A stretch of 64,000 bases of DNA from an uncultured Luminiphilus sp. (GTDB taxonomy: Bacteria; Pseudomonadota; Gammaproteobacteria; Pseudomonadales; Halieaceae), in assembly GCA_905182485.1 (NCBI GenBank), contig CAJJBO010000017.1:39330-103329 (forward strand). The letters are read 5' to 3'. The notes beneath the pieces are model-generated. The model was not told the origin of the DNA. It made no database searches and worked only from the letters and a program-made list of their open reading frames with translations. Positions 1-64,000 of this stretch are shown piece after piece (positions within the stretch are counted from its first letter, which is position 1; each line of letters starts with the position of its first letter). Both the position numbers and the translations under genes were made by a program.

Positions 1-831
1 AGCCTCATTTTTAATCTGCTGGGTTTAGAGGGTATTTTGGCTAACAACGGAGTTGACTTAAATCTAAGCAGTCTCCTAATTTTCTGTGCACTATTTGGTT
101 TTAGTGGCTCTTTTATTTCGCTGCTACTGTCCAAATGGATGGCCAAAAGAAGCACCAGCGTGCGGATCATCACATCGGCTGAGTCTCGCGATGAGCAGTG
201 GTTGCTCGAGACGGTGCAGTCACTTGCCAAAGAGGCCGGTATCGGTATGCCCGAGGTCGGTATCTTTCCGTCTGATGCGTCCAACGCCTTTGCCACTGGA
301 TGGAATCGCAATAACGCGCTCGTTGCCGTGAGCACAGGCTTGCTTCGACGCTTCGAACAATCCGAGGCACGGGCGGTGCTAGCACATGAAATTGGACACG
401 TTGCTAACGGCGACATGATCACACTCACGTTGCTGCAAGGTATTGTGAATACCTTTGTCATGTTTTTTGCCCGCATCATAGGCCACACTGTCGATCGCGT
501 CATTTTCAAAACGCAACGGGGTTACGGTTTCGGCTATTTCATTGTCACGATTCTGGCAGAAATTATTTTGGGCATTCTCGCCAGCACCATCGTGATGTGG
601 TTCTCGCGCTTTAGAGAATATCGAGCTGATGAAGCAGGTGCTCAGTTGGCGGGCAGTACTAATATGATCGCCGCATTACAACGTCTCAAGGCAGAGCAGG
701 GTCTTGCCCAGGATCTGCCGGGCGAGATGACCGCATTCGGTATTCGCTCAGCGAAAGGCTCAGGTCTAACGGCACTACTCAGATCGCACCCGCCCTTAGA
801 CGACCGAATTCTGGCGTTGCAGCGTCAATGA
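1..831 (+). CDS. htpX: Protease HtpX (M48 family membrane metalloprotease), 5' truncated by window edge
   Basis: HEIGH zinc motif (LAHEIGHVANGD), transmembrane segments, EYRADEAGA motif; frame is open back to base 1. Confidence 0.93.
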   Translation, partial: SLIFNLLGLEGILANNGVDLNLSSLLIFCALFGFSGSFISLLLSKWMAKRSTSVRIITSAESRDEQWLLETVQSLAKEAGIGMPEVGIFPSDASNAFATGWNRNNALVAVSTGLLRRFEQSEARAVLAHEIGHVANGDMITLTLLQGIVNTFVMFFARIIGHTVDRVIFKTQRGYGFGYFIVTILAEIILGILASTIVMWFSRFREYRADEAGAQLAGSTNMIAALQRLKAEQGLAQDLPGEMTAFGIRSAKGSGLTALLRSHPPLDDRILALQRQ

Positions 832-1901
832 ATGCCCTCACCTGGGTCATCACCACACTCCTATGCGGCGTCATCGGCGCGTTCTCGGCATCCTCGCATG
901 CGGACGAGACCATCAACTATCTCAGCTTCGCCACGGAGGACGAGGCCAATACCACTGAAGTCTTTCAGCGGGCGAGTCCCGCTGTGGTTTTTGTGACGTC
1001 GAGTGAGCTTCGGCGTCAACGCTTCTCCCGCAATATTATGGAAATTCCCCGTGGGGCCGGATCGGGTTTTATTTGGGATGCGGCTGCCGGTCTCATCGTC
1101 ACCAACTATCACGTCGTCGCGGGTGCAGATCGACTGGCCATTACGCTACGCAATGAGCAACAGTATGCGGCAGAAGTAGTGGGTCTTGCGCCGGAGCGAG
1201 ATCTCGCTGTGTTACGTATAATAACGCCACCCGATGGACTCACTTCGTTGCCATTGGGGAACTCATCCGAGCTCTCCGTAGGCCGCAAGGTAATGGCGAT
1301 TGGCAATCCCTTTGGGCTGGACACCACACTGACGGTTGGCGTCGTCAGCGCTCTCGATCGGGAAATTAAGTCTCCAAGCAACCGCGTTATCCGGGGGGTG
1401 ATTCAAACAGATGCCGCTATCAACCCAGGCAATTCAGGGGGCCCACTACTGAATTCGCTTGGACAGCTGATCGGCGTCAACACTGCCATCTATTCTCCCA
1501 GTGGCGGGAGTGCCGGCATCGGCTTTGCGATTCCGGTCAATACCGTAATCGAAGTGGTGCCGCAACTGATTGCCTACGGAAAAATCATGCGACCCGTATT
1601 AGGCGTCGAGTTAGCGTCTGACCGCTGGCTTAGACAATTTCGCGTTGAAGGCGTACCCATTGTGAGAACCTATCGTGGGTTCCCCGCCGAAAGCGTCGGC
1701 ATGATTGGTGCACGCAGAGGCGATCGGGGTGAAATCATTCTCGGAGACGTTATCACCCACATCGAAGGAAAACCGGTTACCAGTAACGATGAGTTTCTGA
1801 CGGCAATGGAACAGCATCGCGTCGGGGACACGATTGCGGTCACTACCCTACGCTTTGGCGAGCAAAAGCGCTTTACCATCGAGCTATCAAACGCGCAATA
1901 A
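828..1901 (+). CDS. Trypsin-like serine protease with PDZ domain (DegS/DegQ/HtrA-like)
   Basis: Catalytic motif TNYHVV ... DLAVLRI ... GNSGGPLLN followed by a C-terminal PDZ-like region; overlaps htpX stop. Confidence 0.88.
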   Translation: MNALTWVITTLLCGVIGAFSASSHADETINYLSFATEDEANTTEVFQRASPAVVFVTSSELRRQRFSRNIMEIPRGAGSGFIWDAAAGLIVTNYHVVAGADRLAITLRNEQQYAAEVVGLAPERDLAVLRIITPPDGLTSLPLGNSSELSVGRKVMAIGNPFGLDTTLTVGVVSALDREIKSPSNRVIRGVIQTDAAINPGNSGGPLLNSLGQLIGVNTAIYSPSGGSAGIGFAIPVNTVIEVVPQLIAYGKIMRPVLGVELASDRWLRQFRVEGVPIVRTYRGFPAESVGMIGARRGDRGEIILGDVITHIEGKPVTSNDEFLTAMEQHRVGDTIAVTTLRFGEQKRFTIELSNAQ

Positions 1902-1908
1902 CCCGCCG

Positions 1909-3313
1909 CTAGGGCTTGTAGCGCACAGGCCAGCTAGTGGCATCGATCGACTCTTGCGGCAGTGAATCACAATGAAACTGAGGCGACTTACCCGCTGCTA
2001 ATTGCTGCTCATAATCTTTGAGTAAGTGCATCGCGATTGGGTACAGGGCCCACAATGCCAGTAAATTCGTCAGCGCCAACAGCGCCATGGTCAGATCAGC
2101 AAACCCGAAGACAGTGCCGAGATCCTGCACCGACGCCCAAGCGATCATCACTAAAATACACAGTCGAAAAACCGTTACTGCATGGCGCCCCAAACGATCG
2201 AAATAAGCAATGCTGTTTTCACCCAGGAAACTATTGTAGGCAATCGTCGTCGTCGCAAATAACACAAGCGCAATACTCACCAAGGCTTCGCCTACAGGCC
2301 CCACGTGCTCGGCGACCGCCATCTGGGTCATGGCCACACCGGCCACCGATTGACCCTCTGACGCGAACGCCGATGACATCATGATGATGAGCGCTGTGGC
2401 GGTGCAGAGCACAATCGTATCGATAAACACACTCAACGACTGAACCAATCCTTGGGATATCGGGTGAGGCACATCGGCTGCCGCCGCCACATTGGGCACC
2501 GTGCCGAGCCCCGCTTCATTTGAAAATAGTCCTCTTCGTGCGCCCTGCGCTAATAGCTGCCGCCATCCCCCCTCCAAAGGCCTGTTCCAGACCAAAGGCA
2601 GACGAAAAAATGAGCCGTAGCGCCTCGGGAATCTCTGAAACGTTCATGACCAACACCACGATAGCGAGGGACAAATACCCCACCACCATAAAGGGCACCA
2701 CGACCTCAGAAACTCGGGCTAATCGACGAATCCCGCCAAAAAGAATCACCGCCATCACCAGCGTCATCACAGAACCGCTCACATGAACTGGCACCCCAAA
2801 CGCAGACTCAATTGAAGTCGTCACGACGTAGCTCTGCACCGCGTTGAAGCCAAAGCCGACCGTAAAGAGCAGCAACAGGCTATAAATCACCGGTAATACC
2901 TTCCAACCCAGACCGTAACGCATCACGTAAGCAGGCCCGCCTCGGAACGTTTTGTCTGCTTCACGGCGCTTATAAAGCTGAGAGAGCGCACACTCAAAAA
3001 GACTCGTGGCCATGCCCAGCAACGCGATCAGCCACATCCAGAACAAGGCACCCGGGCCACCCAAGGTAATCGCCACGGCAACACCCGCAATATTGCCGCC
3101 ACCCACTCTCCCCGCCACACTGACAGCAAGCGCTTGCAAGCTCGAAATACCGCGCTCGCTACCTTGCCACTCGATGGAAGAAAATACCGCTAGAGTGCGT
3201 TTAAACAGCCTCAGCTGAACGCCCCGCGAACCGAGCGTAAAGCGCACGCCGATCGCGAGTAACACGCCAATCAAAATATAAGACCAAAGCCAGTCCGTCA
3301 CCGTCATCAACAT
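1909..3313 (-). CDS. Sodium:alanine/glycine symporter (AGCS family), split by one frameshift
   Basis: N-terminal ORF 2516..3388 and C-terminal ORF 1909..2595 form one AGCS protein; removing one C from CCC at 2543-2545 gives ..AISAGARRGLFSNEAGLGT.. Confidence 0.85.
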
Positions 3314-3318
3314 GGCAA

Positions 3319-4662
3319 TCAGACCAAGCCAGAAATCAGAATAATGGCAACCGCAGGCACCGCAATGAAGCGCGTTAACCACCGCCAAACACCATACCAG
3401 TTGGCGTCGTCAACCAACTCATTCTCGCTGTGCTTGCGATGCATGAACCACCCAGTAAACAAGGCCACTAATAGGCCCGCCAGTGGCAGCAACAATTTAT
3501 CGTAAAGCGCTTCCGTGAGCTCATTGAAATTCATGCCCATCAGCTGAACACTCTCCCACACGTTGTAGCTCAGCACTGAAATGACACTGAGGGTGGTCAC
3601 GGACCCCACTACCAGCAGCGCGCTCTGCTGACGCGAGATGGCCAATCGTTCTTTGGTCCAACTGGTCACGCTTTCCAACAGCCCGACCATCGAGGTCACA
3701 CCCGCTACTGCTAACATAATGAAAAAGAGCGCTGCGAAAATGGCTCCCCCTGGCATTTGCGCAAAAGCAACCGGTAGTGTCTGAAAGATCAAACCAGGGC
3801 CACTCGCCATATCAAGACCGAAATGAAATACCGCTGGAAAGACCACAAAGCCCGCTAACAACGCAATGAGTGTATCTGCCATGACGATGGTCGCCGCACC
3901 CCGCGCAATGGAAAAGTCTCGAGGCAAATAAGCACCGTAAGTCATCATCCCCCCCATCCCGACACCGATGGAAAAAAAAGCCTGCCCGATTGCAGCGAGA
4001 AAAGTCGCGCCAGTCACTTTGCTAAAGTCTGGCGTGAACAGCCATTGCAAGGTTTCGACAAAACCTCCGGCAAAATAGTTGTAAATACTCAGGCCAATTA
4101 ACAGCGTAAACATCAGCGGCATCATGACCGTCACGGCTCGCTCAATGCCTGAAGTGATGCCCGCGTAAATAATGGAACCCACGATGACATTGCCCACCAG
4201 GGTCCACAACATCATCGATTTATTATCCGTTAGCAGACCTGTAAAAGTCGCCTCGGCAATACCGGCATCAAAACCCGCAAAACCCGCCGACAGCGCACGC
4301 GCAAGGTACCAGAGCACCCACCCCACAACCACGGCGTAGGTGATAGCGATCGTGTAAGCCGTCGCCACGCCCATGCCACCCACTATGCTCCAGCCTTTGC
4401 CGCGACCAGACTCCGCCGCCACGACCGCCATGGACCGAGGAGGGCTGCTGCCGCCACGTCGACCGACCAGTAATTCTGCCATCAAGCACGGAATCCCAAT
4501 CGCCACCGCGCACAAAAGGTAAATCACGACGAAAGCGCTCCCGCCGTTTTCACCGGTCACGTAAGGAAATCGCCAGATATTGCCGAGACCGACGGCAAAA
4601 CCCACTGACGCCATCACAAACGCAAAGCGGCTAGACCACATCGTATTGCCTGCTGCTACCAT
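3319..4662 (-). CDS. Sodium-dependent neurotransmitter-type transporter (SNF/NSS family)
   Basis: WSSRFAFVMASVGFAVGLGNIWRFPYVTGENGGSAFV N-terminal signature; about 11-12 TM segments. Confidence 0.93.
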   Translation of the reverse strand: MVAAGNTMWSSRFAFVMASVGFAVGLGNIWRFPYVTGENGGSAFVVIYLLCAVAIGIPCLMAELLVGRRGGSSPPRSMAVVAAESGRGKGWSIVGGMGVATAYTIAITYAVVVGWVLWYLARALSAGFAGFDAGIAEATFTGLLTDNKSMMLWTLVGNVIVGSIIYAGITSGIERAVTVMMPLMFTLLIGLSIYNYFAGGFVETLQWLFTPDFSKVTGATFLAAIGQAFFSIGVGMGGMMTYGAYLPRDFSIARGAATIVMADTLIALLAGFVVFPAVFHFGLDMASGPGLIFQTLPVAFAQMPGGAIFAALFFIMLAVAGVTSMVGLLESVTSWTKERLAISRQQSALLVVGSVTTLSVISVLSYNVWESVQLMGMNFNELTEALYDKLLLPLAGLLVALFTGWFMHRKHSENELVDDANWYGVWRWLTRFIAVPAVAIILISGLV

Positions 4663-4822
4663 CTAATGGACTCCTGAATACGCTGATTCACTCAACGGTG
4701 CGTTACGGCATACCAATAAACTCTTCGCCATGACGGCTCCCCTCAGCGACGTCGCCGACAAAGACACCCTGCACGATCGAGAGGAGACTACGTCATCCCA
4801 CTATCAACGCATAGCGTTAACC

Positions 4823-5575
4823 TCAGTACTGCCCCGTCAATGACACACTGAATCCGTCTTGAGTGGGGGTCGCTATCATCGACATCGCCTTACGAAAGGC
4901 GTCATCGCGCGCCACCGGCCCCGTCGCCTCGACTGCGATCTGATAATCCATCGCTGTGGCAGATACATTTCCCGACAGCTCCAACGATCCGGCAATCGTT
5001 TTAAGCGCCCCTACCGTCCCCACACCCACGGTATCAGCGCTAGAAAAGTCGATTTGATAATCGCCAAGTGGGATATTACCCGAGCGTGCCGTCCATGCGC
5101 CTCGTAGCAAGCGCACAACACCTTCAGAGTCCACAATATGACCCTCATCGATCGCAATCTGCGCAAACTCTCCGGACAAGACACCCCCTAAGTAAAGCGG
5201 AAAAAACGCCTTGAATAATTGCGTATCGACGTTAAATGCAGCGTCTTGGAGCACTATCGATCCGCCTAGCCGATAACCCAATTGTGCGCGCAGCGCCTGC
5301 TGCCCCCAAACGCTCGACAGCGATAGCGGTGCCCCCCCCAGTATTCGCCATGGTTGGAGTCGCCATTGCACTCGACCAAGCATCAGTGGCTGCTCGTCGA
5401 TCTCGATCCAAGCCCTTGCCGCACGACCAGACCAAATCGTTCCCGATACGCCGGTCAACGTCACGTTGTCAGGCAAGACACGCGATATCGCGCGCGCTGG
5501 AATCTGTGATAACAGTAATGCCACAAGAACAAAAACGGCCAAGATACGCCAGTATCGTGTTATCCAATCCATCAA
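4823..5575 (-). CDS. gspN: Type II secretion system protein N
   Basis: Single N-terminal TM plus GspN-like periplasmic domain; terminal gene of gspC-N operon. Confidence 0.8.
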   Translation of the reverse strand: MMDWITRYWRILAVFVLVALLLSQIPARAISRVLPDNVTLTGVSGTIWSGRAARAWIEIDEQPLMLGRVQWRLQPWRILGGAPLSLSSVWGQQALRAQLGYRLGGSIVLQDAAFNVDTQLFKAFFPLYLGGVLSGEFAQIAIDEGHIVDSEGVVRLLRGAWTARSGNIPLGDYQIDFSSADTVGVGTVGALKTIAGSLELSGNVSATAMDYQIAVEATGPVARDDAFRKAMSMIATPTQDGFSVSLTGQY

Positions 5576-6043
5576 TCAGGTGCCCGACACTCTCAGCGTC
5601 GCGTTGACTCCACCATTATTGCCCGCGCTGCTAATAGAACCATCAACCACGACCAACCCAGATGAGCCCTCGATTTGCTCAAGCAATTGCAGCAACCCGT
5701 CGAAGGCTATCCCCTCAAACCGTATCTGCACCTCTCCTCGACTATTAGGCTGAAGACGCTTTACGGGCAGCCCCAAGGTCTCACTCAACTGACTGAGTGT
5801 CCGGGTTAAGTTGACCTGTACGCCACCCCCATCGGCTCGCAGCGCCGCCAATTGCTCAACCTTCAGATCGATCCGGGATAACGTCGAGGCTAACGCTTCA
5901 TTGCCTGCCGTTAAGCGCTGCCGCCGTCCATCAAGCTCGACGAAGATCACTTGTATAAACACCCACACGCCCAATACGGCGGCCAATATCATTAGGGCCA
6001 TCTGATCTCTCGCAACGAGTGATTGAAACCATTGCCGTATCAC
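5576..6043 (-). CDS. gspM: Type II secretion system protein M
   Basis: Short bitopic protein with GspM-like C-terminal domain; position between gspL and gspN. Confidence 0.82.
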   Translation of the reverse strand: MIRQWFQSLVARDQMALMILAAVLGVWVFIQVIFVELDGRRQRLTAGNEALASTLSRIDLKVEQLAALRADGGGVQVNLTRTLSQLSETLGLPVKRLQPNSRGEVQIRFEGIAFDGLLQLLEQIEGSSGLVVVDGSISSAGNNGGVNATLRVSGT

Positions 6044-7262
6044 GGTGTCTTCACCCGCAGACGCGCCACCACGCCGTCGCTGCGAGCGTTAGAATTTTCT
6101 AACTGGGCACTGAACGACTGTGCTTTCAGCTGCTCACGCACCTGCTCAACCGACTCGAAATTTGGCGCCGACAAACTCAATCTCAGATCACCTTTGCCGC
6201 TGTAATTAAGTGCCGTCAATTGAATACCGTCGACCTGTTGAATAGCGGTGAGCAACCCGACGATGATAGGCGTGAAAGCGCTTCTTTGCGTGTTAGCGCC
6301 AAATTCTCCCAACTGTCTGTTGAGCTGCTTTTCAACATCAACGACTGCACCCCGTGGATTAACCCGACGATAACTCGCTTGAATCGCCTGACGAAGTTCG
6401 AGGTCTTCTGCTTTGAGCATCTGATAATCTGCGACTGACAACCCTGTTTTTAAAATACAGGCCACCATGAGCGCGAGTGCAACACGCTGCCAGACTGCCC
6501 ACCATCGAGCCAATGGTAGACGGGGCGCAAACTCACCCTGGCGCAAATCAGGCCCCGGTGGATGAGAATCGGCAAGCAGTAAAGCCTCTGAAAAACCGCC
6601 CTTCCTCCACTGAATGCGTCTTGCAATGGGGCTGGAATGGTCGCTTGAGCCAGTGCTTGATCGGCTGTGTAAACAATCAACGTTTGCTCCTGAAGCCCGA
6701 TACTCGCCATCAAATCAGGGAGCAAGGCGTGTTCAATACGTCCTCCCTCTGCCTGGCCCCACCGCACCACAGCATGCTGCTCTTCAAAAACCACGGTGCA
6801 TTGTCCGGGCGACCACGGCAAACACAGTGCCTCAGAAACCCATGGCACATTCTGAAGAGAATCGGGGAGCTCTTCAGACCAACCAGCAATCGTTGCACGA
6901 CCCACGACAGCAATACTATGCACATCATCATCGACTTTGAGCGCAGCGAAGTGCAACTGTGCGACGTCCTCCAGCAGTGATTCCTCTAACATAAATGGCA
7001 AAGCACGCTGAAGATGCTTAACCTCTTCAGGCGCGACCGATAACGTCAAAGAGCGCACTGCGTCAGCAGGAAACGCAACACAAAGGTTGTCGGGTAATGT
7101 GGCAACAGCAGGGTCAAACCGCTGAGGCGCATGACCAGAGCGAATCAGCAGCCCTTCTCCCTGTTGCCACCGCATAACGTTCAGATTGTTATTGAGTTGA
7201 CTCATCATGAGCGCATGTAACGCGGCCGGCACCGATTGGTTCAAAAGGACAGTCCGCATCAT
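6040..7262 (-). CDS. gspL: Type II secretion system protein L, split by one frameshift
   Basis: ORFs 6450..7262 (cytoplasmic ATPase-like domain) and 6040..6546 (LRQGEFAPR..TM..periplasmic); adding one A to the A5 run at 6591-6595 joins them. Confidence 0.83.
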
Positions 7263-8400
7263 AGCTCGCCCTCAGATCTAAAAACAGCGACCGTCGTGTC
7301 AGTCTCTCGGTGCAGCACTGTGAAAAGATGTCGCTGTCGATCAAGTAGCTCTACCGACGCATCCAAAAGAAACCAGTCACTGCGGATATCGAGTAACGGC
7401 TCGAGTTCAGCGGACGACCTGCCTGCCAGAATAGGATCGGCGAGTAGGTCTGCGACCTGAGCGATACCGCCCTCTCGTCGACTTTCCACCAAGCGCTCTG
7501 CATCGATGACCGCCAGCGGCGCCCACTGATCGTCAGCATTGAGGGTTCTCAGTACTGGCAATGGCGCGGTGAGAATATTCAGACGCGTATTACGCTCTGG
7601 CCAGACTGTCACCAGTGGTGCTAACGCCTGATAAATCTCAGGTGTCATCCCTCGCACTGACCGTAATTCGCTGACGCTGGCCAGGCTCGATTAGCAGGTA
7701 AGTAAGGAAAGTCAGCATATCGGTACTCATTGACCTCGGCGCCATTTGGGCGTCGATTCGCATCGCGATCAATGAAATCGCTGATCGCCTCGGTCAATGC
7801 CATCGCCTCATCTAGGGGCAATGACGCCTCATCGAGTGCCTGCAACAGGCGGATCAATAGTTTTTGAGTTGGCGTCCAGCGACCCGCTTCATCACCCGAG
7901 GTCTGACCTACCAAATCGTTTTGTTGCCTCGACTGACTAGCAGGCTCGCTCTCGCCTCCGGCACTCGCACTCTTTGATTCGCCATCGCTAACCCCTTCAC
8001 CCCCAGAGGGTGGGTTTTGCGTGGCAGGATCACTCACAAGCATGTTGAGGTTGATGCGCCCCTGTAGATCGGTTAATTGGCCCGTCATCCACCCCCCCGC
8101 ATCTAAGGGATAAGGGGTTGCGGGCTGCGCCCATAGCTCGCCTAAATGATCAGCGGCTGTTGCGCTGCGCGCGTCGAGCAAATGGTCGGCCTGCAATGCC
8201 AGCTTCGCCAATTCTTCGGCACCGATTAGATAAGCCCAAGCCTGCTCAGAGAAAAGCTGATTCGTGCCACGCTGAAGTGCCAAGGAGAACTCTCGTTGCA
8301 ACGCGACCAGCAGCGTTGCCGACAACGCAAAAACCAGCATGGCAATAATCAACGCCGCGCCCCGCTGAGATCGGCTAGCGTTAAGAGGACGGCAGCACAT
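7259..8400 (-). CDS. gspK: Type II secretion minor pseudopilin K, split by one frameshift
   Basis: N-terminal QRGAALIIAMLVFALSATLLVAL pseudopilin segment (7645..8400) plus C-terminal ORF 7259..7657; junction near 7665-7685. Confidence 0.83.
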
Positions 8401-9034
8401 AAAGCCTCCTTATCTCGCCCGCCCTTGCCAGCTCCAGCACAATCTCGATAGCAGCCGGGGTCGACAATTCAAGGCCCGGTTGCGATACGTCCAAGACCCA
8501 ATTGTCGCGCCAGTTGCGATCATCGATCACGTCATCGCGATCGCTCTTCAACTCAGCAATCGTCGGCAAGAACCGCACCTCAAACCTCACCACGTCATCC
8601 AGCATCGCAGTCTCGATTGCCTCTGTGCCTGGCGTTCTGTCTAACACAGGAAAATGCGCTCGCCAGAGAGCGTCGTCCTCTATCCACCAGCGCACGCGCT
8701 GCAACGTGCTGCGTGGCGCACCAGTTGAGTTATGCCAGCCTGCTCGCGTCAAAGTGAGCGGGTAACGTGAGAGCACACCCCCGCTCAACGCCGGTGCCCG
8801 TTGATCAAACTCGTCGACTATCGGTCGATTGACCACTTGACGAATATCACGCGACAGCAAAGTCAGCGATTGATTAATCTGCTGTGCTCGAACCGTCGCA
8901 CTGCGCACGCTCTCGGCACCAGACAGGGCTGACGACAAAGCACTATATGCCACCACCGAAATCAGCGCGGTAATGGCCATAGCAACCAGCACTTCTATCA
9001 GCGTGAAGCCTAAGCTGATTCGCCTAACGCCCAC
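8381..9034 (-). CDS. gspJ: Type II secretion minor pseudopilin J
   Basis: GFTLIEVLVAMAITALISVVAYSAL prepilin motif, size and order. Confidence 0.88.
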   Translation of the reverse strand: MGVRRISLGFTLIEVLVAMAITALISVVAYSALSSALSGAESVRSATVRAQQINQSLTLLSRDIRQVVNRPIVDEFDQRAPALSGGVLSRYPLTLTRAGWHNSTGAPRSTLQRVRWWIEDDALWRAHFPVLDRTPGTEAIETAMLDDVVRFEVRFLPTIAELKSDRDDVIDDRNWRDNWVLDVSQPGLELSTPAAIEIVLELARAGEIRRLYVLPSS

Positions 9035-9458
9035 GATTCGCTCGCGCCACAGTCAGGTAGCCGTCCAACACATGTAAAGGCGTGGTGAAACCATCTTCAC
9101 TGTCCGAAACAGTCACTTCGTAGCGAAAAAAGCCTGGAACCTGAGTGCCTTCACTCTCACTCCACCAGTACCAAGTGCGGCCCGCCATTTCCTCACTGCC
9201 CGTAATCAGGCCAGTTTGCAGCGTCCCTTTCGCGGCCGCGACCAAGCGCAACTCAGCAAGTCGGTTTGCTGCAATCCACTGCGCTTGAATACGATCTTGC
9301 AAGTAACGCGTTCCATCAAGCTGCTGGGATAAAGTGAGCAAGAGTGCAGGGACCGCTATCGCTACTACTGCCAACGCCACCATCACCTCTACCAAGGTAA
9401 AGGCTCGATAGCGAGATGGTCGAGATAAGCGGTTACTCCTCAATGCGTGGCTCCCCAT
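9024..9458 (-). CDS. gspI: Type II secretion minor pseudopilin I
   Basis: AFTLVEVMVALAVVAIAVPALL prepilin motif, size and order. Confidence 0.87.
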   Translation of the reverse strand: MGSHALRSNRLSRPSRYRAFTLVEVMVALAVVAIAVPALLLTLSQQLDGTRYLQDRIQAQWIAANRLAELRLVAAAKGTLQTGLITGSEEMAGRTWYWWSESEGTQVPGFFRYEVTVSDSEDGFTTPLHVLDGYLTVARANRGR

Positions 9459-9992
9459 TGGGCAGCACGTTCATACGCCCCAATAAATCCCACTCGAGTC
9501 GATACAAAAGTTCACCGGTGAGTTCATCGAGCCATTCGATTGATCCCGGTGTCACTTCGCCTCCCGCCCACATGATAATTTGTGGTGCCGTTTTGAGTGT
9601 CGGATCATAGACTGGGATCTCGACGCTGGGCTGACCTTCTAAATTCAGCAGTAGCTCAGTGCCTGCCATAAAAACAAAAGGCACGAACACCTCTGTGCCG
9701 GCACGGGGCGACGCCCAACCCTGATCAAAGCGCCGCAACCAAATACCCTGATATCGTGTGTCTCGAGCGGTGGAATCAAAGGTTATTAACAACCCATGAT
9801 CGGCGGCAGACAGTTCCGCCTCATCACCAGAAAACGACAGTAAATTTGCGAGATAGCGAACCTCGCCCTCCAACTGTAATTCTGCACCGCCACGCCCAAC
9901 ATTAAGACTGACCACCCCGGTGAGTAATACGATGACAAGTATTGCCACCAGCAATTCGATAAAGCTAAACCCACGTAGCGTGAAAGAAGACA
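9433..9992 (-). CDS. gspH: Type II secretion minor pseudopilin H
   Basis: MSSFTLRGFSFIELLVAILVIVLLTGVVSL prepilin motif; start chosen next to the prepilin leader. Confidence 0.83.
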
Positions 9993-10021
9993 TACCCGAG
10001 AGTGATGTGACGGCGACGCCG

Positions 10022-10453
10022 CTACCCCTCACCCTCTTTCCAATTACCGATGTCGGCGTTTTGATTCTCTCCCCCAGGCAAGCCATCAGCACCCAAAGAG
10101 TAGATGTCAGTCTCGCGATATTCGCCAGGAGAGAGGTATAAGTAAGGGCGTCCCCACGGGTCTAGTGGTAATTCTGACAGGTAGCCTCCTCGCTTAAAGT
10201 TGCGCGGTTCCGGTGCGAGCGTACTCGGACTCACCAATGCCTCGAGCCCTTGCTCTGTGCTGGGATAAACATAATTATCCAGGCGATAAATTTTCAGTGC
10301 CGTTTCAATTGACTTGAAGTCAGCCTGGGCTTTTTGAATCCGAGCGTCGTCAGCACTGTTGAGTACCGTCGGTGCGACCACACTAATCAGCAGTCCCATA
10401 ATGACCAGCACTACCAGAATCTCAATCAACGAGAAGCCTCTCAATTTACTCAC
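10022..10453 (-). CDS. gspG: Type II secretion major pseudopilin G
   Basis: MSKLRGFSLIEILVVLVIMGLLISVVAPTVLN; YPSTEQGLEALV; LPLDPWGRPYLY signature. Confidence 0.96.
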   Translation of the reverse strand: MSKLRGFSLIEILVVLVIMGLLISVVAPTVLNSADDARIQKAQADFKSIETALKIYRLDNYVYPSTEQGLEALVSPSTLAPEPRNFKRGGYLSELPLDPWGRPYLYLSPGEYRETDIYSLGADGLPGGENQNADIGNWKEGEG

Positions 10454-10459
10454 TGTTTA

Positions 10460-11680
10460 TCACCTCACCATCGTATTCAGATCAAAAATGGGCAGCAAAA
10501 TGGCGAGCACTATGGTCAGCACCAGGCCCCCCATCAATACCACCATTGCGGGTTCGAGTAGTCCCATGATGGCTCCCAGCGTCATTTCGAGCTCACGCTC
10601 TTGGTTGGTTGCTGAACGCTCCAACATTTTTTCTAGATCGCCGCTGGCCTCACCCGACGCCACCATATGAACCATCATAGGCGGAAAAAAAACCTCCTGT
10701 GACAATGCGCGACTCAGGCTGGACCCCTCTTGCACTTTGACAGACACCGTCCCACTTGCCTGTCGCATCACCAAGTTGGTCATGACTGACCCTGCGATCC
10801 GCAAAGCGTGTATCAGGGGGACACCGGACGCCATTAAAATACTCAGTGTTGACGCGAAACGAGCGCTGTCGAGCGCGACGAATACACCCCGTAAACCAGG
10901 AATCCGCAATAAAAGTTGGTGCCATTTTTTACGCCGCTGGGCATCTTGAAGGGCTCGCCGAAAAAGCCATATCGACCCTACCAAACCGATCAGACAATAC
11001 AGCGCGTAGTCCCGTAAAAAATCACTAAGCCAAATCAAACCAACGGTCAGTGGCGGCAGCGCTTTTTTGCTGTGCGCGAAAATACCGATCAACTCAGGCA
11101 CAACAAAAATCATGAGTGCAGCAACCACCGCTATCGCCACAGCAATTAGCACGATGGGGTAGATGAGCGCCATCTGAAGTTTTTGAGCGGTATGCTGGCG
11201 GGTCTCAGTATAATGTGCCAACTGCTCTAGCACTGGAGCAAGCTGCCCCGCCTCCTCTCCCGCGTTCACCATAGCGCGATACATTTCTCCAAAGGCTTGC
11301 GGGAATTGATTCAGCGAGTGTGCCAAGGTGTGGCCCTCCGAGACCTTAGAGCGGATCTGTAACATCATCGATTTCACAGCAGACCGGCGGCTTTGTTCCG
11401 CGACCGCTTGTAAGCACTCATCTAGTGGCAGCGCCGAAGCGACCAACGTGGACATTTGGCGCGTCATCAAAGCCAGCTCTCCAGCGCTGAGACGGCGATT
11501 GCGCAATCGAAAACGACCGGACTCTCGAGTACCTGACGCACCCAGAGCCACTGTTATCTCAACTGGGCGTAACTGTTTTTGTCGCAGCACACTCCGAACC
11601 TGACGGTCAGAGTCGCCCTCCAATACGCCTTTAACCAGCTTGCCTTCACTGTTGAGCGCTTGATAACGGAACGCAGGCAT
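10460..11680 (-). CDS. gspF: Type II secretion inner-membrane platform protein F
   Basis: MPAFRYQALNSEGKLVKGVLEGD; duplicated GspF domain. Confidence 0.96.
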   Translation of the reverse strand: MPAFRYQALNSEGKLVKGVLEGDSDRQVRSVLRQKQLRPVEITVALGASGTRESGRFRLRNRRLSAGELALMTRQMSTLVASALPLDECLQAVAEQSRRSAVKSMMLQIRSKVSEGHTLAHSLNQFPQAFGEMYRAMVNAGEEAGQLAPVLEQLAHYTETRQHTAQKLQMALIYPIVLIAVAIAVVAALMIFVVPELIGIFAHSKKALPPLTVGLIWLSDFLRDYALYCLIGLVGSIWLFRRALQDAQRRKKWHQLLLRIPGLRGVFVALDSARFASTLSILMASGVPLIHALRIAGSVMTNLVMRQASGTVSVKVQEGSSLSRALSQEVFFPPMMVHMVASGEASGDLEKMLERSATNQERELEMTLGAIMGLLEPAMVVLMGGLVLTIVLAILLPIFDLNTMVR

Positions 11681-11684
11681 ACCG

Positions 11685-13202
11685 CTAATTGACCGCTGTC
11701 ACGCGAAGCACTTCTTCTAAGCTTGTCTCACCACTGATAATCCGCTGGCGTCCGTCGGCTTGAATGCCGGGGCTCTGTTCGCGAGCAATGCGCAGCAATG
11801 TCTGCTCGCCATCCCCTCTGTGAATCGCCTCCCGCAATTCGTCCCCGATGACGATCGACTCATAAATACCCATCCGTCCGCGATAACCCATCATATTGCA
11901 GTGTTCACAACCACGGGGGCGATAAAGCACCGCTGGCCCATCAGCCATCGACAAACGTTCCCGCTCGACTTCATCAGGCTCATAAGGCTGGCGACACTCA
12001 GTGCATAAGAGCCGCACTAAACGCTGGGCCATCACACAGAGCAAACTAGAGGACAGTAAGAAAGGCTCTACTCCCATATCGCGGAGACGCGTGACGGCAC
12101 CAATCGCGGTGTTGGTATGTAAAGTCGATAGGACAAGGTGGCCAGTCAATGACGCTTGCACGGCAATTTCCGCTGTTTCAAGGTCGCGAATTTCGCCCAC
12201 CATGACAATATCTGGGTCTTGGCGGAGAATAGCGCGCAAACCGCGAGCGAAGGTCATATCGACCTTTGTATTGACCTGCGTTTGCCCCACCCCTGGCAAC
12301 ATATACTCAACGGGGTCTTCAATCGTCAGAATGTTGCGTGACGTTTCATTGATACTCGACAGGCCTGCATATAACGTTGTGGTTTTGCCAGATCCCGTGG
12401 GTCCCGTCACCAAAATAATGCCGTGTGGACTCGCTAACGCACCGCGGTAGGTCTGATCGACCTGCTCATTCATGCGCAATTCACTCAGGTCCAACTGTCC
12501 CGCCTGTTTATCCAGTAGCCGCAACACGACTCTTTCACCAAATGCAGAGGGGATCGTGGACATGCGGATATCGATACCATGACCTGCTATTCGCACGGAG
12601 ATTCGGCCATCTTGTGGCACTCGTTTTTCAGCGATGTCGAGTTTAGCCATCACTTTCAGGCGTGATACGAGCAGCGGCGCCAGCATCCTTTTCGGTGAGA
12701 GTATTTCGGTCAATACACCGTCAATACGATAACGGACACTCAGCCGTTCCTCGAAGGTTTCAATATGGATATCGGAGGCTTGCTCCTTCACCGCCTGAGA
12801 CAAAATGGCGTTAATGAGACGAATAATCGGCGCATCATCCTCTGCATCCATCAGATCCCCCAACTCAGGGAGCTCATCCACCAAGCGCGACAGATCAATA
12901 TCGGAAGAGAGGTCATCCGCCATCTGTGCCGCTTCGTTTTGAGTACGCTGGTAGGAAACGGTCAACCTCTGACGAAAAGCAGCGTCATCTAATGCCTCGA
13001 GGGAGAATACCTCTCCCGTATAACGACGCACCTCAAGCAGCACTTCAGGGGCCATAGGGGCAACGTAATACAAAATGAGAGCCCCGCTGGTGCGCTCCAG
13101 AAGCACATTACGGCTTTGCGCAAAGGTAAAGGGTATGCCCGATACGGGCCCGCGTGGCGGGGGGTCAGAGAGTGCTTGCGTCGCGAGGGTTGATTCCGTC
13201 AT
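11685..13202 (-). CDS. gspE: Type II secretion ATPase E
   Basis: Walker [16 protein letters not shown], Asp box, GEIRDLETAEIAVQASLTGHLVLSTLHTN, CxxC motifs. Confidence 0.97.
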   Translation of the reverse strand: MTESTLATQALSDPPPRGPVSGIPFTFAQSRNVLLERTSGALILYYVAPMAPEVLLEVRRYTGEVFSLEALDDAAFRQRLTVSYQRTQNEAAQMADDLSSDIDLSRLVDELPELGDLMDAEDDAPIIRLINAILSQAVKEQASDIHIETFEERLSVRYRIDGVLTEILSPKRMLAPLLVSRLKVMAKLDIAEKRVPQDGRISVRIAGHGIDIRMSTIPSAFGERVVLRLLDKQAGQLDLSELRMNEQVDQTYRGALASPHGIILVTGPTGSGKTTTLYAGLSSINETSRNILTIEDPVEYMLPGVGQTQVNTKVDMTFARGLRAILRQDPDIVMVGEIRDLETAEIAVQASLTGHLVLSTLHTNTAIGAVTRLRDMGVEPFLLSSSLLCVMAQRLVRLLCTECRQPYEPDEVERERLSMADGPAVLYRPRGCEHCNMMGYRGRMGIYESIVIGDELREAIHRGDGEQTLLRIAREQSPGIQADGRQRIISGETSLEEVLRVTAVN

Positions 13203-13208
13203 GTGAGG

Positions 13209-15218
13209 TCACTCGCCCTCTGCAGTATCCAACGGCACTTCAGGCAGCTGCTGTATCTGCTCTTCCCAAGTGGGTAAGACCGGCAAACTCCCATCGTCCA
13301 GAAACATCAGACCTCTCTCTCGACGCTCCAGCTGCTGGTCACGAATGAAGCGATATTTTTCAGCCGTCGCACCTGCCAAATCTTGGTCGTCTCGGATAAT
13401 CGTCGGACGAATAAACACCAACAAGTTAGACTTGGTTACCGACACAACGTCATTGCGGAAAAGCCGACCCAGCAGGGGGATATCTGACAATAGCGGTACT
13501 CCCTGCGTTGAATCCTGAACGTCTTCTTTGACTAATCCACCCAGTACTAAAATATCGCTATCGTTTGCCAGTACTTTGGTTTCAATTTTACGCTCGTTGG
13601 TAATCACATCAGAGGCTGCCAGAATTTGTGCCGAGATACTCGATACCTCTTGAACAATATCCAAGACGACTGAATCACCCTCATTAATCTGCGGCGTCAC
13701 TCTTAAAGTAATACCGACACTCTGACGCTCTATTGTCTGAAAGGGGTTTGACGCACCATTAGCAGAGCCCGTATTCGTGTAGGAACCCGTCACAAAGGGC
13801 ACCTCTTGCCCTACGGTAATAAACGCCTCCTCGTTGTCGAGGGTCAGCAGACTCGGCGTCGATAAGATATTCGCATTCCCTTGGGTTTCGAGTGCATTCA
13901 GAATGACCGTCATGGTCAGCGATTCATCCACCATACCCCACCCGAGCGTCGCCCCCGGTGTGCTGGCCAATGCGCCCGCTACGCTCCGTGTATCAATCAC
14001 TTCCGAACCGTTATCAGGCAGCAGCGCGCCGGCCAGTTCTGCGTTACGCCTCTGTTGAGCGCTGCTATTGCTGATATTACCGCCATAAAGGCCGCTATCA
14101 TTGGCAAACAGCCACTGCAGTCCTAATTCCTGCCCCTCTGTCATTTCCATTTCGACAATGATGGCTTCGATCAAGACCTGCGCACGGCGGATGTCTAACC
14201 TCGTGATGACCGATTCTAATGCGGCCATTTCGTCGGTGTCGGCAGTGATGATGAGGCTATTGGTGCCAGCATCCGCTTCAATGGTTGATTCGCCACCGCC
14301 TCGTTGAGTACCTCCCGCCTCTAGACGCGCGATATTTTGCATCACGCGTGTCAACACCTCTGCCGTTTCAGTGGCGTCGGCGTACTCCAAATAGACCACC
14401 CGAACATTGCCAGATTGTTCTAACGGCGAGTCGAAATAAGCGACCAATTTTCGAATACGCTCAACGGACATTTCGTCGGCAGTGACCACCACACTATTGG
14501 TGCGTTTGTCCGCAACCAGGATCACGTCTTTATTAGCCTCAGCCCCCTCGCCCTGCCGCGCTTTCTCAAGCGTATTGAGCATACTGACAACATCTTCGGC
14601 CACGCCATACTTGAGTCGGATAATTTCCGTTGTTTGAATCGCGGATCGATCCATCCGCTCAATGATCTCGACAATACGGCCAATGTTGGAACGAATGTCC
14701 GAGATGATGATGGCGTTGCTCGGCGCATAGGCTGCCATGTGCGCCTGCTGCGGCACTAGGGGTCTTAACACAGGAATCAACTTAGCCGCTGATATATTAT
14801 CAAGCCGAATCACTTGGGTCACATATTCGTCATTGCCCAGTAAATCTTGATTTTCTATCAGCGGCACAGGCGAAGAGCGCGCATCTTTGCTCGGGACAAT
14901 CCTCACGACCTGTCCACTCCTCACTGCGGTATAACCTTGCACATCAAGGATAGAAAGGAATAGATCGTAGAGTTCTGACTGCGTGACGGGTTTAGACGAA
15001 ATGACCCGCACCTCCCCCTTCACATTTGGATCCACCACCATAGTGGTGCCCGTGACATCGGCGACAAACTTAATGAACTCTTGAATATCCGTATCTTTCA
15101 GATTGACCGTATATTCCTGCGCCGCCAAATTGGGCGTGACCAACAAAAAGATGGCCGCCGTTACGCCGCGTAATGTGCGCAAGGAAAATACGGTAGAACG
15201 ATTTTTTATCACGGTCAT
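13209..15218 (-). CDS. gspD: Type II secretion secretin D
   Basis: N0-N3 domains and secretin core (VPLLSDIPLLGRLFRNDVVSVTKSNLLVFIRPTII). Confidence 0.97.
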   Translation of the reverse strand: MTVIKNRSTVFSLRTLRGVTAAIFLLVTPNLAAQEYTVNLKDTDIQEFIKFVADVTGTTMVVDPNVKGEVRVISSKPVTQSELYDLFLSILDVQGYTAVRSGQVVRIVPSKDARSSPVPLIENQDLLGNDEYVTQVIRLDNISAAKLIPVLRPLVPQQAHMAAYAPSNAIIISDIRSNIGRIVEIIERMDRSAIQTTEIIRLKYGVAEDVVSMLNTLEKARQGEGAEANKDVILVADKRTNSVVVTADEMSVERIRKLVAYFDSPLEQSGNVRVVYLEYADATETAEVLTRVMQNIARLEAGGTQRGGGESTIEADAGTNSLIITADTDEMAALESVITRLDIRRAQVLIEAIIVEMEMTEGQELGLQWLFANDSGLYGGNISNSSAQQRRNAELAGALLPDNGSEVIDTRSVAGALASTPGATLGWGMVDESLTMTVILNALETQGNANILSTPSLLTLDNEEAFITVGQEVPFVTGSYTNTGSANGASNPFQTIERQSVGITLRVTPQINEGDSVVLDIVQEVSSISAQILAASDVITNERKIETKVLANDSDILVLGGLVKEDVQDSTQGVPLLSDIPLLGRLFRNDVVSVTKSNLLVFIRPTIIRDDQDLAGATAEKYRFIRDQQLERRERGLMFLDDGSLPVLPTWEEQIQQLPEVPLDTAEGE

Positions 15219-15222
15219 CCTA

Positions 15223-16263
15223 TCAACGGTTCGTTAAATCGACACTGATTGTCACGTTGCCACCCTCTCTCGTCATATCAAATGTCGCTTCAGTGGCCTC
15301 TTTCATCAGCGTGTATAATTTTAGCGTGTTAGTCGTGTCACTCAGCGAAAGGCCGTTAACCGCCGTCACCACATCGCCAGTCTTAAAACCCAGCGCGTCA
15401 AAAGCTGCACGCTCTTGGCTGGGACTGATGCGATAGCCGATGATCGCACCATCGGCCTGCACCGGCGAGACCGTTAACAAACTGGCCAATGACTCAGGCT
15501 TCTCGTAGAGCGCCCGTCGGTAACGTTGGGCGACTTCGCTTCGCTCAGCCTCACTCGCGACCGGCGCTCGCGCCTCAGGCCGAGGTACAGTGAGTGAACG
15601 ATTAGACGGCGTTGCGGGTCCTGCTCTCGATGGTGTCGTGGGCACTAGCAGACCCACGCCCTCATACAACGTTAACAGCTCATAAGTCCCATTGTTATCG
15701 ATGACAATGATTTGTGGCATTACTTTTGCCAAAGTCACTTGACCAGAAGCTGGCAAACCATCCCCAACGGCATAGACCCGCTCTGCTCCATTCGCTCTGA
15801 TCACCGCACTCCCCAAGCCGTCCTCTGTCGAGGCCACAATCCCCGTTAAGGTCAAAGGCAAACGCGTTTCTGCCGCATTTCGCTCTATCCCATCACGGTT
15901 ATCCGGGGGTTCATTGGCCCCTGGGGAAGCGTCTAGCTCGTCTGGGATCCCTCCAAACACACCGGACCCAATGACCGCACTGGTATCGATGGCTACCAAT
16001 CCGATCTGAGCAGAAGACCGAGGTGGGTTCAGTGCCAAAGCGGGTACCGATTCAATGGCACTGCCCCGCCAGGGAATCCACATTAATTGGCTCACACTCA
16101 AAAGAGACCAGAGCACCAGAAGAATAATGAGCACGTCTTGGATCCGCTTCAAGGCAACAGGATCGCGCGCGAGCCGCTGCCAAATGCGACGCAAACGCAT
16201 CTCGGCTGACGCCATCGTTCCTTGAAATTGCGCTTTCCATCTGCGCTGCTCAACACTCTTCAC
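15223..16263 (-). CDS. gspC: Type II secretion protein C
   Basis: TM, homology region LPLTLTGIVAS, C-terminal PDZ-like domain; first gene of operon. Confidence 0.9.
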   Translation of the reverse strand: MKSVEQRRWKAQFQGTMASAEMRLRRIWQRLARDPVALKRIQDVLIILLVLWSLLSVSQLMWIPWRGSAIESVPALALNPPRSSAQIGLVAIDTSAVIGSGVFGGIPDELDASPGANEPPDNRDGIERNAAETRLPLTLTGIVASTEDGLGSAVIRANGAERVYAVGDGLPASGQVTLAKVMPQIIVIDNNGTYELLTLYEGVGLLVPTTPSRAGPATPSNRSLTVPRPEARAPVASEAERSEVAQRYRRALYEKPESLASLLTVSPVQADGAIIGYRISPSQERAAFDALGFKTGDVVTAVNGLSLSDTTNTLKLYTLMKEATEATFDMTREGGNVTISVDLTNR

Positions 16264-16341
16264 AATCTTGCGCTACGTCCCGCTATTCTTCATCGATCAT
16301 CATACGCTTTGGGTATCAAAAATACTCGCGTTACGCCCCAA

Positions 16342-16370
16342 GAATACCGTTACGAACAGTACGGTTATTC
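16342..16370. repeat. Imperfect inverted repeat GAATACCGT-N10-ACGGTTATTC in gspC/TPP-operon divergent region
   Basis: Arms match as a 10-bp inverted repeat with one missing base. Confidence 0.5.
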
Positions 16371-16450
16371 GCGAAAGAACAAGGTTCTAAGCAGAGAATT
16401 ACCCCAACACCTAACTTTGAGATTCAATCTGGTTGTGCTAGATTTATCGG

Positions 16451-16534
16451 ACCTGCGGGGCGGCACACGCCTGAGATGCCTAATCGGCAAACCCGTTGAA
16501 CCTGAACCGGATCATACCGGCGGAGGGAACAGGT
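16451..16534 (+). promoter_or_regulatory. TPP riboswitch (THI element)
   Basis: Conserved CTGAGAT ... ACCCGTTGAACCTGAACCGGATCATACCGGCGGAGGGAACAGG core; ACCTG (16451-16455) pairs with CAGGT (16530-16534) as P1. Confidence 0.95.
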
Positions 16535-16568
16535 GGCATGACGCTTTTGTCCCATACCCCCTGCACTC

Positions 16569-16599
16569 GTCTCCGCTCAGCTCAGCTCTGAGGAGAGAC
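16569..16599 (+). promoter_or_regulatory. Candidate Shine-Dalgarno-sequestering hairpin downstream of TPP aptamer
   Basis: GTCTC/GAGAC outer and CTCAG/CTGAG inner arms enclose GAGGAGA immediately before ATG 16601. Confidence 0.6.
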
Positions 16600-16600
16600 C

Positions 16601-18820
16601 ATGTTACCAATGATCATTGCCATTTTCACCATGCCGACCCAATCTGATTCGACGGGCGACTCAGCCGGTGGCTTCACTGAATGCCTAGGTAACGGCCACA
16701 CCAAGCTCCAGCCAGCAGCTCGCAGAGTGAGCGTCCAAGGTCGGAAGTATTCGTACCTGTTTGGGTTCATTGGCCTACTGAGCTGGACCGTGGCCGAGGG
16801 TTCCACGGGCGCTCTGGAAGAAGTTACCGTCACAGCGACCCTTTTGACTGAGGCCTCCCCCGCCCGTCACCGATGCGGTGAAGACGCTGGCGAACGCGGC
16901 GCAGTCCACCTCGAAAACATGATCTCTCTGGCTCCTAATATCGCCAGCTCTTCAGGTGCGTCTCGCAATCGCTTTTTTCAAATTCGCGGCATTGGTGAAC
17001 GCAGTCAATTTGTTGAGCCAATCAATCCATCAGTAGGCGTTCTGCTCGATGGCATTGATCTCAGCGGCTCGGGAGGCGCGTTGACGCTCTACGATCTCCA
17101 GCAAGTCGAAATTCTGCGCGGGCCTCAGGGTACTCTAATGGGGGCCAATGCATTAGCGGGGCTCATCGCACTTCGCAGCACAGCCACTGATAGTGCGACA
17201 CGCGAGGCAACCGCAGGCGTCGAAAATAACGGCGGTAGACAAGTCGGCATGCGATTGGGCGGCACACTTGGAGACGGCGTGAGCGGACGAATCGCCGTTC
17301 AGCAATTTCAAAGTGATGGTTTCGTCGACAACCAATGGCTAGATCGAGACGATACCAATCAGCGAGATGAGCTAACAGGTCGAGCAGCGCTCCGCTGGCA
17401 GGCCACAAAGCACGCCCTCGAAGTCGCTGCGTATTACACCGATATCGACAACGGCTATGACGCTTTTTCATTAGACAACACCCGCTCAACGCTCTCTGAT
17501 GAGCCGGGCGAGGATGACCTCACCTTAAAAGCGGCCCGTTTGAATTGGGAGTACCGCGGCGGTGCATACGACAGTCTGCTGCAAATGAGTCATGCCAAGA
17601 CGCTCAGCACCTACAGCTATGACGAAGACTGGAGTTATGTCGGTATTGCTCCCGGCTGGGAATACAGCTCCTTTGATCAGTACCGCCGCGATCGATCCAT
17701 GAGCAGTGCAGAATGGCGGCTGCAATCGGACGTCCCAGCATCGACCCGTTGGGCGCTGGGCGTGTATGCCCGAGAAGAAAGTGAGGCGCTCCGCCGCGAT
17801 TATACGTACCTCTCTTCACCCTTTCATAGCGATATCGACACCCTCACCACCGCGCTATTTGGGCAGATTAACCATGATATTAATGCTCAGTTAGCCGGCT
17901 TCGTGGGTGCCAGAGTGGAGCAGCGCGATAGTGACTACGTCGACAGTGTGGGTGTTGATCATTCATTTGATCTCTCCTACTGGACCGGTCGAGCTGGTCT
18001 CATCTGGCAATACCAATCGGACCAACAACTCCACGTGACCGTGTCTCGTGGCGCCCGCGCAGGGGGACCCAATGCACAACTCCTCGCGAGCATTGATGCA
18101 CTCCCGGAGGCAGGCCAAGGCACACTCTCTGGGCTCGGCACTTTTGACGAAGAGACACTCCTTAGCCTGGAGCTAGGCTGGGTGACGTTCTGGCCCGAGT
18201 ATCAACTTCGCTCTCAACTCACCCTGTTTGCAATGGATCGACAGGATCAGCAAGCTAAGGCGTCACTGGTCATTCCTCGGAGCGACGGTAGTACCGCCTT
18301 TATTGACTACACCGACAACGCAGCGGGTGGCAAACACCGAGGGCTCGAATGGGAGGCGACTTGGCGCCCCTACGAATCGCTGACGTGGAGGGCGTCTATC
18401 GGCCTACTGGATGCTTATTTCGATGATTACATCAGTGCAACGGGCGAGGATTTATCGGGTCGATCACAACCACAGGCACCCGAATGGCAGTATTCACTCG
18501 GTGCGACGTGGGCGCTACACCAGCGCGTCTCTTTGCACCTCGAGGCAGTCGGTAGCGACGATTATTTTTTCTCAGATCGGCATACTGTTCAGGCGCCAGA
18601 AAATCATCAAATCAACGCCAGTCTGTCGGGTGAGCTTCGCTCATGGCAGTGGACACTCTGGGCCAGAAATTTGACCGATAGCACCACGTTTACGCGAGGG
18701 TTTGGTACGTTTGGCAATGACCCACGCAAAGAATACCGGCTTGAAGCCTACCGACAATTTGGAGAACCTCGTGTCGTGGGTTTCACACTACACTATCGTT
18801 TTATGGAGCGCCCAAAATGA
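16601..18820 (+). CDS. TonB-dependent outer-membrane receptor, probably for thiamine
   Basis: TonB-box-like EEVTVTA, plug domain (FFQIRGIGERSQF), beta-barrel with C-terminal aromatic residues (LHYRFMERPK); directly downstream of TPP riboswitch. Region about 16855-16895 may hold two compensating indels. Confidence 0.9.
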   Translation: MLPMIIAIFTMPTQSDSTGDSAGGFTECLGNGHTKLQPAARRVSVQGRKYSYLFGFIGLLSWTVAEGSTGALEEVTVTATLLTEASPARHRCGEDAGERGAVHLENMISLAPNIASSSGASRNRFFQIRGIGERSQFVEPINPSVGVLLDGIDLSGSGGALTLYDLQQVEILRGPQGTLMGANALAGLIALRSTATDSATREATAGVENNGGRQVGMRLGGTLGDGVSGRIAVQQFQSDGFVDNQWLDRDDTNQRDELTGRAALRWQATKHALEVAAYYTDIDNGYDAFSLDNTRSTLSDEPGEDDLTLKAARLNWEYRGGAYDSLLQMSHAKTLSTYSYDEDWSYVGIAPGWEYSSFDQYRRDRSMSSAEWRLQSDVPASTRWALGVYAREESEALRRDYTYLSSPFHSDIDTLTTALFGQINHDINAQLAGFVGARVEQRDSDYVDSVGVDHSFDLSYWTGRAGLIWQYQSDQQLHVTVSRGARAGGPNAQLLASIDALPEAGQGTLSGLGTFDEETLLSLELGWVTFWPEYQLRSQLTLFAMDRQDQQAKASLVIPRSDGSTAFIDYTDNAAGGKHRGLEWEATWRPYESLTWRASIGLLDAYFDDYISATGEDLSGRSQPQAPEWQYSLGATWALHQRVSLHLEAVGSDDYFFSDRHTVQAPENHQINASLSGELRSWQWTLWARNLTDSTTFTRGFGTFGNDPRKEYRLEAYRQFGEPRVVGFTLHYRFMERPK

Positions 18821-19080
18821 AACTGACTGCCGAATTGAGCGTATATCCGCTCCGAGAAGATTTTAAAAACGTGGTCGAGGCGTTTATTAGCGAATTACTC
18901 AAGCATGAGGACATCGTCGCCGTCACGAATTCAATGAGCACGCAAATCAGTGGCGAAGACACCGCTGTTTTCGCCGCTATCGAAAATGCACTGCGCACCA
19001 GTTACCAGCAATTTGGGCATCAAGTACTCGTAGCAAAATTCATTCCTGAACATTTTGCCGACATTGGTCCATTAACCTAA
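18817..19080 (+). CDS. Small YkoF/thiamine-binding-family protein (single domain)
   Basis: MKLTAELSVYPLRED....VTNSMSTQISGED pattern; in TPP-regulated operon; overlaps receptor stop. Confidence 0.72.
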   Translation: MKLTAELSVYPLREDFKNVVEAFISELLKHEDIVAVTNSMSTQISGEDTAVFAAIENALRTSYQQFGHQVLVAKFIPEHFADIGPLT

Positions 19081-19081
19081 C

Positions 19082-19702
19082 GTGAATGCGGTAGAGATCT
19101 GCGCCGTTTTACTGGCGCTGGCTTATGTCATATTGGCCATACAGCAACGACGAATTTGCTGGCTTGCCGCCATTATCAGCGCCATGCTGTATGTCCATAT
19201 TTTTTGGCAGGTCGCGCTTTATTTAGAGGCGCTCTTACAGGTGTTTTATATCGTCATGGCGTTGTACGGCTGGTCTGCTTGGGGACGTCATCAGCCGCGT
19301 GATCACAGCCATAACCATAACCACAGCAAGAGCAAGAGCAAGAACAAGAACAAGAGCCAAAGCCAAATTCAAACCTGGACCGGACAGCAACATCTTATCG
19401 CCTGCACCGCGGTCATCAGTCTGAGTCTGATTTTGGGGTGGGGGATGCAAACATGGACTGACGCTGCCCTACCTTTTTTTGATGCGGCAACAACTGTTTG
19501 CGCATTACTCGCCACCTGGATGGTGACGCAAAAACTGCTCGAGAATTGGCTTTACTGGATCGCAATCAACGCCGTTTCAATCGGTTTATATTTGGCTCGA
19601 GATTTATCACTGACCGCTGCCTTGTTTGTTGGCTATGTCATCCTCGCGATAGTCGGATATCGCACTTGGCGGACACAATGGTTACGGCAGCAAACCGCTT
19701 AA
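19082..19702 (+). CDS. pnuT: PnuT/PnuC-family transporter, probably thiamine
   Basis: Multi-TM protein with PnuC-like W-rich helices (YGWSAWG), in TPP-regulated operon. Confidence 0.8.
   Translation: MNAVEICAVLLALAYVILAIQQRRICWLAAIISAMLYVHIFWQVALYLEALLQVFYIVMALYGWSAWGRHQPRDHSHNHNHSKSKSKNKNKSQSQIQTWTGQQHLIACTAVISLSLILGWGMQTWTDAALPFFDAATTVCALLATWMVTQKLLENWLYWIAINAVSIGLYLARDLSLTAALFVGYVILAIVGYRTWRTQWLRQQTA
19308..19366 (+). repeat. Low-complexity short repeat tract inside pnuT encoding HNHNHSKSKSKNKNKSQSQ
   Basis: Tandem degenerate 6-mers (ataacc, agcaag, aacaag, agccaa). Confidence 0.85.
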
Positions 19703-20495
19703 GCGAAGCGCTGCGCAACTGGGCAGACTGGGACTTGAGGCGCCGCTTGCGGCGGCGGCGCCACCCAGTGCTGTGGGGAGCGGTGCGGCCATATCCTGTT
19801 TGAACTGCTCGATCAGCCATCGCTGGTAGCCCGTGTTCGCCGCAGACCCACCAGTGAAGTCGAAGGCGCCTTCACTGGTGAAGTCGAGATCTGGTCAGCC
19901 GCCGCGTCAGCGGGTATCGCACCCGCGCTGGTCTATGTCGACCTACCAGCAGCAGGCGGTTATCTGCGAGCGCGCAGGGAAGGCGCCGCACCCCATCACT
20001 GGGGCAGCACTCGGTCAGCTGATGTGTGCTATCCATACCCTGCCGAAGGTGAATCGCCGGCTAACACTTCGTGCTGATGCCACATCCTATCTCTCCTCAG
20101 TACCCGCTGAACAACGCAGTGCTTGGCAATCCATCGTCCATAGTACTGGCATGGACCAAGCCTTTTCACTGCTTGAGCAAGATACCGATTACTTGTGTCA
20201 TAACGACCTCACTGTCGGTAATCTATTAGCTCAAGGCGATCGGCTTTTCGCCATCGATTGGGAGTACGCCGCCATGGGCAGCCGATATTTTGACATCGCC
20301 ATTGCGATGACTGATCTGCCAGCGGCGGAACAGCCGCTGTTGGCAGAGCGCGTCTTTGGGCAATCACTCTCTTTCACACTATTGACTGCAGGACGCACTA
20401 TTGCGGCGCTCATGACGGCACTGTGGCAGCATCGATTTGATCCTAGTCAGGCGCCCGATCCACGCAATGACGTGTCATGGCTGCCCCGGCGATGA
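19678..20495 (+). CDS. Phosphotransferase/choline-kinase-like protein, probable thiamine kinase, frameshifted in N-terminal third
   Basis: CHNDLTVGNLLAQGDRLFAIDWEYAAMGSRYFDIA kinase motif; N-terminal homologous sequence (FELLDQPSLVARVRRRPTSEVEG..EIWSAAASAGIAPALVYVDL) is in other frames. Confidence 0.78.
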
Positions 20496-21418
20496 GCCAG
20501 ACTTGGCATGTACTGGGTGCGGGCGCGATTGGCGGCTGGCTAGCCTGTGAATTGCAGACAATTGACTGTCCGATCACGTTGTTGAATCACCGTGACACCG
20601 AACCAACACGTCGGCTGACGCTGAGTAAAGCCGCGAGTGCTGCGCCAAACAAAGCACCCATCTCGTTCACTTTTGAGCAAGAGCCCGTTTCGCAGGCATC
20701 AGCGATTTCCGCCTTGCTGGTGTGTACCAAAGCCTGGGCAACGGAAGCTGCCGTGAGATCCGTTGCCCATCGACTGTCTAAAAATACGCAAGTGGTATTG
20801 CTGGGTAACGGGATGGGGCTCGCTGAGTGCGTTCTCCCACTGATCGGAGACGCTGCCCTCATACTGGGATCGACTACCGCCGGTTGTCTCAGGAGCGACC
20901 GGAACACGCTGCATTTATCGAGCGTTGGCACCACCTACCTCGGCCCCGCCGGGGCAGATTCAAATCCACCCGCGTGGCTACCACTCTGGCAACGCAGCCT
21001 AACGCAGTGTCACTGGCAACCCGATATACGCTCGATATTACTGGCCAAAACCGCCGTCAATGCGGTGATCAATCCCCTCACAGCGATTCATCAGGTGAAA
21101 AACGGCGCTTTGCTAAAACCTCAATTGCTGAGCAGCACTGAGGCCGCCATCACTGAAGTACAACGCCTATTGACTGCGGCGGGTGAAACGGCGATTGCCG
21201 ACGCGTTACCGAGTCGAGTCAAAGCTATTTGTCAGGCCACCGCAGCAAATGATTCCTCGATGAAAGTAGATCTAACCCGTGGTGATCCCACAGAAGTTGA
21301 GTGGATACTGGGCTGGCTATTGACGCATTTGGTTACTGAGCCACCCGCCACCCCGGTATTGCAGGCTCTCTACGATGAGATTCAGGCCACAGAAAAGGTG
21401 AGGCGCTCTGCTTCTTAG
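20477..21418 (+). CDS. 2-dehydropantoate 2-reductase-like protein (PanE/ApbA family)
   Basis: N-terminal GAGAIGGWLACEL Rossmann motif; central KTAVNAVINPLTAI motif typical of ketopantoate reductases. Confidence 0.88.
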   Translation: MAAPAMSQTWHVLGAGAIGGWLACELQTIDCPITLLNHRDTEPTRRLTLSKAASAAPNKAPISFTFEQEPVSQASAISALLVCTKAWATEAAVRSVAHRLSKNTQVVLLGNGMGLAECVLPLIGDAALILGSTTAGCLRSDRNTLHLSSVGTTYLGPAGADSNPPAWLPLWQRSLTQCHWQPDIRSILLAKTAVNAVINPLTAIHQVKNGALLKPQLLSSTEAAITEVQRLLTAAGETAIADALPSRVKAICQATAANDSSMKVDLTRGDPTEVEWILGWLLTHLVTEPPATPVLQALYDEIQATEKVRRSAS

Positions 21419-21495
21419 CCCAAAAGGTGTCAGTGTTAATCAAAAAGCACTGGCGAGTGCGCTCAGTCCCTTTGCTGGCTCAAGCCAGTGGCGCC

Positions 21496-22308
21496 TTACA
21501 GGAGCGCGAACAAAGAAATGGCGACGATCCACACGGCGGTGGCACGACTGATCGCTTTCTGCGTGGTCTCCACCACTTCAACCACACCAGTGGGCGTCTC
21601 TGCGGCACTGAGATCCAAATGCCACGCGCGCGCAATGCTAAGGGAGAGCAGCGACTGATTGGAGTAGGTTTTATCAAACGCTTGGTCTGTCAAAAGACTG
21701 CGGCTTTTCTCGAAGTCACCTAACAGCGAAAAAGTCAGTAACACCACGCGGGCTGGTAACCATTCTAACAAGGCTACCGCAGACTGAAATTGGCCATTTG
21801 AGCGCACATTCATGAGGTCAATAAGTCGGTAACCAACCGCGGCAAAAGGCCCTAACAGGCAAAAATACAATACGGTCGGAAACCAGCGGGCAAAACCGCG
21901 ATACCCGAATGCCCGTAGCGCCGCATCAGGCAACGCAATGCCCTGCTCGGGAAGGGCATTTGGCTCCGTGACCAGCATTTCTGCACCGTGAAGATCGCCT
22001 ACGCGAGCGCGAGCCAAAAAGCGCTGTAAATCCGTTGGGTAATCATCTCGCCCAAAAGCAAAGTACAACAAGGCAACAGACATCAACGCCTCGCCCAGCT
22101 CCCCCAGAAAAAAGGCGAGCACCGAGAAAAGGAATAGAAAAATCACTAGGAGTACCGCCACCCGCAGTGCGAGCGACAACGGCGGATCCAAAGCCAATGC
22201 ATCGATCCTGCGCATCATTGGATCAAACCAGGTATCGCGATGCAGAGGGCCACCGCCGCCAAATAAGGCAAACAGCCCCACTGCCACAATAAACACCAAG
22301 TATGACAC
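21496..22308 (-). CDS. ampE: AmpE-like inner membrane protein
   Basis: Multi-TM protein, NxLPEQGIALPDAALRAFGYRGFARWFPTVLYF, adjacent to ampD. Confidence 0.85.
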   Translation of the reverse strand: MSYLVFIVAVGLFALFGGGGPLHRDTWFDPMMRRIDALALDPPLSLALRVAVLLVIFLFLFSVLAFFLGELGEALMSVALLYFAFGRDDYPTDLQRFLARARVGDLHGAEMLVTEPNALPEQGIALPDAALRAFGYRGFARWFPTVLYFCLLGPFAAVGYRLIDLMNVRSNGQFQSAVALLEWLPARVVLLTFSLLGDFEKSRSLLTDQAFDKTYSNQSLLSLSIARAWHLDLSAAETPTGVVEVVETTQKAISRATAVWIVAISLFALL

Positions 22309-22892
22309 TACCCCTGCTCTCCTTTTACTGCTCCTAGCAACTGCTTTAACTGCAACCAGTCGAAAGCTGGCCCAGGATCTGTTTTACGCGTCGGCGCGAT
22401 GTCTGAGTGGCCCACAATAGCATCGTGCTGAATGGCCGGATATTGATTTCGCACCGCCCGAATTAACTGCGCCAGCGCCCGATACTGCGGCACCGCATAG
22501 CGCTCCTCATCACAGCCTTCTACTTCGATACCAATGCTGAAGTCATTACAATTTGAGCGGTGTTCCCAGCACGACTCCCCCGCATGCCACGCCCTGTCGT
22601 CGGTCGATACAAATTGCACTATCTCCCCGTCGCGACGAATCAGAAAGTGAGCGGAAACCCTTAGGTGGGCAACTTGAGAAAAATAAGCGTGATCGGCGGG
22701 ATTCAGTTGGTTGGTAAAGAGCGCCTCGATGTAAGGGCCACCATACTCGCCCGGCGGCAACGATATGCCATGAATGACAATCAACTCTGGTGATACCTCG
22801 GTGGCTCGCGCATTGAAGTTGGGCGATGGCACTGGGCGCGCGCAGGCCAGCCATCCATTCGCAAACTTCCATTGGTCACTCGAGGTCATCAC
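22308..22892 (-). CDS. ampD: 1,6-anhydro-N-acetylmuramyl-L-alanine amidase AmpD
   Basis: Amidase_2 signature [52 protein letters not shown]. Confidence 0.95.
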
Positions 22893-22952
22893 GGGGTAAT
22901 CTTATCGCACCGGCGAGGGTTGCTCCCCTTTTCGGTTATTTTTTTAAGCAAC

Positions 22953-23792
22953 ATGGACAACACCATGATCAGTGCTCAGTATATTTCAGAACGCGTCCAA
23001 CAAGCCCTTGCTGAAGATGTGGGTGAAGGAGACATCACCGCCTCATTGATCGCGCCCGACGCCCTCGCCAGCGCAGACGTGATCACGCGTGAGGCGGGCG
23101 TACTGTGTGGCAAGGCGTTCGCCGATGAGACATTCCGGCAAGTTGACCCGCGTTGCAGCACGGTTTGGCTGGCGGCGGATGGAGACCCCCTTGATGCGGG
23201 CGATACCCTGTTTCGCGTCACCGGACCCGCTCGTGCGCTGTTAACGGCTGAGCGGACAGCATTGAATTTTTTACAAGCGCTTTCGGGCACTGCCACCGTG
23301 GCAAAAGACTACGCTGACCGCGTTGCACATACTGACGTGCGATTACTTGATACACGAAAAACGGTGCCCGGATTGAGGCTCGCACAAAAATATGCCGTCG
23401 CCTGCGGTGGCTGCTATAACCACCGTATTGGATTATTCGACGCTTTTTTGATCAAAGAAAACCACATCGCTGCCGCGGGCGGCATTCGCGAAGCCATCGT
23501 CGCGGCACGCCACATCGCTGCCGACACACTCATCGAGATTGAGGTAGAAACGCTGGAAGAGCTAGACACTGCATTGTCTGAGGCACCGGACCGCATCATG
23601 CTCGACAATTTTTCCCTTGCCGCACTGCGAGAAGCGGTCGCTCGAACTGCAGGTCACGCTGAATTAGAGGCCTCAGGTAATATTACGGATCACACCCTCG
23701 TTGCCATTGCAGAAACGGGAGTCGATCTAATTTCCATCGGCGCATTGACCAAACATATTCGCGCACTGGATCTCTCCATGCGCATTGCCTGA
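22953..23792 (+). CDS. nadC: Nicotinate-nucleotide pyrophosphorylase (carboxylating)
   Basis: [41 protein letters not shown] signature. Confidence 0.97.
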
Positions 23793-23842
23793 CCCTGCCT
23801 TCACCCGGCGCTGCCAACCGTCTATGACGATCACTGCTCCGC

Positions 23843-24346
23843 CTAAAGCGCCACTTGAGGCCCAATGAGCACACCGTTGCGATCAGCGTAAAGCCAATCG
23901 CCCGGGCAAATCGTCATCTCACACACCGTTAAGGTGATATCGCGTTCGCCAGCGCCACGCTTCTCCGTTTTGACCGGACAGACTCCCAAGGCTTGCACAC
24001 CAATATCGATATCATCAATCACCTCTACGTCGCGAATCGCGCCCAAGACGACAACACCGGCCCACCGATGATCAGCGGCCAGTTGAGCGAGCCGATCTCC
24101 CAGCAATGAACGATGCAAGGCACCTGCACCATCCACCAGCAACACCCGCCCCTCCCCCGGTTCTGACACCGCCTCAGCGACCCGAGAGTTATCTGCGTGA
24201 CAAGCAATCGTTGATATCGGTCCCGCAAAACACTGTCGCAATCCAAACTGCCGAAACTGCAGTGAGAGATGTTTCAGCTCAGGGTGGAGATCCGATAAAT
24301 CTGGCGTCGTGAAGATCGTCATGGGATCACAGCCAATCGAGGGCAA
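23843..24346 (-). CDS. RraA-family protein (RNase E regulator RraA or HMG/CHA aldolase-like)
   Basis: RVLLVDGAGALHRSLLGDRLAQLA ... GVVVLGAIRDVEVI motif. Confidence 0.85.
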   Translation of the reverse strand: MPSIGCDPMTIFTTPDLSDLHPELKHLSLQFRQFGLRQCFAGPISTIACHADNSRVAEAVSEPGEGRVLLVDGAGALHRSLLGDRLAQLAADHRWAGVVVLGAIRDVEVIDDIDIGVQALGVCPVKTEKRGAGERDITLTVCEMTICPGDWLYADRNGVLIGPQVAL

Positions 24347-26111
24347 AATCGGTCAGGCTATCCCCTGAGACTGCGATGGCACCGGCGTGTGCCCGCGCGC
24401 GTGGGAGTAACCGCTCCATGTAAAATAACGCAGTGGCGACTTTGCGCTCACAAAAAGTAACCCGGTCACCCCCAGCCGCGACCTGTGCCGCCACTTGCGC
24501 ACCCCGTGCCAGCTGCCAGCCACCAAATAGGTAACCGGTCTGCATCATGTAATCGAATGACCCACCCAATGCGGCAAAGCGATCCTCGGGCAAGATGGCC
24601 AGCAGTCGCTGCGTGGTACTGACATGATCTGCGAGCGCCGCGGCAAGACACTCGCCGATAGCAGCCAGGCGGGAGTCAGCATCGCCCTGTAATCGCGTTG
24701 CCAGCGATCGGATCTCGCCTTGAACCGCCTCCATCGCGGCACCGTTGTCTCGCCCCAGCTTGCGGTTGAGCAGATCGGCGGCCTGAATCCCATTCGTTCC
24801 CTCATAGATCGGCGTAATCCGGACGTCACGGAGATATTGGGCTGCACCCGTTTCCTCCACGTATCCCATTCCGCCATGGACTTGCACACCCAGCGAGGTG
24901 ACCTCGATACCGAGCTCCGTCAGCCAGCCTTTGATCACCGGGATCATCAAATCGATGCGTCGCTGCGACGACTCCCGAGTCTCTGGCGGCCCCGCATGCG
25001 CCAGATCCATGGTGACCGCCTCTGAGTAGGCAAGGGCTCGCATGGCTTCGTTCAGGGCACGCATTGTTAGCAGCATGCGCTTCACATCGGCATGCTCAAT
25101 AATCGGCACATTGCCTTGCACCCGCTCTCGCGCATAAGCGACCGCCTTTTGGTAAGCGCCCTCCGACGCACCCAATCCTTGCAAACCGACCTTTAACCGC
25201 GCCTCATTCATCATGGTGAACATGCAGGCCAGCCCCTGATTTTCTTCTCCGACTAGGTAGCCCAAGGCACCGTCATTGTCACCATAAGCCATGACACAGG
25301 TCGGACTCCCATGGATCCCTAACTTGTGCTCAACGGAGACGGGATAGGCATCGTTGCGGGCTCCCAGCGCGCCGTCTGCCCCCACCAAAAACTTGGGGAC
25401 CAGAAACAGAGAGATGCCGCGACTGCCCGCGGGGGCATCGGGTAATCGAGCCAATACCAGATGAACAATGTTCTCCGTGGCGTCGTGATCGCCCCAAGTG
25501 ATGTAGATCTTTTGACCGAATAATCGATAGTGGTCTCCGTCACGCTCAGCACGCGTTTTCATCGGACCCAGATCAGAACCTGCGCCGGACTCAGTCAGAT
25601 TCATGGTCCCCGACCACTCGCCTGAATAAATCTTTTCCAAGTAGGTGGCTTTCAGCTCATCATTGCCGTGTGCGGCGATCGCCAAAGCCGCACCAGCGCT
25701 TAGAAAAGGCTCCAACGCAAAGGCCATATCAGCGCTGTTCCACATTTCGCAGGCGGCGGTGCCAAATAGCTCGGGCAAGCCTTGCCCACCCTGATCTTGT
25801 GGCGCACTGATGCCGACCCACCCGCCGGCTCCCAATTGCCGAATTGCCTCACCGTACCCCGGTGGAATCGTGACGGCTGCGTCGCTGCACCGAGCCGGAT
25901 GCGTGTCGCCAACGCGGCGCAACGGCGAGACCACATCGGCGGCGAACTTGCCGGCTTCGTCGAGTAAAGCGGTGGTCAGCTCGGTCCCCAACCCCAGATC
26001 AGCGTAGTGAGGGAGCGGCCCCAAAACGCTGCCCACGTCCAGTACGTCGTCGATTAAAAACTGCATGTCTTCGGTGGGAGCCCTGTACATAAGGCGTGTC
26101 CTCGCGTTCAT
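24327..26111 (-). CDS. Acyl-CoA dehydrogenase, about 594 aa, DmdC-like architecture
   Basis: MNLTESGAGSDLGPMKTRAERDGDHYRLFGQKIYITWGDHD; QVHGGMGYVEETGAAQYLRDVRITPIYEGTNGIQA. Confidence 0.92.
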   Translation of the reverse strand: MNARTRLMYRAPTEDMQFLIDDVLDVGSVLGPLPHYADLGLGTELTTALLDEAGKFAADVVSPLRRVGDTHPARCSDAAVTIPPGYGEAIRQLGAGGWVGISAPQDQGGQGLPELFGTAACEMWNSADMAFALEPFLSAGAALAIAAHGNDELKATYLEKIYSGEWSGTMNLTESGAGSDLGPMKTRAERDGDHYRLFGQKIYITWGDHDATENIVHLVLARLPDAPAGSRGISLFLVPKFLVGADGALGARNDAYPVSVEHKLGIHGSPTCVMAYGDNDGALGYLVGEENQGLACMFTMMNEARLKVGLQGLGASEGAYQKAVAYARERVQGNVPIIEHADVKRMLLTMRALNEAMRALAYSEAVTMDLAHAGPPETRESSQRRIDLMIPVIKGWLTELGIEVTSLGVQVHGGMGYVEETGAAQYLRDVRITPIYEGTNGIQAADLLNRKLGRDNGAAMEAVQGEIRSLATRLQGDADSRLAAIGECLAAALADHVSTTQRLLAILPEDRFAALGGSFDYMMQTGYLFGGWQLARGAQVAAQVAAGGDRVTFCERKVATALFYMERLLPRARAHAGAIAVSGDSLTDFALDWL

Positions 26112-26150
26112 ATTTCGTTGATTTACGTGGCCATTATTACCAAAGGGCCC

Positions 26151-26169
26151 CCATACGGCAAAAGTATGG
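26151..26169. promoter_or_regulatory. Candidate LysR-type operator CCATAC-N7-GTATGG
   Basis: Perfect inverted repeat with ATAC-N7-GTAT (T-N11-A) in divergent acyl-CoA dehydrogenase/lysR intergenic region. Confidence 0.7.
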
Positions 26170-26182
26170 CCAAAGAGTTACA

Positions 26183-26197
26183 ATTCACACCGTGAAT
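26183..26197. promoter_or_regulatory. Second inverted repeat ATTCAC-ACC-GTGAAT in same intergenic region
   Basis: Perfect 6-bp arms, 3-bp spacer, upstream of lysR. Confidence 0.55.
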
Positions 26198-26223
26198 AAC
26201 GCTTACGCCGCCGTGGGTAGTAT

Positions 26224-27186
26224 ATGAAAAACCTACACCAAATTGATCTAAACCTGCTGGTTTACTTAGAAGTCTTGTTGCGTGAACGAAATGTGACGCA
26301 GGCGGCAAACCAACTTGGCCTCTCTCAGCCCGCCATGAGTAACGGACTGAGGCGTCTCAGAGCCCTTTTCGATGATCCGCTACTCGTGCGAACCTCTGAG
26401 GGGATGAATCCTACCGAGCGGGCACTCGAGCTGGAACCACTGGTTAAAGAAATCCTTTTAGGTGTCGACCTTGCCATGCAACCGGCGAGCGAATTTGCCC
26501 CGGGTGAGGCACAAACGGTGGTCAGAATCATGGCCAGCGATTATGCCGAGTCGACGCTTTTCCCTGCGGTACTAGCGCAGCTCAGAGAACACGCGCCCGG
26601 TATCACCCTCGATATTATGAATCCTTCAGACGTGAGTTTTCTTGATGTTGAGCGGGGTAAAGTTGATTTGGTGATCAATCGATTCGACCAGATGCCCCAG
26701 TCGTTCCACCAAATCACCCTTTGGGAGGATAGCTTCTCTTGCCTGCTGAGTCCGGATAACCCCATCCTCGACAATTTTTCCCTCGAGAGCTATCTGCACG
26801 CCAATCACATTTGGGTGAGCAAAACGGGTATGGGGGTAGGCGTGGGCGTTGACCCCGATGATGTACAGCGCCTCGGCTGGGTCGACAGCGCCCTTGCCAA
26901 ACAGGGAGAGAAACGTCGCATTCGCGTCTTTACTCGACATTACCAAGCGGCCATGACGCTGGCAGAGCAAAACGATCTGATTGTAACCCTGCCCACCCGC
27001 GCGACCTGGCTCAAACGGGATAATCCACGTGTGGTGGTCCGCGACGTGCCGTTTGAGATCCCCGCGCTGGAACTCAAGATGGCATGGAGCCCACTGCTGC
27101 ATAACAACGCGCCCCATCGCTGGGTACGCCAATTCATCACCGGTATTGCTCGCTCGCTTCACAGCAGCGCGCCGACAGGAACATAA
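26224..27186 (+). CDS. LysR-family transcriptional regulator
   Basis: N-terminal HTH IDLNLLVYLEVLLRERNVTQAANQLGLSQPAMSNGLRRLRALFDDPLLVR. Confidence 0.95.
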   Translation: MKNLHQIDLNLLVYLEVLLRERNVTQAANQLGLSQPAMSNGLRRLRALFDDPLLVRTSEGMNPTERALELEPLVKEILLGVDLAMQPASEFAPGEAQTVVRIMASDYAESTLFPAVLAQLREHAPGITLDIMNPSDVSFLDVERGKVDLVINRFDQMPQSFHQITLWEDSFSCLLSPDNPILDNFSLESYLHANHIWVSKTGMGVGVGVDPDDVQRLGWVDSALAKQGEKRRIRVFTRHYQAAMTLAEQNDLIVTLPTRATWLKRDNPRVVVRDVPFEIPALELKMAWSPLLHNNAPHRWVRQFITGIARSLHSSAPTGT

Positions 27187-27273
27187 GCGCTACGAATAAT
27201 CCCTATCGCTTAAACCCCTGTCCGCACTGAGAGTGAATCAGTACAGTAACGCCCTCACCGCGATTGCCATATC

Positions 27274-27323
27274 ACTGGATTGGACTGGACGTACTGGATT
27301 GCGACTGGATTGAGAACTGGGTT
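27274..27323 (+). repeat. Five ACTGG motifs at about 10-bp intervals upstream of malate synthase
   Basis: ACTGG at 27274, 27284, 27293, 27304, 27316; three are extended to ACTGGATTG. Confidence 0.75.
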
Positions 27324-27344
27324 AAAAGCCATTGGAGTTTGACT

Positions 27345-29511
27345 ATGTCCGAGAGAATTGAATGCGCCGGCCTGAGCATCGATGCCACACTGCACGCGCT
27401 GGTAACCAATGAAATAGCACCCGGAACAGGCGTTACCGCCGAGCAATTTTGGCAAGGTGTGGCCGATATTTGGGCAGATCTAGGACCTGACAATACGCGG
27501 CTACTCGCAGAGCGAGACGCGCTGCAGTCACACATTGACCAGTGGCATCGCGACCACCGCGATGCGCCATGGGATGTGGCGGCCTATCAGGCGTTTCTCA
27601 CTGACATTGGCTACCTCTGCCCGCAGCCCGAGCCCTTTCAGATCAGCACCGAGGGCGTCGATCCTGAAATTGCCCAGATCGCCGGCCCTCAACTGGTGGT
27701 GCCCGTGATGAATGCACGCTTTGCGTTAAATGCTGCCAATGCACGATGGGGCAGCCTTTACGACGCACTCTATGGCACCGATGCCATTGCCGAGACCGAC
27801 GGCGCGAAACGTGGCGGCGCCTACAATGCGGTCAGGGGCGATCGCGTGATCGCCTGGGCTAGGCGCTTTCTCGACACACATTTTCCAGTCGATCAAGGCA
27901 GTCATCAGCAGGCCGCCGCTTACGCCATCGTGGACGGCGCTTTGGTGATCGAGCAGAGTGACGGGTCGCAGGCTCAATTGGTGGACGCGTCGCAATGGGT
28001 GGGCTTTACCGGGAATCCCGCCACGCCCGATAGCATTCTGCTGAGACATCACGGTCTGCATGCCGAAATCCAGATCGACCGAGGCCATCCGATTGGCACA
28101 ACCGATGCCGCGGGTGTGAAAGATGTTTGCTTAGAATCGGCTTTGACGACGATTCAGGATTGCGAAGATTCCGTTGCGGCGGTTGATGCAGAAGATAAAG
28201 CGATTATCTATCGCAACTGGCTGGGGCTGATGACCGGCAAGCTCACGGATACCTTTAAAAAAGGCGGTGAAACCGTCACGCGTCGATTACAGCCAGACCG
28301 GTCATTTACGCGTCCAGATGGTAGTGCGCTGACCTTGCCCGGCCGCAGCTTGCTGTTTGTGCGTAACGTCGGTCATTTGATGACGAACCCCGCCGTGCTC
28401 AATGCGCAGGGAAATGAAATCCCTGAAGGGTTTATGGATGGCCTGTTCACCACTTTCTGCGCGCTCCACGACCTGCGTGGCGATAGCCCGATGAAAAATT
28501 CTCGAGCCGGTTCCATGTACATCGTCAAACCCAAAATGCACGGTCCCGATGAAGTCACGCTGGCGGTGAATTTGTTCAGCCGCATCGAGGACCTGTTTGG
28601 GTTGACACGTAACACCCTAAAAATGGGCATCATGGATGAAGAGCGGCGGACGACCGTCAATCTCGCAGAGTGCATTAAACGCGCGTCTGAACGAGTAGTC
28701 TTCATCAATACGGGCTTTCTTGATCGGACGGGGGACGAAATTCATACCAGCATGGAAGCCGGCGCCATCACAGCTAAAACAGCAATGAAGGCGGAGACTT
28801 GGATCACCGCCTACGAGGACTGGAACAAATTTTTTAGCCTGTGGACTGCAGGGTAAAGCGCAGATCGGAAAAGGCATGTGGGCCATGCCTGACCTGATGG
28901 CAGAGATGCTAAACACTAAAATAGGCCATCCACAGTCGGGGGCAAACTGCGCCTGGGTGCCCTCACCCACCGCAGCCACGCTCCACGCAACCCACTACCA
29001 CACCATTTCTGTCTCCCAAGTTCAGGGCACGTTGGCCGGCAAACACCGCCGCTCACTGCCCGAATTGCTCACCGTCCCCCTCGGCGATACCAGCGGCCTT
29101 TCAGCCGACACGATTCAGCAGGAACTCGACAACAACGCGCAAGGCATCTTGGGTTACGTGGTCCGCTGGGTGGAGCACGGGGTCGGCTGTTCAAAGGTGC
29201 CCGACATTCACAATATTGGATTAATGGAGGATAGAGCCACCCTGCGCATTTCCAGTCAGCACATTGCCAACTGGCTGCATCATGGGATTGTGAGCGAGCA
29301 ACAAGTCCGAGAGACCCTCACCAGAATGGCGTCTGTGGTCGACGCACAAAACCAAGCAGATCCCAGCTACCAACCAATGGCTGCCGACCTGGCCGCCAGC
29401 CACGCCTTTCAAGCCGCGTGCGAACTGGTCTTTGAAGGCACCCTGCAGCCCAATGGCTACACCGAGCCGGTTTTGCACCGACGTCGGCTGGCCTTTAAAG
29501 CCCAGGCGTAA
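27345..29511 (+). CDS. glcB: Malate synthase G, split by one frameshift
   Basis: ORF 27264..28856 plus 28876..29511; expected [22 protein letters not shown] reads through if one base is added near 28843. Confidence 0.93.
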
Positions 29512-29562
29512 AGCGGGCGCAGTACTAAAAGCTACCTTGCCGCGCTGGTGACCCGCGCTGTT

Positions 29563-29581
29563 GAGCCGTCTTAGACGGCTC
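29563..29581 (+). terminator. Hairpin GAGCCGTC-TTA-GACGGCTC downstream of glcB
   Basis: Perfect 8-bp stem, 3-nt loop; no strong T-tract. Confidence 0.5.
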
Positions 29582-29802
29582 GATTGGCCTCTGCTTCATT
29601 TCAGACAACTCCCCTGTCTCATCTCGACCAGAGGCGATACTGCCTCTGGCATCGCTGACACCGACACCGTTTTTCTCACCACGGAATTAGACGGGTGATT
29701 AAGGTACCTATTGCTCATTTTTGCATAATGAAATAAAAGTCGCATTATGCGAATAAATGCGTTAGGTTGAAAGTGCTAGCATGGAAAAGCAGCCTGCCGG
29801 CT

Positions 29803-29819
29803 TGGCATTGCAGCATGCA
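29803..29819 (+). promoter_or_regulatory. Possible sigma-54-like element upstream of pilA
   Basis: TGGCATTGCAGCATGCA resembles TGGCAC-N5-TTGCA but spacing is one base too long. Confidence 0.3.
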
Positions 29820-29859
29820 AACCAAGGGCAGGAAAGATCCCGTTTCTAAGGAGAGAGAC

Positions 29860-30289
29860 ATGCAAAAACAACCACAACAAGGCTTTACGCTCATCGAACT
29901 GATGATCGTCATTGCGATCATCGGTATTTTAGCTGCAGTAGGCACTGCCGGCTTATGACACCTACACCAAGCGTGCGAAATTTACCGAAGTGATTGCGGC
30001 CGCTGCACCCTACAAAATAGCGATCGAAATCGCGATACAGACAGGTGCTACTGGATGCACGACAGCTGCCAATTTGGTGCATGAAAAATGTGGTATTCCA
30101 GCAGCTCCAAGCGCTAATGGGGCCATGGCGTCGGTAACGGTTGCGGGGGGGATAATCACGGCAACGGGTACTGCTGACGTAGATAACGCAACGTACATAC
30201 TTAAACCAAAAGCGCTCTCTGCCCCTGTGATTTGGGAGAAAGACGCAACAGGCAATGTGAGTACCTGCATTGCAGAAAGCCTGTGCTGA
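29860..30289 (+). CDS. pilA: Type IV pilin PilA, split by one frameshift
   Basis: MQKQPQQGFTLIELMIVIAIIGILAAV; removing one G at GTAGGCACTG (about 29943) gives AVALPAYDTYTKRAKFTEVI. Confidence 0.92.
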
Positions 30290-30645
30290 TCACAACACAC
30301 TATTAACCATCAAACGGAGTCCGCTCCCTTTGGCCTCTCTGAGAGCTACGCGGCCTGTGATGCCAGCGCGAACGATCCTTAAAAAAATCGGATGTCGCCG
30401 CAAGCTACCGGGATGCGTTGCCTCATTAGGGGACACAAAGACAATGTCTACCGGCTTGACCCTCTGATAACGACAGAGCTACACATGAACGCATCTGCTC
30501 ACGCCAACAGCGTTAAAACAAAGCATCGATCACCCCGTAACGCGCCTCAGATGCAGGTCGCAGCAGTGTTGATCGCTCCGGGCGCGGTCTTATCGGGTCG
30601 AGCCCAAAAGGTCACGCATTGCCGTTTGGCACAATCCTGCGCAAC

Positions 30646-32360
30646 ATGAACGCACCCGTCCCACAAACGACTCGATCGAACATCCGAGGACTGGCTGGGC
30701 GCTTGGTGGCCGATCGTGTACTGACAGCCGCCCAAGCCACCATTGCCGAAGAGGATGCCAAAGCCACGGGCGTCTCCCTGATGCGCTATCTCATCGACAC
30801 CCTCGCTATCGACAGCCGCGCGCTGGCGGAGCCCGCTTCGGCTGAGTTTGGGCTACCGATATTTGACCTAACCGCGATGAACCGCGACATGCTGCCGAAT
30901 CAAAAAATCGATGCCGCACTTATGATGAAATATCGCGCCGTGCCGCTATTTCACCGCGGTAACTGTCTGTTCGTCGCGATCTCTGACCCGATGAATCAAG
31001 CCGCATTAGCAGAGTTCAAATTTGCGGCAGGCATCAATACCGATGCCGTATTAGTGGAGGACCAGGCGCTCAACCGTCTTATTGACGAACTCGCCGAGCA
31101 AGCTGGCGGCTTTGATTCTGATATGGCCTCACTCGGCAACGACGGCGAATACGATCTTGAGATCAGTGACGGTGCGCTCGAAGACCTGACGTGACCGACG
31201 CTGTGGACGACACGCCGATCGTCAAGTTCGTCAACAAAGTGCTGCTGGATGCCGTAAAACAAGGCGCCTCAGATATACACTTTGAGCCCTACGAAAAAGA
31301 TTACCGAGTGCGGTTTCGGACCGACGGGATGTTGCGCGAGGTGGTAAAGCCACCGCGCAATTTAGCGCCTCGCTTAGCGGCGCGACTGAAGGTGATGTCA
31401 CAGATGGACATCTCCGAGCGGCGCGTGCCTCAAGATGGCCGCATCAAGATGAAACTCTCGCAAAAGCGTGCGATCGACTTCCGCGTGAATACCCTACCCA
31501 CCCTCTATGGCGAGAAGATCGTACTGCGAATCCTGGATCCCAGCTCGGCGCAGATCGGTATCGATGCACTCGGCTATGAAGCAGATCAAAAGGGACTCTA
31601 CCTCGAGGCCCTGCACCGACCCCAAGGGATGATTTTAGTCACCGGACCCACCGGCTCAGGCAAAACCGTCTCGCTCTATACCGGTCTCAATATTTTAAAT
31701 GAACCCGAACGCAATATTTCCACTGCTGAAGATCCCGTGGAAATCAATATGCAGGGCATCAATCAAGTGCTGGTAAACCCCAAAGTGGGGCTCAACTTTG
31801 CCGAGGCGCTGCGCTCCTTTCTCCGCCAGGACCCAGACGTCATCATGGTCGGAGAAATTCGTGATCTGCAGACCGCGGAAATTGCCATCAAAGCGGCTCA
31901 GACCGGGCACTTAGTGATGTCGACCGTGCATACCAATAATGCGGCCGAGACGGTCACACGACTCCTGAACATGGGCATACCGGCTTTTAATATTGCCGCG
32001 TCGGTGACACTGATCATCGCGCAGCGACTCGCCCGTCGCCTCTGCAAGCACTGCGCCGAACCACAAACTACAGTGCCTGAGGGTGCGCTCTTAGAGATGG
32101 GATTCACCCTCGAACAACTCGTCAATGCAACCATCAAACAGCCCGTTGGGTGTGACCAATGCAAGGATGGTTACAAAGGGAGGGTCGGCATTTACGAAGT
32201 GGTCCGAATCACCAAACCCCTTGCTGCCGCCATTATGGATGGCGCGAACTCTATTGAACTAGATCGCGTGGCGCGCGAGGCGGGCTTTGACGACCTCAGA
32301 CAATCGGCGCTGAAAAAATGTGCCGATGGACTGATCAGCCTGAAGAAGTCAGCCGGGTGA
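30646..32360 (+). CDS. pilB: Type IV pilus assembly ATPase PilB, split by one frameshift near 31190
   Basis: N-terminal MshEN-like domain ORF then [46 protein letters not shown]. Confidence 0.94.
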
Positions 32361-32403
32361 CAACGGACTGATCACCACCATCCCACATGAGTGGAGCGAG
32401 ACA

Positions 32404-33615
32404 ATGACAACAGACAGTATTGTATTTGTGTGGCGCGGCACTGACCGCAATGGACAACCCTCCGCCGGCGAAGAAATGGCAAGTTCTGCCGCCATGGCAC
32501 GCGCGCAACTGCGCAGACAGGGCGTCACCACTAAAACCGTCAGAAAAAAGGCTAAGAAATTCACTCTTTTTGGGCCAAAAAAGATAACGCCTGCCAATAT
32601 CGCCATCTTCACGCGACAACTCGCCACGATGATGAAAGCAGGGATACCGCTGGTTCAGGCCTTTACGATTGTCGCAGACGGCACCGAACACGACGGCATG
32701 CGCAAGCTCATTAACGACTTACGTACAGATGTGGCCTCCGGCATTAACATTGCTGATGCATTGAGTAAGCACCCGCGACAATTTGACGAACTCTTTTGCT
32801 GTCTGGTCGCATCTGGCGAAAATTCGGGCACATTAGAAACCATGTTAGATCGTGTTGCCACTTACAAAGAAAAAACCGAGGCGCTCAAGGCAAAAATAAA
32901 AAAGGCCCTCACCTACCCGACGGCGGTCGTTGTGGTGGCTATCGTGGTGACGGCTATTTTGCTGGTCAAAGTGGTCCCTCAGTTTGCCGAGACATTTCAG
33001 GGATTTGGTTCCGAGCTCCCCGCATTCACCTTACTGGTAATCGCACTCTCAGACTGGGTCCAAGCCTGGTGGTTGCTCTTATTCATTTCTTTATTGGTCG
33101 CCGGTTATCTTTTCTCACAGGCCAAACAACGGTACCAGCGGGTATCGGACTGGGTCGACGCACTGTCTCTCAAACTGCCTATTATTGGCACGATCGTCCA
33201 CGACGCGGTGATTGCTCGTTTTTCTCGAACGCTGTCGACCACCTTTGCCGCTGGGGTGCCACTGGTTGAGGCCTTAGATTCTACCGCCGGTGCGGCGGGT
33301 AACGCGGTCTACGCCCGCGGTATTAGGCGTATTCGAAACGATGTCACCGCCGGGCAAGCGCTCACCGCCTCGATTCGATCCACCGACTTGTTTCCGGTCA
33401 TGCTGTTACAGATGATCGCCATTGGCGAAGAATCAGGATCACTTGATGATATGCTCAGTAAAGTCGCTGATCATTATGAGGCCGCCGTGGACAATGCCGT
33501 AGACAGTCTGAGCTCACTCATGGAGCCGCTCATTATGTCAGTGCTCGGCGTATTGGTGGGAGGGCTGATGATCGCGATGTACCTCCCCATTTTTATGCTG
33601 GGATCGGTCATTTAA
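32404..33615 (+). CDS. pilC: Type IV pilus inner membrane protein PilC
   Basis: Duplicated T2SF domain, FTRQLATMMKAGIPLVQAF. Confidence 0.95.
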   Translation: MTTDSIVFVWRGTDRNGQPSAGEEMASSAAMARAQLRRQGVTTKTVRKKAKKFTLFGPKKITPANIAIFTRQLATMMKAGIPLVQAFTIVADGTEHDGMRKLINDLRTDVASGINIADALSKHPRQFDELFCCLVASGENSGTLETMLDRVATYKEKTEALKAKIKKALTYPTAVVVVAIVVTAILLVKVVPQFAETFQGFGSELPAFTLLVIALSDWVQAWWLLLFISLLVAGYLFSQAKQRYQRVSDWVDALSLKLPIIGTIVHDAVIARFSRTLSTTFAAGVPLVEALDSTAGAAGNAVYARGIRRIRNDVTAGQALTASIRSTDLFPVMLLQMIAIGEESGSLDDMLSKVADHYEAAVDNAVDSLSSLMEPLIMSVLGVLVGGLMIAMYLPIFMLGSVI

Positions 33616-33641
33616 ATGCCTTTCACAAAGCGGTAAAGGCC

Positions 33642-34499
33642 ATGCCTCTTCTTTTATCAGATCCTGTTCTTTTATCGCTCACCTGCGGCGCATTAGGGCT
33701 GATCATTGGCAGTTTTCTCAACGTTGTCATTATTCGCCTGCCGCGCATGATGGAATCGCAATGGCACAAAGACTGCTGCGAACTGATGGATCAACCGATC
33801 CCGGCCGATACCCCACTCACTTTGGCCCACCCCAGGTCGACCTGCCCCCAGTGCGGCGCTGCCATCCGGGCATGGCACAATATCCCCGTGTTGAGTTGGT
33901 TGGTATTGCGCGGACGCTGTGCTGACTGCAGTGCCACAATATCGATCCGCTATCCACTGATCGAGCTGATCACAGGAATATTGTTCGCGGCGGCGGCTTG
34001 GCAATTTGGTTATAGCGCAGAGGCGCTCAGCGCACTCATACTCATCGCGTTTTTGATTGCATTAACCGGCATCGATCTCGACAAACAACTTCTCCCAGAT
34101 TCGCTCACCCTGCCGCTGCTGTGGCTGGGGTTGGGCGTGAATTTATTTCAGGTCTGGACCACCTTACCCGCCGCCGTTGTCGGGGCCATGCTCGGCTACG
34201 GCGCATTGTGGAGTGTCTATTGGGCGTTCAAGTTGGTTACTGGCAAAGAGGGCATGGGCTATGGTGACTTTAAGCTGCTGGCTGCTCTGGGCGCGTGGTT
34301 CGGCTGGCAAGCGATTCCCCTCATCATTCTGCTGTCATCGCTTGTTGGCGCGCTGCTGGGTCTCACGATCCTCGCGTTAACCCGTCAGGGACGCAACACG
34401 CCAATGCCATTTGGCCCCTATTTAGCAGGGGCGGGCCTGCTCGCCTTGTTTTATGGCGACACCCTTGTCGCACAGTATTTACAGTGGGTGAGCCCTTAG
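33642..34499 (+). CDS. pilD: Prepilin peptidase/N-methyltransferase PilD
   Basis: CPQCGAAIRAWHNIPVLSWLVLRGRCADC and GMGYGDFKLLAALGAWFGW motifs. Confidence 0.96.
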   Translation: MPLLLSDPVLLSLTCGALGLIIGSFLNVVIIRLPRMMESQWHKDCCELMDQPIPADTPLTLAHPRSTCPQCGAAIRAWHNIPVLSWLVLRGRCADCSATISIRYPLIELITGILFAAAAWQFGYSAEALSALILIAFLIALTGIDLDKQLLPDSLTLPLLWLGLGVNLFQVWTTLPAAVVGAMLGYGALWSVYWAFKLVTGKEGMGYGDFKLLAALGAWFGWQAIPLIILLSSLVGALLGLTILALTRQGRNTPMPFGPYLAGAGLLALFYGDTLVAQYLQWVSP

Positions 34500-34500
34500 C

Positions 34501-35097
34501 ATGCTGCGCGTGGGGATCACTGGCGGTATTGGCAGCGGTAAAACCGCGGTCACCGACTGGCTGGCTCAAAAGGGCATTACCATTGTCGACGCCGACGTGG
34601 TCGCACGGCTTGTGGTGGCGCCGGGTATGCCCGCACTCGCAGAGATCGCCCACACCTTTGGCGCCGAGTATCTCCTGCCCGATGGACAGCTCGACCGGCC
34701 CGCATTGCGCCAACTGGTCTTCGCGGACGAGCAAAAGCGGAAAATGCTGGAGGCCATCACTCATCCGAAAATACGAGAGGAGCTGGCGGCCCAGTTGCGA
34801 AACGCCAGTTCTCCTTACGTGGTGCTGAGCTCACCGCTCCTGCTCGAGGGTAACCAATCTGAGATGGTCGATATCACAGTGGTGGTCGATGTCCCGGAGT
34901 CGCTACAGATCGAGCGCACCATGGCGCGCGATCAAAACGATGAAGCGCTGGTCACAAAAATAATGGCCGCACAATGTGACCGGGAAACCCGATTGAGTCG
35001 CGCCGATATTGTGATCGATAACAGCGAGTGCCTCGACACGCTACACCACCGAACAGACGCCCTCCACCAAACCTTGCTGGCGCGAGCGCACCATTAA
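34501..35097 (+). CDS. coaE: Dephospho-CoA kinase
   Basis: VGITGGIGSGKTAVTDWLAQKG P-loop, family-typical QRxxRxxAxxxI-like region. Confidence 0.95.
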   Translation: MLRVGITGGIGSGKTAVTDWLAQKGITIVDADVVARLVVAPGMPALAEIAHTFGAEYLLPDGQLDRPALRQLVFADEQKRKMLEAITHPKIREELAAQLRNASSPYVVLSSPLLLEGNQSEMVDITVVVDVPESLQIERTMARDQNDEALVTKIMAAQCDRETRLSRADIVIDNSECLDTLHHRTDALHQTLLARAHH

Positions 35098-35469
35098 CCC
35101 GCCAATAGCTTCTTTAGTATGGGCTGATTCGCGGCGGGAAATGGCCAGTCAATCAAATCAGCAGGCTGCTGCCAGGCTAAGGGCTGTCCCTTCCATCCCC
35201 GACGGCTCACCCCGCCAGCTGGTAACGCGATAGACCGCTAAGCAGACGCATTGATCACCGTAGTCATGCTGCAACGTCATGAACGGCTCGCTGATGAGCA
35301 CTGTCACTCCCAATTCTTCTTTCAATTCGCGCAGGAGTGCGTCAGTAATCGTCTCGCCGGGCTCTACTTTACCGCCAGGAAACTCCCATTTCCCCCCTTG
35401 GTGTTGCCAATCGGCTCGCTGGGCCATGAGGATCCTCTGTTCAGAATCGACCACGATTGCCGCCACCAC
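35094..35469 (-). CDS. mutT: MutT-type Nudix hydrolase, C-terminus frameshifted
   Basis: Nudix box GGKVEPGETITDALLRELKEELGV; alternate frame downstream gives GQPLAWQQPADLIDWPFPAANQPILKKLLAG. Confidence 0.88.
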
Positions 35470-35477
35470 CTCTACCC

Positions 35478-36677
35478 TCAGGTCCGATAGTCAGCATTGA
35501 TCTTGACGTAGTCATAGGACAAATCCGTGGTCCAGAGCGATGACACCGCGGATCCTTGATTCAGGTTCACCTCGATTATTAAATCGCGATCTGCCATGGC
35601 TGCCTGACCCGCTTCCTCGGTATAGGAGGCAGCACGAGCACCCTCCTCTGCAATCAACACCCCATTGATATGAATTGATATGACACTGGTATTCAGGTCT
35701 CTACGCCGGCTCGCCCAATGGCCATTAAGAGCCTGCCCCAGTTGGGGTCTGAGGCAAACAGGGCGGTTTTGACTAAGGGAGAGTGGGCTATCGTCCGGGC
35801 TACCTGATCACAGGCCGCCTCAGAGGCACCCCCTTCGACACGCACTTCAACAAACTTAGTCGCCCCCTCGCCGTCGCGAACAATATCGTGCGCCAACTCA
35901 ATCATGAGCGTCGTCAACGCATCCAAAAATAGTGCTGTAGTCGGTGACTCTGCCTCCAACACCACAGACGATTGCCCGGTCGCAGACAGCGTGACCGCAT
36001 CATTCGTAGACGTGTCACCATCGACACTAATGCGATTGAAGCTTGCGGCAACAGCGGTTCGCAACAGGCTGTCGAGCAAAGCCGGCGCGATTTGAGCATC
36101 CGTCCCAATAAAGCCCAGCATCGTAGCCATATTAGGACAGATCATTCCAGCGCCCTTGGCCATTCCCGTGATCACACAGGTTTGTCCACCTAGGTCGATC
36201 GAGACACTTCGCAATTTAGCTCGCGTATCCGTCGTCAAAATCGCGGCGGCAGCGCGCTCCCAATTGTTGTCGCACAGGTCCTCCGACTGCGTGAGGCAAT
36301 GCCCGCTTGATCAGCTCAGCCGAGAGCGGCTCGCCGATCACGCCTGTCGAAAAGGGCAGCACCCGGTCACTCGCCGATCCGGTTAACTCCGCCACCGCTT
36401 GGCAGGACTCAAGTGCGACCCGCTTGCCAGGCTCGCCGGTGCCCGCATTGGCATTACCCGTATTGATTAACAGCCAATCAGTATGGCCTTGGTTCGCCTG
36501 GCTGTGTTCCGCGGCAATCAGCACCGGAGCGGCACGAAACGCATTCTGTGTGAACACCACTGACGTACTCGCGCCGGACGCCAACGAAACCAGTACGAGA
36601 TCATCGTAGTCGGCCAGTTTAATCCCGGCCTGTGCAACGCCTAATCGTAAGCCCGCCACAGAGTGGATCATCGGCAC
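35478..36677 (-). CDS. argJ: Glutamate N-acetyltransferase/amino-acid acetyltransferase ArgJ, in three frame fragments
   Basis: GMAKGAGMICPNMATMLGFIGTDA; NTGNANAGTG; SYDYVKINADYRT C-terminus. Confidence 0.92.
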
Positions 36678-36716
36678 CCCTCATTGCACGCCATAACCAT
36701 CGGCCGCGGCATCATT

Positions 36717-39429
36717 CTATGCCTTACCGCAACATTGCTTATACTTTTTTCCGCTACCACAGGGGCAAGGATCGTTACGGCCTACCTTGGGTTCCATCCG
36801 GGTCATCGGCTGTGGGGGCGGGGCCTGCGATGGCGCTACTGCAGAGGGATCAGAGGCTACTGGGTTCGCCTCAGCATGCTCAAACGCCATACTTTGTTTT
36901 GCCGCCGCTTCACGTCGGCGCTGCTCGACCGCCGCTGCCTCGTCCGCGTGCTGAACCTGCACGTGACTCAGAAAACGAATCACTTCATATTTCAGTCGCT
37001 GCAGCAGGCCCTCAAACAACTCAAACGACTCTCGCTTGTATTCCTGCTTTGGATTCTTATTGGCATAAGCGCGCAGGTGTATTCCCTGCCGCAAGTTGAT
37101 CCATTACCTGAAGGTGCTCTTTCCACAACGTGTCCAGCACTTGAAGCATGATCTGCTTCTCTAGCTGACGCATTCCCGGTCCAACACCTTGCGCCTTTTC
37201 TTCGTAAGCAGATTGCACCGCCGCTAAAATCCGTTCCCGTAATGTCTCCTCGTGAAGGGCGTTATCTTCTTCAAGCCACTGACTGACAGGCATTGCCACA
37301 CCAAATTCAGCCTCGAGCTGCTTCTCAAGCCCGGGGATGTCCCACTGTTCTTCCACACTCATTGGTGGAACAAATCCATCGACAGCGTCACTCACCACAT
37401 CGGCGCGGATTGCGGCAATGGTATCTTCAATCTCATCATCCGATAACAGTTCATCCCGCTGTCGGTAGATAATCTGTCGCTGGTCATTCGCGACGTCGTC
37501 GTACTCCAGTAATTGCTTACGAATATCGAAGTTGCGGCCCTCGACCTTACGTTGTGCTTTTTCGATGGCATTACTCACCATTCGGTGCTCAATCGCCTCT
37601 CCGCGCTCCATGCCCATCGCCTGCATGAAGCTTTTCACTCGATCTGAAGCAAAAATTCTCATTAGGCTATCTTCTAAAGAGAGATAGAAGCGCGAAACAC
37701 CCGGGTCGCCCTGACGACCCGATCGCCCTCTCAGCTGATTATCAATCCGGCGAGATTCGTGTCGTTCCGTCCCGAGAATATGCAACCCGCCCGCAGCAAT
37801 CACTGCATCGTGGCGCACTTGCCACTCTGCGGTCAGCGCTGCTCGCGCAGCGTCGTCAAGCGCCTCCCCTTGCCCGGCAAGCTCAGCCTCTAAATTGCCG
37901 CCCAACACGATGTCAGTACCCCGACCCGCCATGTTGGTCGCAATCGTCACGATGCCCGGACGACCCGCTTGGGCAATAATTTCTGCCTCCTGCTCGTGAT
38001 ACTTTGCATTCAATACTTTGTGCGTAATATCTTTGCGCTTGAAGGCCTCGGATAATTCCTCGGAGGTTTCTACCGACGCCGTGCCCACCAGAACCGGCGC
38101 GCCCGAATCAATACAGGACTGCACATCGTCAATGATCGCATCGAACTTTTCGTCGCGGGTCAAATAGACCAAATCGTTCAGATCATCCCGAAGCATCGGG
38201 ACATTGGTTGGGATCACGATACAATCCAGACCATAAATCTGTTGGAATTCGAAAGCCTCGGTATCGGCAGTGCCTGTCATTCCCGAGAGCTTGTCGTAGA
38301 GCCGAAAGAAGTTTTGAAACGTAGTAGACGCGAGCGTTTGGCTTTCGCTTTGAATATTCACCCCTTCCTTCGCTTCAATCGCCTGGTGTAGCCCCTCCGA
38401 TAAGCGCCGACCCGCCATGGTGCGGCCCGTGTGCTCATCGATGAGAACGACCTGGCCGTCTTGCACAATGTATTCCACGTCACGCTGAAACAGCACGTGT
38501 GCTCGTAAACCTGAGTGAACGTGATGCAGAAGCCCCAAGTTTGTTGGGGCGTACAGCGAGTCGTCTCCCTCTAACAGCCCAGCGTCTATCAGCATGGCTT
38601 CGACTTTTTCGTGCCCCGCTTCGGTTAATTCGATGCTGCGCTGTTTCTCATCAACCGTAAAATCGCCCTCTTGCTCTTCTAGCTCGGGCGTCAGCTTAGG
38701 AATCAATTGATTAATCGCCTTGTAGAGTGCTGAACTGTCCTCTACCGCGCCCGAGATAATCAGTGGCGTGCGCGCCTCATCGATCAGGATAGAATCCACC
38801 TCATCGACAATGGCAAACGCAAGCGTACCCTGGTTTTTATCTGCCCGACTAAAGGCCATATTGTCCCGGAGGTAATCAAAACCAAACTCGTTATTGGTGC
38901 CATAGACCACATCGCAGGCATAAGCAGCGCGCTTCTCCTCCGGCGTTTGACCCGAGCGCACCACCCCCACGGTTAAACCCAAAAACTCGTACAGTGGACT
39001 CATCCACGCGGCATCTCGCTGAGCGAGATAGTCGTTCACGGTGACCAAATGCACGCTGTGATTGGGCAGTGCATTGAGATAGGCAGGTAGCGTGGCGACG
39101 AGGGTTTTACCCTCACCCGTGCGCATTTCAGCAATTTTTCCTGCGTTCAGTGCCATCCCGCCGATTAACTGCACATCAAAATGCCGCATATTCAACGCGC
39201 GCACACCGGCCTCTCGCACCGCTGCGAACACCTCAGGCAGTAATTGATCGAGTGTTTCGCCCGCTTCAAGTCGGGTGCGGAAGGCAGCCGTTTTTGCTCG
39301 CAAGCTGTCATCATCGAGCGCCTGCATTGCCGCCTCAAGGCTGTTAATGCGGGTGACGACTTTACTCAAACGCTTTAGCTCCCGGTCATTACGGGTACCG
39401 AAGATTTTTTTCATGGTAGAGATCAGCAT
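36717..39429 (-). CDS. secA: Preprotein translocase ATPase SecA, one frameshift near 37075
   Basis: Full SecA motor and C-terminal zinc motif [14 protein letters not shown]; removing one base restores [25 protein letters not shown]. Confidence 0.98.
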
Positions 39430-39499
39430 GGCAGTCTCACTGGTCAGTCAAAAGGGGAAATGCTTGGAAACGACACATCAAAGCGGCAGAGCGGCTGGT

Positions 39500-40444
39500 T
39501 TAACGATGGGTCCTGCGGACATAAGAGGCCGGATCAACGGCTCGTCCGTGTTTGAAGACCTCAAAGTGGACATGGGGCCCGGTCGACCTGCCAGAGCTGC
39601 CCATTAGGGCGATCACATCGCCGCGACGAACGAGATCACCTAATGTGACCAAGTTTTCTTGATTGTGTGCATAGCGAGTACTCACACCATCGCCATGAGA
39701 GACCTCAATCATAGTGCCGTAGCCGGCTTTCACGCCGCTCCAGCTCACAACGCCGCTCGCAACAGCAAGAATATCGGAGCCTTTACGGCCTGCAAAGTCA
39801 GCGCCGGTATGCCAAGCGCGCTTACCCGAAATCGGGTCAATGCGGCTCCCAAACGACGAGGATTGCCAGCCAGATCGTATCGGTCTTCCAGCGGGGGTCG
39901 ACTCGGTTCTCAACTGCTCCGACGACAACAGCCCTGCCAGCACCTCGAACTGCACTTCCCTGCCGGCAAAATAATCCTCTAAGGCATCGTACTGCGTGTT
40001 GATCTCAAGGACGCTAGGCCCACTATCGGTCTGCAACGGCACCGTCGGACCACCCAGTGCCGGTGGCCCAGAAAAATCGAATTCGCCCAACTCAAGTCCC
40101 GCCAGCTCGGTGAGATGGTCGCCAAGGGCGTCAAGGCGTGTCATCTGTGTCTGTAACGTCGCCAAACGACGTGTCATGGCGATTAGCCGTGACTGCGCCT
40201 CAACACTTAGTTGCGCCAGGGCTTCTGCTCGCTCCGTCGCTTGCTGCTCGCGTATTGAAATACGAGACGACTGTTCCGATCTCACACCACCATCGAATCC
40301 GAGTTGATAACTCACTGCAACCAATCCCAGAGGGACACCAATGACACAGGCGGACAGCAACAACCACGACCACCTGCCCAGTTCCAGGGTGCGCGATGCG
40401 GCGTGGCGGTTAAGGAAAATTAACTTCAAGGTCGGGTATCGCAA
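39500..40444 (-). CDS. M23-family (LytM-type) murein peptidase
   Basis: HTGADFAGRKGSDILAVASGVVSWSGVKAGYG...GPHVHFEVFKHG. Confidence 0.92.
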   Translation of the reverse strand: MRYPTLKLIFLNRHAASRTLELGRWSWLLLSACVIGVPLGLVAVSYQLGFDGGVRSEQSSRISIREQQATERAEALAQLSVEAQSRLIAMTRRLATLQTQMTRLDALGDHLTELAGLELGEFDFSGPPALGGPTVPLQTDSGPSVLEINTQYDALEDYFAGREVQFEVLAGLLSSEQLRTESTPAGRPIRSGWQSSSFGSRIDPISGKRAWHTGADFAGRKGSDILAVASGVVSWSGVKAGYGTMIEVSHGDGVSTRYAHNQENLVTLGDLVRRGDVIALMGSSGRSTGPHVHFEVFKHGRAVDPASYVRRTHR

Positions 40445-40521
40445 TAACGGGCTCGGAACTATGCCATTTTCAGGGGTTAAGTGAAACCGTTGAGCACCAA
40501 CCTAAACCGGCTAAATTGCAC

Positions 40522-41439
40522 TCAAACCAGCTGTAAACTGTGCGGCAATGGCCAATTTAGGGGCGACGGGCTTTCGTTTTCAAATGTGGCCCATTCCCAA
40601 CTCTCTTGTTGCGCCAGCAGCGTCCGAACCAGTTGATTGTTCATCGCATGGCCCGATTTGAAACCATCATACTCAGCGAGTAACTGATGACCGGCGAGGT
40701 ACAAATCGCCCATGGCATCCAAGATTTTATGCTTCACAAATTCATCGTCGTAACGCAACCCCCCTTCATTGAGGATATGGAAATCGTCGATCACGATCGC
40801 ATTGTCAACGCTCCCACCTCGTGCCAAGCCTCGAGATCGCATGTACTCGAATTCATGTACGAACCCGAAGGTCCTCGCACGACTGATTTCTCGCACGAAA
40901 GTCTCGGTGTCCATGTCCAAGGTGACCCGACCGGTCTGCTCGCGGAAAACGGGATGATCAAAATCAATGGCGAAACTGAGCTTAAAGCCTTCGTAAGGGT
41001 GCAATGACACGGTTTTCTCGCCGTCGCTCACGGTAATGCTCTCAGTCACACGAATAAAACGCTTTGCGGCTGACTGCTCACAAATGCCCGCTGTCTGCAG
41101 TAAATAGACAAAGGGGCCCGCTGAGCCATCCATGATGGGGACCTCGGGGGCATCTAAATCGATATAAACATTGTCGATACCCAGGCCACACAGCGCAGAG
41201 AGCAGGTGCTCCACTGTCGTGACCCGACCATCGTCGGTACCAAGGCTGGTCGATAAATCCGTTTCATCAACCCCATCCGCCCGAGCGGGGATTTCCCGAG
41301 CTGGAGTTAAATCAGTGCGACGAAACACCACACCTGTATCGACCGGTGCCGGACTCAGTGTCATCGACACCTTGTCACCAGAATGCAGACCCACGCCCGT
41401 CGACTTTATCGACTCTTGTAAGGTTCTTTGCCACCGCAT
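40522..41439 (-). CDS. lpxC: UDP-3-O-acyl-N-acetylglucosamine deacetylase
   Basis: [53 protein letters not shown]. Confidence 0.97.
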
Positions 41440-41504
41440 GGCGATTCCCCTGATCTAGAGAGGAAAACCTTACTAGGGCACGTTACTGCAATCCAGCCCT
41501 CACA

Positions 41505-41529
41505 CCCTGATTATTCACATTCATCAGGG
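41505..41529. repeat. Inverted repeat CCCTGAT-N11-ATCAGGG between ftsZ and lpxC
   Basis: Perfect 7-bp arms in intergenic region. Confidence 0.6.
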
Positions 41530-41552
41530 CTTTACAGACGATCACCCATCAA

Positions 41553-42720
41553 TCAGTCCGCTTGGCGACGCAGAAACGCCGGCACATCGAATAACTGCTC
41601 ATCCAGACCCTCATCCATTTTCAATGCAGTCTGGCCGTCACTGTTGCGCCTGCGCGCTGACGCCTGCCGGGGGGCAGATCGTAATCATCGTAGTCGGCAC
41701 CGACGCCCGGTGGGCGCTTAGCGACGCTGGTATCGACCGCCGTCAGTGCGGGGCGCGCCTCGGCACTGCGGAGACCTGTCGCCACTACCGTGACTTTCAA
41801 GGTATCGGTCATCTCTGGATCAATGACCGTTCCAACCACTACGGTAGCGTCTTCTGAAGCTATATCTTCGATGGTCGCACCGACCTCAGAGAACTCACCC
41901 AGTGACAGATCTAAGCCAGCAGTGATATTCACCAGAATACCCCGAGCACCACTCAGGTCGATATCGTCCAGTAACGGACTATTAATGGCGCGCTCTGCCG
42001 CCTCTCGAGCACGATCCTCGCCGCTGGCAGTGACCCGTACCCATCATTGCCGCACCCATCTCTGACATCACCGTCCGGACATCTGCAAAGTCAACGTTCA
42101 CCAAGCCGGGCCGAATGATGAGATCAGCAATGCCTTGCACAGCTCCGAGTAGTACATCGTTTGCTTCTTTGAACGCATCCAACAACTGAGGTGTTTTTAC
42201 CCAGCACCTCGAGCAGCTTTTCGTTGGGGATCGTAATCAGAGAATCACAATGTTGCGCGATTTCCTTGAGTCCATCTTCCGCGGTAGTGACGCGCTTTTT
42301 ACCCTCAAAACTGAAGGGTCGCGTCACCACTGCCACCGTCAAAATCCCAGCTCACGCGCTACTTCAGCAACAATCGGCGCCGCGCCTGTACCGGTACCAC
42401 CTCCCATGCCCGCGGTCACAAACACCATATCAGTGCCATGTAGCGCATCGGCAATACGATCACGATCTTCGAGTGCGGCAGCCCGACCCACCTCTGGGTT
42501 AGCACCCGCACCGAGTCCCTTTGGTGATGCTCGCGCCCAATTGAAGCACCGTTTTGGAGCTAATATCAGAGAGCGCCTGCGCGTCTGTATTGGCACAAAT
42601 GAAGTCCACACCGTCGACATGGTGATCTATCATGTGGCGGACCGCATTACCGCCGCCGCCGCCCACTCCAATCACCTTGATAACGGCACTTTGTGGTGCA
42701 CTATCTACTAGTTCAAACAT
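41553..42720 (-). CDS. ftsZ: Cell division GTPase FtsZ, broken by at least five frameshifts
   Basis: [52 protein letters not shown], and C-terminal [13 protein letters not shown], in successive frames. Confidence 0.95.
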
Positions 42721-44025
42721 TATTTTCTCCCCGTTTTTAAAAAGACCCAAATCCGCAGGGCCCTGCTAAAGCTCTTTACTGTTAAAAATGTCGAAGCGAA
42801 CCATTCCTTCACTCGCCCGGCGAAGCTCACACTTTGTAATGCCAGTTCCTGACGCTCCCGAATCCCACTTCGTACCTCCTCTGCGCCATAGAGGAGTAAT
42901 CCCACTGCGGTGGCGTAAATCGGATTTCGAATAATGTCGTGCAATCCCCTTGCGTATTGAGGTGCACCTAGCCTGACCGGCATATGGAAAATCTCTTCCG
43001 CCAGATCCACTGCCCCCTCCATCTTGGAAGTCCCTCCGGTAAGGACAACTCCTGCAGGAATCAATTCTTCGTAGCCAGAGCGACGCAGCTCGGACTGAAT
43101 GAGCGTGAATAGCTCGTCGTAACGTGGCTCAACCACTTCAGCCAATGATTGTCGTGATAAATCTCGCGGTGGCCGGTCCCCGACGCTGGGCACTTTGATG
43201 GTCTCTTCAGCACCAGCAAGCTGAGGCAGTGCACAGGCGTAGCGAATCTTGATTTCTTCGGCGTGCTGAGTAGGGGTTCGAAGTGCCATTGCAATATCGT
43301 TGGTCACCTGATCGCCGGCAATCGGAATTACGCCGGTATGCCGTATCGAGCCATCAGTGAAAATGGCGATATCTGAGGTGCCAGCCGCCGATATCGACGA
43401 GGCAGACGCCTAAATCGCGCTCATCCTCGGTGATAACGGAGTAGCTCGATGCCAATTGTTCGAGGATGATGCCATCCACCGACAAGCCGCAGCGCTCTAT
43501 ACATTTTTCAATATTCTGAGACGCGTTGACGGCACAGGTCACCAAGTGAACCTTGGCCTCTAGTCGCACACCAGACATACCGAGGGGCTCCCGAATCCCT
43601 GACTGATTGTCGATGACATATTCTTGTGGCAGCACGTGCAGAATTTTCTGGTCAGCGGGAATAGCAACTGCCTGGGCTGCGTCAATCACCCGATCAACAT
43701 CTTGCTGAAATACCTCTTGATCTCGTATCGCGACGATCCCGTGCGAGTTCACGGAACGAATATGGCTTCCCGCAATACCGACATAAACCGAATGAATTTG
43801 GCATCCCGCCATGAGCTCTGCTTCCTCGACCGCTCTCTGGATTGCGTTCACCGTCGACTCGATATTGACCACCACGCCCTTTTTCATGCCTCGGGAGGGA
43901 TGGGAGCCAATCCCCACGACTTCGATACCTCCATCAGGGTCGATCTCTCCCACCACCGCGACCACCTTAGAGGTACCAATATCAAGACCTACAATCATGT
44001 GTTTGCCGTCGTCATTGGCCATCAT
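42720..44025 (-). CDS. ftsA: Cell division protein FtsA, one frameshift at about 43383
   Basis: [19 protein letters not shown]; removing A at 43383 restores [33 protein letters not shown]. Confidence 0.95.
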
Positions 44026-44817
44026 CCCTCTCCCCTACCTCGTAGTGGCTGCATTGCCAGTGCCGAGCGACCGAATGTCACTGCCGCACCATGCTCGTAG
44101 CGCAGATCAATCTTTTCGACCGTCTGAGTTGATAACTTATCGCTCCACAACTGTTTAAAGCGGGTCACCCGTCGCAACAATTCGTTCGCACCCAGTACAA
44201 GTTGCACGCCATTCATTAACCTCACTGACAATTGCCCTAATGCATCAATCGACAGCTCATCGATTGTGAGGACCCTCTGGTTCAAGCTGCGATGTCAGCA
44301 TTTGGTAGCGCCTTGTCAAAGTCCCTTCGGCGCCGTCTGGGCCGCTGAGCAGAGGAAGATGCGCATACTGACCATCCTGCGTCGCAGCAAAGAATTGCCC
44401 CTGATGATTGAGATACCCGGTATCGCTCCAACGCGCTAATGGCCTCTGCTCAACCAACACCACCTCAATTTCTGCGGGCCATCGCCGTCGCGTATTGACC
44501 TTATAAACCCAGGGCAAGGACTCCAACTCATCACGCAAATCGCGCAGATCTGCAGCCATAAAGCCATCAGTAATCCGCGGCGTTAAACGAGCCTGAATCA
44601 CCTCGGTATCAATGTGGCGGACATCGCCCCGCACTGTCAGTGTCTTAACCTGCTTCGCAGCCAACGCCGTCGAACCCTGATATAGCCCGACACCAGTTAG
44701 GGTCAGCGCACAACCCAACAACAGTCGATTGCACCAGCGCCGCATCGTCGATATCGCGTTAGCCGCTCTCCCGGCAGCCGGGCGCGCATCAGCCATCAAA
44801 GGATCAGCTTTGCGCAT
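44022..44817 (-). CDS. ftsQ: Cell division protein FtsQ, one frameshift near 44280
   Basis: POTRA/FtsQ-like domain (LPWVYKVNTRRRWPAEIEVVLVEQRPLARW) then VLTIDELSIDALGQLSVRL. Confidence 0.9.
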
Positions 44818-45736
44818 GTCTTACCCCCACACTGTCTGTATAAATGCGAGATAGCAGGTCCGCTAAGGAGAGCCCCGCGGCCTTTGCCGACAAAGGCACC
44901 AAGCTATGCGATGTCATACCGGGGACGGTGTTGACCTCTAACAAATGCCAAGCTCCCACCTGATCACGAATCACATCGACGCGACCCCATATTGTGCAGC
45001 CCACCGCGTGAAACGCGGACGACGCTAACTGAGAGAGCGCTGCCTCGTCATGATCATCTAAACCAGAAGGGCAAAAAAATTGCGTCTCATCAGAGCGGTA
45101 CTTCGCCTCAAAGTCATAAAAATCTCCGGGGACTTCGATACGAATGCTGGGTAAGGTGTTATCTCCGAGTATTGAAATGGTGTATTCAGGGCCCTCGATG
45201 AACTGCTCAGCCAGCACTTCAGCACCATAGGTCACGGCCTGCTGATAGGCGGCCTCGAGTTCCTTTCCCGTGCTTGCCTTCGCCATCCCCAGCGAGGAAC
45301 CCTCTAAGGACGGCTTCACAAACACAGTACCCAAATCAGCAATGACGGCGTCCCAATCGCACCTCGCTTCGAGCACTCGGAAATCAGGGGTAGGAAAGCC
45401 TGCACCCTGCCAAAGCACCTTGGTCCGTATCTTGTCCATTGAGAGCGCTGAGCCTAAAACACCCGATCCGCTATAGGGCAATTGCATTAACTCTAAGAGA
45501 CCTTGGATAGTGCCGTCTTCACCTCCCGGCCCATGCAATAAGTTGAAGGCAAACGCGACCTCATTTAACTGTGTCATCCAACCCGCTACCGCGGGATCAA
45601 TGGGTAAAACGTGTGCGCCGGCCTGCTCTAAGGCGTGCACAACAGTATTGCCGCTCTCTAGCGAAATCGCTCTCTCTGCCGAAGTGCCTCCCAATAGCAC
45701 CGCAACTGTTCCGCCATCAATCAAGTTCTGATTCAT
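44804..45736 (-). CDS. ddlB: D-alanine--D-alanine ligase
   Basis: VAVLLGGTSAERAISLESG; LHGPGGEDGTIQGLLE; LLEVNTVPGMTSHSLVP. Confidence 0.97.
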   Translation of the reverse strand: MNQNLIDGGTVAVLLGGTSAERAISLESGNTVVHALEQAGAHVLPIDPAVAGWMTQLNEVAFAFNLLHGPGGEDGTIQGLLELMQLPYSGSGVLGSALSMDKIRTKVLWQGAGFPTPDFRVLEARCDWDAVIADLGTVFVKPSLEGSSLGMAKASTGKELEAAYQQAVTYGAEVLAEQFIEGPEYTISILGDNTLPSIRIEVPGDFYDFEAKYRSDETQFFCPSGLDDHDEAALSQLASSAFHAVGCTIWGRVDVIRDQVGAWHLLEVNTVPGMTSHSLVPLSAKAAGLSLADLLSRIYTDSVGVRHAQS

Positions 45737-47163
45737 GACAACACCTCAAGTCTCTCGGCCTGTGCGAGGGTTGCAGCAAGTCGGCCTATGTCGCCGGCAC
45801 CCTGCATCAACAACACATCTTGATCTTGCAGCACCTCAATCAAGGTCTTCGCTAATTGTGTCTGGTCTGAGACGACGATAGGGTCGATCGCGCTATCGGT
45901 GCGTATCGCATTTGCCAAGCTGAGAGAGTCGGCACCTTTTATCGACGGCTCACCAGCTGAATACACATCGAGTAACACGAGTTGCTGGCCTTCACTCAAT
46001 ACCGAGACAAACTCATCAAAATGATCGCGTGTCCGGGTATAACGATGGGGCTGATAGACCATGACCAGTCGCCGGCCTACGAAAGCCTCTCGGACGGCCT
46101 TCAACGTCACCGCTAATTCGGTCGGATGATGTCCATAATCATCAATGAGTCGTGCTGAACCGGTTGACCAAATCACATCGCCCAAGTCAGAAAAGCGGCG
46201 TCCAACACCACTGAATTCAGACAGTCCTACTGCGATAGCCTGATCAGCAATATTAAGCTCAGAGCACAGTGCCGCCGCGCCAGCAGCATTCTGGGCGTTG
46301 TGAAGGCCCGGCATACCAATCGTCAGCGCCAAAGGTGTCGCACCAGCGGGTCGAATCAGATCAAAATGACTGCGTAGCCCATCGGCAGAGTAATTTTCCA
46401 ACCGATAGTCAGCGTCTTGGTGCTGCCCATACGTCACCACTCTTCGTGTCAGATCAGGCAACAGATCCTGAACACCGGGATCATCGAGGCACATCACGGC
46501 GGAACCATAAAAGGGTAAGTTGTGGAGGAAGCCATCAAACGCTTGGATATAACGTGATAGGTCACCCTCATAGTGATCCATATGGTCTGCTTCGATATTG
46601 GTGACCAGCGCCATCATCGGCTGAAGATGTAAGAAAGAGGCGTCACTCTCGTCGGCTTCGACGACCCAATAACGCCCCTCACCCAAGGCCGCATTGGTTC
46701 CCGTTTTATTGAGCAACCCACCGATAACAAAAGTGGGATCTGCGCCTGCCTCGTCAAGAATAGAGGCGATTAAGCTGGTTGTTGTGGTCTTGCCGTGTGT
46801 GCCCGCTACCGCAATACCAAAGCGATAACGCATCAACTCAGCTAGCATCTCAGCACGAGGCACCACTGGAATCCGAGCTGTTTTCGCCGCAATGCACTCG
46901 GGGTTGTCCCTCGAGATCGCCGCCGACACCACCAGCACATCGGCGTGTTGAATGTGTTCAGCTTGATGACCGATAAAGATGTTAATACCCAATGACCGCA
47001 GTCGCATAATGGCAGTACTGTCAGAGACATCAGATCCTGAAACCGTGTAGCCAAGCCCCTTCAGAACCTCCGCTATGCCGCTCATACCAGCGCCGCCAAT
47101 ACCCACCATGAAGATGTGTTGGATCCGATCCATTGAGGGCACTGGGTTTGTGGGCTCAGTCAT
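45733..47163 (-). CDS. murC: UDP-N-acetylmuramate--L-alanine ligase
   Basis: MVGIGGAGMSGIAEVL; GTHGKTTTTSLIASIL. Confidence 0.97.
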   Translation of the reverse strand: MTEPTNPVPSMDRIQHIFMVGIGGAGMSGIAEVLKGLGYTVSGSDVSDSTAIMRLRSLGINIFIGHQAEHIQHADVLVVSAAISRDNPECIAAKTARIPVVPRAEMLAELMRYRFGIAVAGTHGKTTTTSLIASILDEAGADPTFVIGGLLNKTGTNAALGEGRYWVVEADESDASFLHLQPMMALVTNIEADHMDHYEGDLSRYIQAFDGFLHNLPFYGSAVMCLDDPGVQDLLPDLTRRVVTYGQHQDADYRLENYSADGLRSHFDLIRPAGATPLALTIGMPGLHNAQNAAGAAALCSELNIADQAIAVGLSEFSGVGRRFSDLGDVIWSTGSARLIDDYGHHPTELAVTLKAVREAFVGRRLVMVYQPHRYTRTRDHFDEFVSVLSEGQQLVLLDVYSAGEPSIKGADSLSLANAIRTDSAIDPIVVSDQTQLAKTLIEVLQDQDVLLMQGAGDIGRLAATLAQAERLEVLS

Positions 47164-48286
47164 TCGCATGAGCCACCTCTGTGAGGACTGCCACCACTTC
47201 ATCAGTGGCATTAGCCGTGATCATCCCCAGAGCGCGCCGTGCCATCTCCAGCAAACTCACCGGCGACTGAATCCATTGCTCAAGACGATCCGCGATGCAT
47301 TCAGGCGTCGCGTCGCTCTGTGCCACCATCACGGCGCCGCCTGTTTCAGTGAGCACCTGCGCGTTACGCGTCTGGTGATCGTCGATCGCTTGAGGCAAGG
47401 GAATCAGTATGGAAGGTGTTCCTGTCGCCGCCAGCTCCGACACCGTCAATGCACCCGCTCGCGCAATCACCACGTCAGCCCACGCGTAAGCGGTTGCCAT
47501 ATCGTCAATAAAATCGTCTCGTTGGCATTGGGAAAATCGAGTTCCCTGCCATGCTTCGTCTGCGGCTGACCGATTGCTTTCTCCACATTGCTGCCAGACA
47601 GCTATCGACTCTCCCAGACCCTTGATCACTAGGCGATCGATGGTCGGGGGTAGAAGACGATTGAGTGGTGCGGCACCCAAGCTGCCGCCTAACACGAGCA
47701 AGTTCAGTGGCCGCTGCGCTGAAAAACCTGAGAGTTCGGCTAACCCACTGCGATCCACCTCACAGAGGTTGGCACGCACAGGATTACCAACGACACGGGC
47801 GTCGCGGCGTCGCGCAAATTCACCCGGCAAACCACACAGCACACGCTTTGCCAAGGGGGCTAACCATCTATTGGTGGTGCCTGCCACAGCATTTTGCTCG
47901 TGGATGACTAAGGGTGATCGCGTCAACCAAGCTGCCAGACCTGCTGGACCCGCCGCATAGCCTCCCATTCCTAGAACGATATCGGGTCGCACCCGCCAGA
48001 TGATGTTCACCGATCGCCACAATCCACCGATCACCCTAACCAGGCTTCGCGCTCGATCAAAGAGACTTTTTCCTCGAAGACCCGACACGTTTAGGCAGTG
48101 CAATGGAATTCCGGATGCGGGCACGAGTCGATGTTCGATTCCTCGTTCAGTGCCTATCCATTCAACGGTCCAACCCTGCTCAGACAAAGCACCGGCCACG
48201 GCGAGCGCAGGATAAACATGCCCCCCCGTTCCACCTGCCGCAATCAATGCGCGATGGGCATTGTGACGTGTTGGCTCGACCGTCAT
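47156..48286 (-). CDS. murG: UDP-GlcNAc:lipid I transferase
   Basis: [44 protein letters not shown]. Confidence 0.97.
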
Positions 48287-49447
48287 ACCACTCTCCGCGA
48301 CACGATTTGATCAGTGCGCTGCTCTGGTCGGAGTTGCTGAGCAATACGCAACACGATACCCAGCAGGGCGCAGTTCATGATCAAGCTTGATCCGCCATAA
48401 CTCACAAACGGTAGCGTCAAGCCTTTGGTGGGCAGTAATCCCGAGCTCGCTCCCATATTGATGAAAACTTGCCCGGCAAACATGAGGCCCAACGCCAAAA
48501 CAAAGATAAGCTGCAAAGCCATTTCCCTCGGCCGCGGCACGCCAACCGGTCTGCATAATGCGCGTGATTAAGCCGACGAATAATAGAATCAGTAAGAGTG
48601 CGCCAAATAATCCCGTTTCCTCTGCCCATATCGAAAAGACAAAGTCCGTATGAGCTTCCGGTAAATAAAATAACTTCTGAATACTGTTGCCGAGTCCCAC
48701 ACCGAACCATTCCCCCCGACCGAAGGCGATGAGGGACTGCACTAATTGGAAGCCAGCGCCAAAGGGGTCTGACCAAGGATCTTGATAAGCGGTGAGTCGC
48801 TGTAATCGATATGGCGCACTGAACACCAACACCAAAAAGCCCAGCGCGACTGACGCGAGTAGCGCAAGCACGTAAATCAATCGAGCGCCCGCCAGAAACA
48901 TCATCCCCACCACGGCACCCACGGCGATCACTGTGGCGCCAAAATCAGGCTCCAGTAGCAGCAAAAACGCGACGATACCGAGGATAAAAATCAGTTTAGC
49001 CAGCCCTTGCCAGTGATAGCGTACGGCGTCTTCTTGTCTGACTAAGTAGCCGGCGGTGTAGAGCAGCAGCGCAAACTTAGCGAACTCTGATGGCTGCACC
49101 GTAAATGCCCCCAGCAAAGGCAACCAGCGCTTTGCCCCATTCACCTCGCGGCCAATACCGGGCATGAGTACCAAGATGAGCAGTGCAAAAGCGATAAACA
49201 GTAACCACGGAGAGAGGCGGTTGAAGGTTTCAGTGGGAATCATGTAGCACAACGCAGCTGCTGAGAGGCCCAATAACAGATAGAGGGTATGGCGCTCAGC
49301 GTGATGCCATGGATTACCAAAGTGAAAGTCACTGTATTCGATCGATGCAGAAGCGATCGCAATCAAACCAATGCTGATCAGTGCGACACTGAACCCCAGT
49401 AAGAGCGTATCGCCGCTGTATCCTTGCAGGGGCGCGGCACGATTCAT
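48283..49447 (-). CDS. ftsW: Cell division SEDS protein FtsW, one frameshift at about 48488
   Basis: SEDS family TM pattern; [22 protein letters not shown] to CC restores [15 protein letters not shown]. Confidence 0.95.
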
Positions 49448-50785
49448 GCTGCCACCTCAAGTGCCGCGACCGCTGATTGAAATTGCTCACCGCGATCAAC
49501 GTAATTGGCAAACATATCTAAGCTCGCACACGCCGGCGACAACAGTACAATTTGTCCAGACTCTGCGGCGGCGGCGGCCTGATCAACCGCGATTTTTAAG
49601 GTAGCAGCGTGTGCAAGTGATACCGCATTACTGAGGTGACGAGCGATATCCTGAGCCGCCTCACCAATGACGATCACCCCCGCGCAACGATCCGACACCG
49701 TTTTCGATAAGAGCGAAAAATCCTGACCTTTTCCCTGACCACCCAAGATCAACCAGATCTTACTGTCACTGCTCAGCCCATTAAGCGCGGCGAGCGTTGC
49801 GCCAACATTAGTGCCCTTACTGTCATCGATAAAGAGAACGCCATTTCGCTCAGCCACGAACTGACATCGATGGGGCAGCCCCCGATACACTTTCGCTGCC
49901 TCCACCAAACACGACAACGGGAGCTCGAGCTCTAGACCGATCGCCAATGCCACCAACACGTTCTGAATATTGTGCCGTCCGGGAAGCGTCAACTCAGCAC
50001 TCGCCACCAGGGGCTCCCAGCCCCGACACAGCCATTCCGCTCCTTGCAACGCTCGTAAACCAAATTCACCTAGATCAGGCTCGCCCAAACGGCACCAACT
50101 GACTCGAACCCCTCCGATATCAACGGGACCGTCAGTGGGTCATCGCGATTTGCGACGACCCTTTTTGCCTGACGGAAAATGCGGTGTTTAGCCCGGTGGT
50201 ACTCCTTCAGTGAGGGATAGCGATCGAGATGATCGGCGCTCACATTCAGCACTGTTGCGATCTCAAGGCCCAGCGCCTCTGCACGCTCGAGCTGAAAGCT
50301 CGAGAGCTCTAATACGTAGTAATCAGCATTGTCAGCCAATAAATCGAGCGCAGGCCTGCCGAAATTACCGCCAACCGATGCGGAGATATCGCAGGCATTC
50401 ATCATTTCGCCGAGTAGCGCCGTGACCGTCGATTTTCCGTTGGAGCCGGTAATGCCGATGACCGGCACCCGGACCGCCTCCATAAATAAATCAATATCAC
50501 CGCGTATGCGACACCCTCGAGCAGACGCTCGTGCTACTAACGGGTGATCGAGAGACACACCAGGGCTCACGATCATTTCGGTAACGTCATCGGCGAAATC
50601 AAGGTCTACCTCGCCAAAGGTGACTAAGTGCGGGTCTATTTCTGCGAGTATCGCGGGATCACTTGCCATCTCTCGACGCGTATCAAAGGCCGTAAAAGCG
50701 ATCCCTTGTTTACGCCACCAACGTGCCACCGACCGGCCCGTCATACCCAAACCGACAATAGTCGTTTTTCAGAGCTCGCAATCAT
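49444..50785 (-). CDS. murD: UDP-N-acetylmuramoylalanine--D-glutamate ligase, two frameshifts
   Basis: GMTGRSVARWW; GITGSNGKSTVTALLGEM; GQGKGQDFSLL; extra A in 50765-50769 run joins MIASSEKTTIVGLGMTGRS. Confidence 0.95.
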
Positions 50786-50807
50786 TGTGTTGAGTGTTGG
50801 CATTAGC

Positions 50808-51888
50808 TCACCGCAACTTCAATGTGGCGAGGCCAAACAGCACCAGCATCACCGTGATAATCCAAAACCGAACAATCACGCGCGGTTCGGGCCAGCCTTT
50901 TAACTCGAAGTGATGGTGAATCGGCGCCATACGAAACACACGCCGACCCGTTAACTTAAAAGAGCTCACTTGAATAATCACTGAGAGCGTCTCGAGTACG
51001 AAAATGCCTCCCATGATGAAGAGTACGATCTCATGACGAGTGATCACTGCGACGACGCCTAGCGCGGCACCCAGTGCTAAGGCGCCAACATCACCCATGA
51101 AAATCATTGCCGGATAAGTGTTAAACCAGAGAAAACCGAGGCCGGCCCCGGCGATGGCGCCACAAAAAACCACCAATTCACCGGTACCCGATAAGTAGGC
51201 AATATTCAGATAGTCAGCAAATTCGACATGACCAGCCAGATAGGCGATCACACCCAAACCCGTTGCCACCATCACGGTTGGCATAATGGCAAGGCCATCT
51301 AAACCATCTGTTAAATTGACCGCGTTGCTGGACCCGACAATCACGAAATAACTAAACGGGACGAACAACCAGCCCATCGACCAGGCCACGTCTTTAAAAA
51401 ACGGTACGTAAAGGGTCGTCTCTTCTGGTGTCACTGCCGTGGTAAATAGCAGTCATTACAACCAATGAAAATACTAACTGCCAAAAAAATTTCCATCTTG
51501 CGGCTAAACCTGCTGAATTCTTTTCAATAACTTTACGATAATCGTCAACCCAGCCAATCAAACCAAATGCAGCGGTGGTCACGATGACAATCCAGACGTA
51601 TCGATTGTCGAGATCCGCCCAAAGCAGCGTCGACCCTAACACCGCAAGGAGGATCAGCGCCCCACCCATTGTCGGCGTGCCCGCTTTGACGAGATGAGAT
51701 TCTGGCCCTTCTGAACGAATCGTCTGACCAATCTGCAAGTCATTCAGCCGCGCTATCACGAAGGGGCCCACCAGCATTGAGATGAGCATCGCCGAGCAGG
51801 CCGCTAAAATGGCCCTCAGGGTGAGGTACTGAAAGACACCAAAACCCGGATCTAGGAACAGTAACTGCTCACTCAGCCACATCAGCAT
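50808..51888 (-). CDS. mraY: Phospho-N-acetylmuramoyl-pentapeptide transferase, one frameshift near 51430
   Basis: [50 protein letters not shown]. Confidence 0.96.
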
Positions 51889-53243
51889 GAGAAACCGTCC
51901 TCTGCTCGGGTCAACCAGTGCACGGTTTTTTCCAGCATCGCGCCGCGAGAACCTTTCACCCAAATAAGGTGTTCATCGGGTAGCTCAGGAAAAGCAGCCC
52001 ACAACGCCTGCTGATTGGAAAAATAGTGTGAACCCTCTCCATATGCTTCGGCGGCGGCCGCCGCTTCCCGTCCTACTGCCACCAAAAGATCGATTCCTGC
52101 TGCTTTAGCGTAGCGCCCCACATCGCCATGTAAGGCGTCGCTAGTCGACCCCAACTCCAACATCGGTCCGAGTATGAGCACGCTATAAGCTGACTCGCGC
52201 GCTAAGGTATCGATCGCGGCCATGACGGCTGCAGGGTTCGCGTTATAACTATCGTCCACCACCCGTCCGCCGGTTCGCCCGACTAAAACCGCTCCGCGGC
52301 CAACCTCCGGGACGACTTGAGCGAGCCCATCGACAGCGCTATCCGGAGGCACTCCGAGCTCAATGGCAACCGCTAAGGCGGCGAGTGCATTAATGACCTG
52401 AATGGCTCCGGGCAATCGCAGGCTGACTGGCAAAACCATTGAGGAAGCGATTAAATCAAATCGCGTTTCATTCAAGCCTTGGTATTGAATATTAATGGCG
52501 CGGTAATCTGCCTTTTCTGACAGTCCAAACGTGATCGTTCTGGCGTCGCCCGCCTGCTGAATCCATTGCGCAAGCCATGGCTGATCGGCATTGATAATCG
52601 CCAGCCCCTCGCCTCCCAATCCCTCGAGAATCTCACCTTTTGTAGAGGCGATCTGATCGACACTCTGATAATTCACGAGATGCGCCGCCGAGGCATTTAA
52701 GCAAACCGCGACGCTTGGCTGCGCCAATTGGCACAGGTAAGCAATATCACCGGGCTGCCCTGCACCCATCTCGATCACACCAAACTGATGAGATTCGTTC
52801 AAACCCGCCAACGTTATGGGCACGCCGAGCTCGTTATTGTGATTGCCCTGCGTCGCATGAACAGCCCCCGCTCCGGCCAACGCAGCAGCAATGAGGTTTT
52901 TAGTTGTGGTTTTCCCGGCGCTGCCGGTGACAGCCACCACCGACCCAAGAAAGGCCTGGCGTTTCAGAAGCGCAAACTGACCCGACGCCTTCACCACGTC
53001 AGAAACCACCAGCTGGGGTGTTACCCCCTTGACCTCTCGCTCTGTGAGAACAGCCACCGCACCTGCAGCAGTTGCCTGAGGCGCAAAATCATGGCCGTCA
53101 ACCTGAATGCCCGCAATCGCAGCGAATAAATCACCGGGCTGGGCCACTCGACTGTCTATGGCCAGTCCTTGAAGCGGCACAGACTCACCAATCAGCTCAC
53201 CGTTGGCTCGCTGTGCTAGCGCTTTCAATGCCACCGAAGCCAT
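51882..53243 (-). CDS. murF: UDP-MurNAc-tripeptide--D-Ala-D-Ala ligase
   Basis: VTGSAGKTTTKNLIAAAL; VDDSYNANPAAVMAAID. Confidence 0.97.
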   Translation of the reverse strand: MASVALKALAQRANGELIGESVPLQGLAIDSRVAQPGDLFAAIAGIQVDGHDFAPQATAAGAVAVLTEREVKGVTPQLVVSDVVKASGQFALLKRQAFLGSVVAVTGSAGKTTTKNLIAAALAGAGAVHATQGNHNNELGVPITLAGLNESHQFGVIEMGAGQPGDIAYLCQLAQPSVAVCLNASAAHLVNYQSVDQIASTKGEILEGLGGEGLAIINADQPWLAQWIQQAGDARTITFGLSEKADYRAINIQYQGLNETRFDLIASSMVLPVSLRLPGAIQVINALAALAVAIELGVPPDSAVDGLAQVVPEVGRGAVLVGRTGGRVVDDSYNANPAAVMAAIDTLARESAYSVLILGPMLELGSTSDALHGDVGRYAKAAGIDLLVAVGREAAAAAEAYGEGSHYFSNQQALWAAFPELPDEHLIWVKGSRGAMLEKTVHWLTRAEDGFSC

Positions 53244-54682
53244 CAAGCAGCCCGCCTTTGTGCCAAATAATGATTGGCACACTGCACATCGGAGAAGGGT
53301 ATTCGGGCGCCCGCAATCTCTTGATAAGTTTCATGTCCCTTACCCGCTATTAACACGGTATCGCCAGCAGCGCCTCCGCAATAACTAACGAAATGGCGGT
53401 TGCTCGATCAACTTCGACTAGCGGTGTTGCGCCCTCACAACCCGCCAAAATATCCTGAATAATGGCTTCCGGTGCCTCGCCTCTGGGATTGTCACTGGTC
53501 ACAACGATCCGATCCGCCAACCGAGCGCTACCGCCCCATCTCTGATCGCTTGCCGCGATCTCGATCTCCACCGCAGCCAAACAAAACCCAAATACACCCT
53601 TGATGACGCGCTTCGGAAACCGCCGTGATCGCGCGATGAAGCGCATCGGGAGTATGGGCGTAATCAATAACGACCGTGATGTCAGACGTCATCTCCATCG
53701 GCTCAAGACGGCCCGGAACGGGTTTTAGTTGTTGGGTAACCTCAATAATCTCAGCAAAAGAAACTCCCATTGAGGCGGCCGCCACGATGGCTACTGTGAG
53801 ATTGAACGCGTTAAATCGGCCGGCAAGCAATGAATCGATCTGTGCGTCACCCCAAGGCGTCCGCACCGTAAATGCCAACGGCGCGACACTGATCATTCCA
53901 ATCAGCACATCTGCTGATTCATCGCTAAAAGAAATACCGACACTGTCATGGCCCCAAATATCACTCTGAGACGACAAGACGCTGTCATCGGCGTTATAAA
54001 TTTGCACCGATGACGCAAAGTCGCGGAACAGCTTGAACTTCGACTCGCCGTACGCTTCCATCGAATGGTGGTAGTCGAGGTGATCGCGGGAGAGGTTGGT
54101 AAACACCGCCACATCAATTTTTAGGCCATCAAGTCGCCGCTGATCCAGCGCATGACTAGACGCTTCCATGGCAACATAGTCAACGCCCGCATCCCGCCAA
54201 ACACGCAGCTGTCGATGCAACGTAATACAGTCGGGCGTCGTATTACGCACCTCTGTCGGCGGACCGGCCAGTCGCGATCCCAGTGTGCCGATTGAGCCTG
54301 CTTTTAATCCAACTGCTTGTAATAACTGACGGGTCAACTCCACGATTGACGTCTTACCGTTAGTGCCAGTGACCGCCATCACTTTTAACTGGCAAGAAGG
54401 TGAGCGATAAAAACGGTCAGCGAGCACGCCTAGCTGATCCTTTAAACCGCTGATTGCGATCACCCGATCGTCTTCAGGCAATTCACGATCATCGGCCTCT
54501 GCCAGCACCACCCCAGCACCCAGCTCTAAAGCGGCATGAATAAAATCTCGACCGTCGCGCTCTGCTCCCGGTATCGCAATAAAAGTCATGTTGGGCTGAA
54601 CGTCACGACTGTCTAAGGTCATATTGCTCAGCGACACCTCGGGCAGCGTTTGATCCGCCAGCAACTCACGCAGCCCCATCAT
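53243..54682 (-). CDS. murE: UDP-MurNAc-dipeptide--mesoDAP ligase, frameshifts near 53365 and 53535
   Basis: [31 protein letters not shown]-like [42 protein letters not shown] in another frame. Confidence 0.95.
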
Positions 54683-56404
54683 TGCTGCGCTCCACGGTAT
54701 GCAGCGACCAGCGCTCCTGCTGAAGAGCGGTCAGGCTGCGCATTGCGTATTCGGAGTACTTCTTCCGTGATCCTTGAATAAACTGGCGCAGCGGCCAGAC
54801 CCCCGCCATAGTGATCGCCCCGAGGCTGATCAATCAAGATCGTGGTGACGTAGCGTGGCTTCTTCATCGGCGCGACACCCACAAAAAGGGCCACGTATTG
54901 GTCATCCAAATACCCTGTCGCGCCGACTTTATGAACCGTTCCTGTCTTACCGCCAACCGAAAAGCCGGGCACTTGTGCCAAGGTGGCGGTACCGCCAGAA
55001 CCCGTAACCCGACCCAGCACCTGCAACACATCTTGAGCCACCTGGGCATCAACTACGCGCGTTCCCACTGGCAGTGTCTCGCGGTCTTGCTTCAGCAAAG
55101 TCAGTGGCTGCCTCACGCCACCATTAGCTAAAATCGAGTACGCTTGTGCCAACTGTATGGGTGTCGCATTCAAACCATAACCAAAGGCCAGTGTGACTTT
55201 TTCTATTTCACTCCAATGCATCATGCTTGGGAGGGAGCCTGCTCGCTCGCCCGGAAAGCCAGTGCCAGTTTGCGTTCCAAATCCGAACCTGAGCAGCACC
55301 TCTAAAACGGCTTCATGCCCGACGGTCTTGGGCGAGCTTAGTGACCCCCACCTGACTCGATTTTTCGATGATTTTTGAAACACTAATCTCACCATAATTA
55401 CGCGGATCATGAAGCACTTTACCGCCCACTCGAATGCGTCCGGGGGCCGTATCAACGAGGCTATCAATCGTAAATTTCCCGCTCTCCAGCGCCGCAATCA
55501 GCGTCAGTGTTTTGATCGTTGAGCCCGGCTCATAAACATCAGTTAGAGCACGATTACGGGCCGCACCGTAATCAAATGCCTCTCGGTTATTGGGGTTAAA
55601 CACCGGGTAATTACTGACGGCGAGGATTTCCCCCGTCCAAGCATCGACGGTGATAGCGGAGCCCGCGACGGCGCCCGTCTCCTTCATTGCTCGCTGTAAC
55701 TCACGGTGCTGAACGTACTGCAGGCGCAAGTCTAGGCTCAGAGACAGCGCCTTGCCGGGTCGCGGCTTGGTAATCAAGCCGAAATCACGGACTGCCTCAC
55801 CATGAAGATCTTTGATAAAACGCTTCTTACCGGGGATCCCCTGCAGCCACTGCTCAAATGCCAGTTCGATGCCAGCGATGCCTTCGCCATCGACATTGGT
55901 CAATCCCAAAACCTGAGCGGTAACCTCTCCCGCAGGGTAATAGCGTCGGTAGGCTCGTTCGCCCCGAACGCCGGGAAAGGCTTCTTGCAGTATTTGACGG
56001 GCAAAATCCGGGGCTTGATGCCTCGCCAAATACATGAAGTGCTTGTTGCCGTACAAAGCGAGCTTGTCTTTTAATTCCGCCGCGTCGACCCCAAGCAATG
56101 CGGATAACTCCGCGAGCCGTGGGCTATCCTTTAGCTGCTGTGGATTCGCCCACAGCGACACCACCGGTGAGCTGATTGCGAGCGGCGTGCCATGGCGATC
56201 CTCAATCAACCCTCGATAAACGGGAATTTCGGCCGTGCGAACAGTGCGCATGGCACCTTGCTCACGCAGAAAGCCAGCGCCTTGCCCTTCCTCGGTCACC
56301 TGAAGCATAACCAGCCTACCCATCAGCACTCCGGCTAAACCAATCAGCACGCAGCAGACGGAGAGGTAGCGCCAGCGGGGTGTTGCCGGCGAACCGGCCT
56401 TCAT
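54679..56404 (-). CDS. ftsI: Penicillin-binding protein 3 (FtsI), one frameshift near 55320
   Basis: EPGSTIKTLTLIAALESG, KSSQVGVTKLA, GKTGTVHKV transpeptidase motifs. Confidence 0.96.
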
Positions 56405-56685
56405 GGCTCTTTTACCGAATGGGACACGCTTAAATCTGGGGCGTTCATCGAAAGCGTATCGGAAGCGATTTGCCCGACGCGGTGGGGGGCCGCCCAGGTA
56501 TTCATCTCGAGCAAAAGACGGGTGTACTGCTCTTGCAGTTGCCAGCGCTGCAACTCCAGTGACTGTAATCGCGCATAGCCATCTCTGACCTGATGCGTAC
56601 TCGCCACTAATCCAAGGCTCGAAAGCAGCAACAGCATCAGCAGAATGACCAGCACTATCGCGTTAGGCGCCAGCAAGGAGTTCAT
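56401..56685 (-). CDS. ftsL: Cell division protein FtsL
   Basis: Short single-TM protein with coiled-coil, between rsmH and ftsI. Confidence 0.87.
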   Translation of the reverse strand: MNSLLAPNAIVLVILLMLLLLSSLGLVASTHQVRDGYARLQSLELQRWQLQEQYTRLLLEMNTWAAPHRVGQIASDTLSMNAPDLSVSHSVKEP

Positions 56686-57603
56686 CAGAGACGCTCCGCA
56701 ACGCGCATTACAGCAGAACGGGCTCGCGGGTTCTGGGAGACCTCCGCAGGCGTGGGCATCACCGCCTTGCCAATTTGCCGCACGAGACCCGGATACTCGG
56801 CGTGCCGAATCGGCACTCCGGGCGGTAACTGCGGACCTCTGACGGCCGCACGAATGAATCGCTTTACGATACGATCCTCTAGGGAGTGGAAGCTGATCAC
56901 CACCATTCGACCGCCTGGCGCGAGCGCCAGTAAGATGGCCTGCAGCGCATCTCGAAGCGCGTCCAGCTCACCGTTAACATGCAATCTGATGGCTTGAAAA
57001 CTGCGCGTCGCTGGGTGCTTATGTTTTTCCCACTTGGGATTGGCGGCAGATACCACCTCAGCCAGCTGCCCCGTTCGTCGGAGGGGCTGCTCACTCCGCG
57101 CGGCCACAATCGCATTCGCAATCCGTCGGGCAAAACGCTCTTCACCCAATTCACGGAGCACCGTCGCGATCTCAGACGCCGGCGCCTCCGCCAACCACTC
57201 TGCTGCAGACCGCCCTTCGTCTGGATTCATTCGCATGTCTAGGGGGCCATCATGGGAAAAGCTGAATCCCCGCTCGGGATCGTCGAGTTGCGGCGAAGAC
57301 ACGCCGAGATCCAGCAAAACACCCTGCAAGCTGCCCAGCTCGACATGCTGGCTCAGCGCTCTGAAGTTTGCTGCCTTAAAAGAAAATCGCTGGTCGTGTT
57401 GCGCTAACTGGGATGCGCTCTCTGCCGCGGCTTGGGTCATGATCTAACGCCATCAACGAACCTTGCGCTGATAGCGCCTCAAGGATACGAGTGCTGTGCC
57501 CGCCCCGGCCAAAGGTTCCGTCTACATACGCTCCGTGCGGCGATACCATCAGTGCCCCAATGACCTCCTCGAGTAGAACCGGCAAGTGCTCCCGGTCCAT
57601 CAA
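56685..57603 (-). CDS. rsmH: 16S rRNA m4C1402 methyltransferase RsmH (MraW), one frameshift near 57430
   Basis: [48 protein letters not shown]. Confidence 0.96.
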
Positions 57604-58052
57604 AGATTAAGCTGCATCAGCTCCACTGGAAGCTCCCCTTGGGGCCCCGGTGACAGCGCAGCTTCGCATTCCCTCTGCCATAACTCTTCTGACCACAGTT
57701 CAAGCTTATTACCTTGGCCGACCATCACTGCGCGCTTCTCGAGATGCGCATAGTCTCTGAGCGACGGGGGAACTAATACACGGCCATTGCCATCCAGCTG
57801 CAAATCGCTGGCGTAACCCAACATCAATCGCTGAAATCGCTTTACGGCGGGGTTGAGTGCCGGGAGCGCCTGCACGTCTCGCTCAATGCGTTCCCATTCG
57901 GGCAGGGCGTACATCACCAGACAGGGCGTTTGGGTATCGACGGTAATGACAATGTGTCCATCACTTAATGCCGCCAGCGATTCACGTTGCCGCGCTGGCA
58001 CCGCCATTCGGCCCTTGGCATCAAGGTTGATGGACTGAACCCCTCGAAACAT
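57600..58052 (-). CDS. mraZ: Transcriptional regulator MraZ
   Basis: MFRGVQSINLDAKGRMAVPARQR (SpoVT-AbrB-like repeat); start chosen at MFRG. Confidence 0.95.
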   Translation of the reverse strand: MFRGVQSINLDAKGRMAVPARQRESLAALSDGHIVITVDTQTPCLVMYALPEWERIERDVQALPALNPAVKRFQRLMLGYASDLQLDGNGRVLVPPSLRDYAHLEKRAVMVGQGNKLELWSEELWQRECEAALSPGPQGELPVELMQLNL

Positions 58053-58076
58053 GATGTCCATTGCCTCCATTGAATT

Positions 58077-58121
58077 ACCACAAAATGGGAGTTTTACCCA
58101 CTTTGCACCACATTTCGCCAC
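58077..58121 (-). promoter_or_regulatory. 10-bp-phased MraZ-type boxes
   Basis: Minus strand: GTGGC-GAAAT-GTGGT-GCAAA-GTGGG-TAAAA-CTCCC-ATTTT-GTGGT; 5-bp boxes with 5-bp spacers. Confidence 0.75.
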
Positions 58122-58149
58122 TATACGCCTGAAAAAAGCATTGGGTCAA
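58120..58149 (-). promoter_or_regulatory. Predicted sigma-70 promoter of mraZ/dcw cluster
   Basis: Minus strand TTGACC-N18-TATAGT, about 70 bp upstream of mraZ start. Confidence 0.7.
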
Positions 58150-58295
58150 CGGCAGGAGGGCAAAAATTCTCGGTTTTTCAGTGCCTTAGAGACACTCAGC
58201 CGGGCTCACTGACGTGGGACCGTTTGTTAGAAAGAAACGTTAAAACAGCCGCTAACTCGCAATACGAGGTTTGAGATTAGGTGATATGCTTTATT

Positions 58296-58331
58296 AATAC
58301 TTTTATTAAGTTTTAATAACTCAAAAGTATT
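58296..58331. repeat. AT-rich nested inverted repeat between rnpB and mraZ promoter
   Basis: AATACTTTT ... AAAAGTATT (9-bp perfect arms) enclosing ATTAA-GTT-TTAAT. Confidence 0.7.
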
Positions 58332-58393
58332 GAAAGCGACGGCCTATGCGGAGGTTACGGGCCGGCGCAGCGGTATCACGGAGGAAATGGGAA

Positions 58394-58411
58394 GCCCCCC
58401 GAGTGGGGGGC
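58394..58411 (-). terminator. Terminator hairpin after rnpB
   Basis: GCCCCCC-ACTC-GGGGGGC then TTCCCATTTCC on the minus strand. Confidence 0.7.
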
Positions 58412-58416
58412 ATAAT

Positions 58417-58748
58417 GAGTTGGTCGATAAGCCGGGTTCTGTCGTGGACGATCATTCATCTGCGACAGGTGTCACCACCTGCCTGTAGCGACCTACCCGA
58501 ATCCACTGCGGGCCACAGCTAACGGATTCCTATTTGGTCTTGCTCCGGACGGGGTTTACCATCGCCACGCTTGTTGCCAACCGCGCGGTGCGCTCTTACC
58601 GCACCTTTTCACCCTTACCTGCAAGCAGGCGGTTTCCTTTCTGTTGCACTTTCCGTAGGCTCGCGCCCCCCAGGCGTTACCTGGCGTCCTGACCCGTTGG
58701 AGCCCGGACTTTCCTCTGCCATTACGACAGCGATCGTCTGACCCACTC
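58417..58748 (-). ncRNA. rnpB: RNase P RNA, bacterial class A
   Basis: Minus strand AGAGGAAAGTCCGGGCTCC ... GCGAGCCTACGGAAAGTGCAACAGAAAGGAAACCGCC ... GGTAAACCCCGTCCGGAGCAAGACCAAATAGG ... CAGAACCCGGCTTATC. Confidence 0.97.
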
Positions 58749-58803
58749 AGGGCTCAGAGGTTACCGATTAGCGTTGAGGCTCGCAACCCAAGACTGCGGC
58801 ATA

Positions 58804-59631
58804 TCACTTTTTATCCAATATGGCCTGGTAGAGCACTCGCACGGGCAACCCGGTCACATCGGCTACCACGGCGGCTGCCCGCCGCGGCGGAAGCTCCTTC
58901 ACTAAACGATCCAGCAATGCCTCAACCTCGGCACTGAGCTGGACTGCCTCAGTGTCGCAACCCCGAATCACTAGCACCATTTCGCCACGCTGTTGATTAG
59001 CATCATTACGCACAAACAGTTGTAACTGTGACAGCGAGCCACGGTAAATCGTCTCGTGAGCTTTCGTCAGTTCCCGACACAGTGCCGCGTCACGATCTCC
59101 CAGCTCAACGATGAGCGCATCGAGGGTACTCAGTACTCGACGCGGCGCCTCAAATAATATCAAGGTGGCTTCCAGACGCTTCAATGCTTTTATTCGCGTC
59201 TCACGCTGCCCGGTCTTTACCGGAAGAAAACCCTCAAAATAGAACCGATCAGTCGGCAAGCCAGATGCGCTGAGCGCTGCCGTCATGGCGCTGGCGCCCG
59301 GTACGGGGATCACTTGGAATCCGTGCTGCTGGCAAGCCTCCACCAACTTGTAACCCGGATCAGAAATCAGGGGAGTCCCCGCATCGGATACCAGTGCCAC
59401 CGATTTGCCTTCTCGAAGATGACGCAGCAGCCGTTCCGTATGCGCCGCGGGACTGTGATCGTGGTAACTCACCATCGGGGTATCAATTCCAAAATGCCGC
59501 ATGAGCTTGGCTGAGTGACGAGTATCCTCCGCTGCAATGCAGTGCGCGGCCTTCAAGACCTCCAACGCGCGCAATGTGATGTCGCCCAAATGGCCAATGG
59601 GTGTGGCAACAATATAAAGGCAAGCTGGCAC
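58804..59631 (-). CDS. rsmI: 16S rRNA 2'-O-ribose C1402 methyltransferase
   Basis: LYIVATPIGHLGDITLRALEVL; EDTRHSAKLMRHFGI; VSDAGTPLISDPGYKLV. Confidence 0.96.
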   Translation of the reverse strand: MPACLYIVATPIGHLGDITLRALEVLKAAHCIAAEDTRHSAKLMRHFGIDTPMVSYHDHSPAAHTERLLRHLREGKSVALVSDAGTPLISDPGYKLVEACQQHGFQVIPVPGASAMTAALSASGLPTDRFYFEGFLPVKTGQRETRIKALKRLEATLILFEAPRRVLSTLDALIVELGDRDAALCRELTKAHETIYRGSLSQLQLFVRNDANQQRGEMVLVIRGCDTEAVQLSAEVEALLDRLVKELPPRRAAAVVADVTGLPVRVLYQAILDKK

Positions 59632-59685
59632 GGGGTAAGGCTCCTTATCGGGCCACCGGCGCCCGCTTAGGGCTATACTGCCCCG

Positions 59686-61464
59686 ATGAGCGCTATAGGT
59701 CACCCTCAACCCCTCAGTTTCGCTTGCAGAGTCGCCGGTCGGCCGCTGCTTTTGCGGGTCGCTTTGACGGCGTTACTGCTGACTCTCGTTACTGCCTGCT
59801 CAGCGCCGACGCGTGACACGACGGCGTTACCCGTGCAAACCGACGGGGACGAGCGCGTACCAGAGCCGGTAGAGGGAGAGCAGCTGAGACTCGACACCAT
59901 TGCACGCCTATCGACCCTCGCGAAAACAGAATCCCTGCTCGTCGCCCAGTATGAGCGTGATCAACTGTCACTCAGTGATGCCGGCGCCTCAACACTCATT
60001 GCACTCGATAGCCGACTGGCCTGGTTATCCGGCGATGTCCTATTAGCCGATCAATTACTGCAGAAACTAAAGAATGGGAATACCGCAGCGATTGATTTTG
60101 CGCTCGAAGAGCAGATAGCGCAGGCAGCGCTATCGGGACAATGGCTTCGCGCGGCCACCCTACTCTTTGAAAAATCCCAGGCGCCAGCAGAACAGAGAAA
60201 CGCTTCTGTTAACAGCGATCGACTATTCGGCTACCTCATCCGAGTCACCACGAGCGCGCTGTCGGCCGAGCTCAAAAAGTCTCGGGATCCTGACTGGCGA
60301 GCTTGGCTGGAAATGCAATTGGCTTACCGACAGGGACCCCGTGCGTTGCGAGCCTGGCAAAGCGCGGCCGGGAACCGACCGCAGACACCCAGCGGCGCCA
60401 AGCCACCTCTTAGCCTGGTTAGACGCGCCACCCATAGAACAGATTACCCTCATACTGCCGCTTGATGGCTCACTGAGGGCAGCCGGCGAAGCCGTTGCGA
60501 CCGGCGCCATCAGCCAGCTGTACCAATCCTATCCAGATCCCGCCAATCAGACCGCAACTTACCGTACTGAACCTCGCGCACTACGCCAATCCGCGTGCCG
60601 CCTACTCTGCAGCCGTCGACAGCGGTGCCGATATGGTGCTGGGGCCGCTGACCAAATCAGATGTCGCGTCATTGCAGCAAATCGACGCACTGCCCATTCC
60701 CGTCATTGCCCTCAACCAACCGGAGACCGCAAATCAATCAACCGAGTGCTCAACGCCGGCTGGACGACTTTCAGCCTCGCTCCCGAGGATGAAGCACGTC
60801 AGATTGCCGACAAGGCTTCGGTGACCAATGCCGAAATGCGATCGTCATGGCTTCCCCCAACGATCGTGGGCTGCGCCTGCTAACGGCCTTAGAAGCACAG
60901 TGGGCCCATCACGGCGGAACGCTGCGTGGAAAATTAGTCGTCGAACAACAAACCGACGCTAACAAAGCGATGGGCGAATTACTGGGCTCGGGCTCAAGTG
61001 ATCAACGTATTCAATCTGTCGAGCGGGCATTCGATATTCCGGTTGATGGGAGGGGTCGTGGCAGGAGTGATTTTGAGTGTATCTTCATGCTCGCCCCAGA
61101 TCCCATCACGGCCCGGTCGTGGCGACCCTTGCTGGTCTTTCACATGATAGGGGAAGTCCCTGTCTATGCGACCTCTGCGATCAATGATGGCGTTATCAAT
61201 ACGCGAAACCGTGATCTTAATGGCGTGGTCTTTTTAGAAACCCCAGCAATGCTTCCGCCCAGCCCGGCCGGTCGACTAGGAAGACTGCGTGCTCTGGGAC
61301 GGGATGCATTGGTGATGGCCCAGCACTGGCAGCAAGCACTCACCACTGAAAACTGGATTATCAAAGGTCAAACTGGACTACTCAGGCGCAGGGCAGACGG
61401 ATCGATCGCAAGAGCCCTCGACTTGGCCACCTTTGATGGCGCGGAGGTACGCGCGCTTCAGTAA
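59686..61464 (+). CDS. lpoA: LpoA-family penicillin-binding protein activator lipoprotein, several frameshifts
   Basis: Lipobox LLTLVTACS; LILPLDGSLRAAGEAVATGAI, ADMVLGPLTKSDVASLQ, APDPITARSWRPLLVFHMIGEVPVYATS across frames; order rsmI-lpoA-yraN-diaA. Confidence 0.85.
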
Positions 61465-61479
61465 GCTAGAAGCTGACTC

Positions 61480-61849
61480 ATGACGCGGAAGCGCCAGTGA
61501 AAAACATCGGTCAGATTTGGGAGCGGGATGCTGAGCGGTTCTTACTAAGCGGCAAGGCCTTGTATTACTGGCTCGAAACTTTCTAACTCGTAGTGGCGAG
61601 ATTGATCTCGTCATGCGCGACCAAGATCTGATCGTATTTGTCGAAGTCCGCTTCCGGAACGCATCACGCTTTGGGGCTGCTATCCACAGCATTGATAGAC
61701 GAAAGGGCGCATGCGTGGTGCGATCTGCCAGTGTGTTCTTACAACAACATCCGCAGTGGTCTAATCACCCTTGTCGCTTTGACGTAATCGCTTATGATGG
61801 CGTTGCGGCACGAGCCAATCCAACTTGGATTCAGGCCGCTTTTAACTGA
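61480..61849 (+). CDS. yraN: YraN-family endonuclease-like protein, frameshifted
   Basis: RQGLVLLARNFLTRSGEIDLVMRDQDLIVFVEVRFRN after frame change near 61550; RFDVIAYDG. Confidence 0.85.
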
Positions 61850-61855
61850 TTCGTT

Positions 61856-62431
61856 TTGGTATCGACAAGCGGAAGGTCTGTGGACGTTTATCCTAGCATT
61901 GCCAGCTTTTTCCAAAGACACTTGGAGGCCTCTAGTTTGGCGGTGGATGCCATTGCAGACACACTTGGTGACGCCATTGAACTGTTAGCCCAAGCGATCC
62001 TCGCCGATCGAAAACTATTCAGTATTGGTCTGGGCGCAGACCGTGCCAGCGCGACCGCACTGACCAGCTTGCTGCAACACGGCATATTGAGGGAGCGCCC
62101 TAGCCTACCCGTGGTGGAACTCGCGACGCACCAGATCGATACTTCCGAGCTCGGCGTAGGCTGGGTGAGCCAGCAACTTCAAGCGCTTGGCCAGGCCGGC
62201 GATGTCGGTGTGGTCTTCGCGGCCACCCTGCAAGACTCAGATATTAAACGACTGGCGCTAACAGCGGACCAAAGGCAAGTCTCGTTGATCTGGATAGGCA
62301 ACCGAGGCCCCGGGATCAGCGTCAATTTAGCCCAGGAATCGATCGAAACAACGCTCGCGGTAAACCACACCCTCGCAGTTTGTCTTGCCCACCTCATTGA
62401 CACCCATACCTTTGGCCCTCTGGAGACCTGA
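61856..62431 (+). CDS. SIS-domain protein, DiaA/GmhA-like
   Basis: SIS-type pattern (LFSIGLGADRASATALTSLLQHG), order downstream of yraN. Confidence 0.8.
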   Translation: MVSTSGRSVDVYPSIASFFQRHLEASSLAVDAIADTLGDAIELLAQAILADRKLFSIGLGADRASATALTSLLQHGILRERPSLPVVELATHQIDTSELGVGWVSQQLQALGQAGDVGVVFAATLQDSDIKRLALTADQRQVSLIWIGNRGPGISVNLAQESIETTLAVNHTLAVCLAHLIDTHTFGPLET

Positions 62432-62434
62432 ATC

Positions 62435-63046
62435 ATGCTGATATCGCAACTCGCACTGCGACCAATCCTTTCGCTCATCCTCTCGCTGAGCGTAGCGTCT
62501 GCGCTGCTTAGCGGCTGCGGTACGATCATGTCCAGCGCGGGTGCGGGCCCTATCGAAGAGGACCCCGGAGAACGAACCTTTGCTCAACAGATGGCAGATG
62601 AAAGTATCGAAACCAAAGCGTTAGTCAACATCAACGCAGCCGATGAAGCCTATGACCAAGCGCATCTCAGCGTTGTCTCTTACAACGGGTTTCTCTTGCT
62701 GGTAGGTCAGGTCCCCTCGGAGGCGCTCAAGGCACTGGCCACCGATGTCACACGTGACTTAGAGGCCGTCCGTCGCATCTACAATGAACTCGAGGTAGGC
62801 CCAGAAACCAGTGCCGGCACCCGCAGGAATGACACGTGGATTACCACACAGGTCAAGTCAAAGTTACTCGCCAGCTCGGATACACCGGGCAGGCGCGTCA
62901 AAGTCGTCACTGAAAACGCGGTCGTCTATCTCATGGGTTTGCTAACCGCCGCAGAGGCTGATCGCAGTGCGTTGGAGGCTGCCGAGGTGAAGAGCGTCAC
63001 GCGAGTCGTTCAGCTGTTCGAAATTATTACTGAGCCCGCTATTTAA
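62435..63046 (+). CDS. BON-domain lipoprotein, DolP/YraP-like
   Basis: Lipobox LLSGCG, two BON domains. Confidence 0.9.
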   Translation: MLISQLALRPILSLILSLSVASALLSGCGTIMSSAGAGPIEEDPGERTFAQQMADESIETKALVNINAADEAYDQAHLSVVSYNGFLLLVGQVPSEALKALATDVTRDLEAVRRIYNELEVGPETSAGTRRNDTWITTQVKSKLLASSDTPGRRVKVVTENAVVYLMGLLTAAEADRSALEAAEVKSVTRVVQLFEIITEPAI

Positions 63047-63413
63047 CGACTTTGAGGCTCGGGCGACCGCGGCCTGCGGGTGGCTCAGGTGGCTCTTCAG
63101 GTGTTTCCACCTCGTCGAACACCATGCCTTGGCCGTTCTCGCGGGCATAAATGCCAAGGATAGCCAGAGTGGGTACTGCAATGTCTGTCGCAACACCACC
63201 AAAGCGCCCGTTAAAGGTCACCAGGTCATTACCCAGCTCCAACCCAACCACTGCACTTGGCGATATATTAAGCACGATCTGTCCATCCGTGACATACGCC
63301 TGGGGCACAGTCACCCCATCATAATGAACGTCGACTAAAAGGTGCGGCGTGCAGTCGTTATCAATAATCCACTCATAAATGGCGCGGATAATGTAAGGGC
63401 GGCTAGAGGTCAA
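63039..63413 (-). CDS. sspB: ClpXP adaptor/stringent starvation protein B
   Basis: SSRPYIIRAIYEWIIDNDCTPHLLVD; ARENGQGMVF; C-terminal RPSLKVVK ClpX-binding tail. Confidence 0.96.
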   Translation of the reverse strand: MTSSRPYIIRAIYEWIIDNDCTPHLLVDVHYDGVTVPQAYVTDGQIVLNISPSAVVGLELGNDLVTFNGRFGGVATDIAVPTLAILGIYARENGQGMVFDEVETPEEPPEPPAGRGRPSLKVVK

Positions 63414-63427
63414 CAGAGCAGGCGGCC

Positions 63428-64000
63428 CTATGGACGCATCTCTCTTTCTTGAATGGTGAGGCTCTCCTGAAAAGCCTCACGTTGGAACAACCGCTCCATA
63501 TAATCAAACAGCGGCTTCGACTGCTTACTCACCCGTATGTCCACGCCCAAAGCGGGAAGCCGCCACAGAATGGGGGCAACACAGCAATCCACTAACGAAA
63601 ACTCTTCGCTCATGAAAAATGGCTTTTCAGCGAAGATGGGTGCCACAGCCATGAGCTCTCTTTCAGTTCCTTGCTCGACTTGGTCACAACGTTTGTCACT
63701 GCGCGAGGACTGGATGGCATCCACCAAAGTGGCCCAATCTCGCTCAATACGGTAGACAAATAAACGACTCTCGGCACGCGCTACGGGATAAACAGGCAGC
63801 AAAGGAGGATGCGGAAAACGCTCGTCGAGATATTCCATCATGACTTTCGATTCGTACAACACCAGTTCTCGATCCACCAGCGTGGGCATACTGCTGTAAG
63901 GGTTCAGTTCACTCAGCTCTGGTGAAACCGCACCATTTTCAGACTCGACCAACTCAACGGTCACGCCTTTTTCTGCCAATACCAAGCGCACGCGATGGCT
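63428..64000 (-). CDS. sspA: Stringent starvation protein A (GST fold), 5' truncated by window edge
   Basis: SHRVRLVLAEKGVTVELVE; NPYSSMPTLVDRELVLYES. Confidence 0.93.
   Translation of the reverse strand, partial: SHRVRLVLAEKGVTVELVESENGAVSPELSELNPYSSMPTLVDRELVLYESKVMMEYLDERFPHPPLLPVYPVARAESRLFVYRIERDWATLVDAIQSSRSDKRCDQVEQGTERELMAVAPIFAEKPFFMSEEFSLVDCCVAPILWRLPALGVDIRVSKQSKPLFDYMERLFQREAFQESLTIQEREMRP

Follow-up and report, generated by a model that had tools for sequence, protein, structure and literature searches.

In Bacteroides thetaiotaomicron, gene deletions revealed a role in thiamine uptake for a TonB-dependent receptor (OMthi) and for the carrier PnuT, both of which lie under TPP riboswitches (PMC5613172), and the co-localisation of PnuT with TonB-dependent receptors (TBDT) has also been noted (PMC2771747). 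The operon described here lies on a 64,000-nucleotide stretch of DNA from an uncultured Luminiphilus sp. (the window, meaning the whole stretch analysed). With the Bacteroidetes OMthi-pnuT-tnr3 arrangement (PMC5613172) it has in common a TPP aptamer, a TonB receptor, a PnuC-family carrier and a thiamine-phosphorylating enzyme, the latter being predicted in our case. It differs by a kinase that is APH/choline-kinase-like and not Tnr3, by an additional single-domain YkoF-like protein and by a panE gene appended to the module. A second known arrangement is the panE (apbA) gene with its divergent yajQ neighbor, a pair found in E. coli and many other gammaproteobacteria. The Luminiphilus enzyme is orthologous to the one from E. 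coli, with the same active site, and the pair is kept in sister Halieaceae, whereas the lineages considered here lost yajQ and now have panE as the last gene of a TPP-riboswitch operon. As a thiamine salvage operon the module thus belongs to a known kind, and its new part is the captured panE, the only gene of this type. In our reading, to which we assign a probability of roughly 0.8, a housekeeping panE was captured into the thiamine-salvage operon of thiamine-auxotrophic Luminiphilus. The features of the locus are, in window coordinates:

16417-16444, plus strand: possible promoter (TTGAGA-16-TAGATT, extended -10 TG) directly 5' of the aptamer, from a consensus scan
16446-16546, plus strand: TPP riboswitch aptamer (THI element; Rfam RF00059, 68.6 bits, E 2.2e-11)
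16567-16599, plus strand: probable expression platform, a hairpin burying the Shine-Dalgarno sequence GAGGAG just 5' of the receptor start codon (fold of 16446-16620)
16601-18820, plus strand: TonB-dependent receptor with an uncertain N-terminal start, predicted to be the thiamine receptor of the outer membrane (PF00593, PF07715)
18817-19080, plus strand: single-domain YkoF-like protein, 87 aa, predicted to bind thiamine/HMP (PF07615, PF01910, profile match)
19082-19702, plus strand: PnuC-family inner-membrane carrier, PnuT by context (PF04973, E 3e-51; TIGR01528 above cut-off)
19678-20495, plus strand: APH/choline-kinase-like kinase, predicted thiamine kinase, in the pieces 19678-19803 and 19833-20495 (PF01636; match to a ThiK-like model beneath its cut-off; alignment with the relatives L054 and L041)
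20492-21418, plus strand: PanE, ketopantoate (2-dehydropantoate) reductase; 20477 is an alternative, less likely start (TIGR00745, PF02558, PF08546)

Rfam and Pfam matches gave the order TPP riboswitch, TonB receptor, single-domain YkoF, PnuT, APH-type kinase and PanE. A preliminary description of this DNA had seen a TPP-riboswitch operon for thiamine salvage that resembles one unit with panE last, and this view holds, the gene order being conserved in relatives. The riboswitch and, from its list of five genes, the receptor, the YkoF-like and PnuT-like proteins and PanE were recovered by these searches, but the kinase did not form one ORF. The contacts at 18817/18820, 19080/19082 and 20492/20495 are real overlaps or near-contacts, and the close packing is kept in relatives. 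The first two had been recognized before; the panE start, however, had been placed at 20477, and 20492 is likelier, where the ATG overlaps the kinase stop as ATGA (20492-20495), an overlap also kept in relatives. The operon is bounded by genes on the opposite strand, at 15223-16263 on its 5' side and at 21496-22308 on its 3' side; beyond the latter comes an AmpD-like gene. A consensus scan, which constitutes weak evidence, found no promoter-like plus-strand site inside the operon. From the overlaps and their conservation we infer that the unit from the riboswitch to panE would be co-transcribed.

The kinase frame starting at ATG 19678 ends at a stop at 19803; the readable remainder, 19833-20495, encodes 220 aa of APH type, and the whole span comprises 818 nt, which is not a multiple of three. 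In the relatives G023 and G004 the kinase is intact and in one frame. Across the whole 64 kb, G023 is 94.5% identical to the window, with 113 scattered indels that are not multiples of three, and of the 61 ORFs in the corresponding part of G023, 24 were marked as having no full-length counterpart in a single ORF here, some being just trimmed and many split. Among the split genes are essential ones, namely ftsA, murD, mraY and an ftsI-like gene (e.g. 42720-44025, 49444-50750, 50808-51963, 54679-56404). An undamaged kinase gene in close relatives and the similar splitting of many other genes of the window, some of them essential, make a sequence-quality artefact the most likely cause of the frame break, and on the same grounds we rejected a pseudogene. 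The sequence accuracy of this MAG is low and findings in the window that are based on frameshifts deserve distrust. Around 16866-16900, a 22-base deletion and a 13-base insertion with respect to its kin alter the plug region of the TonB receptor, the frame being restored; these indels at the start of the plug (window 16860-16910) are probably the same artefact. Elsewhere in the window, an ordinary RNase P RNA of bacterial class A (326 bits) was detected at 58412-58749 on the minus strand.

The aptamer, which spans the full model (1-105), lies above the RF00059 gathering score of 54.3 bits and is by covariance model a TPP riboswitch, for which TPP binding and control of the downstream gene are predicted. 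It was the single TPP riboswitch in the assembly searched (2.17 Mb, 42 contigs, 70% complete), and a comparison across 15 relatives showed its core nearly unchanged. The promoter-like consensus of the candidate at 16417-16444 occurs at chance frequency in this region; at its position the relatives L054 and L041 carry a TGcTAAAAT version. The hairpin 3' of the aptamer, by burying the Shine-Dalgarno sequence, suggests translational control, which would be likelier than termination since no T-run follows it. We consider the hairpin as suggestive only, because the fold of the whole leader (16446-16620) was no better than that of shuffles (z-score not significant). Its arms, GTCTCC...GGAGAGA, are kept only in the nearest relatives, L054 and L041.

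In every relative read, the TonB receptor gene opens the operon. The YkoF-like protein scored above the cut-off for PF07615 (27.8 vs 21 bits), just below it for PF01910 (24.1 vs 24.9 bits), and its profile matched B. subtilis YkoF (1s99) with an E value of 4e-8. It belongs by profile match to the YkoF/Thiamine_BP family, as do B. subtilis YkoF (1s99, 1s7h) and MTH1187/UPF0045, but consists of one domain where YkoF has two in tandem, and no ykoEDC ABC genes adjoin it. The small protein is probably a cytoplasmic thiamine binder. It had been considered less expected in such an operon; instead, it accompanies the TBDT, pnuT and kinase genes in many members of the Halieaceae and also in members of further families of the order (L060, L071, L074), where the four thiamine genes were present and no panE was found beside them. 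A YkoF-like gene special to Luminiphilus was therefore rejected. The carrier is of the PnuC family (PF04973) and is taken as PnuT on its context within a TPP-riboswitch operon; sequence alone cannot separate PnuT from PnuC. The kinase shares the APH superfamily with E. coli ThiK (YcfN). In intact relatives, however, it matched the ThiK equivalog model (TIGR02721) weakly, at about 35-45 bits for a cut-off of 299.45, and is not a member; its predicted role as thiamine kinase comes from context.

ThiC was absent from all 11 near-complete Luminiphilus genomes tested. No credible ThiG was found in near-complete Luminiphilus genomes either, weak partial matches being read as other TIM-barrel proteins, and ThiL was present in the Luminiphilus genomes tested. 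L. syltensis was reported to need thiamine, biotin and B12, pantothenate not being named among its needs (PMC3679898). Because ThiC is absent, ThiG not credible and L. syltensis thiamine-requiring, the first four genes are, as judged from gene content, a thiamine salvage module; the check for thiC and thiG that the preliminary description had proposed, run here on relatives, thus favors salvage. The substrates named for the operon proteins are predictions. At low TPP the riboswitch would be open, the TonB receptor would carry thiamine over the outer membrane and PnuT would let it through the inner one; the kinase would then trap it as thiamine phosphate, to be turned into TPP by ThiL, which is encoded elsewhere. 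PanE, from the 3' end of the operon, would carry out its ordinary pantothenate/CoA step together with PanB and PanC, also encoded elsewhere. In Parahaliea mediterranea (L056, G058:C17:80440-84437) a second TPP riboswitch is located beside thiC and thiG, so that synthesis genes and import operon coexist there.

It is tempting to read panE in this place as the apbA-thiamine connection of Salmonella, a history that had been thought relevant to the locus. The Salmonella link between PanE (apbA) and thiamine works through CoA and ThiC (PMC5965847). It cannot apply here because the route needs ThiC, which is absent from these bacteria: with no ThiC in any Luminiphilus genome tested, we rejected it as the reason for the presence of panE. 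The data presented here correct this reading.

PanE reached 185.8 bits with TIGR00745 (cut-off 141.35) and contains the ApbA (PF02558) and ApbA_C (PF08546) domains. K72, N98, K176, N180, N184, N241, S244 and E256, which we take to be the active-site residues of E. coli ketopantoate reductase, are all eight conserved in the window PanE and likewise in 27/27 captured copies. Synteny also argues for orthology, divergent yajQ being seen in sister genera and in E. coli, although not in the window. This PanE was the sole match to TIGR00745 above cut-off in 11/11 near-complete Luminiphilus genomes; the search for another panE, which had been recommended, yielded none at this threshold. Given the active site, the yajQ synteny in sister genera and the single copy, PanE is orthologous to its E. 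coli counterpart and its gene a captured housekeeping gene, with NADPH-dependent ketopantoate reduction as predicted activity, and not a dedicated thiamine enzyme. For these same reasons the notion that panE forms part of an accessory thiamine system had to be abandoned. PanB was present in 11/11 near-complete Luminiphilus genomes, and at each of four Luminiphilus loci inspected PanC adjoins it. IlvC, which in Salmonella reduces ketopantoate weakly (PMC5965847), was found in 15/16 near-complete genomes tested, so that this activity need not come from PanE alone.

Linkage was surveyed in 140 Halieaceae genomes, where it was called direct if riboswitch and panE were on the same contig and strand with no yajQ between them. 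This was the case for 49 genomes from five genera (39/49 Luminiphilus, 3.7-4.0 kb apart). In 7 further Luminiphilus genomes panE and the riboswitch were on different contigs, the riboswitch in most of them near a contig end. All 18 Luminiphilus relatives read in detail kept the order receptor-ykoF-pnuT-kinase-panE, and, with the start codons selected for these loci, the stop of the kinase gene overlaps the start of panE in all 18, often as ATGA or GTGA. The association of panE and ykoF with the riboswitch, proposed before from the window alone, is thus borne out in relatives, both by the gene order and by the direct linkage of riboswitch and panE in 39 Luminiphilus genomes.

In another 27 genomes, which represent 13 other genera of the Halieaceae, a yajQ gene was found between riboswitch and panE. 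Of the 49 directly linked genomes, 48 lack yajQ and one, G053, carries it elsewhere. Members of the family such as Parahaliea and Kineobactrum have yajQ on the minus strand between kinase and panE, divergent from panE (loci L055, L057, L183 and L191-L193 were read at base level). The simplest account would be that yajQ was lost from between an operon and a panE that were already adjacent: the operon would first have adjoined the divergent yajQ/panE pair, and loss of yajQ would have let panE join the operon. In the PanE tree, the captured copies fall within Halieaceae, with two linkage changes by parsimony (range one to three); as the tree follows Halieaceae, acquisition of panE from outside the family was rejected. 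The capture can be traced since a single family still shows each of its stages: yajQ in between, the loss of yajQ, and the overlap of stop and start that resulted.

PanE may alternatively have been recruited to a thiamine-specific reaction, such as the reduction of a thiamine breakdown product, which would make the operon a new salvage pathway. The strictly conserved position of panE as last gene of the thiamine operon in Luminiphilus would fit, as would the tree, in which the Luminiphilus copies have longer branches than several sister genera. None of the catalytic and binding residues of ketopantoate reductase that were tested varies, however, among the 27 captured copies, and the same orthologue stands beside yajQ, outside the operon, in sister genera. 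Furthermore, PanB and PanC are retained and there is no second PanE, so that with a changed substrate IlvC alone would remain to make pantoate. We consider such a recruitment highly improbable. If, as we prefer, panE was captured as a housekeeping gene, its position under the TPP riboswitch probably places part of the CoA supply under a thiamine-sensing RNA, and the predicted TPP regulation would extend to panE. A literature search found no paper on panE under a TPP riboswitch. In a more far-reaching version, the riboswitch would gate the pantothenate/CoA step: in Luminiphilus, where it is the only copy, and in four related genera panE would be co-expressed with thiamine import, thiamine excess would throttle and thiamine hunger raise the supply of pantoate, and the link would have been fixed after the loss of yajQ. 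We put this forward tentatively, its odds being somewhat short of even. A riboswitch acting only on translation of the receptor could have a weak effect on the distal panE. In B. thetaiotaomicron, thiamine had hardly any effect on the transcripts of TPP-linked transporters (PMC5613172). Should panE indeed be controlled by the riboswitch, the precursor supply of one cofactor would depend on sensing another in a widespread, thiamine-importing marine lineage.

Capture may further be refined, without being replaced, by supposing that panE was retained for the benefit of being regulated together with thiamine uptake. TPP and CoA are both required by the pyruvate and 2-oxoglutarate dehydrogenases, and the TPP-dependent acetolactate synthase feeds ketoisovalerate to PanB. 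The one to three linkage changes on the tree, followed by retention in five genera, and the tight stop/start contacts kept in four of the five despite sequence divergence are consistent with such a benefit, but the same pattern would result from a neutral capture after which panE lost its own promoter, and we regard an adaptive cause as less likely than not. Distal operon genes often have internal promoters, and panE may simply adjoin the operon, with a promoter of its own within the kinase gene and outside riboswitch control. The gap of ~126 nt between kinase and panE at the locus of genus g63 would agree with this, whereas the overlaps of ATGA/GTGA or similar type at the Luminiphilus loci read and, as weak evidence, the lack of promoter-like plus-strand sites in the scan of the operon speak against it; independence of this kind appears to us rather improbable.

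Single genomes add some variants of the locus. G053 is the sole Luminiphilus genome with yajQ (C1:1406664-1407137); since this copy is far from the operon, yajQ would have moved or been regained in the G053 lineage, and not simply lost. The genus of locus L058 (G059) has riboswitch, receptor, kinase and a directly joined panE; neither ykoF nor pnuT was found between receptor and kinase, so that the inner-membrane step must lie elsewhere. The contig CAJQKG010000038.1 of an uncultured Luminiphilus sp. carries the same operon as the window.
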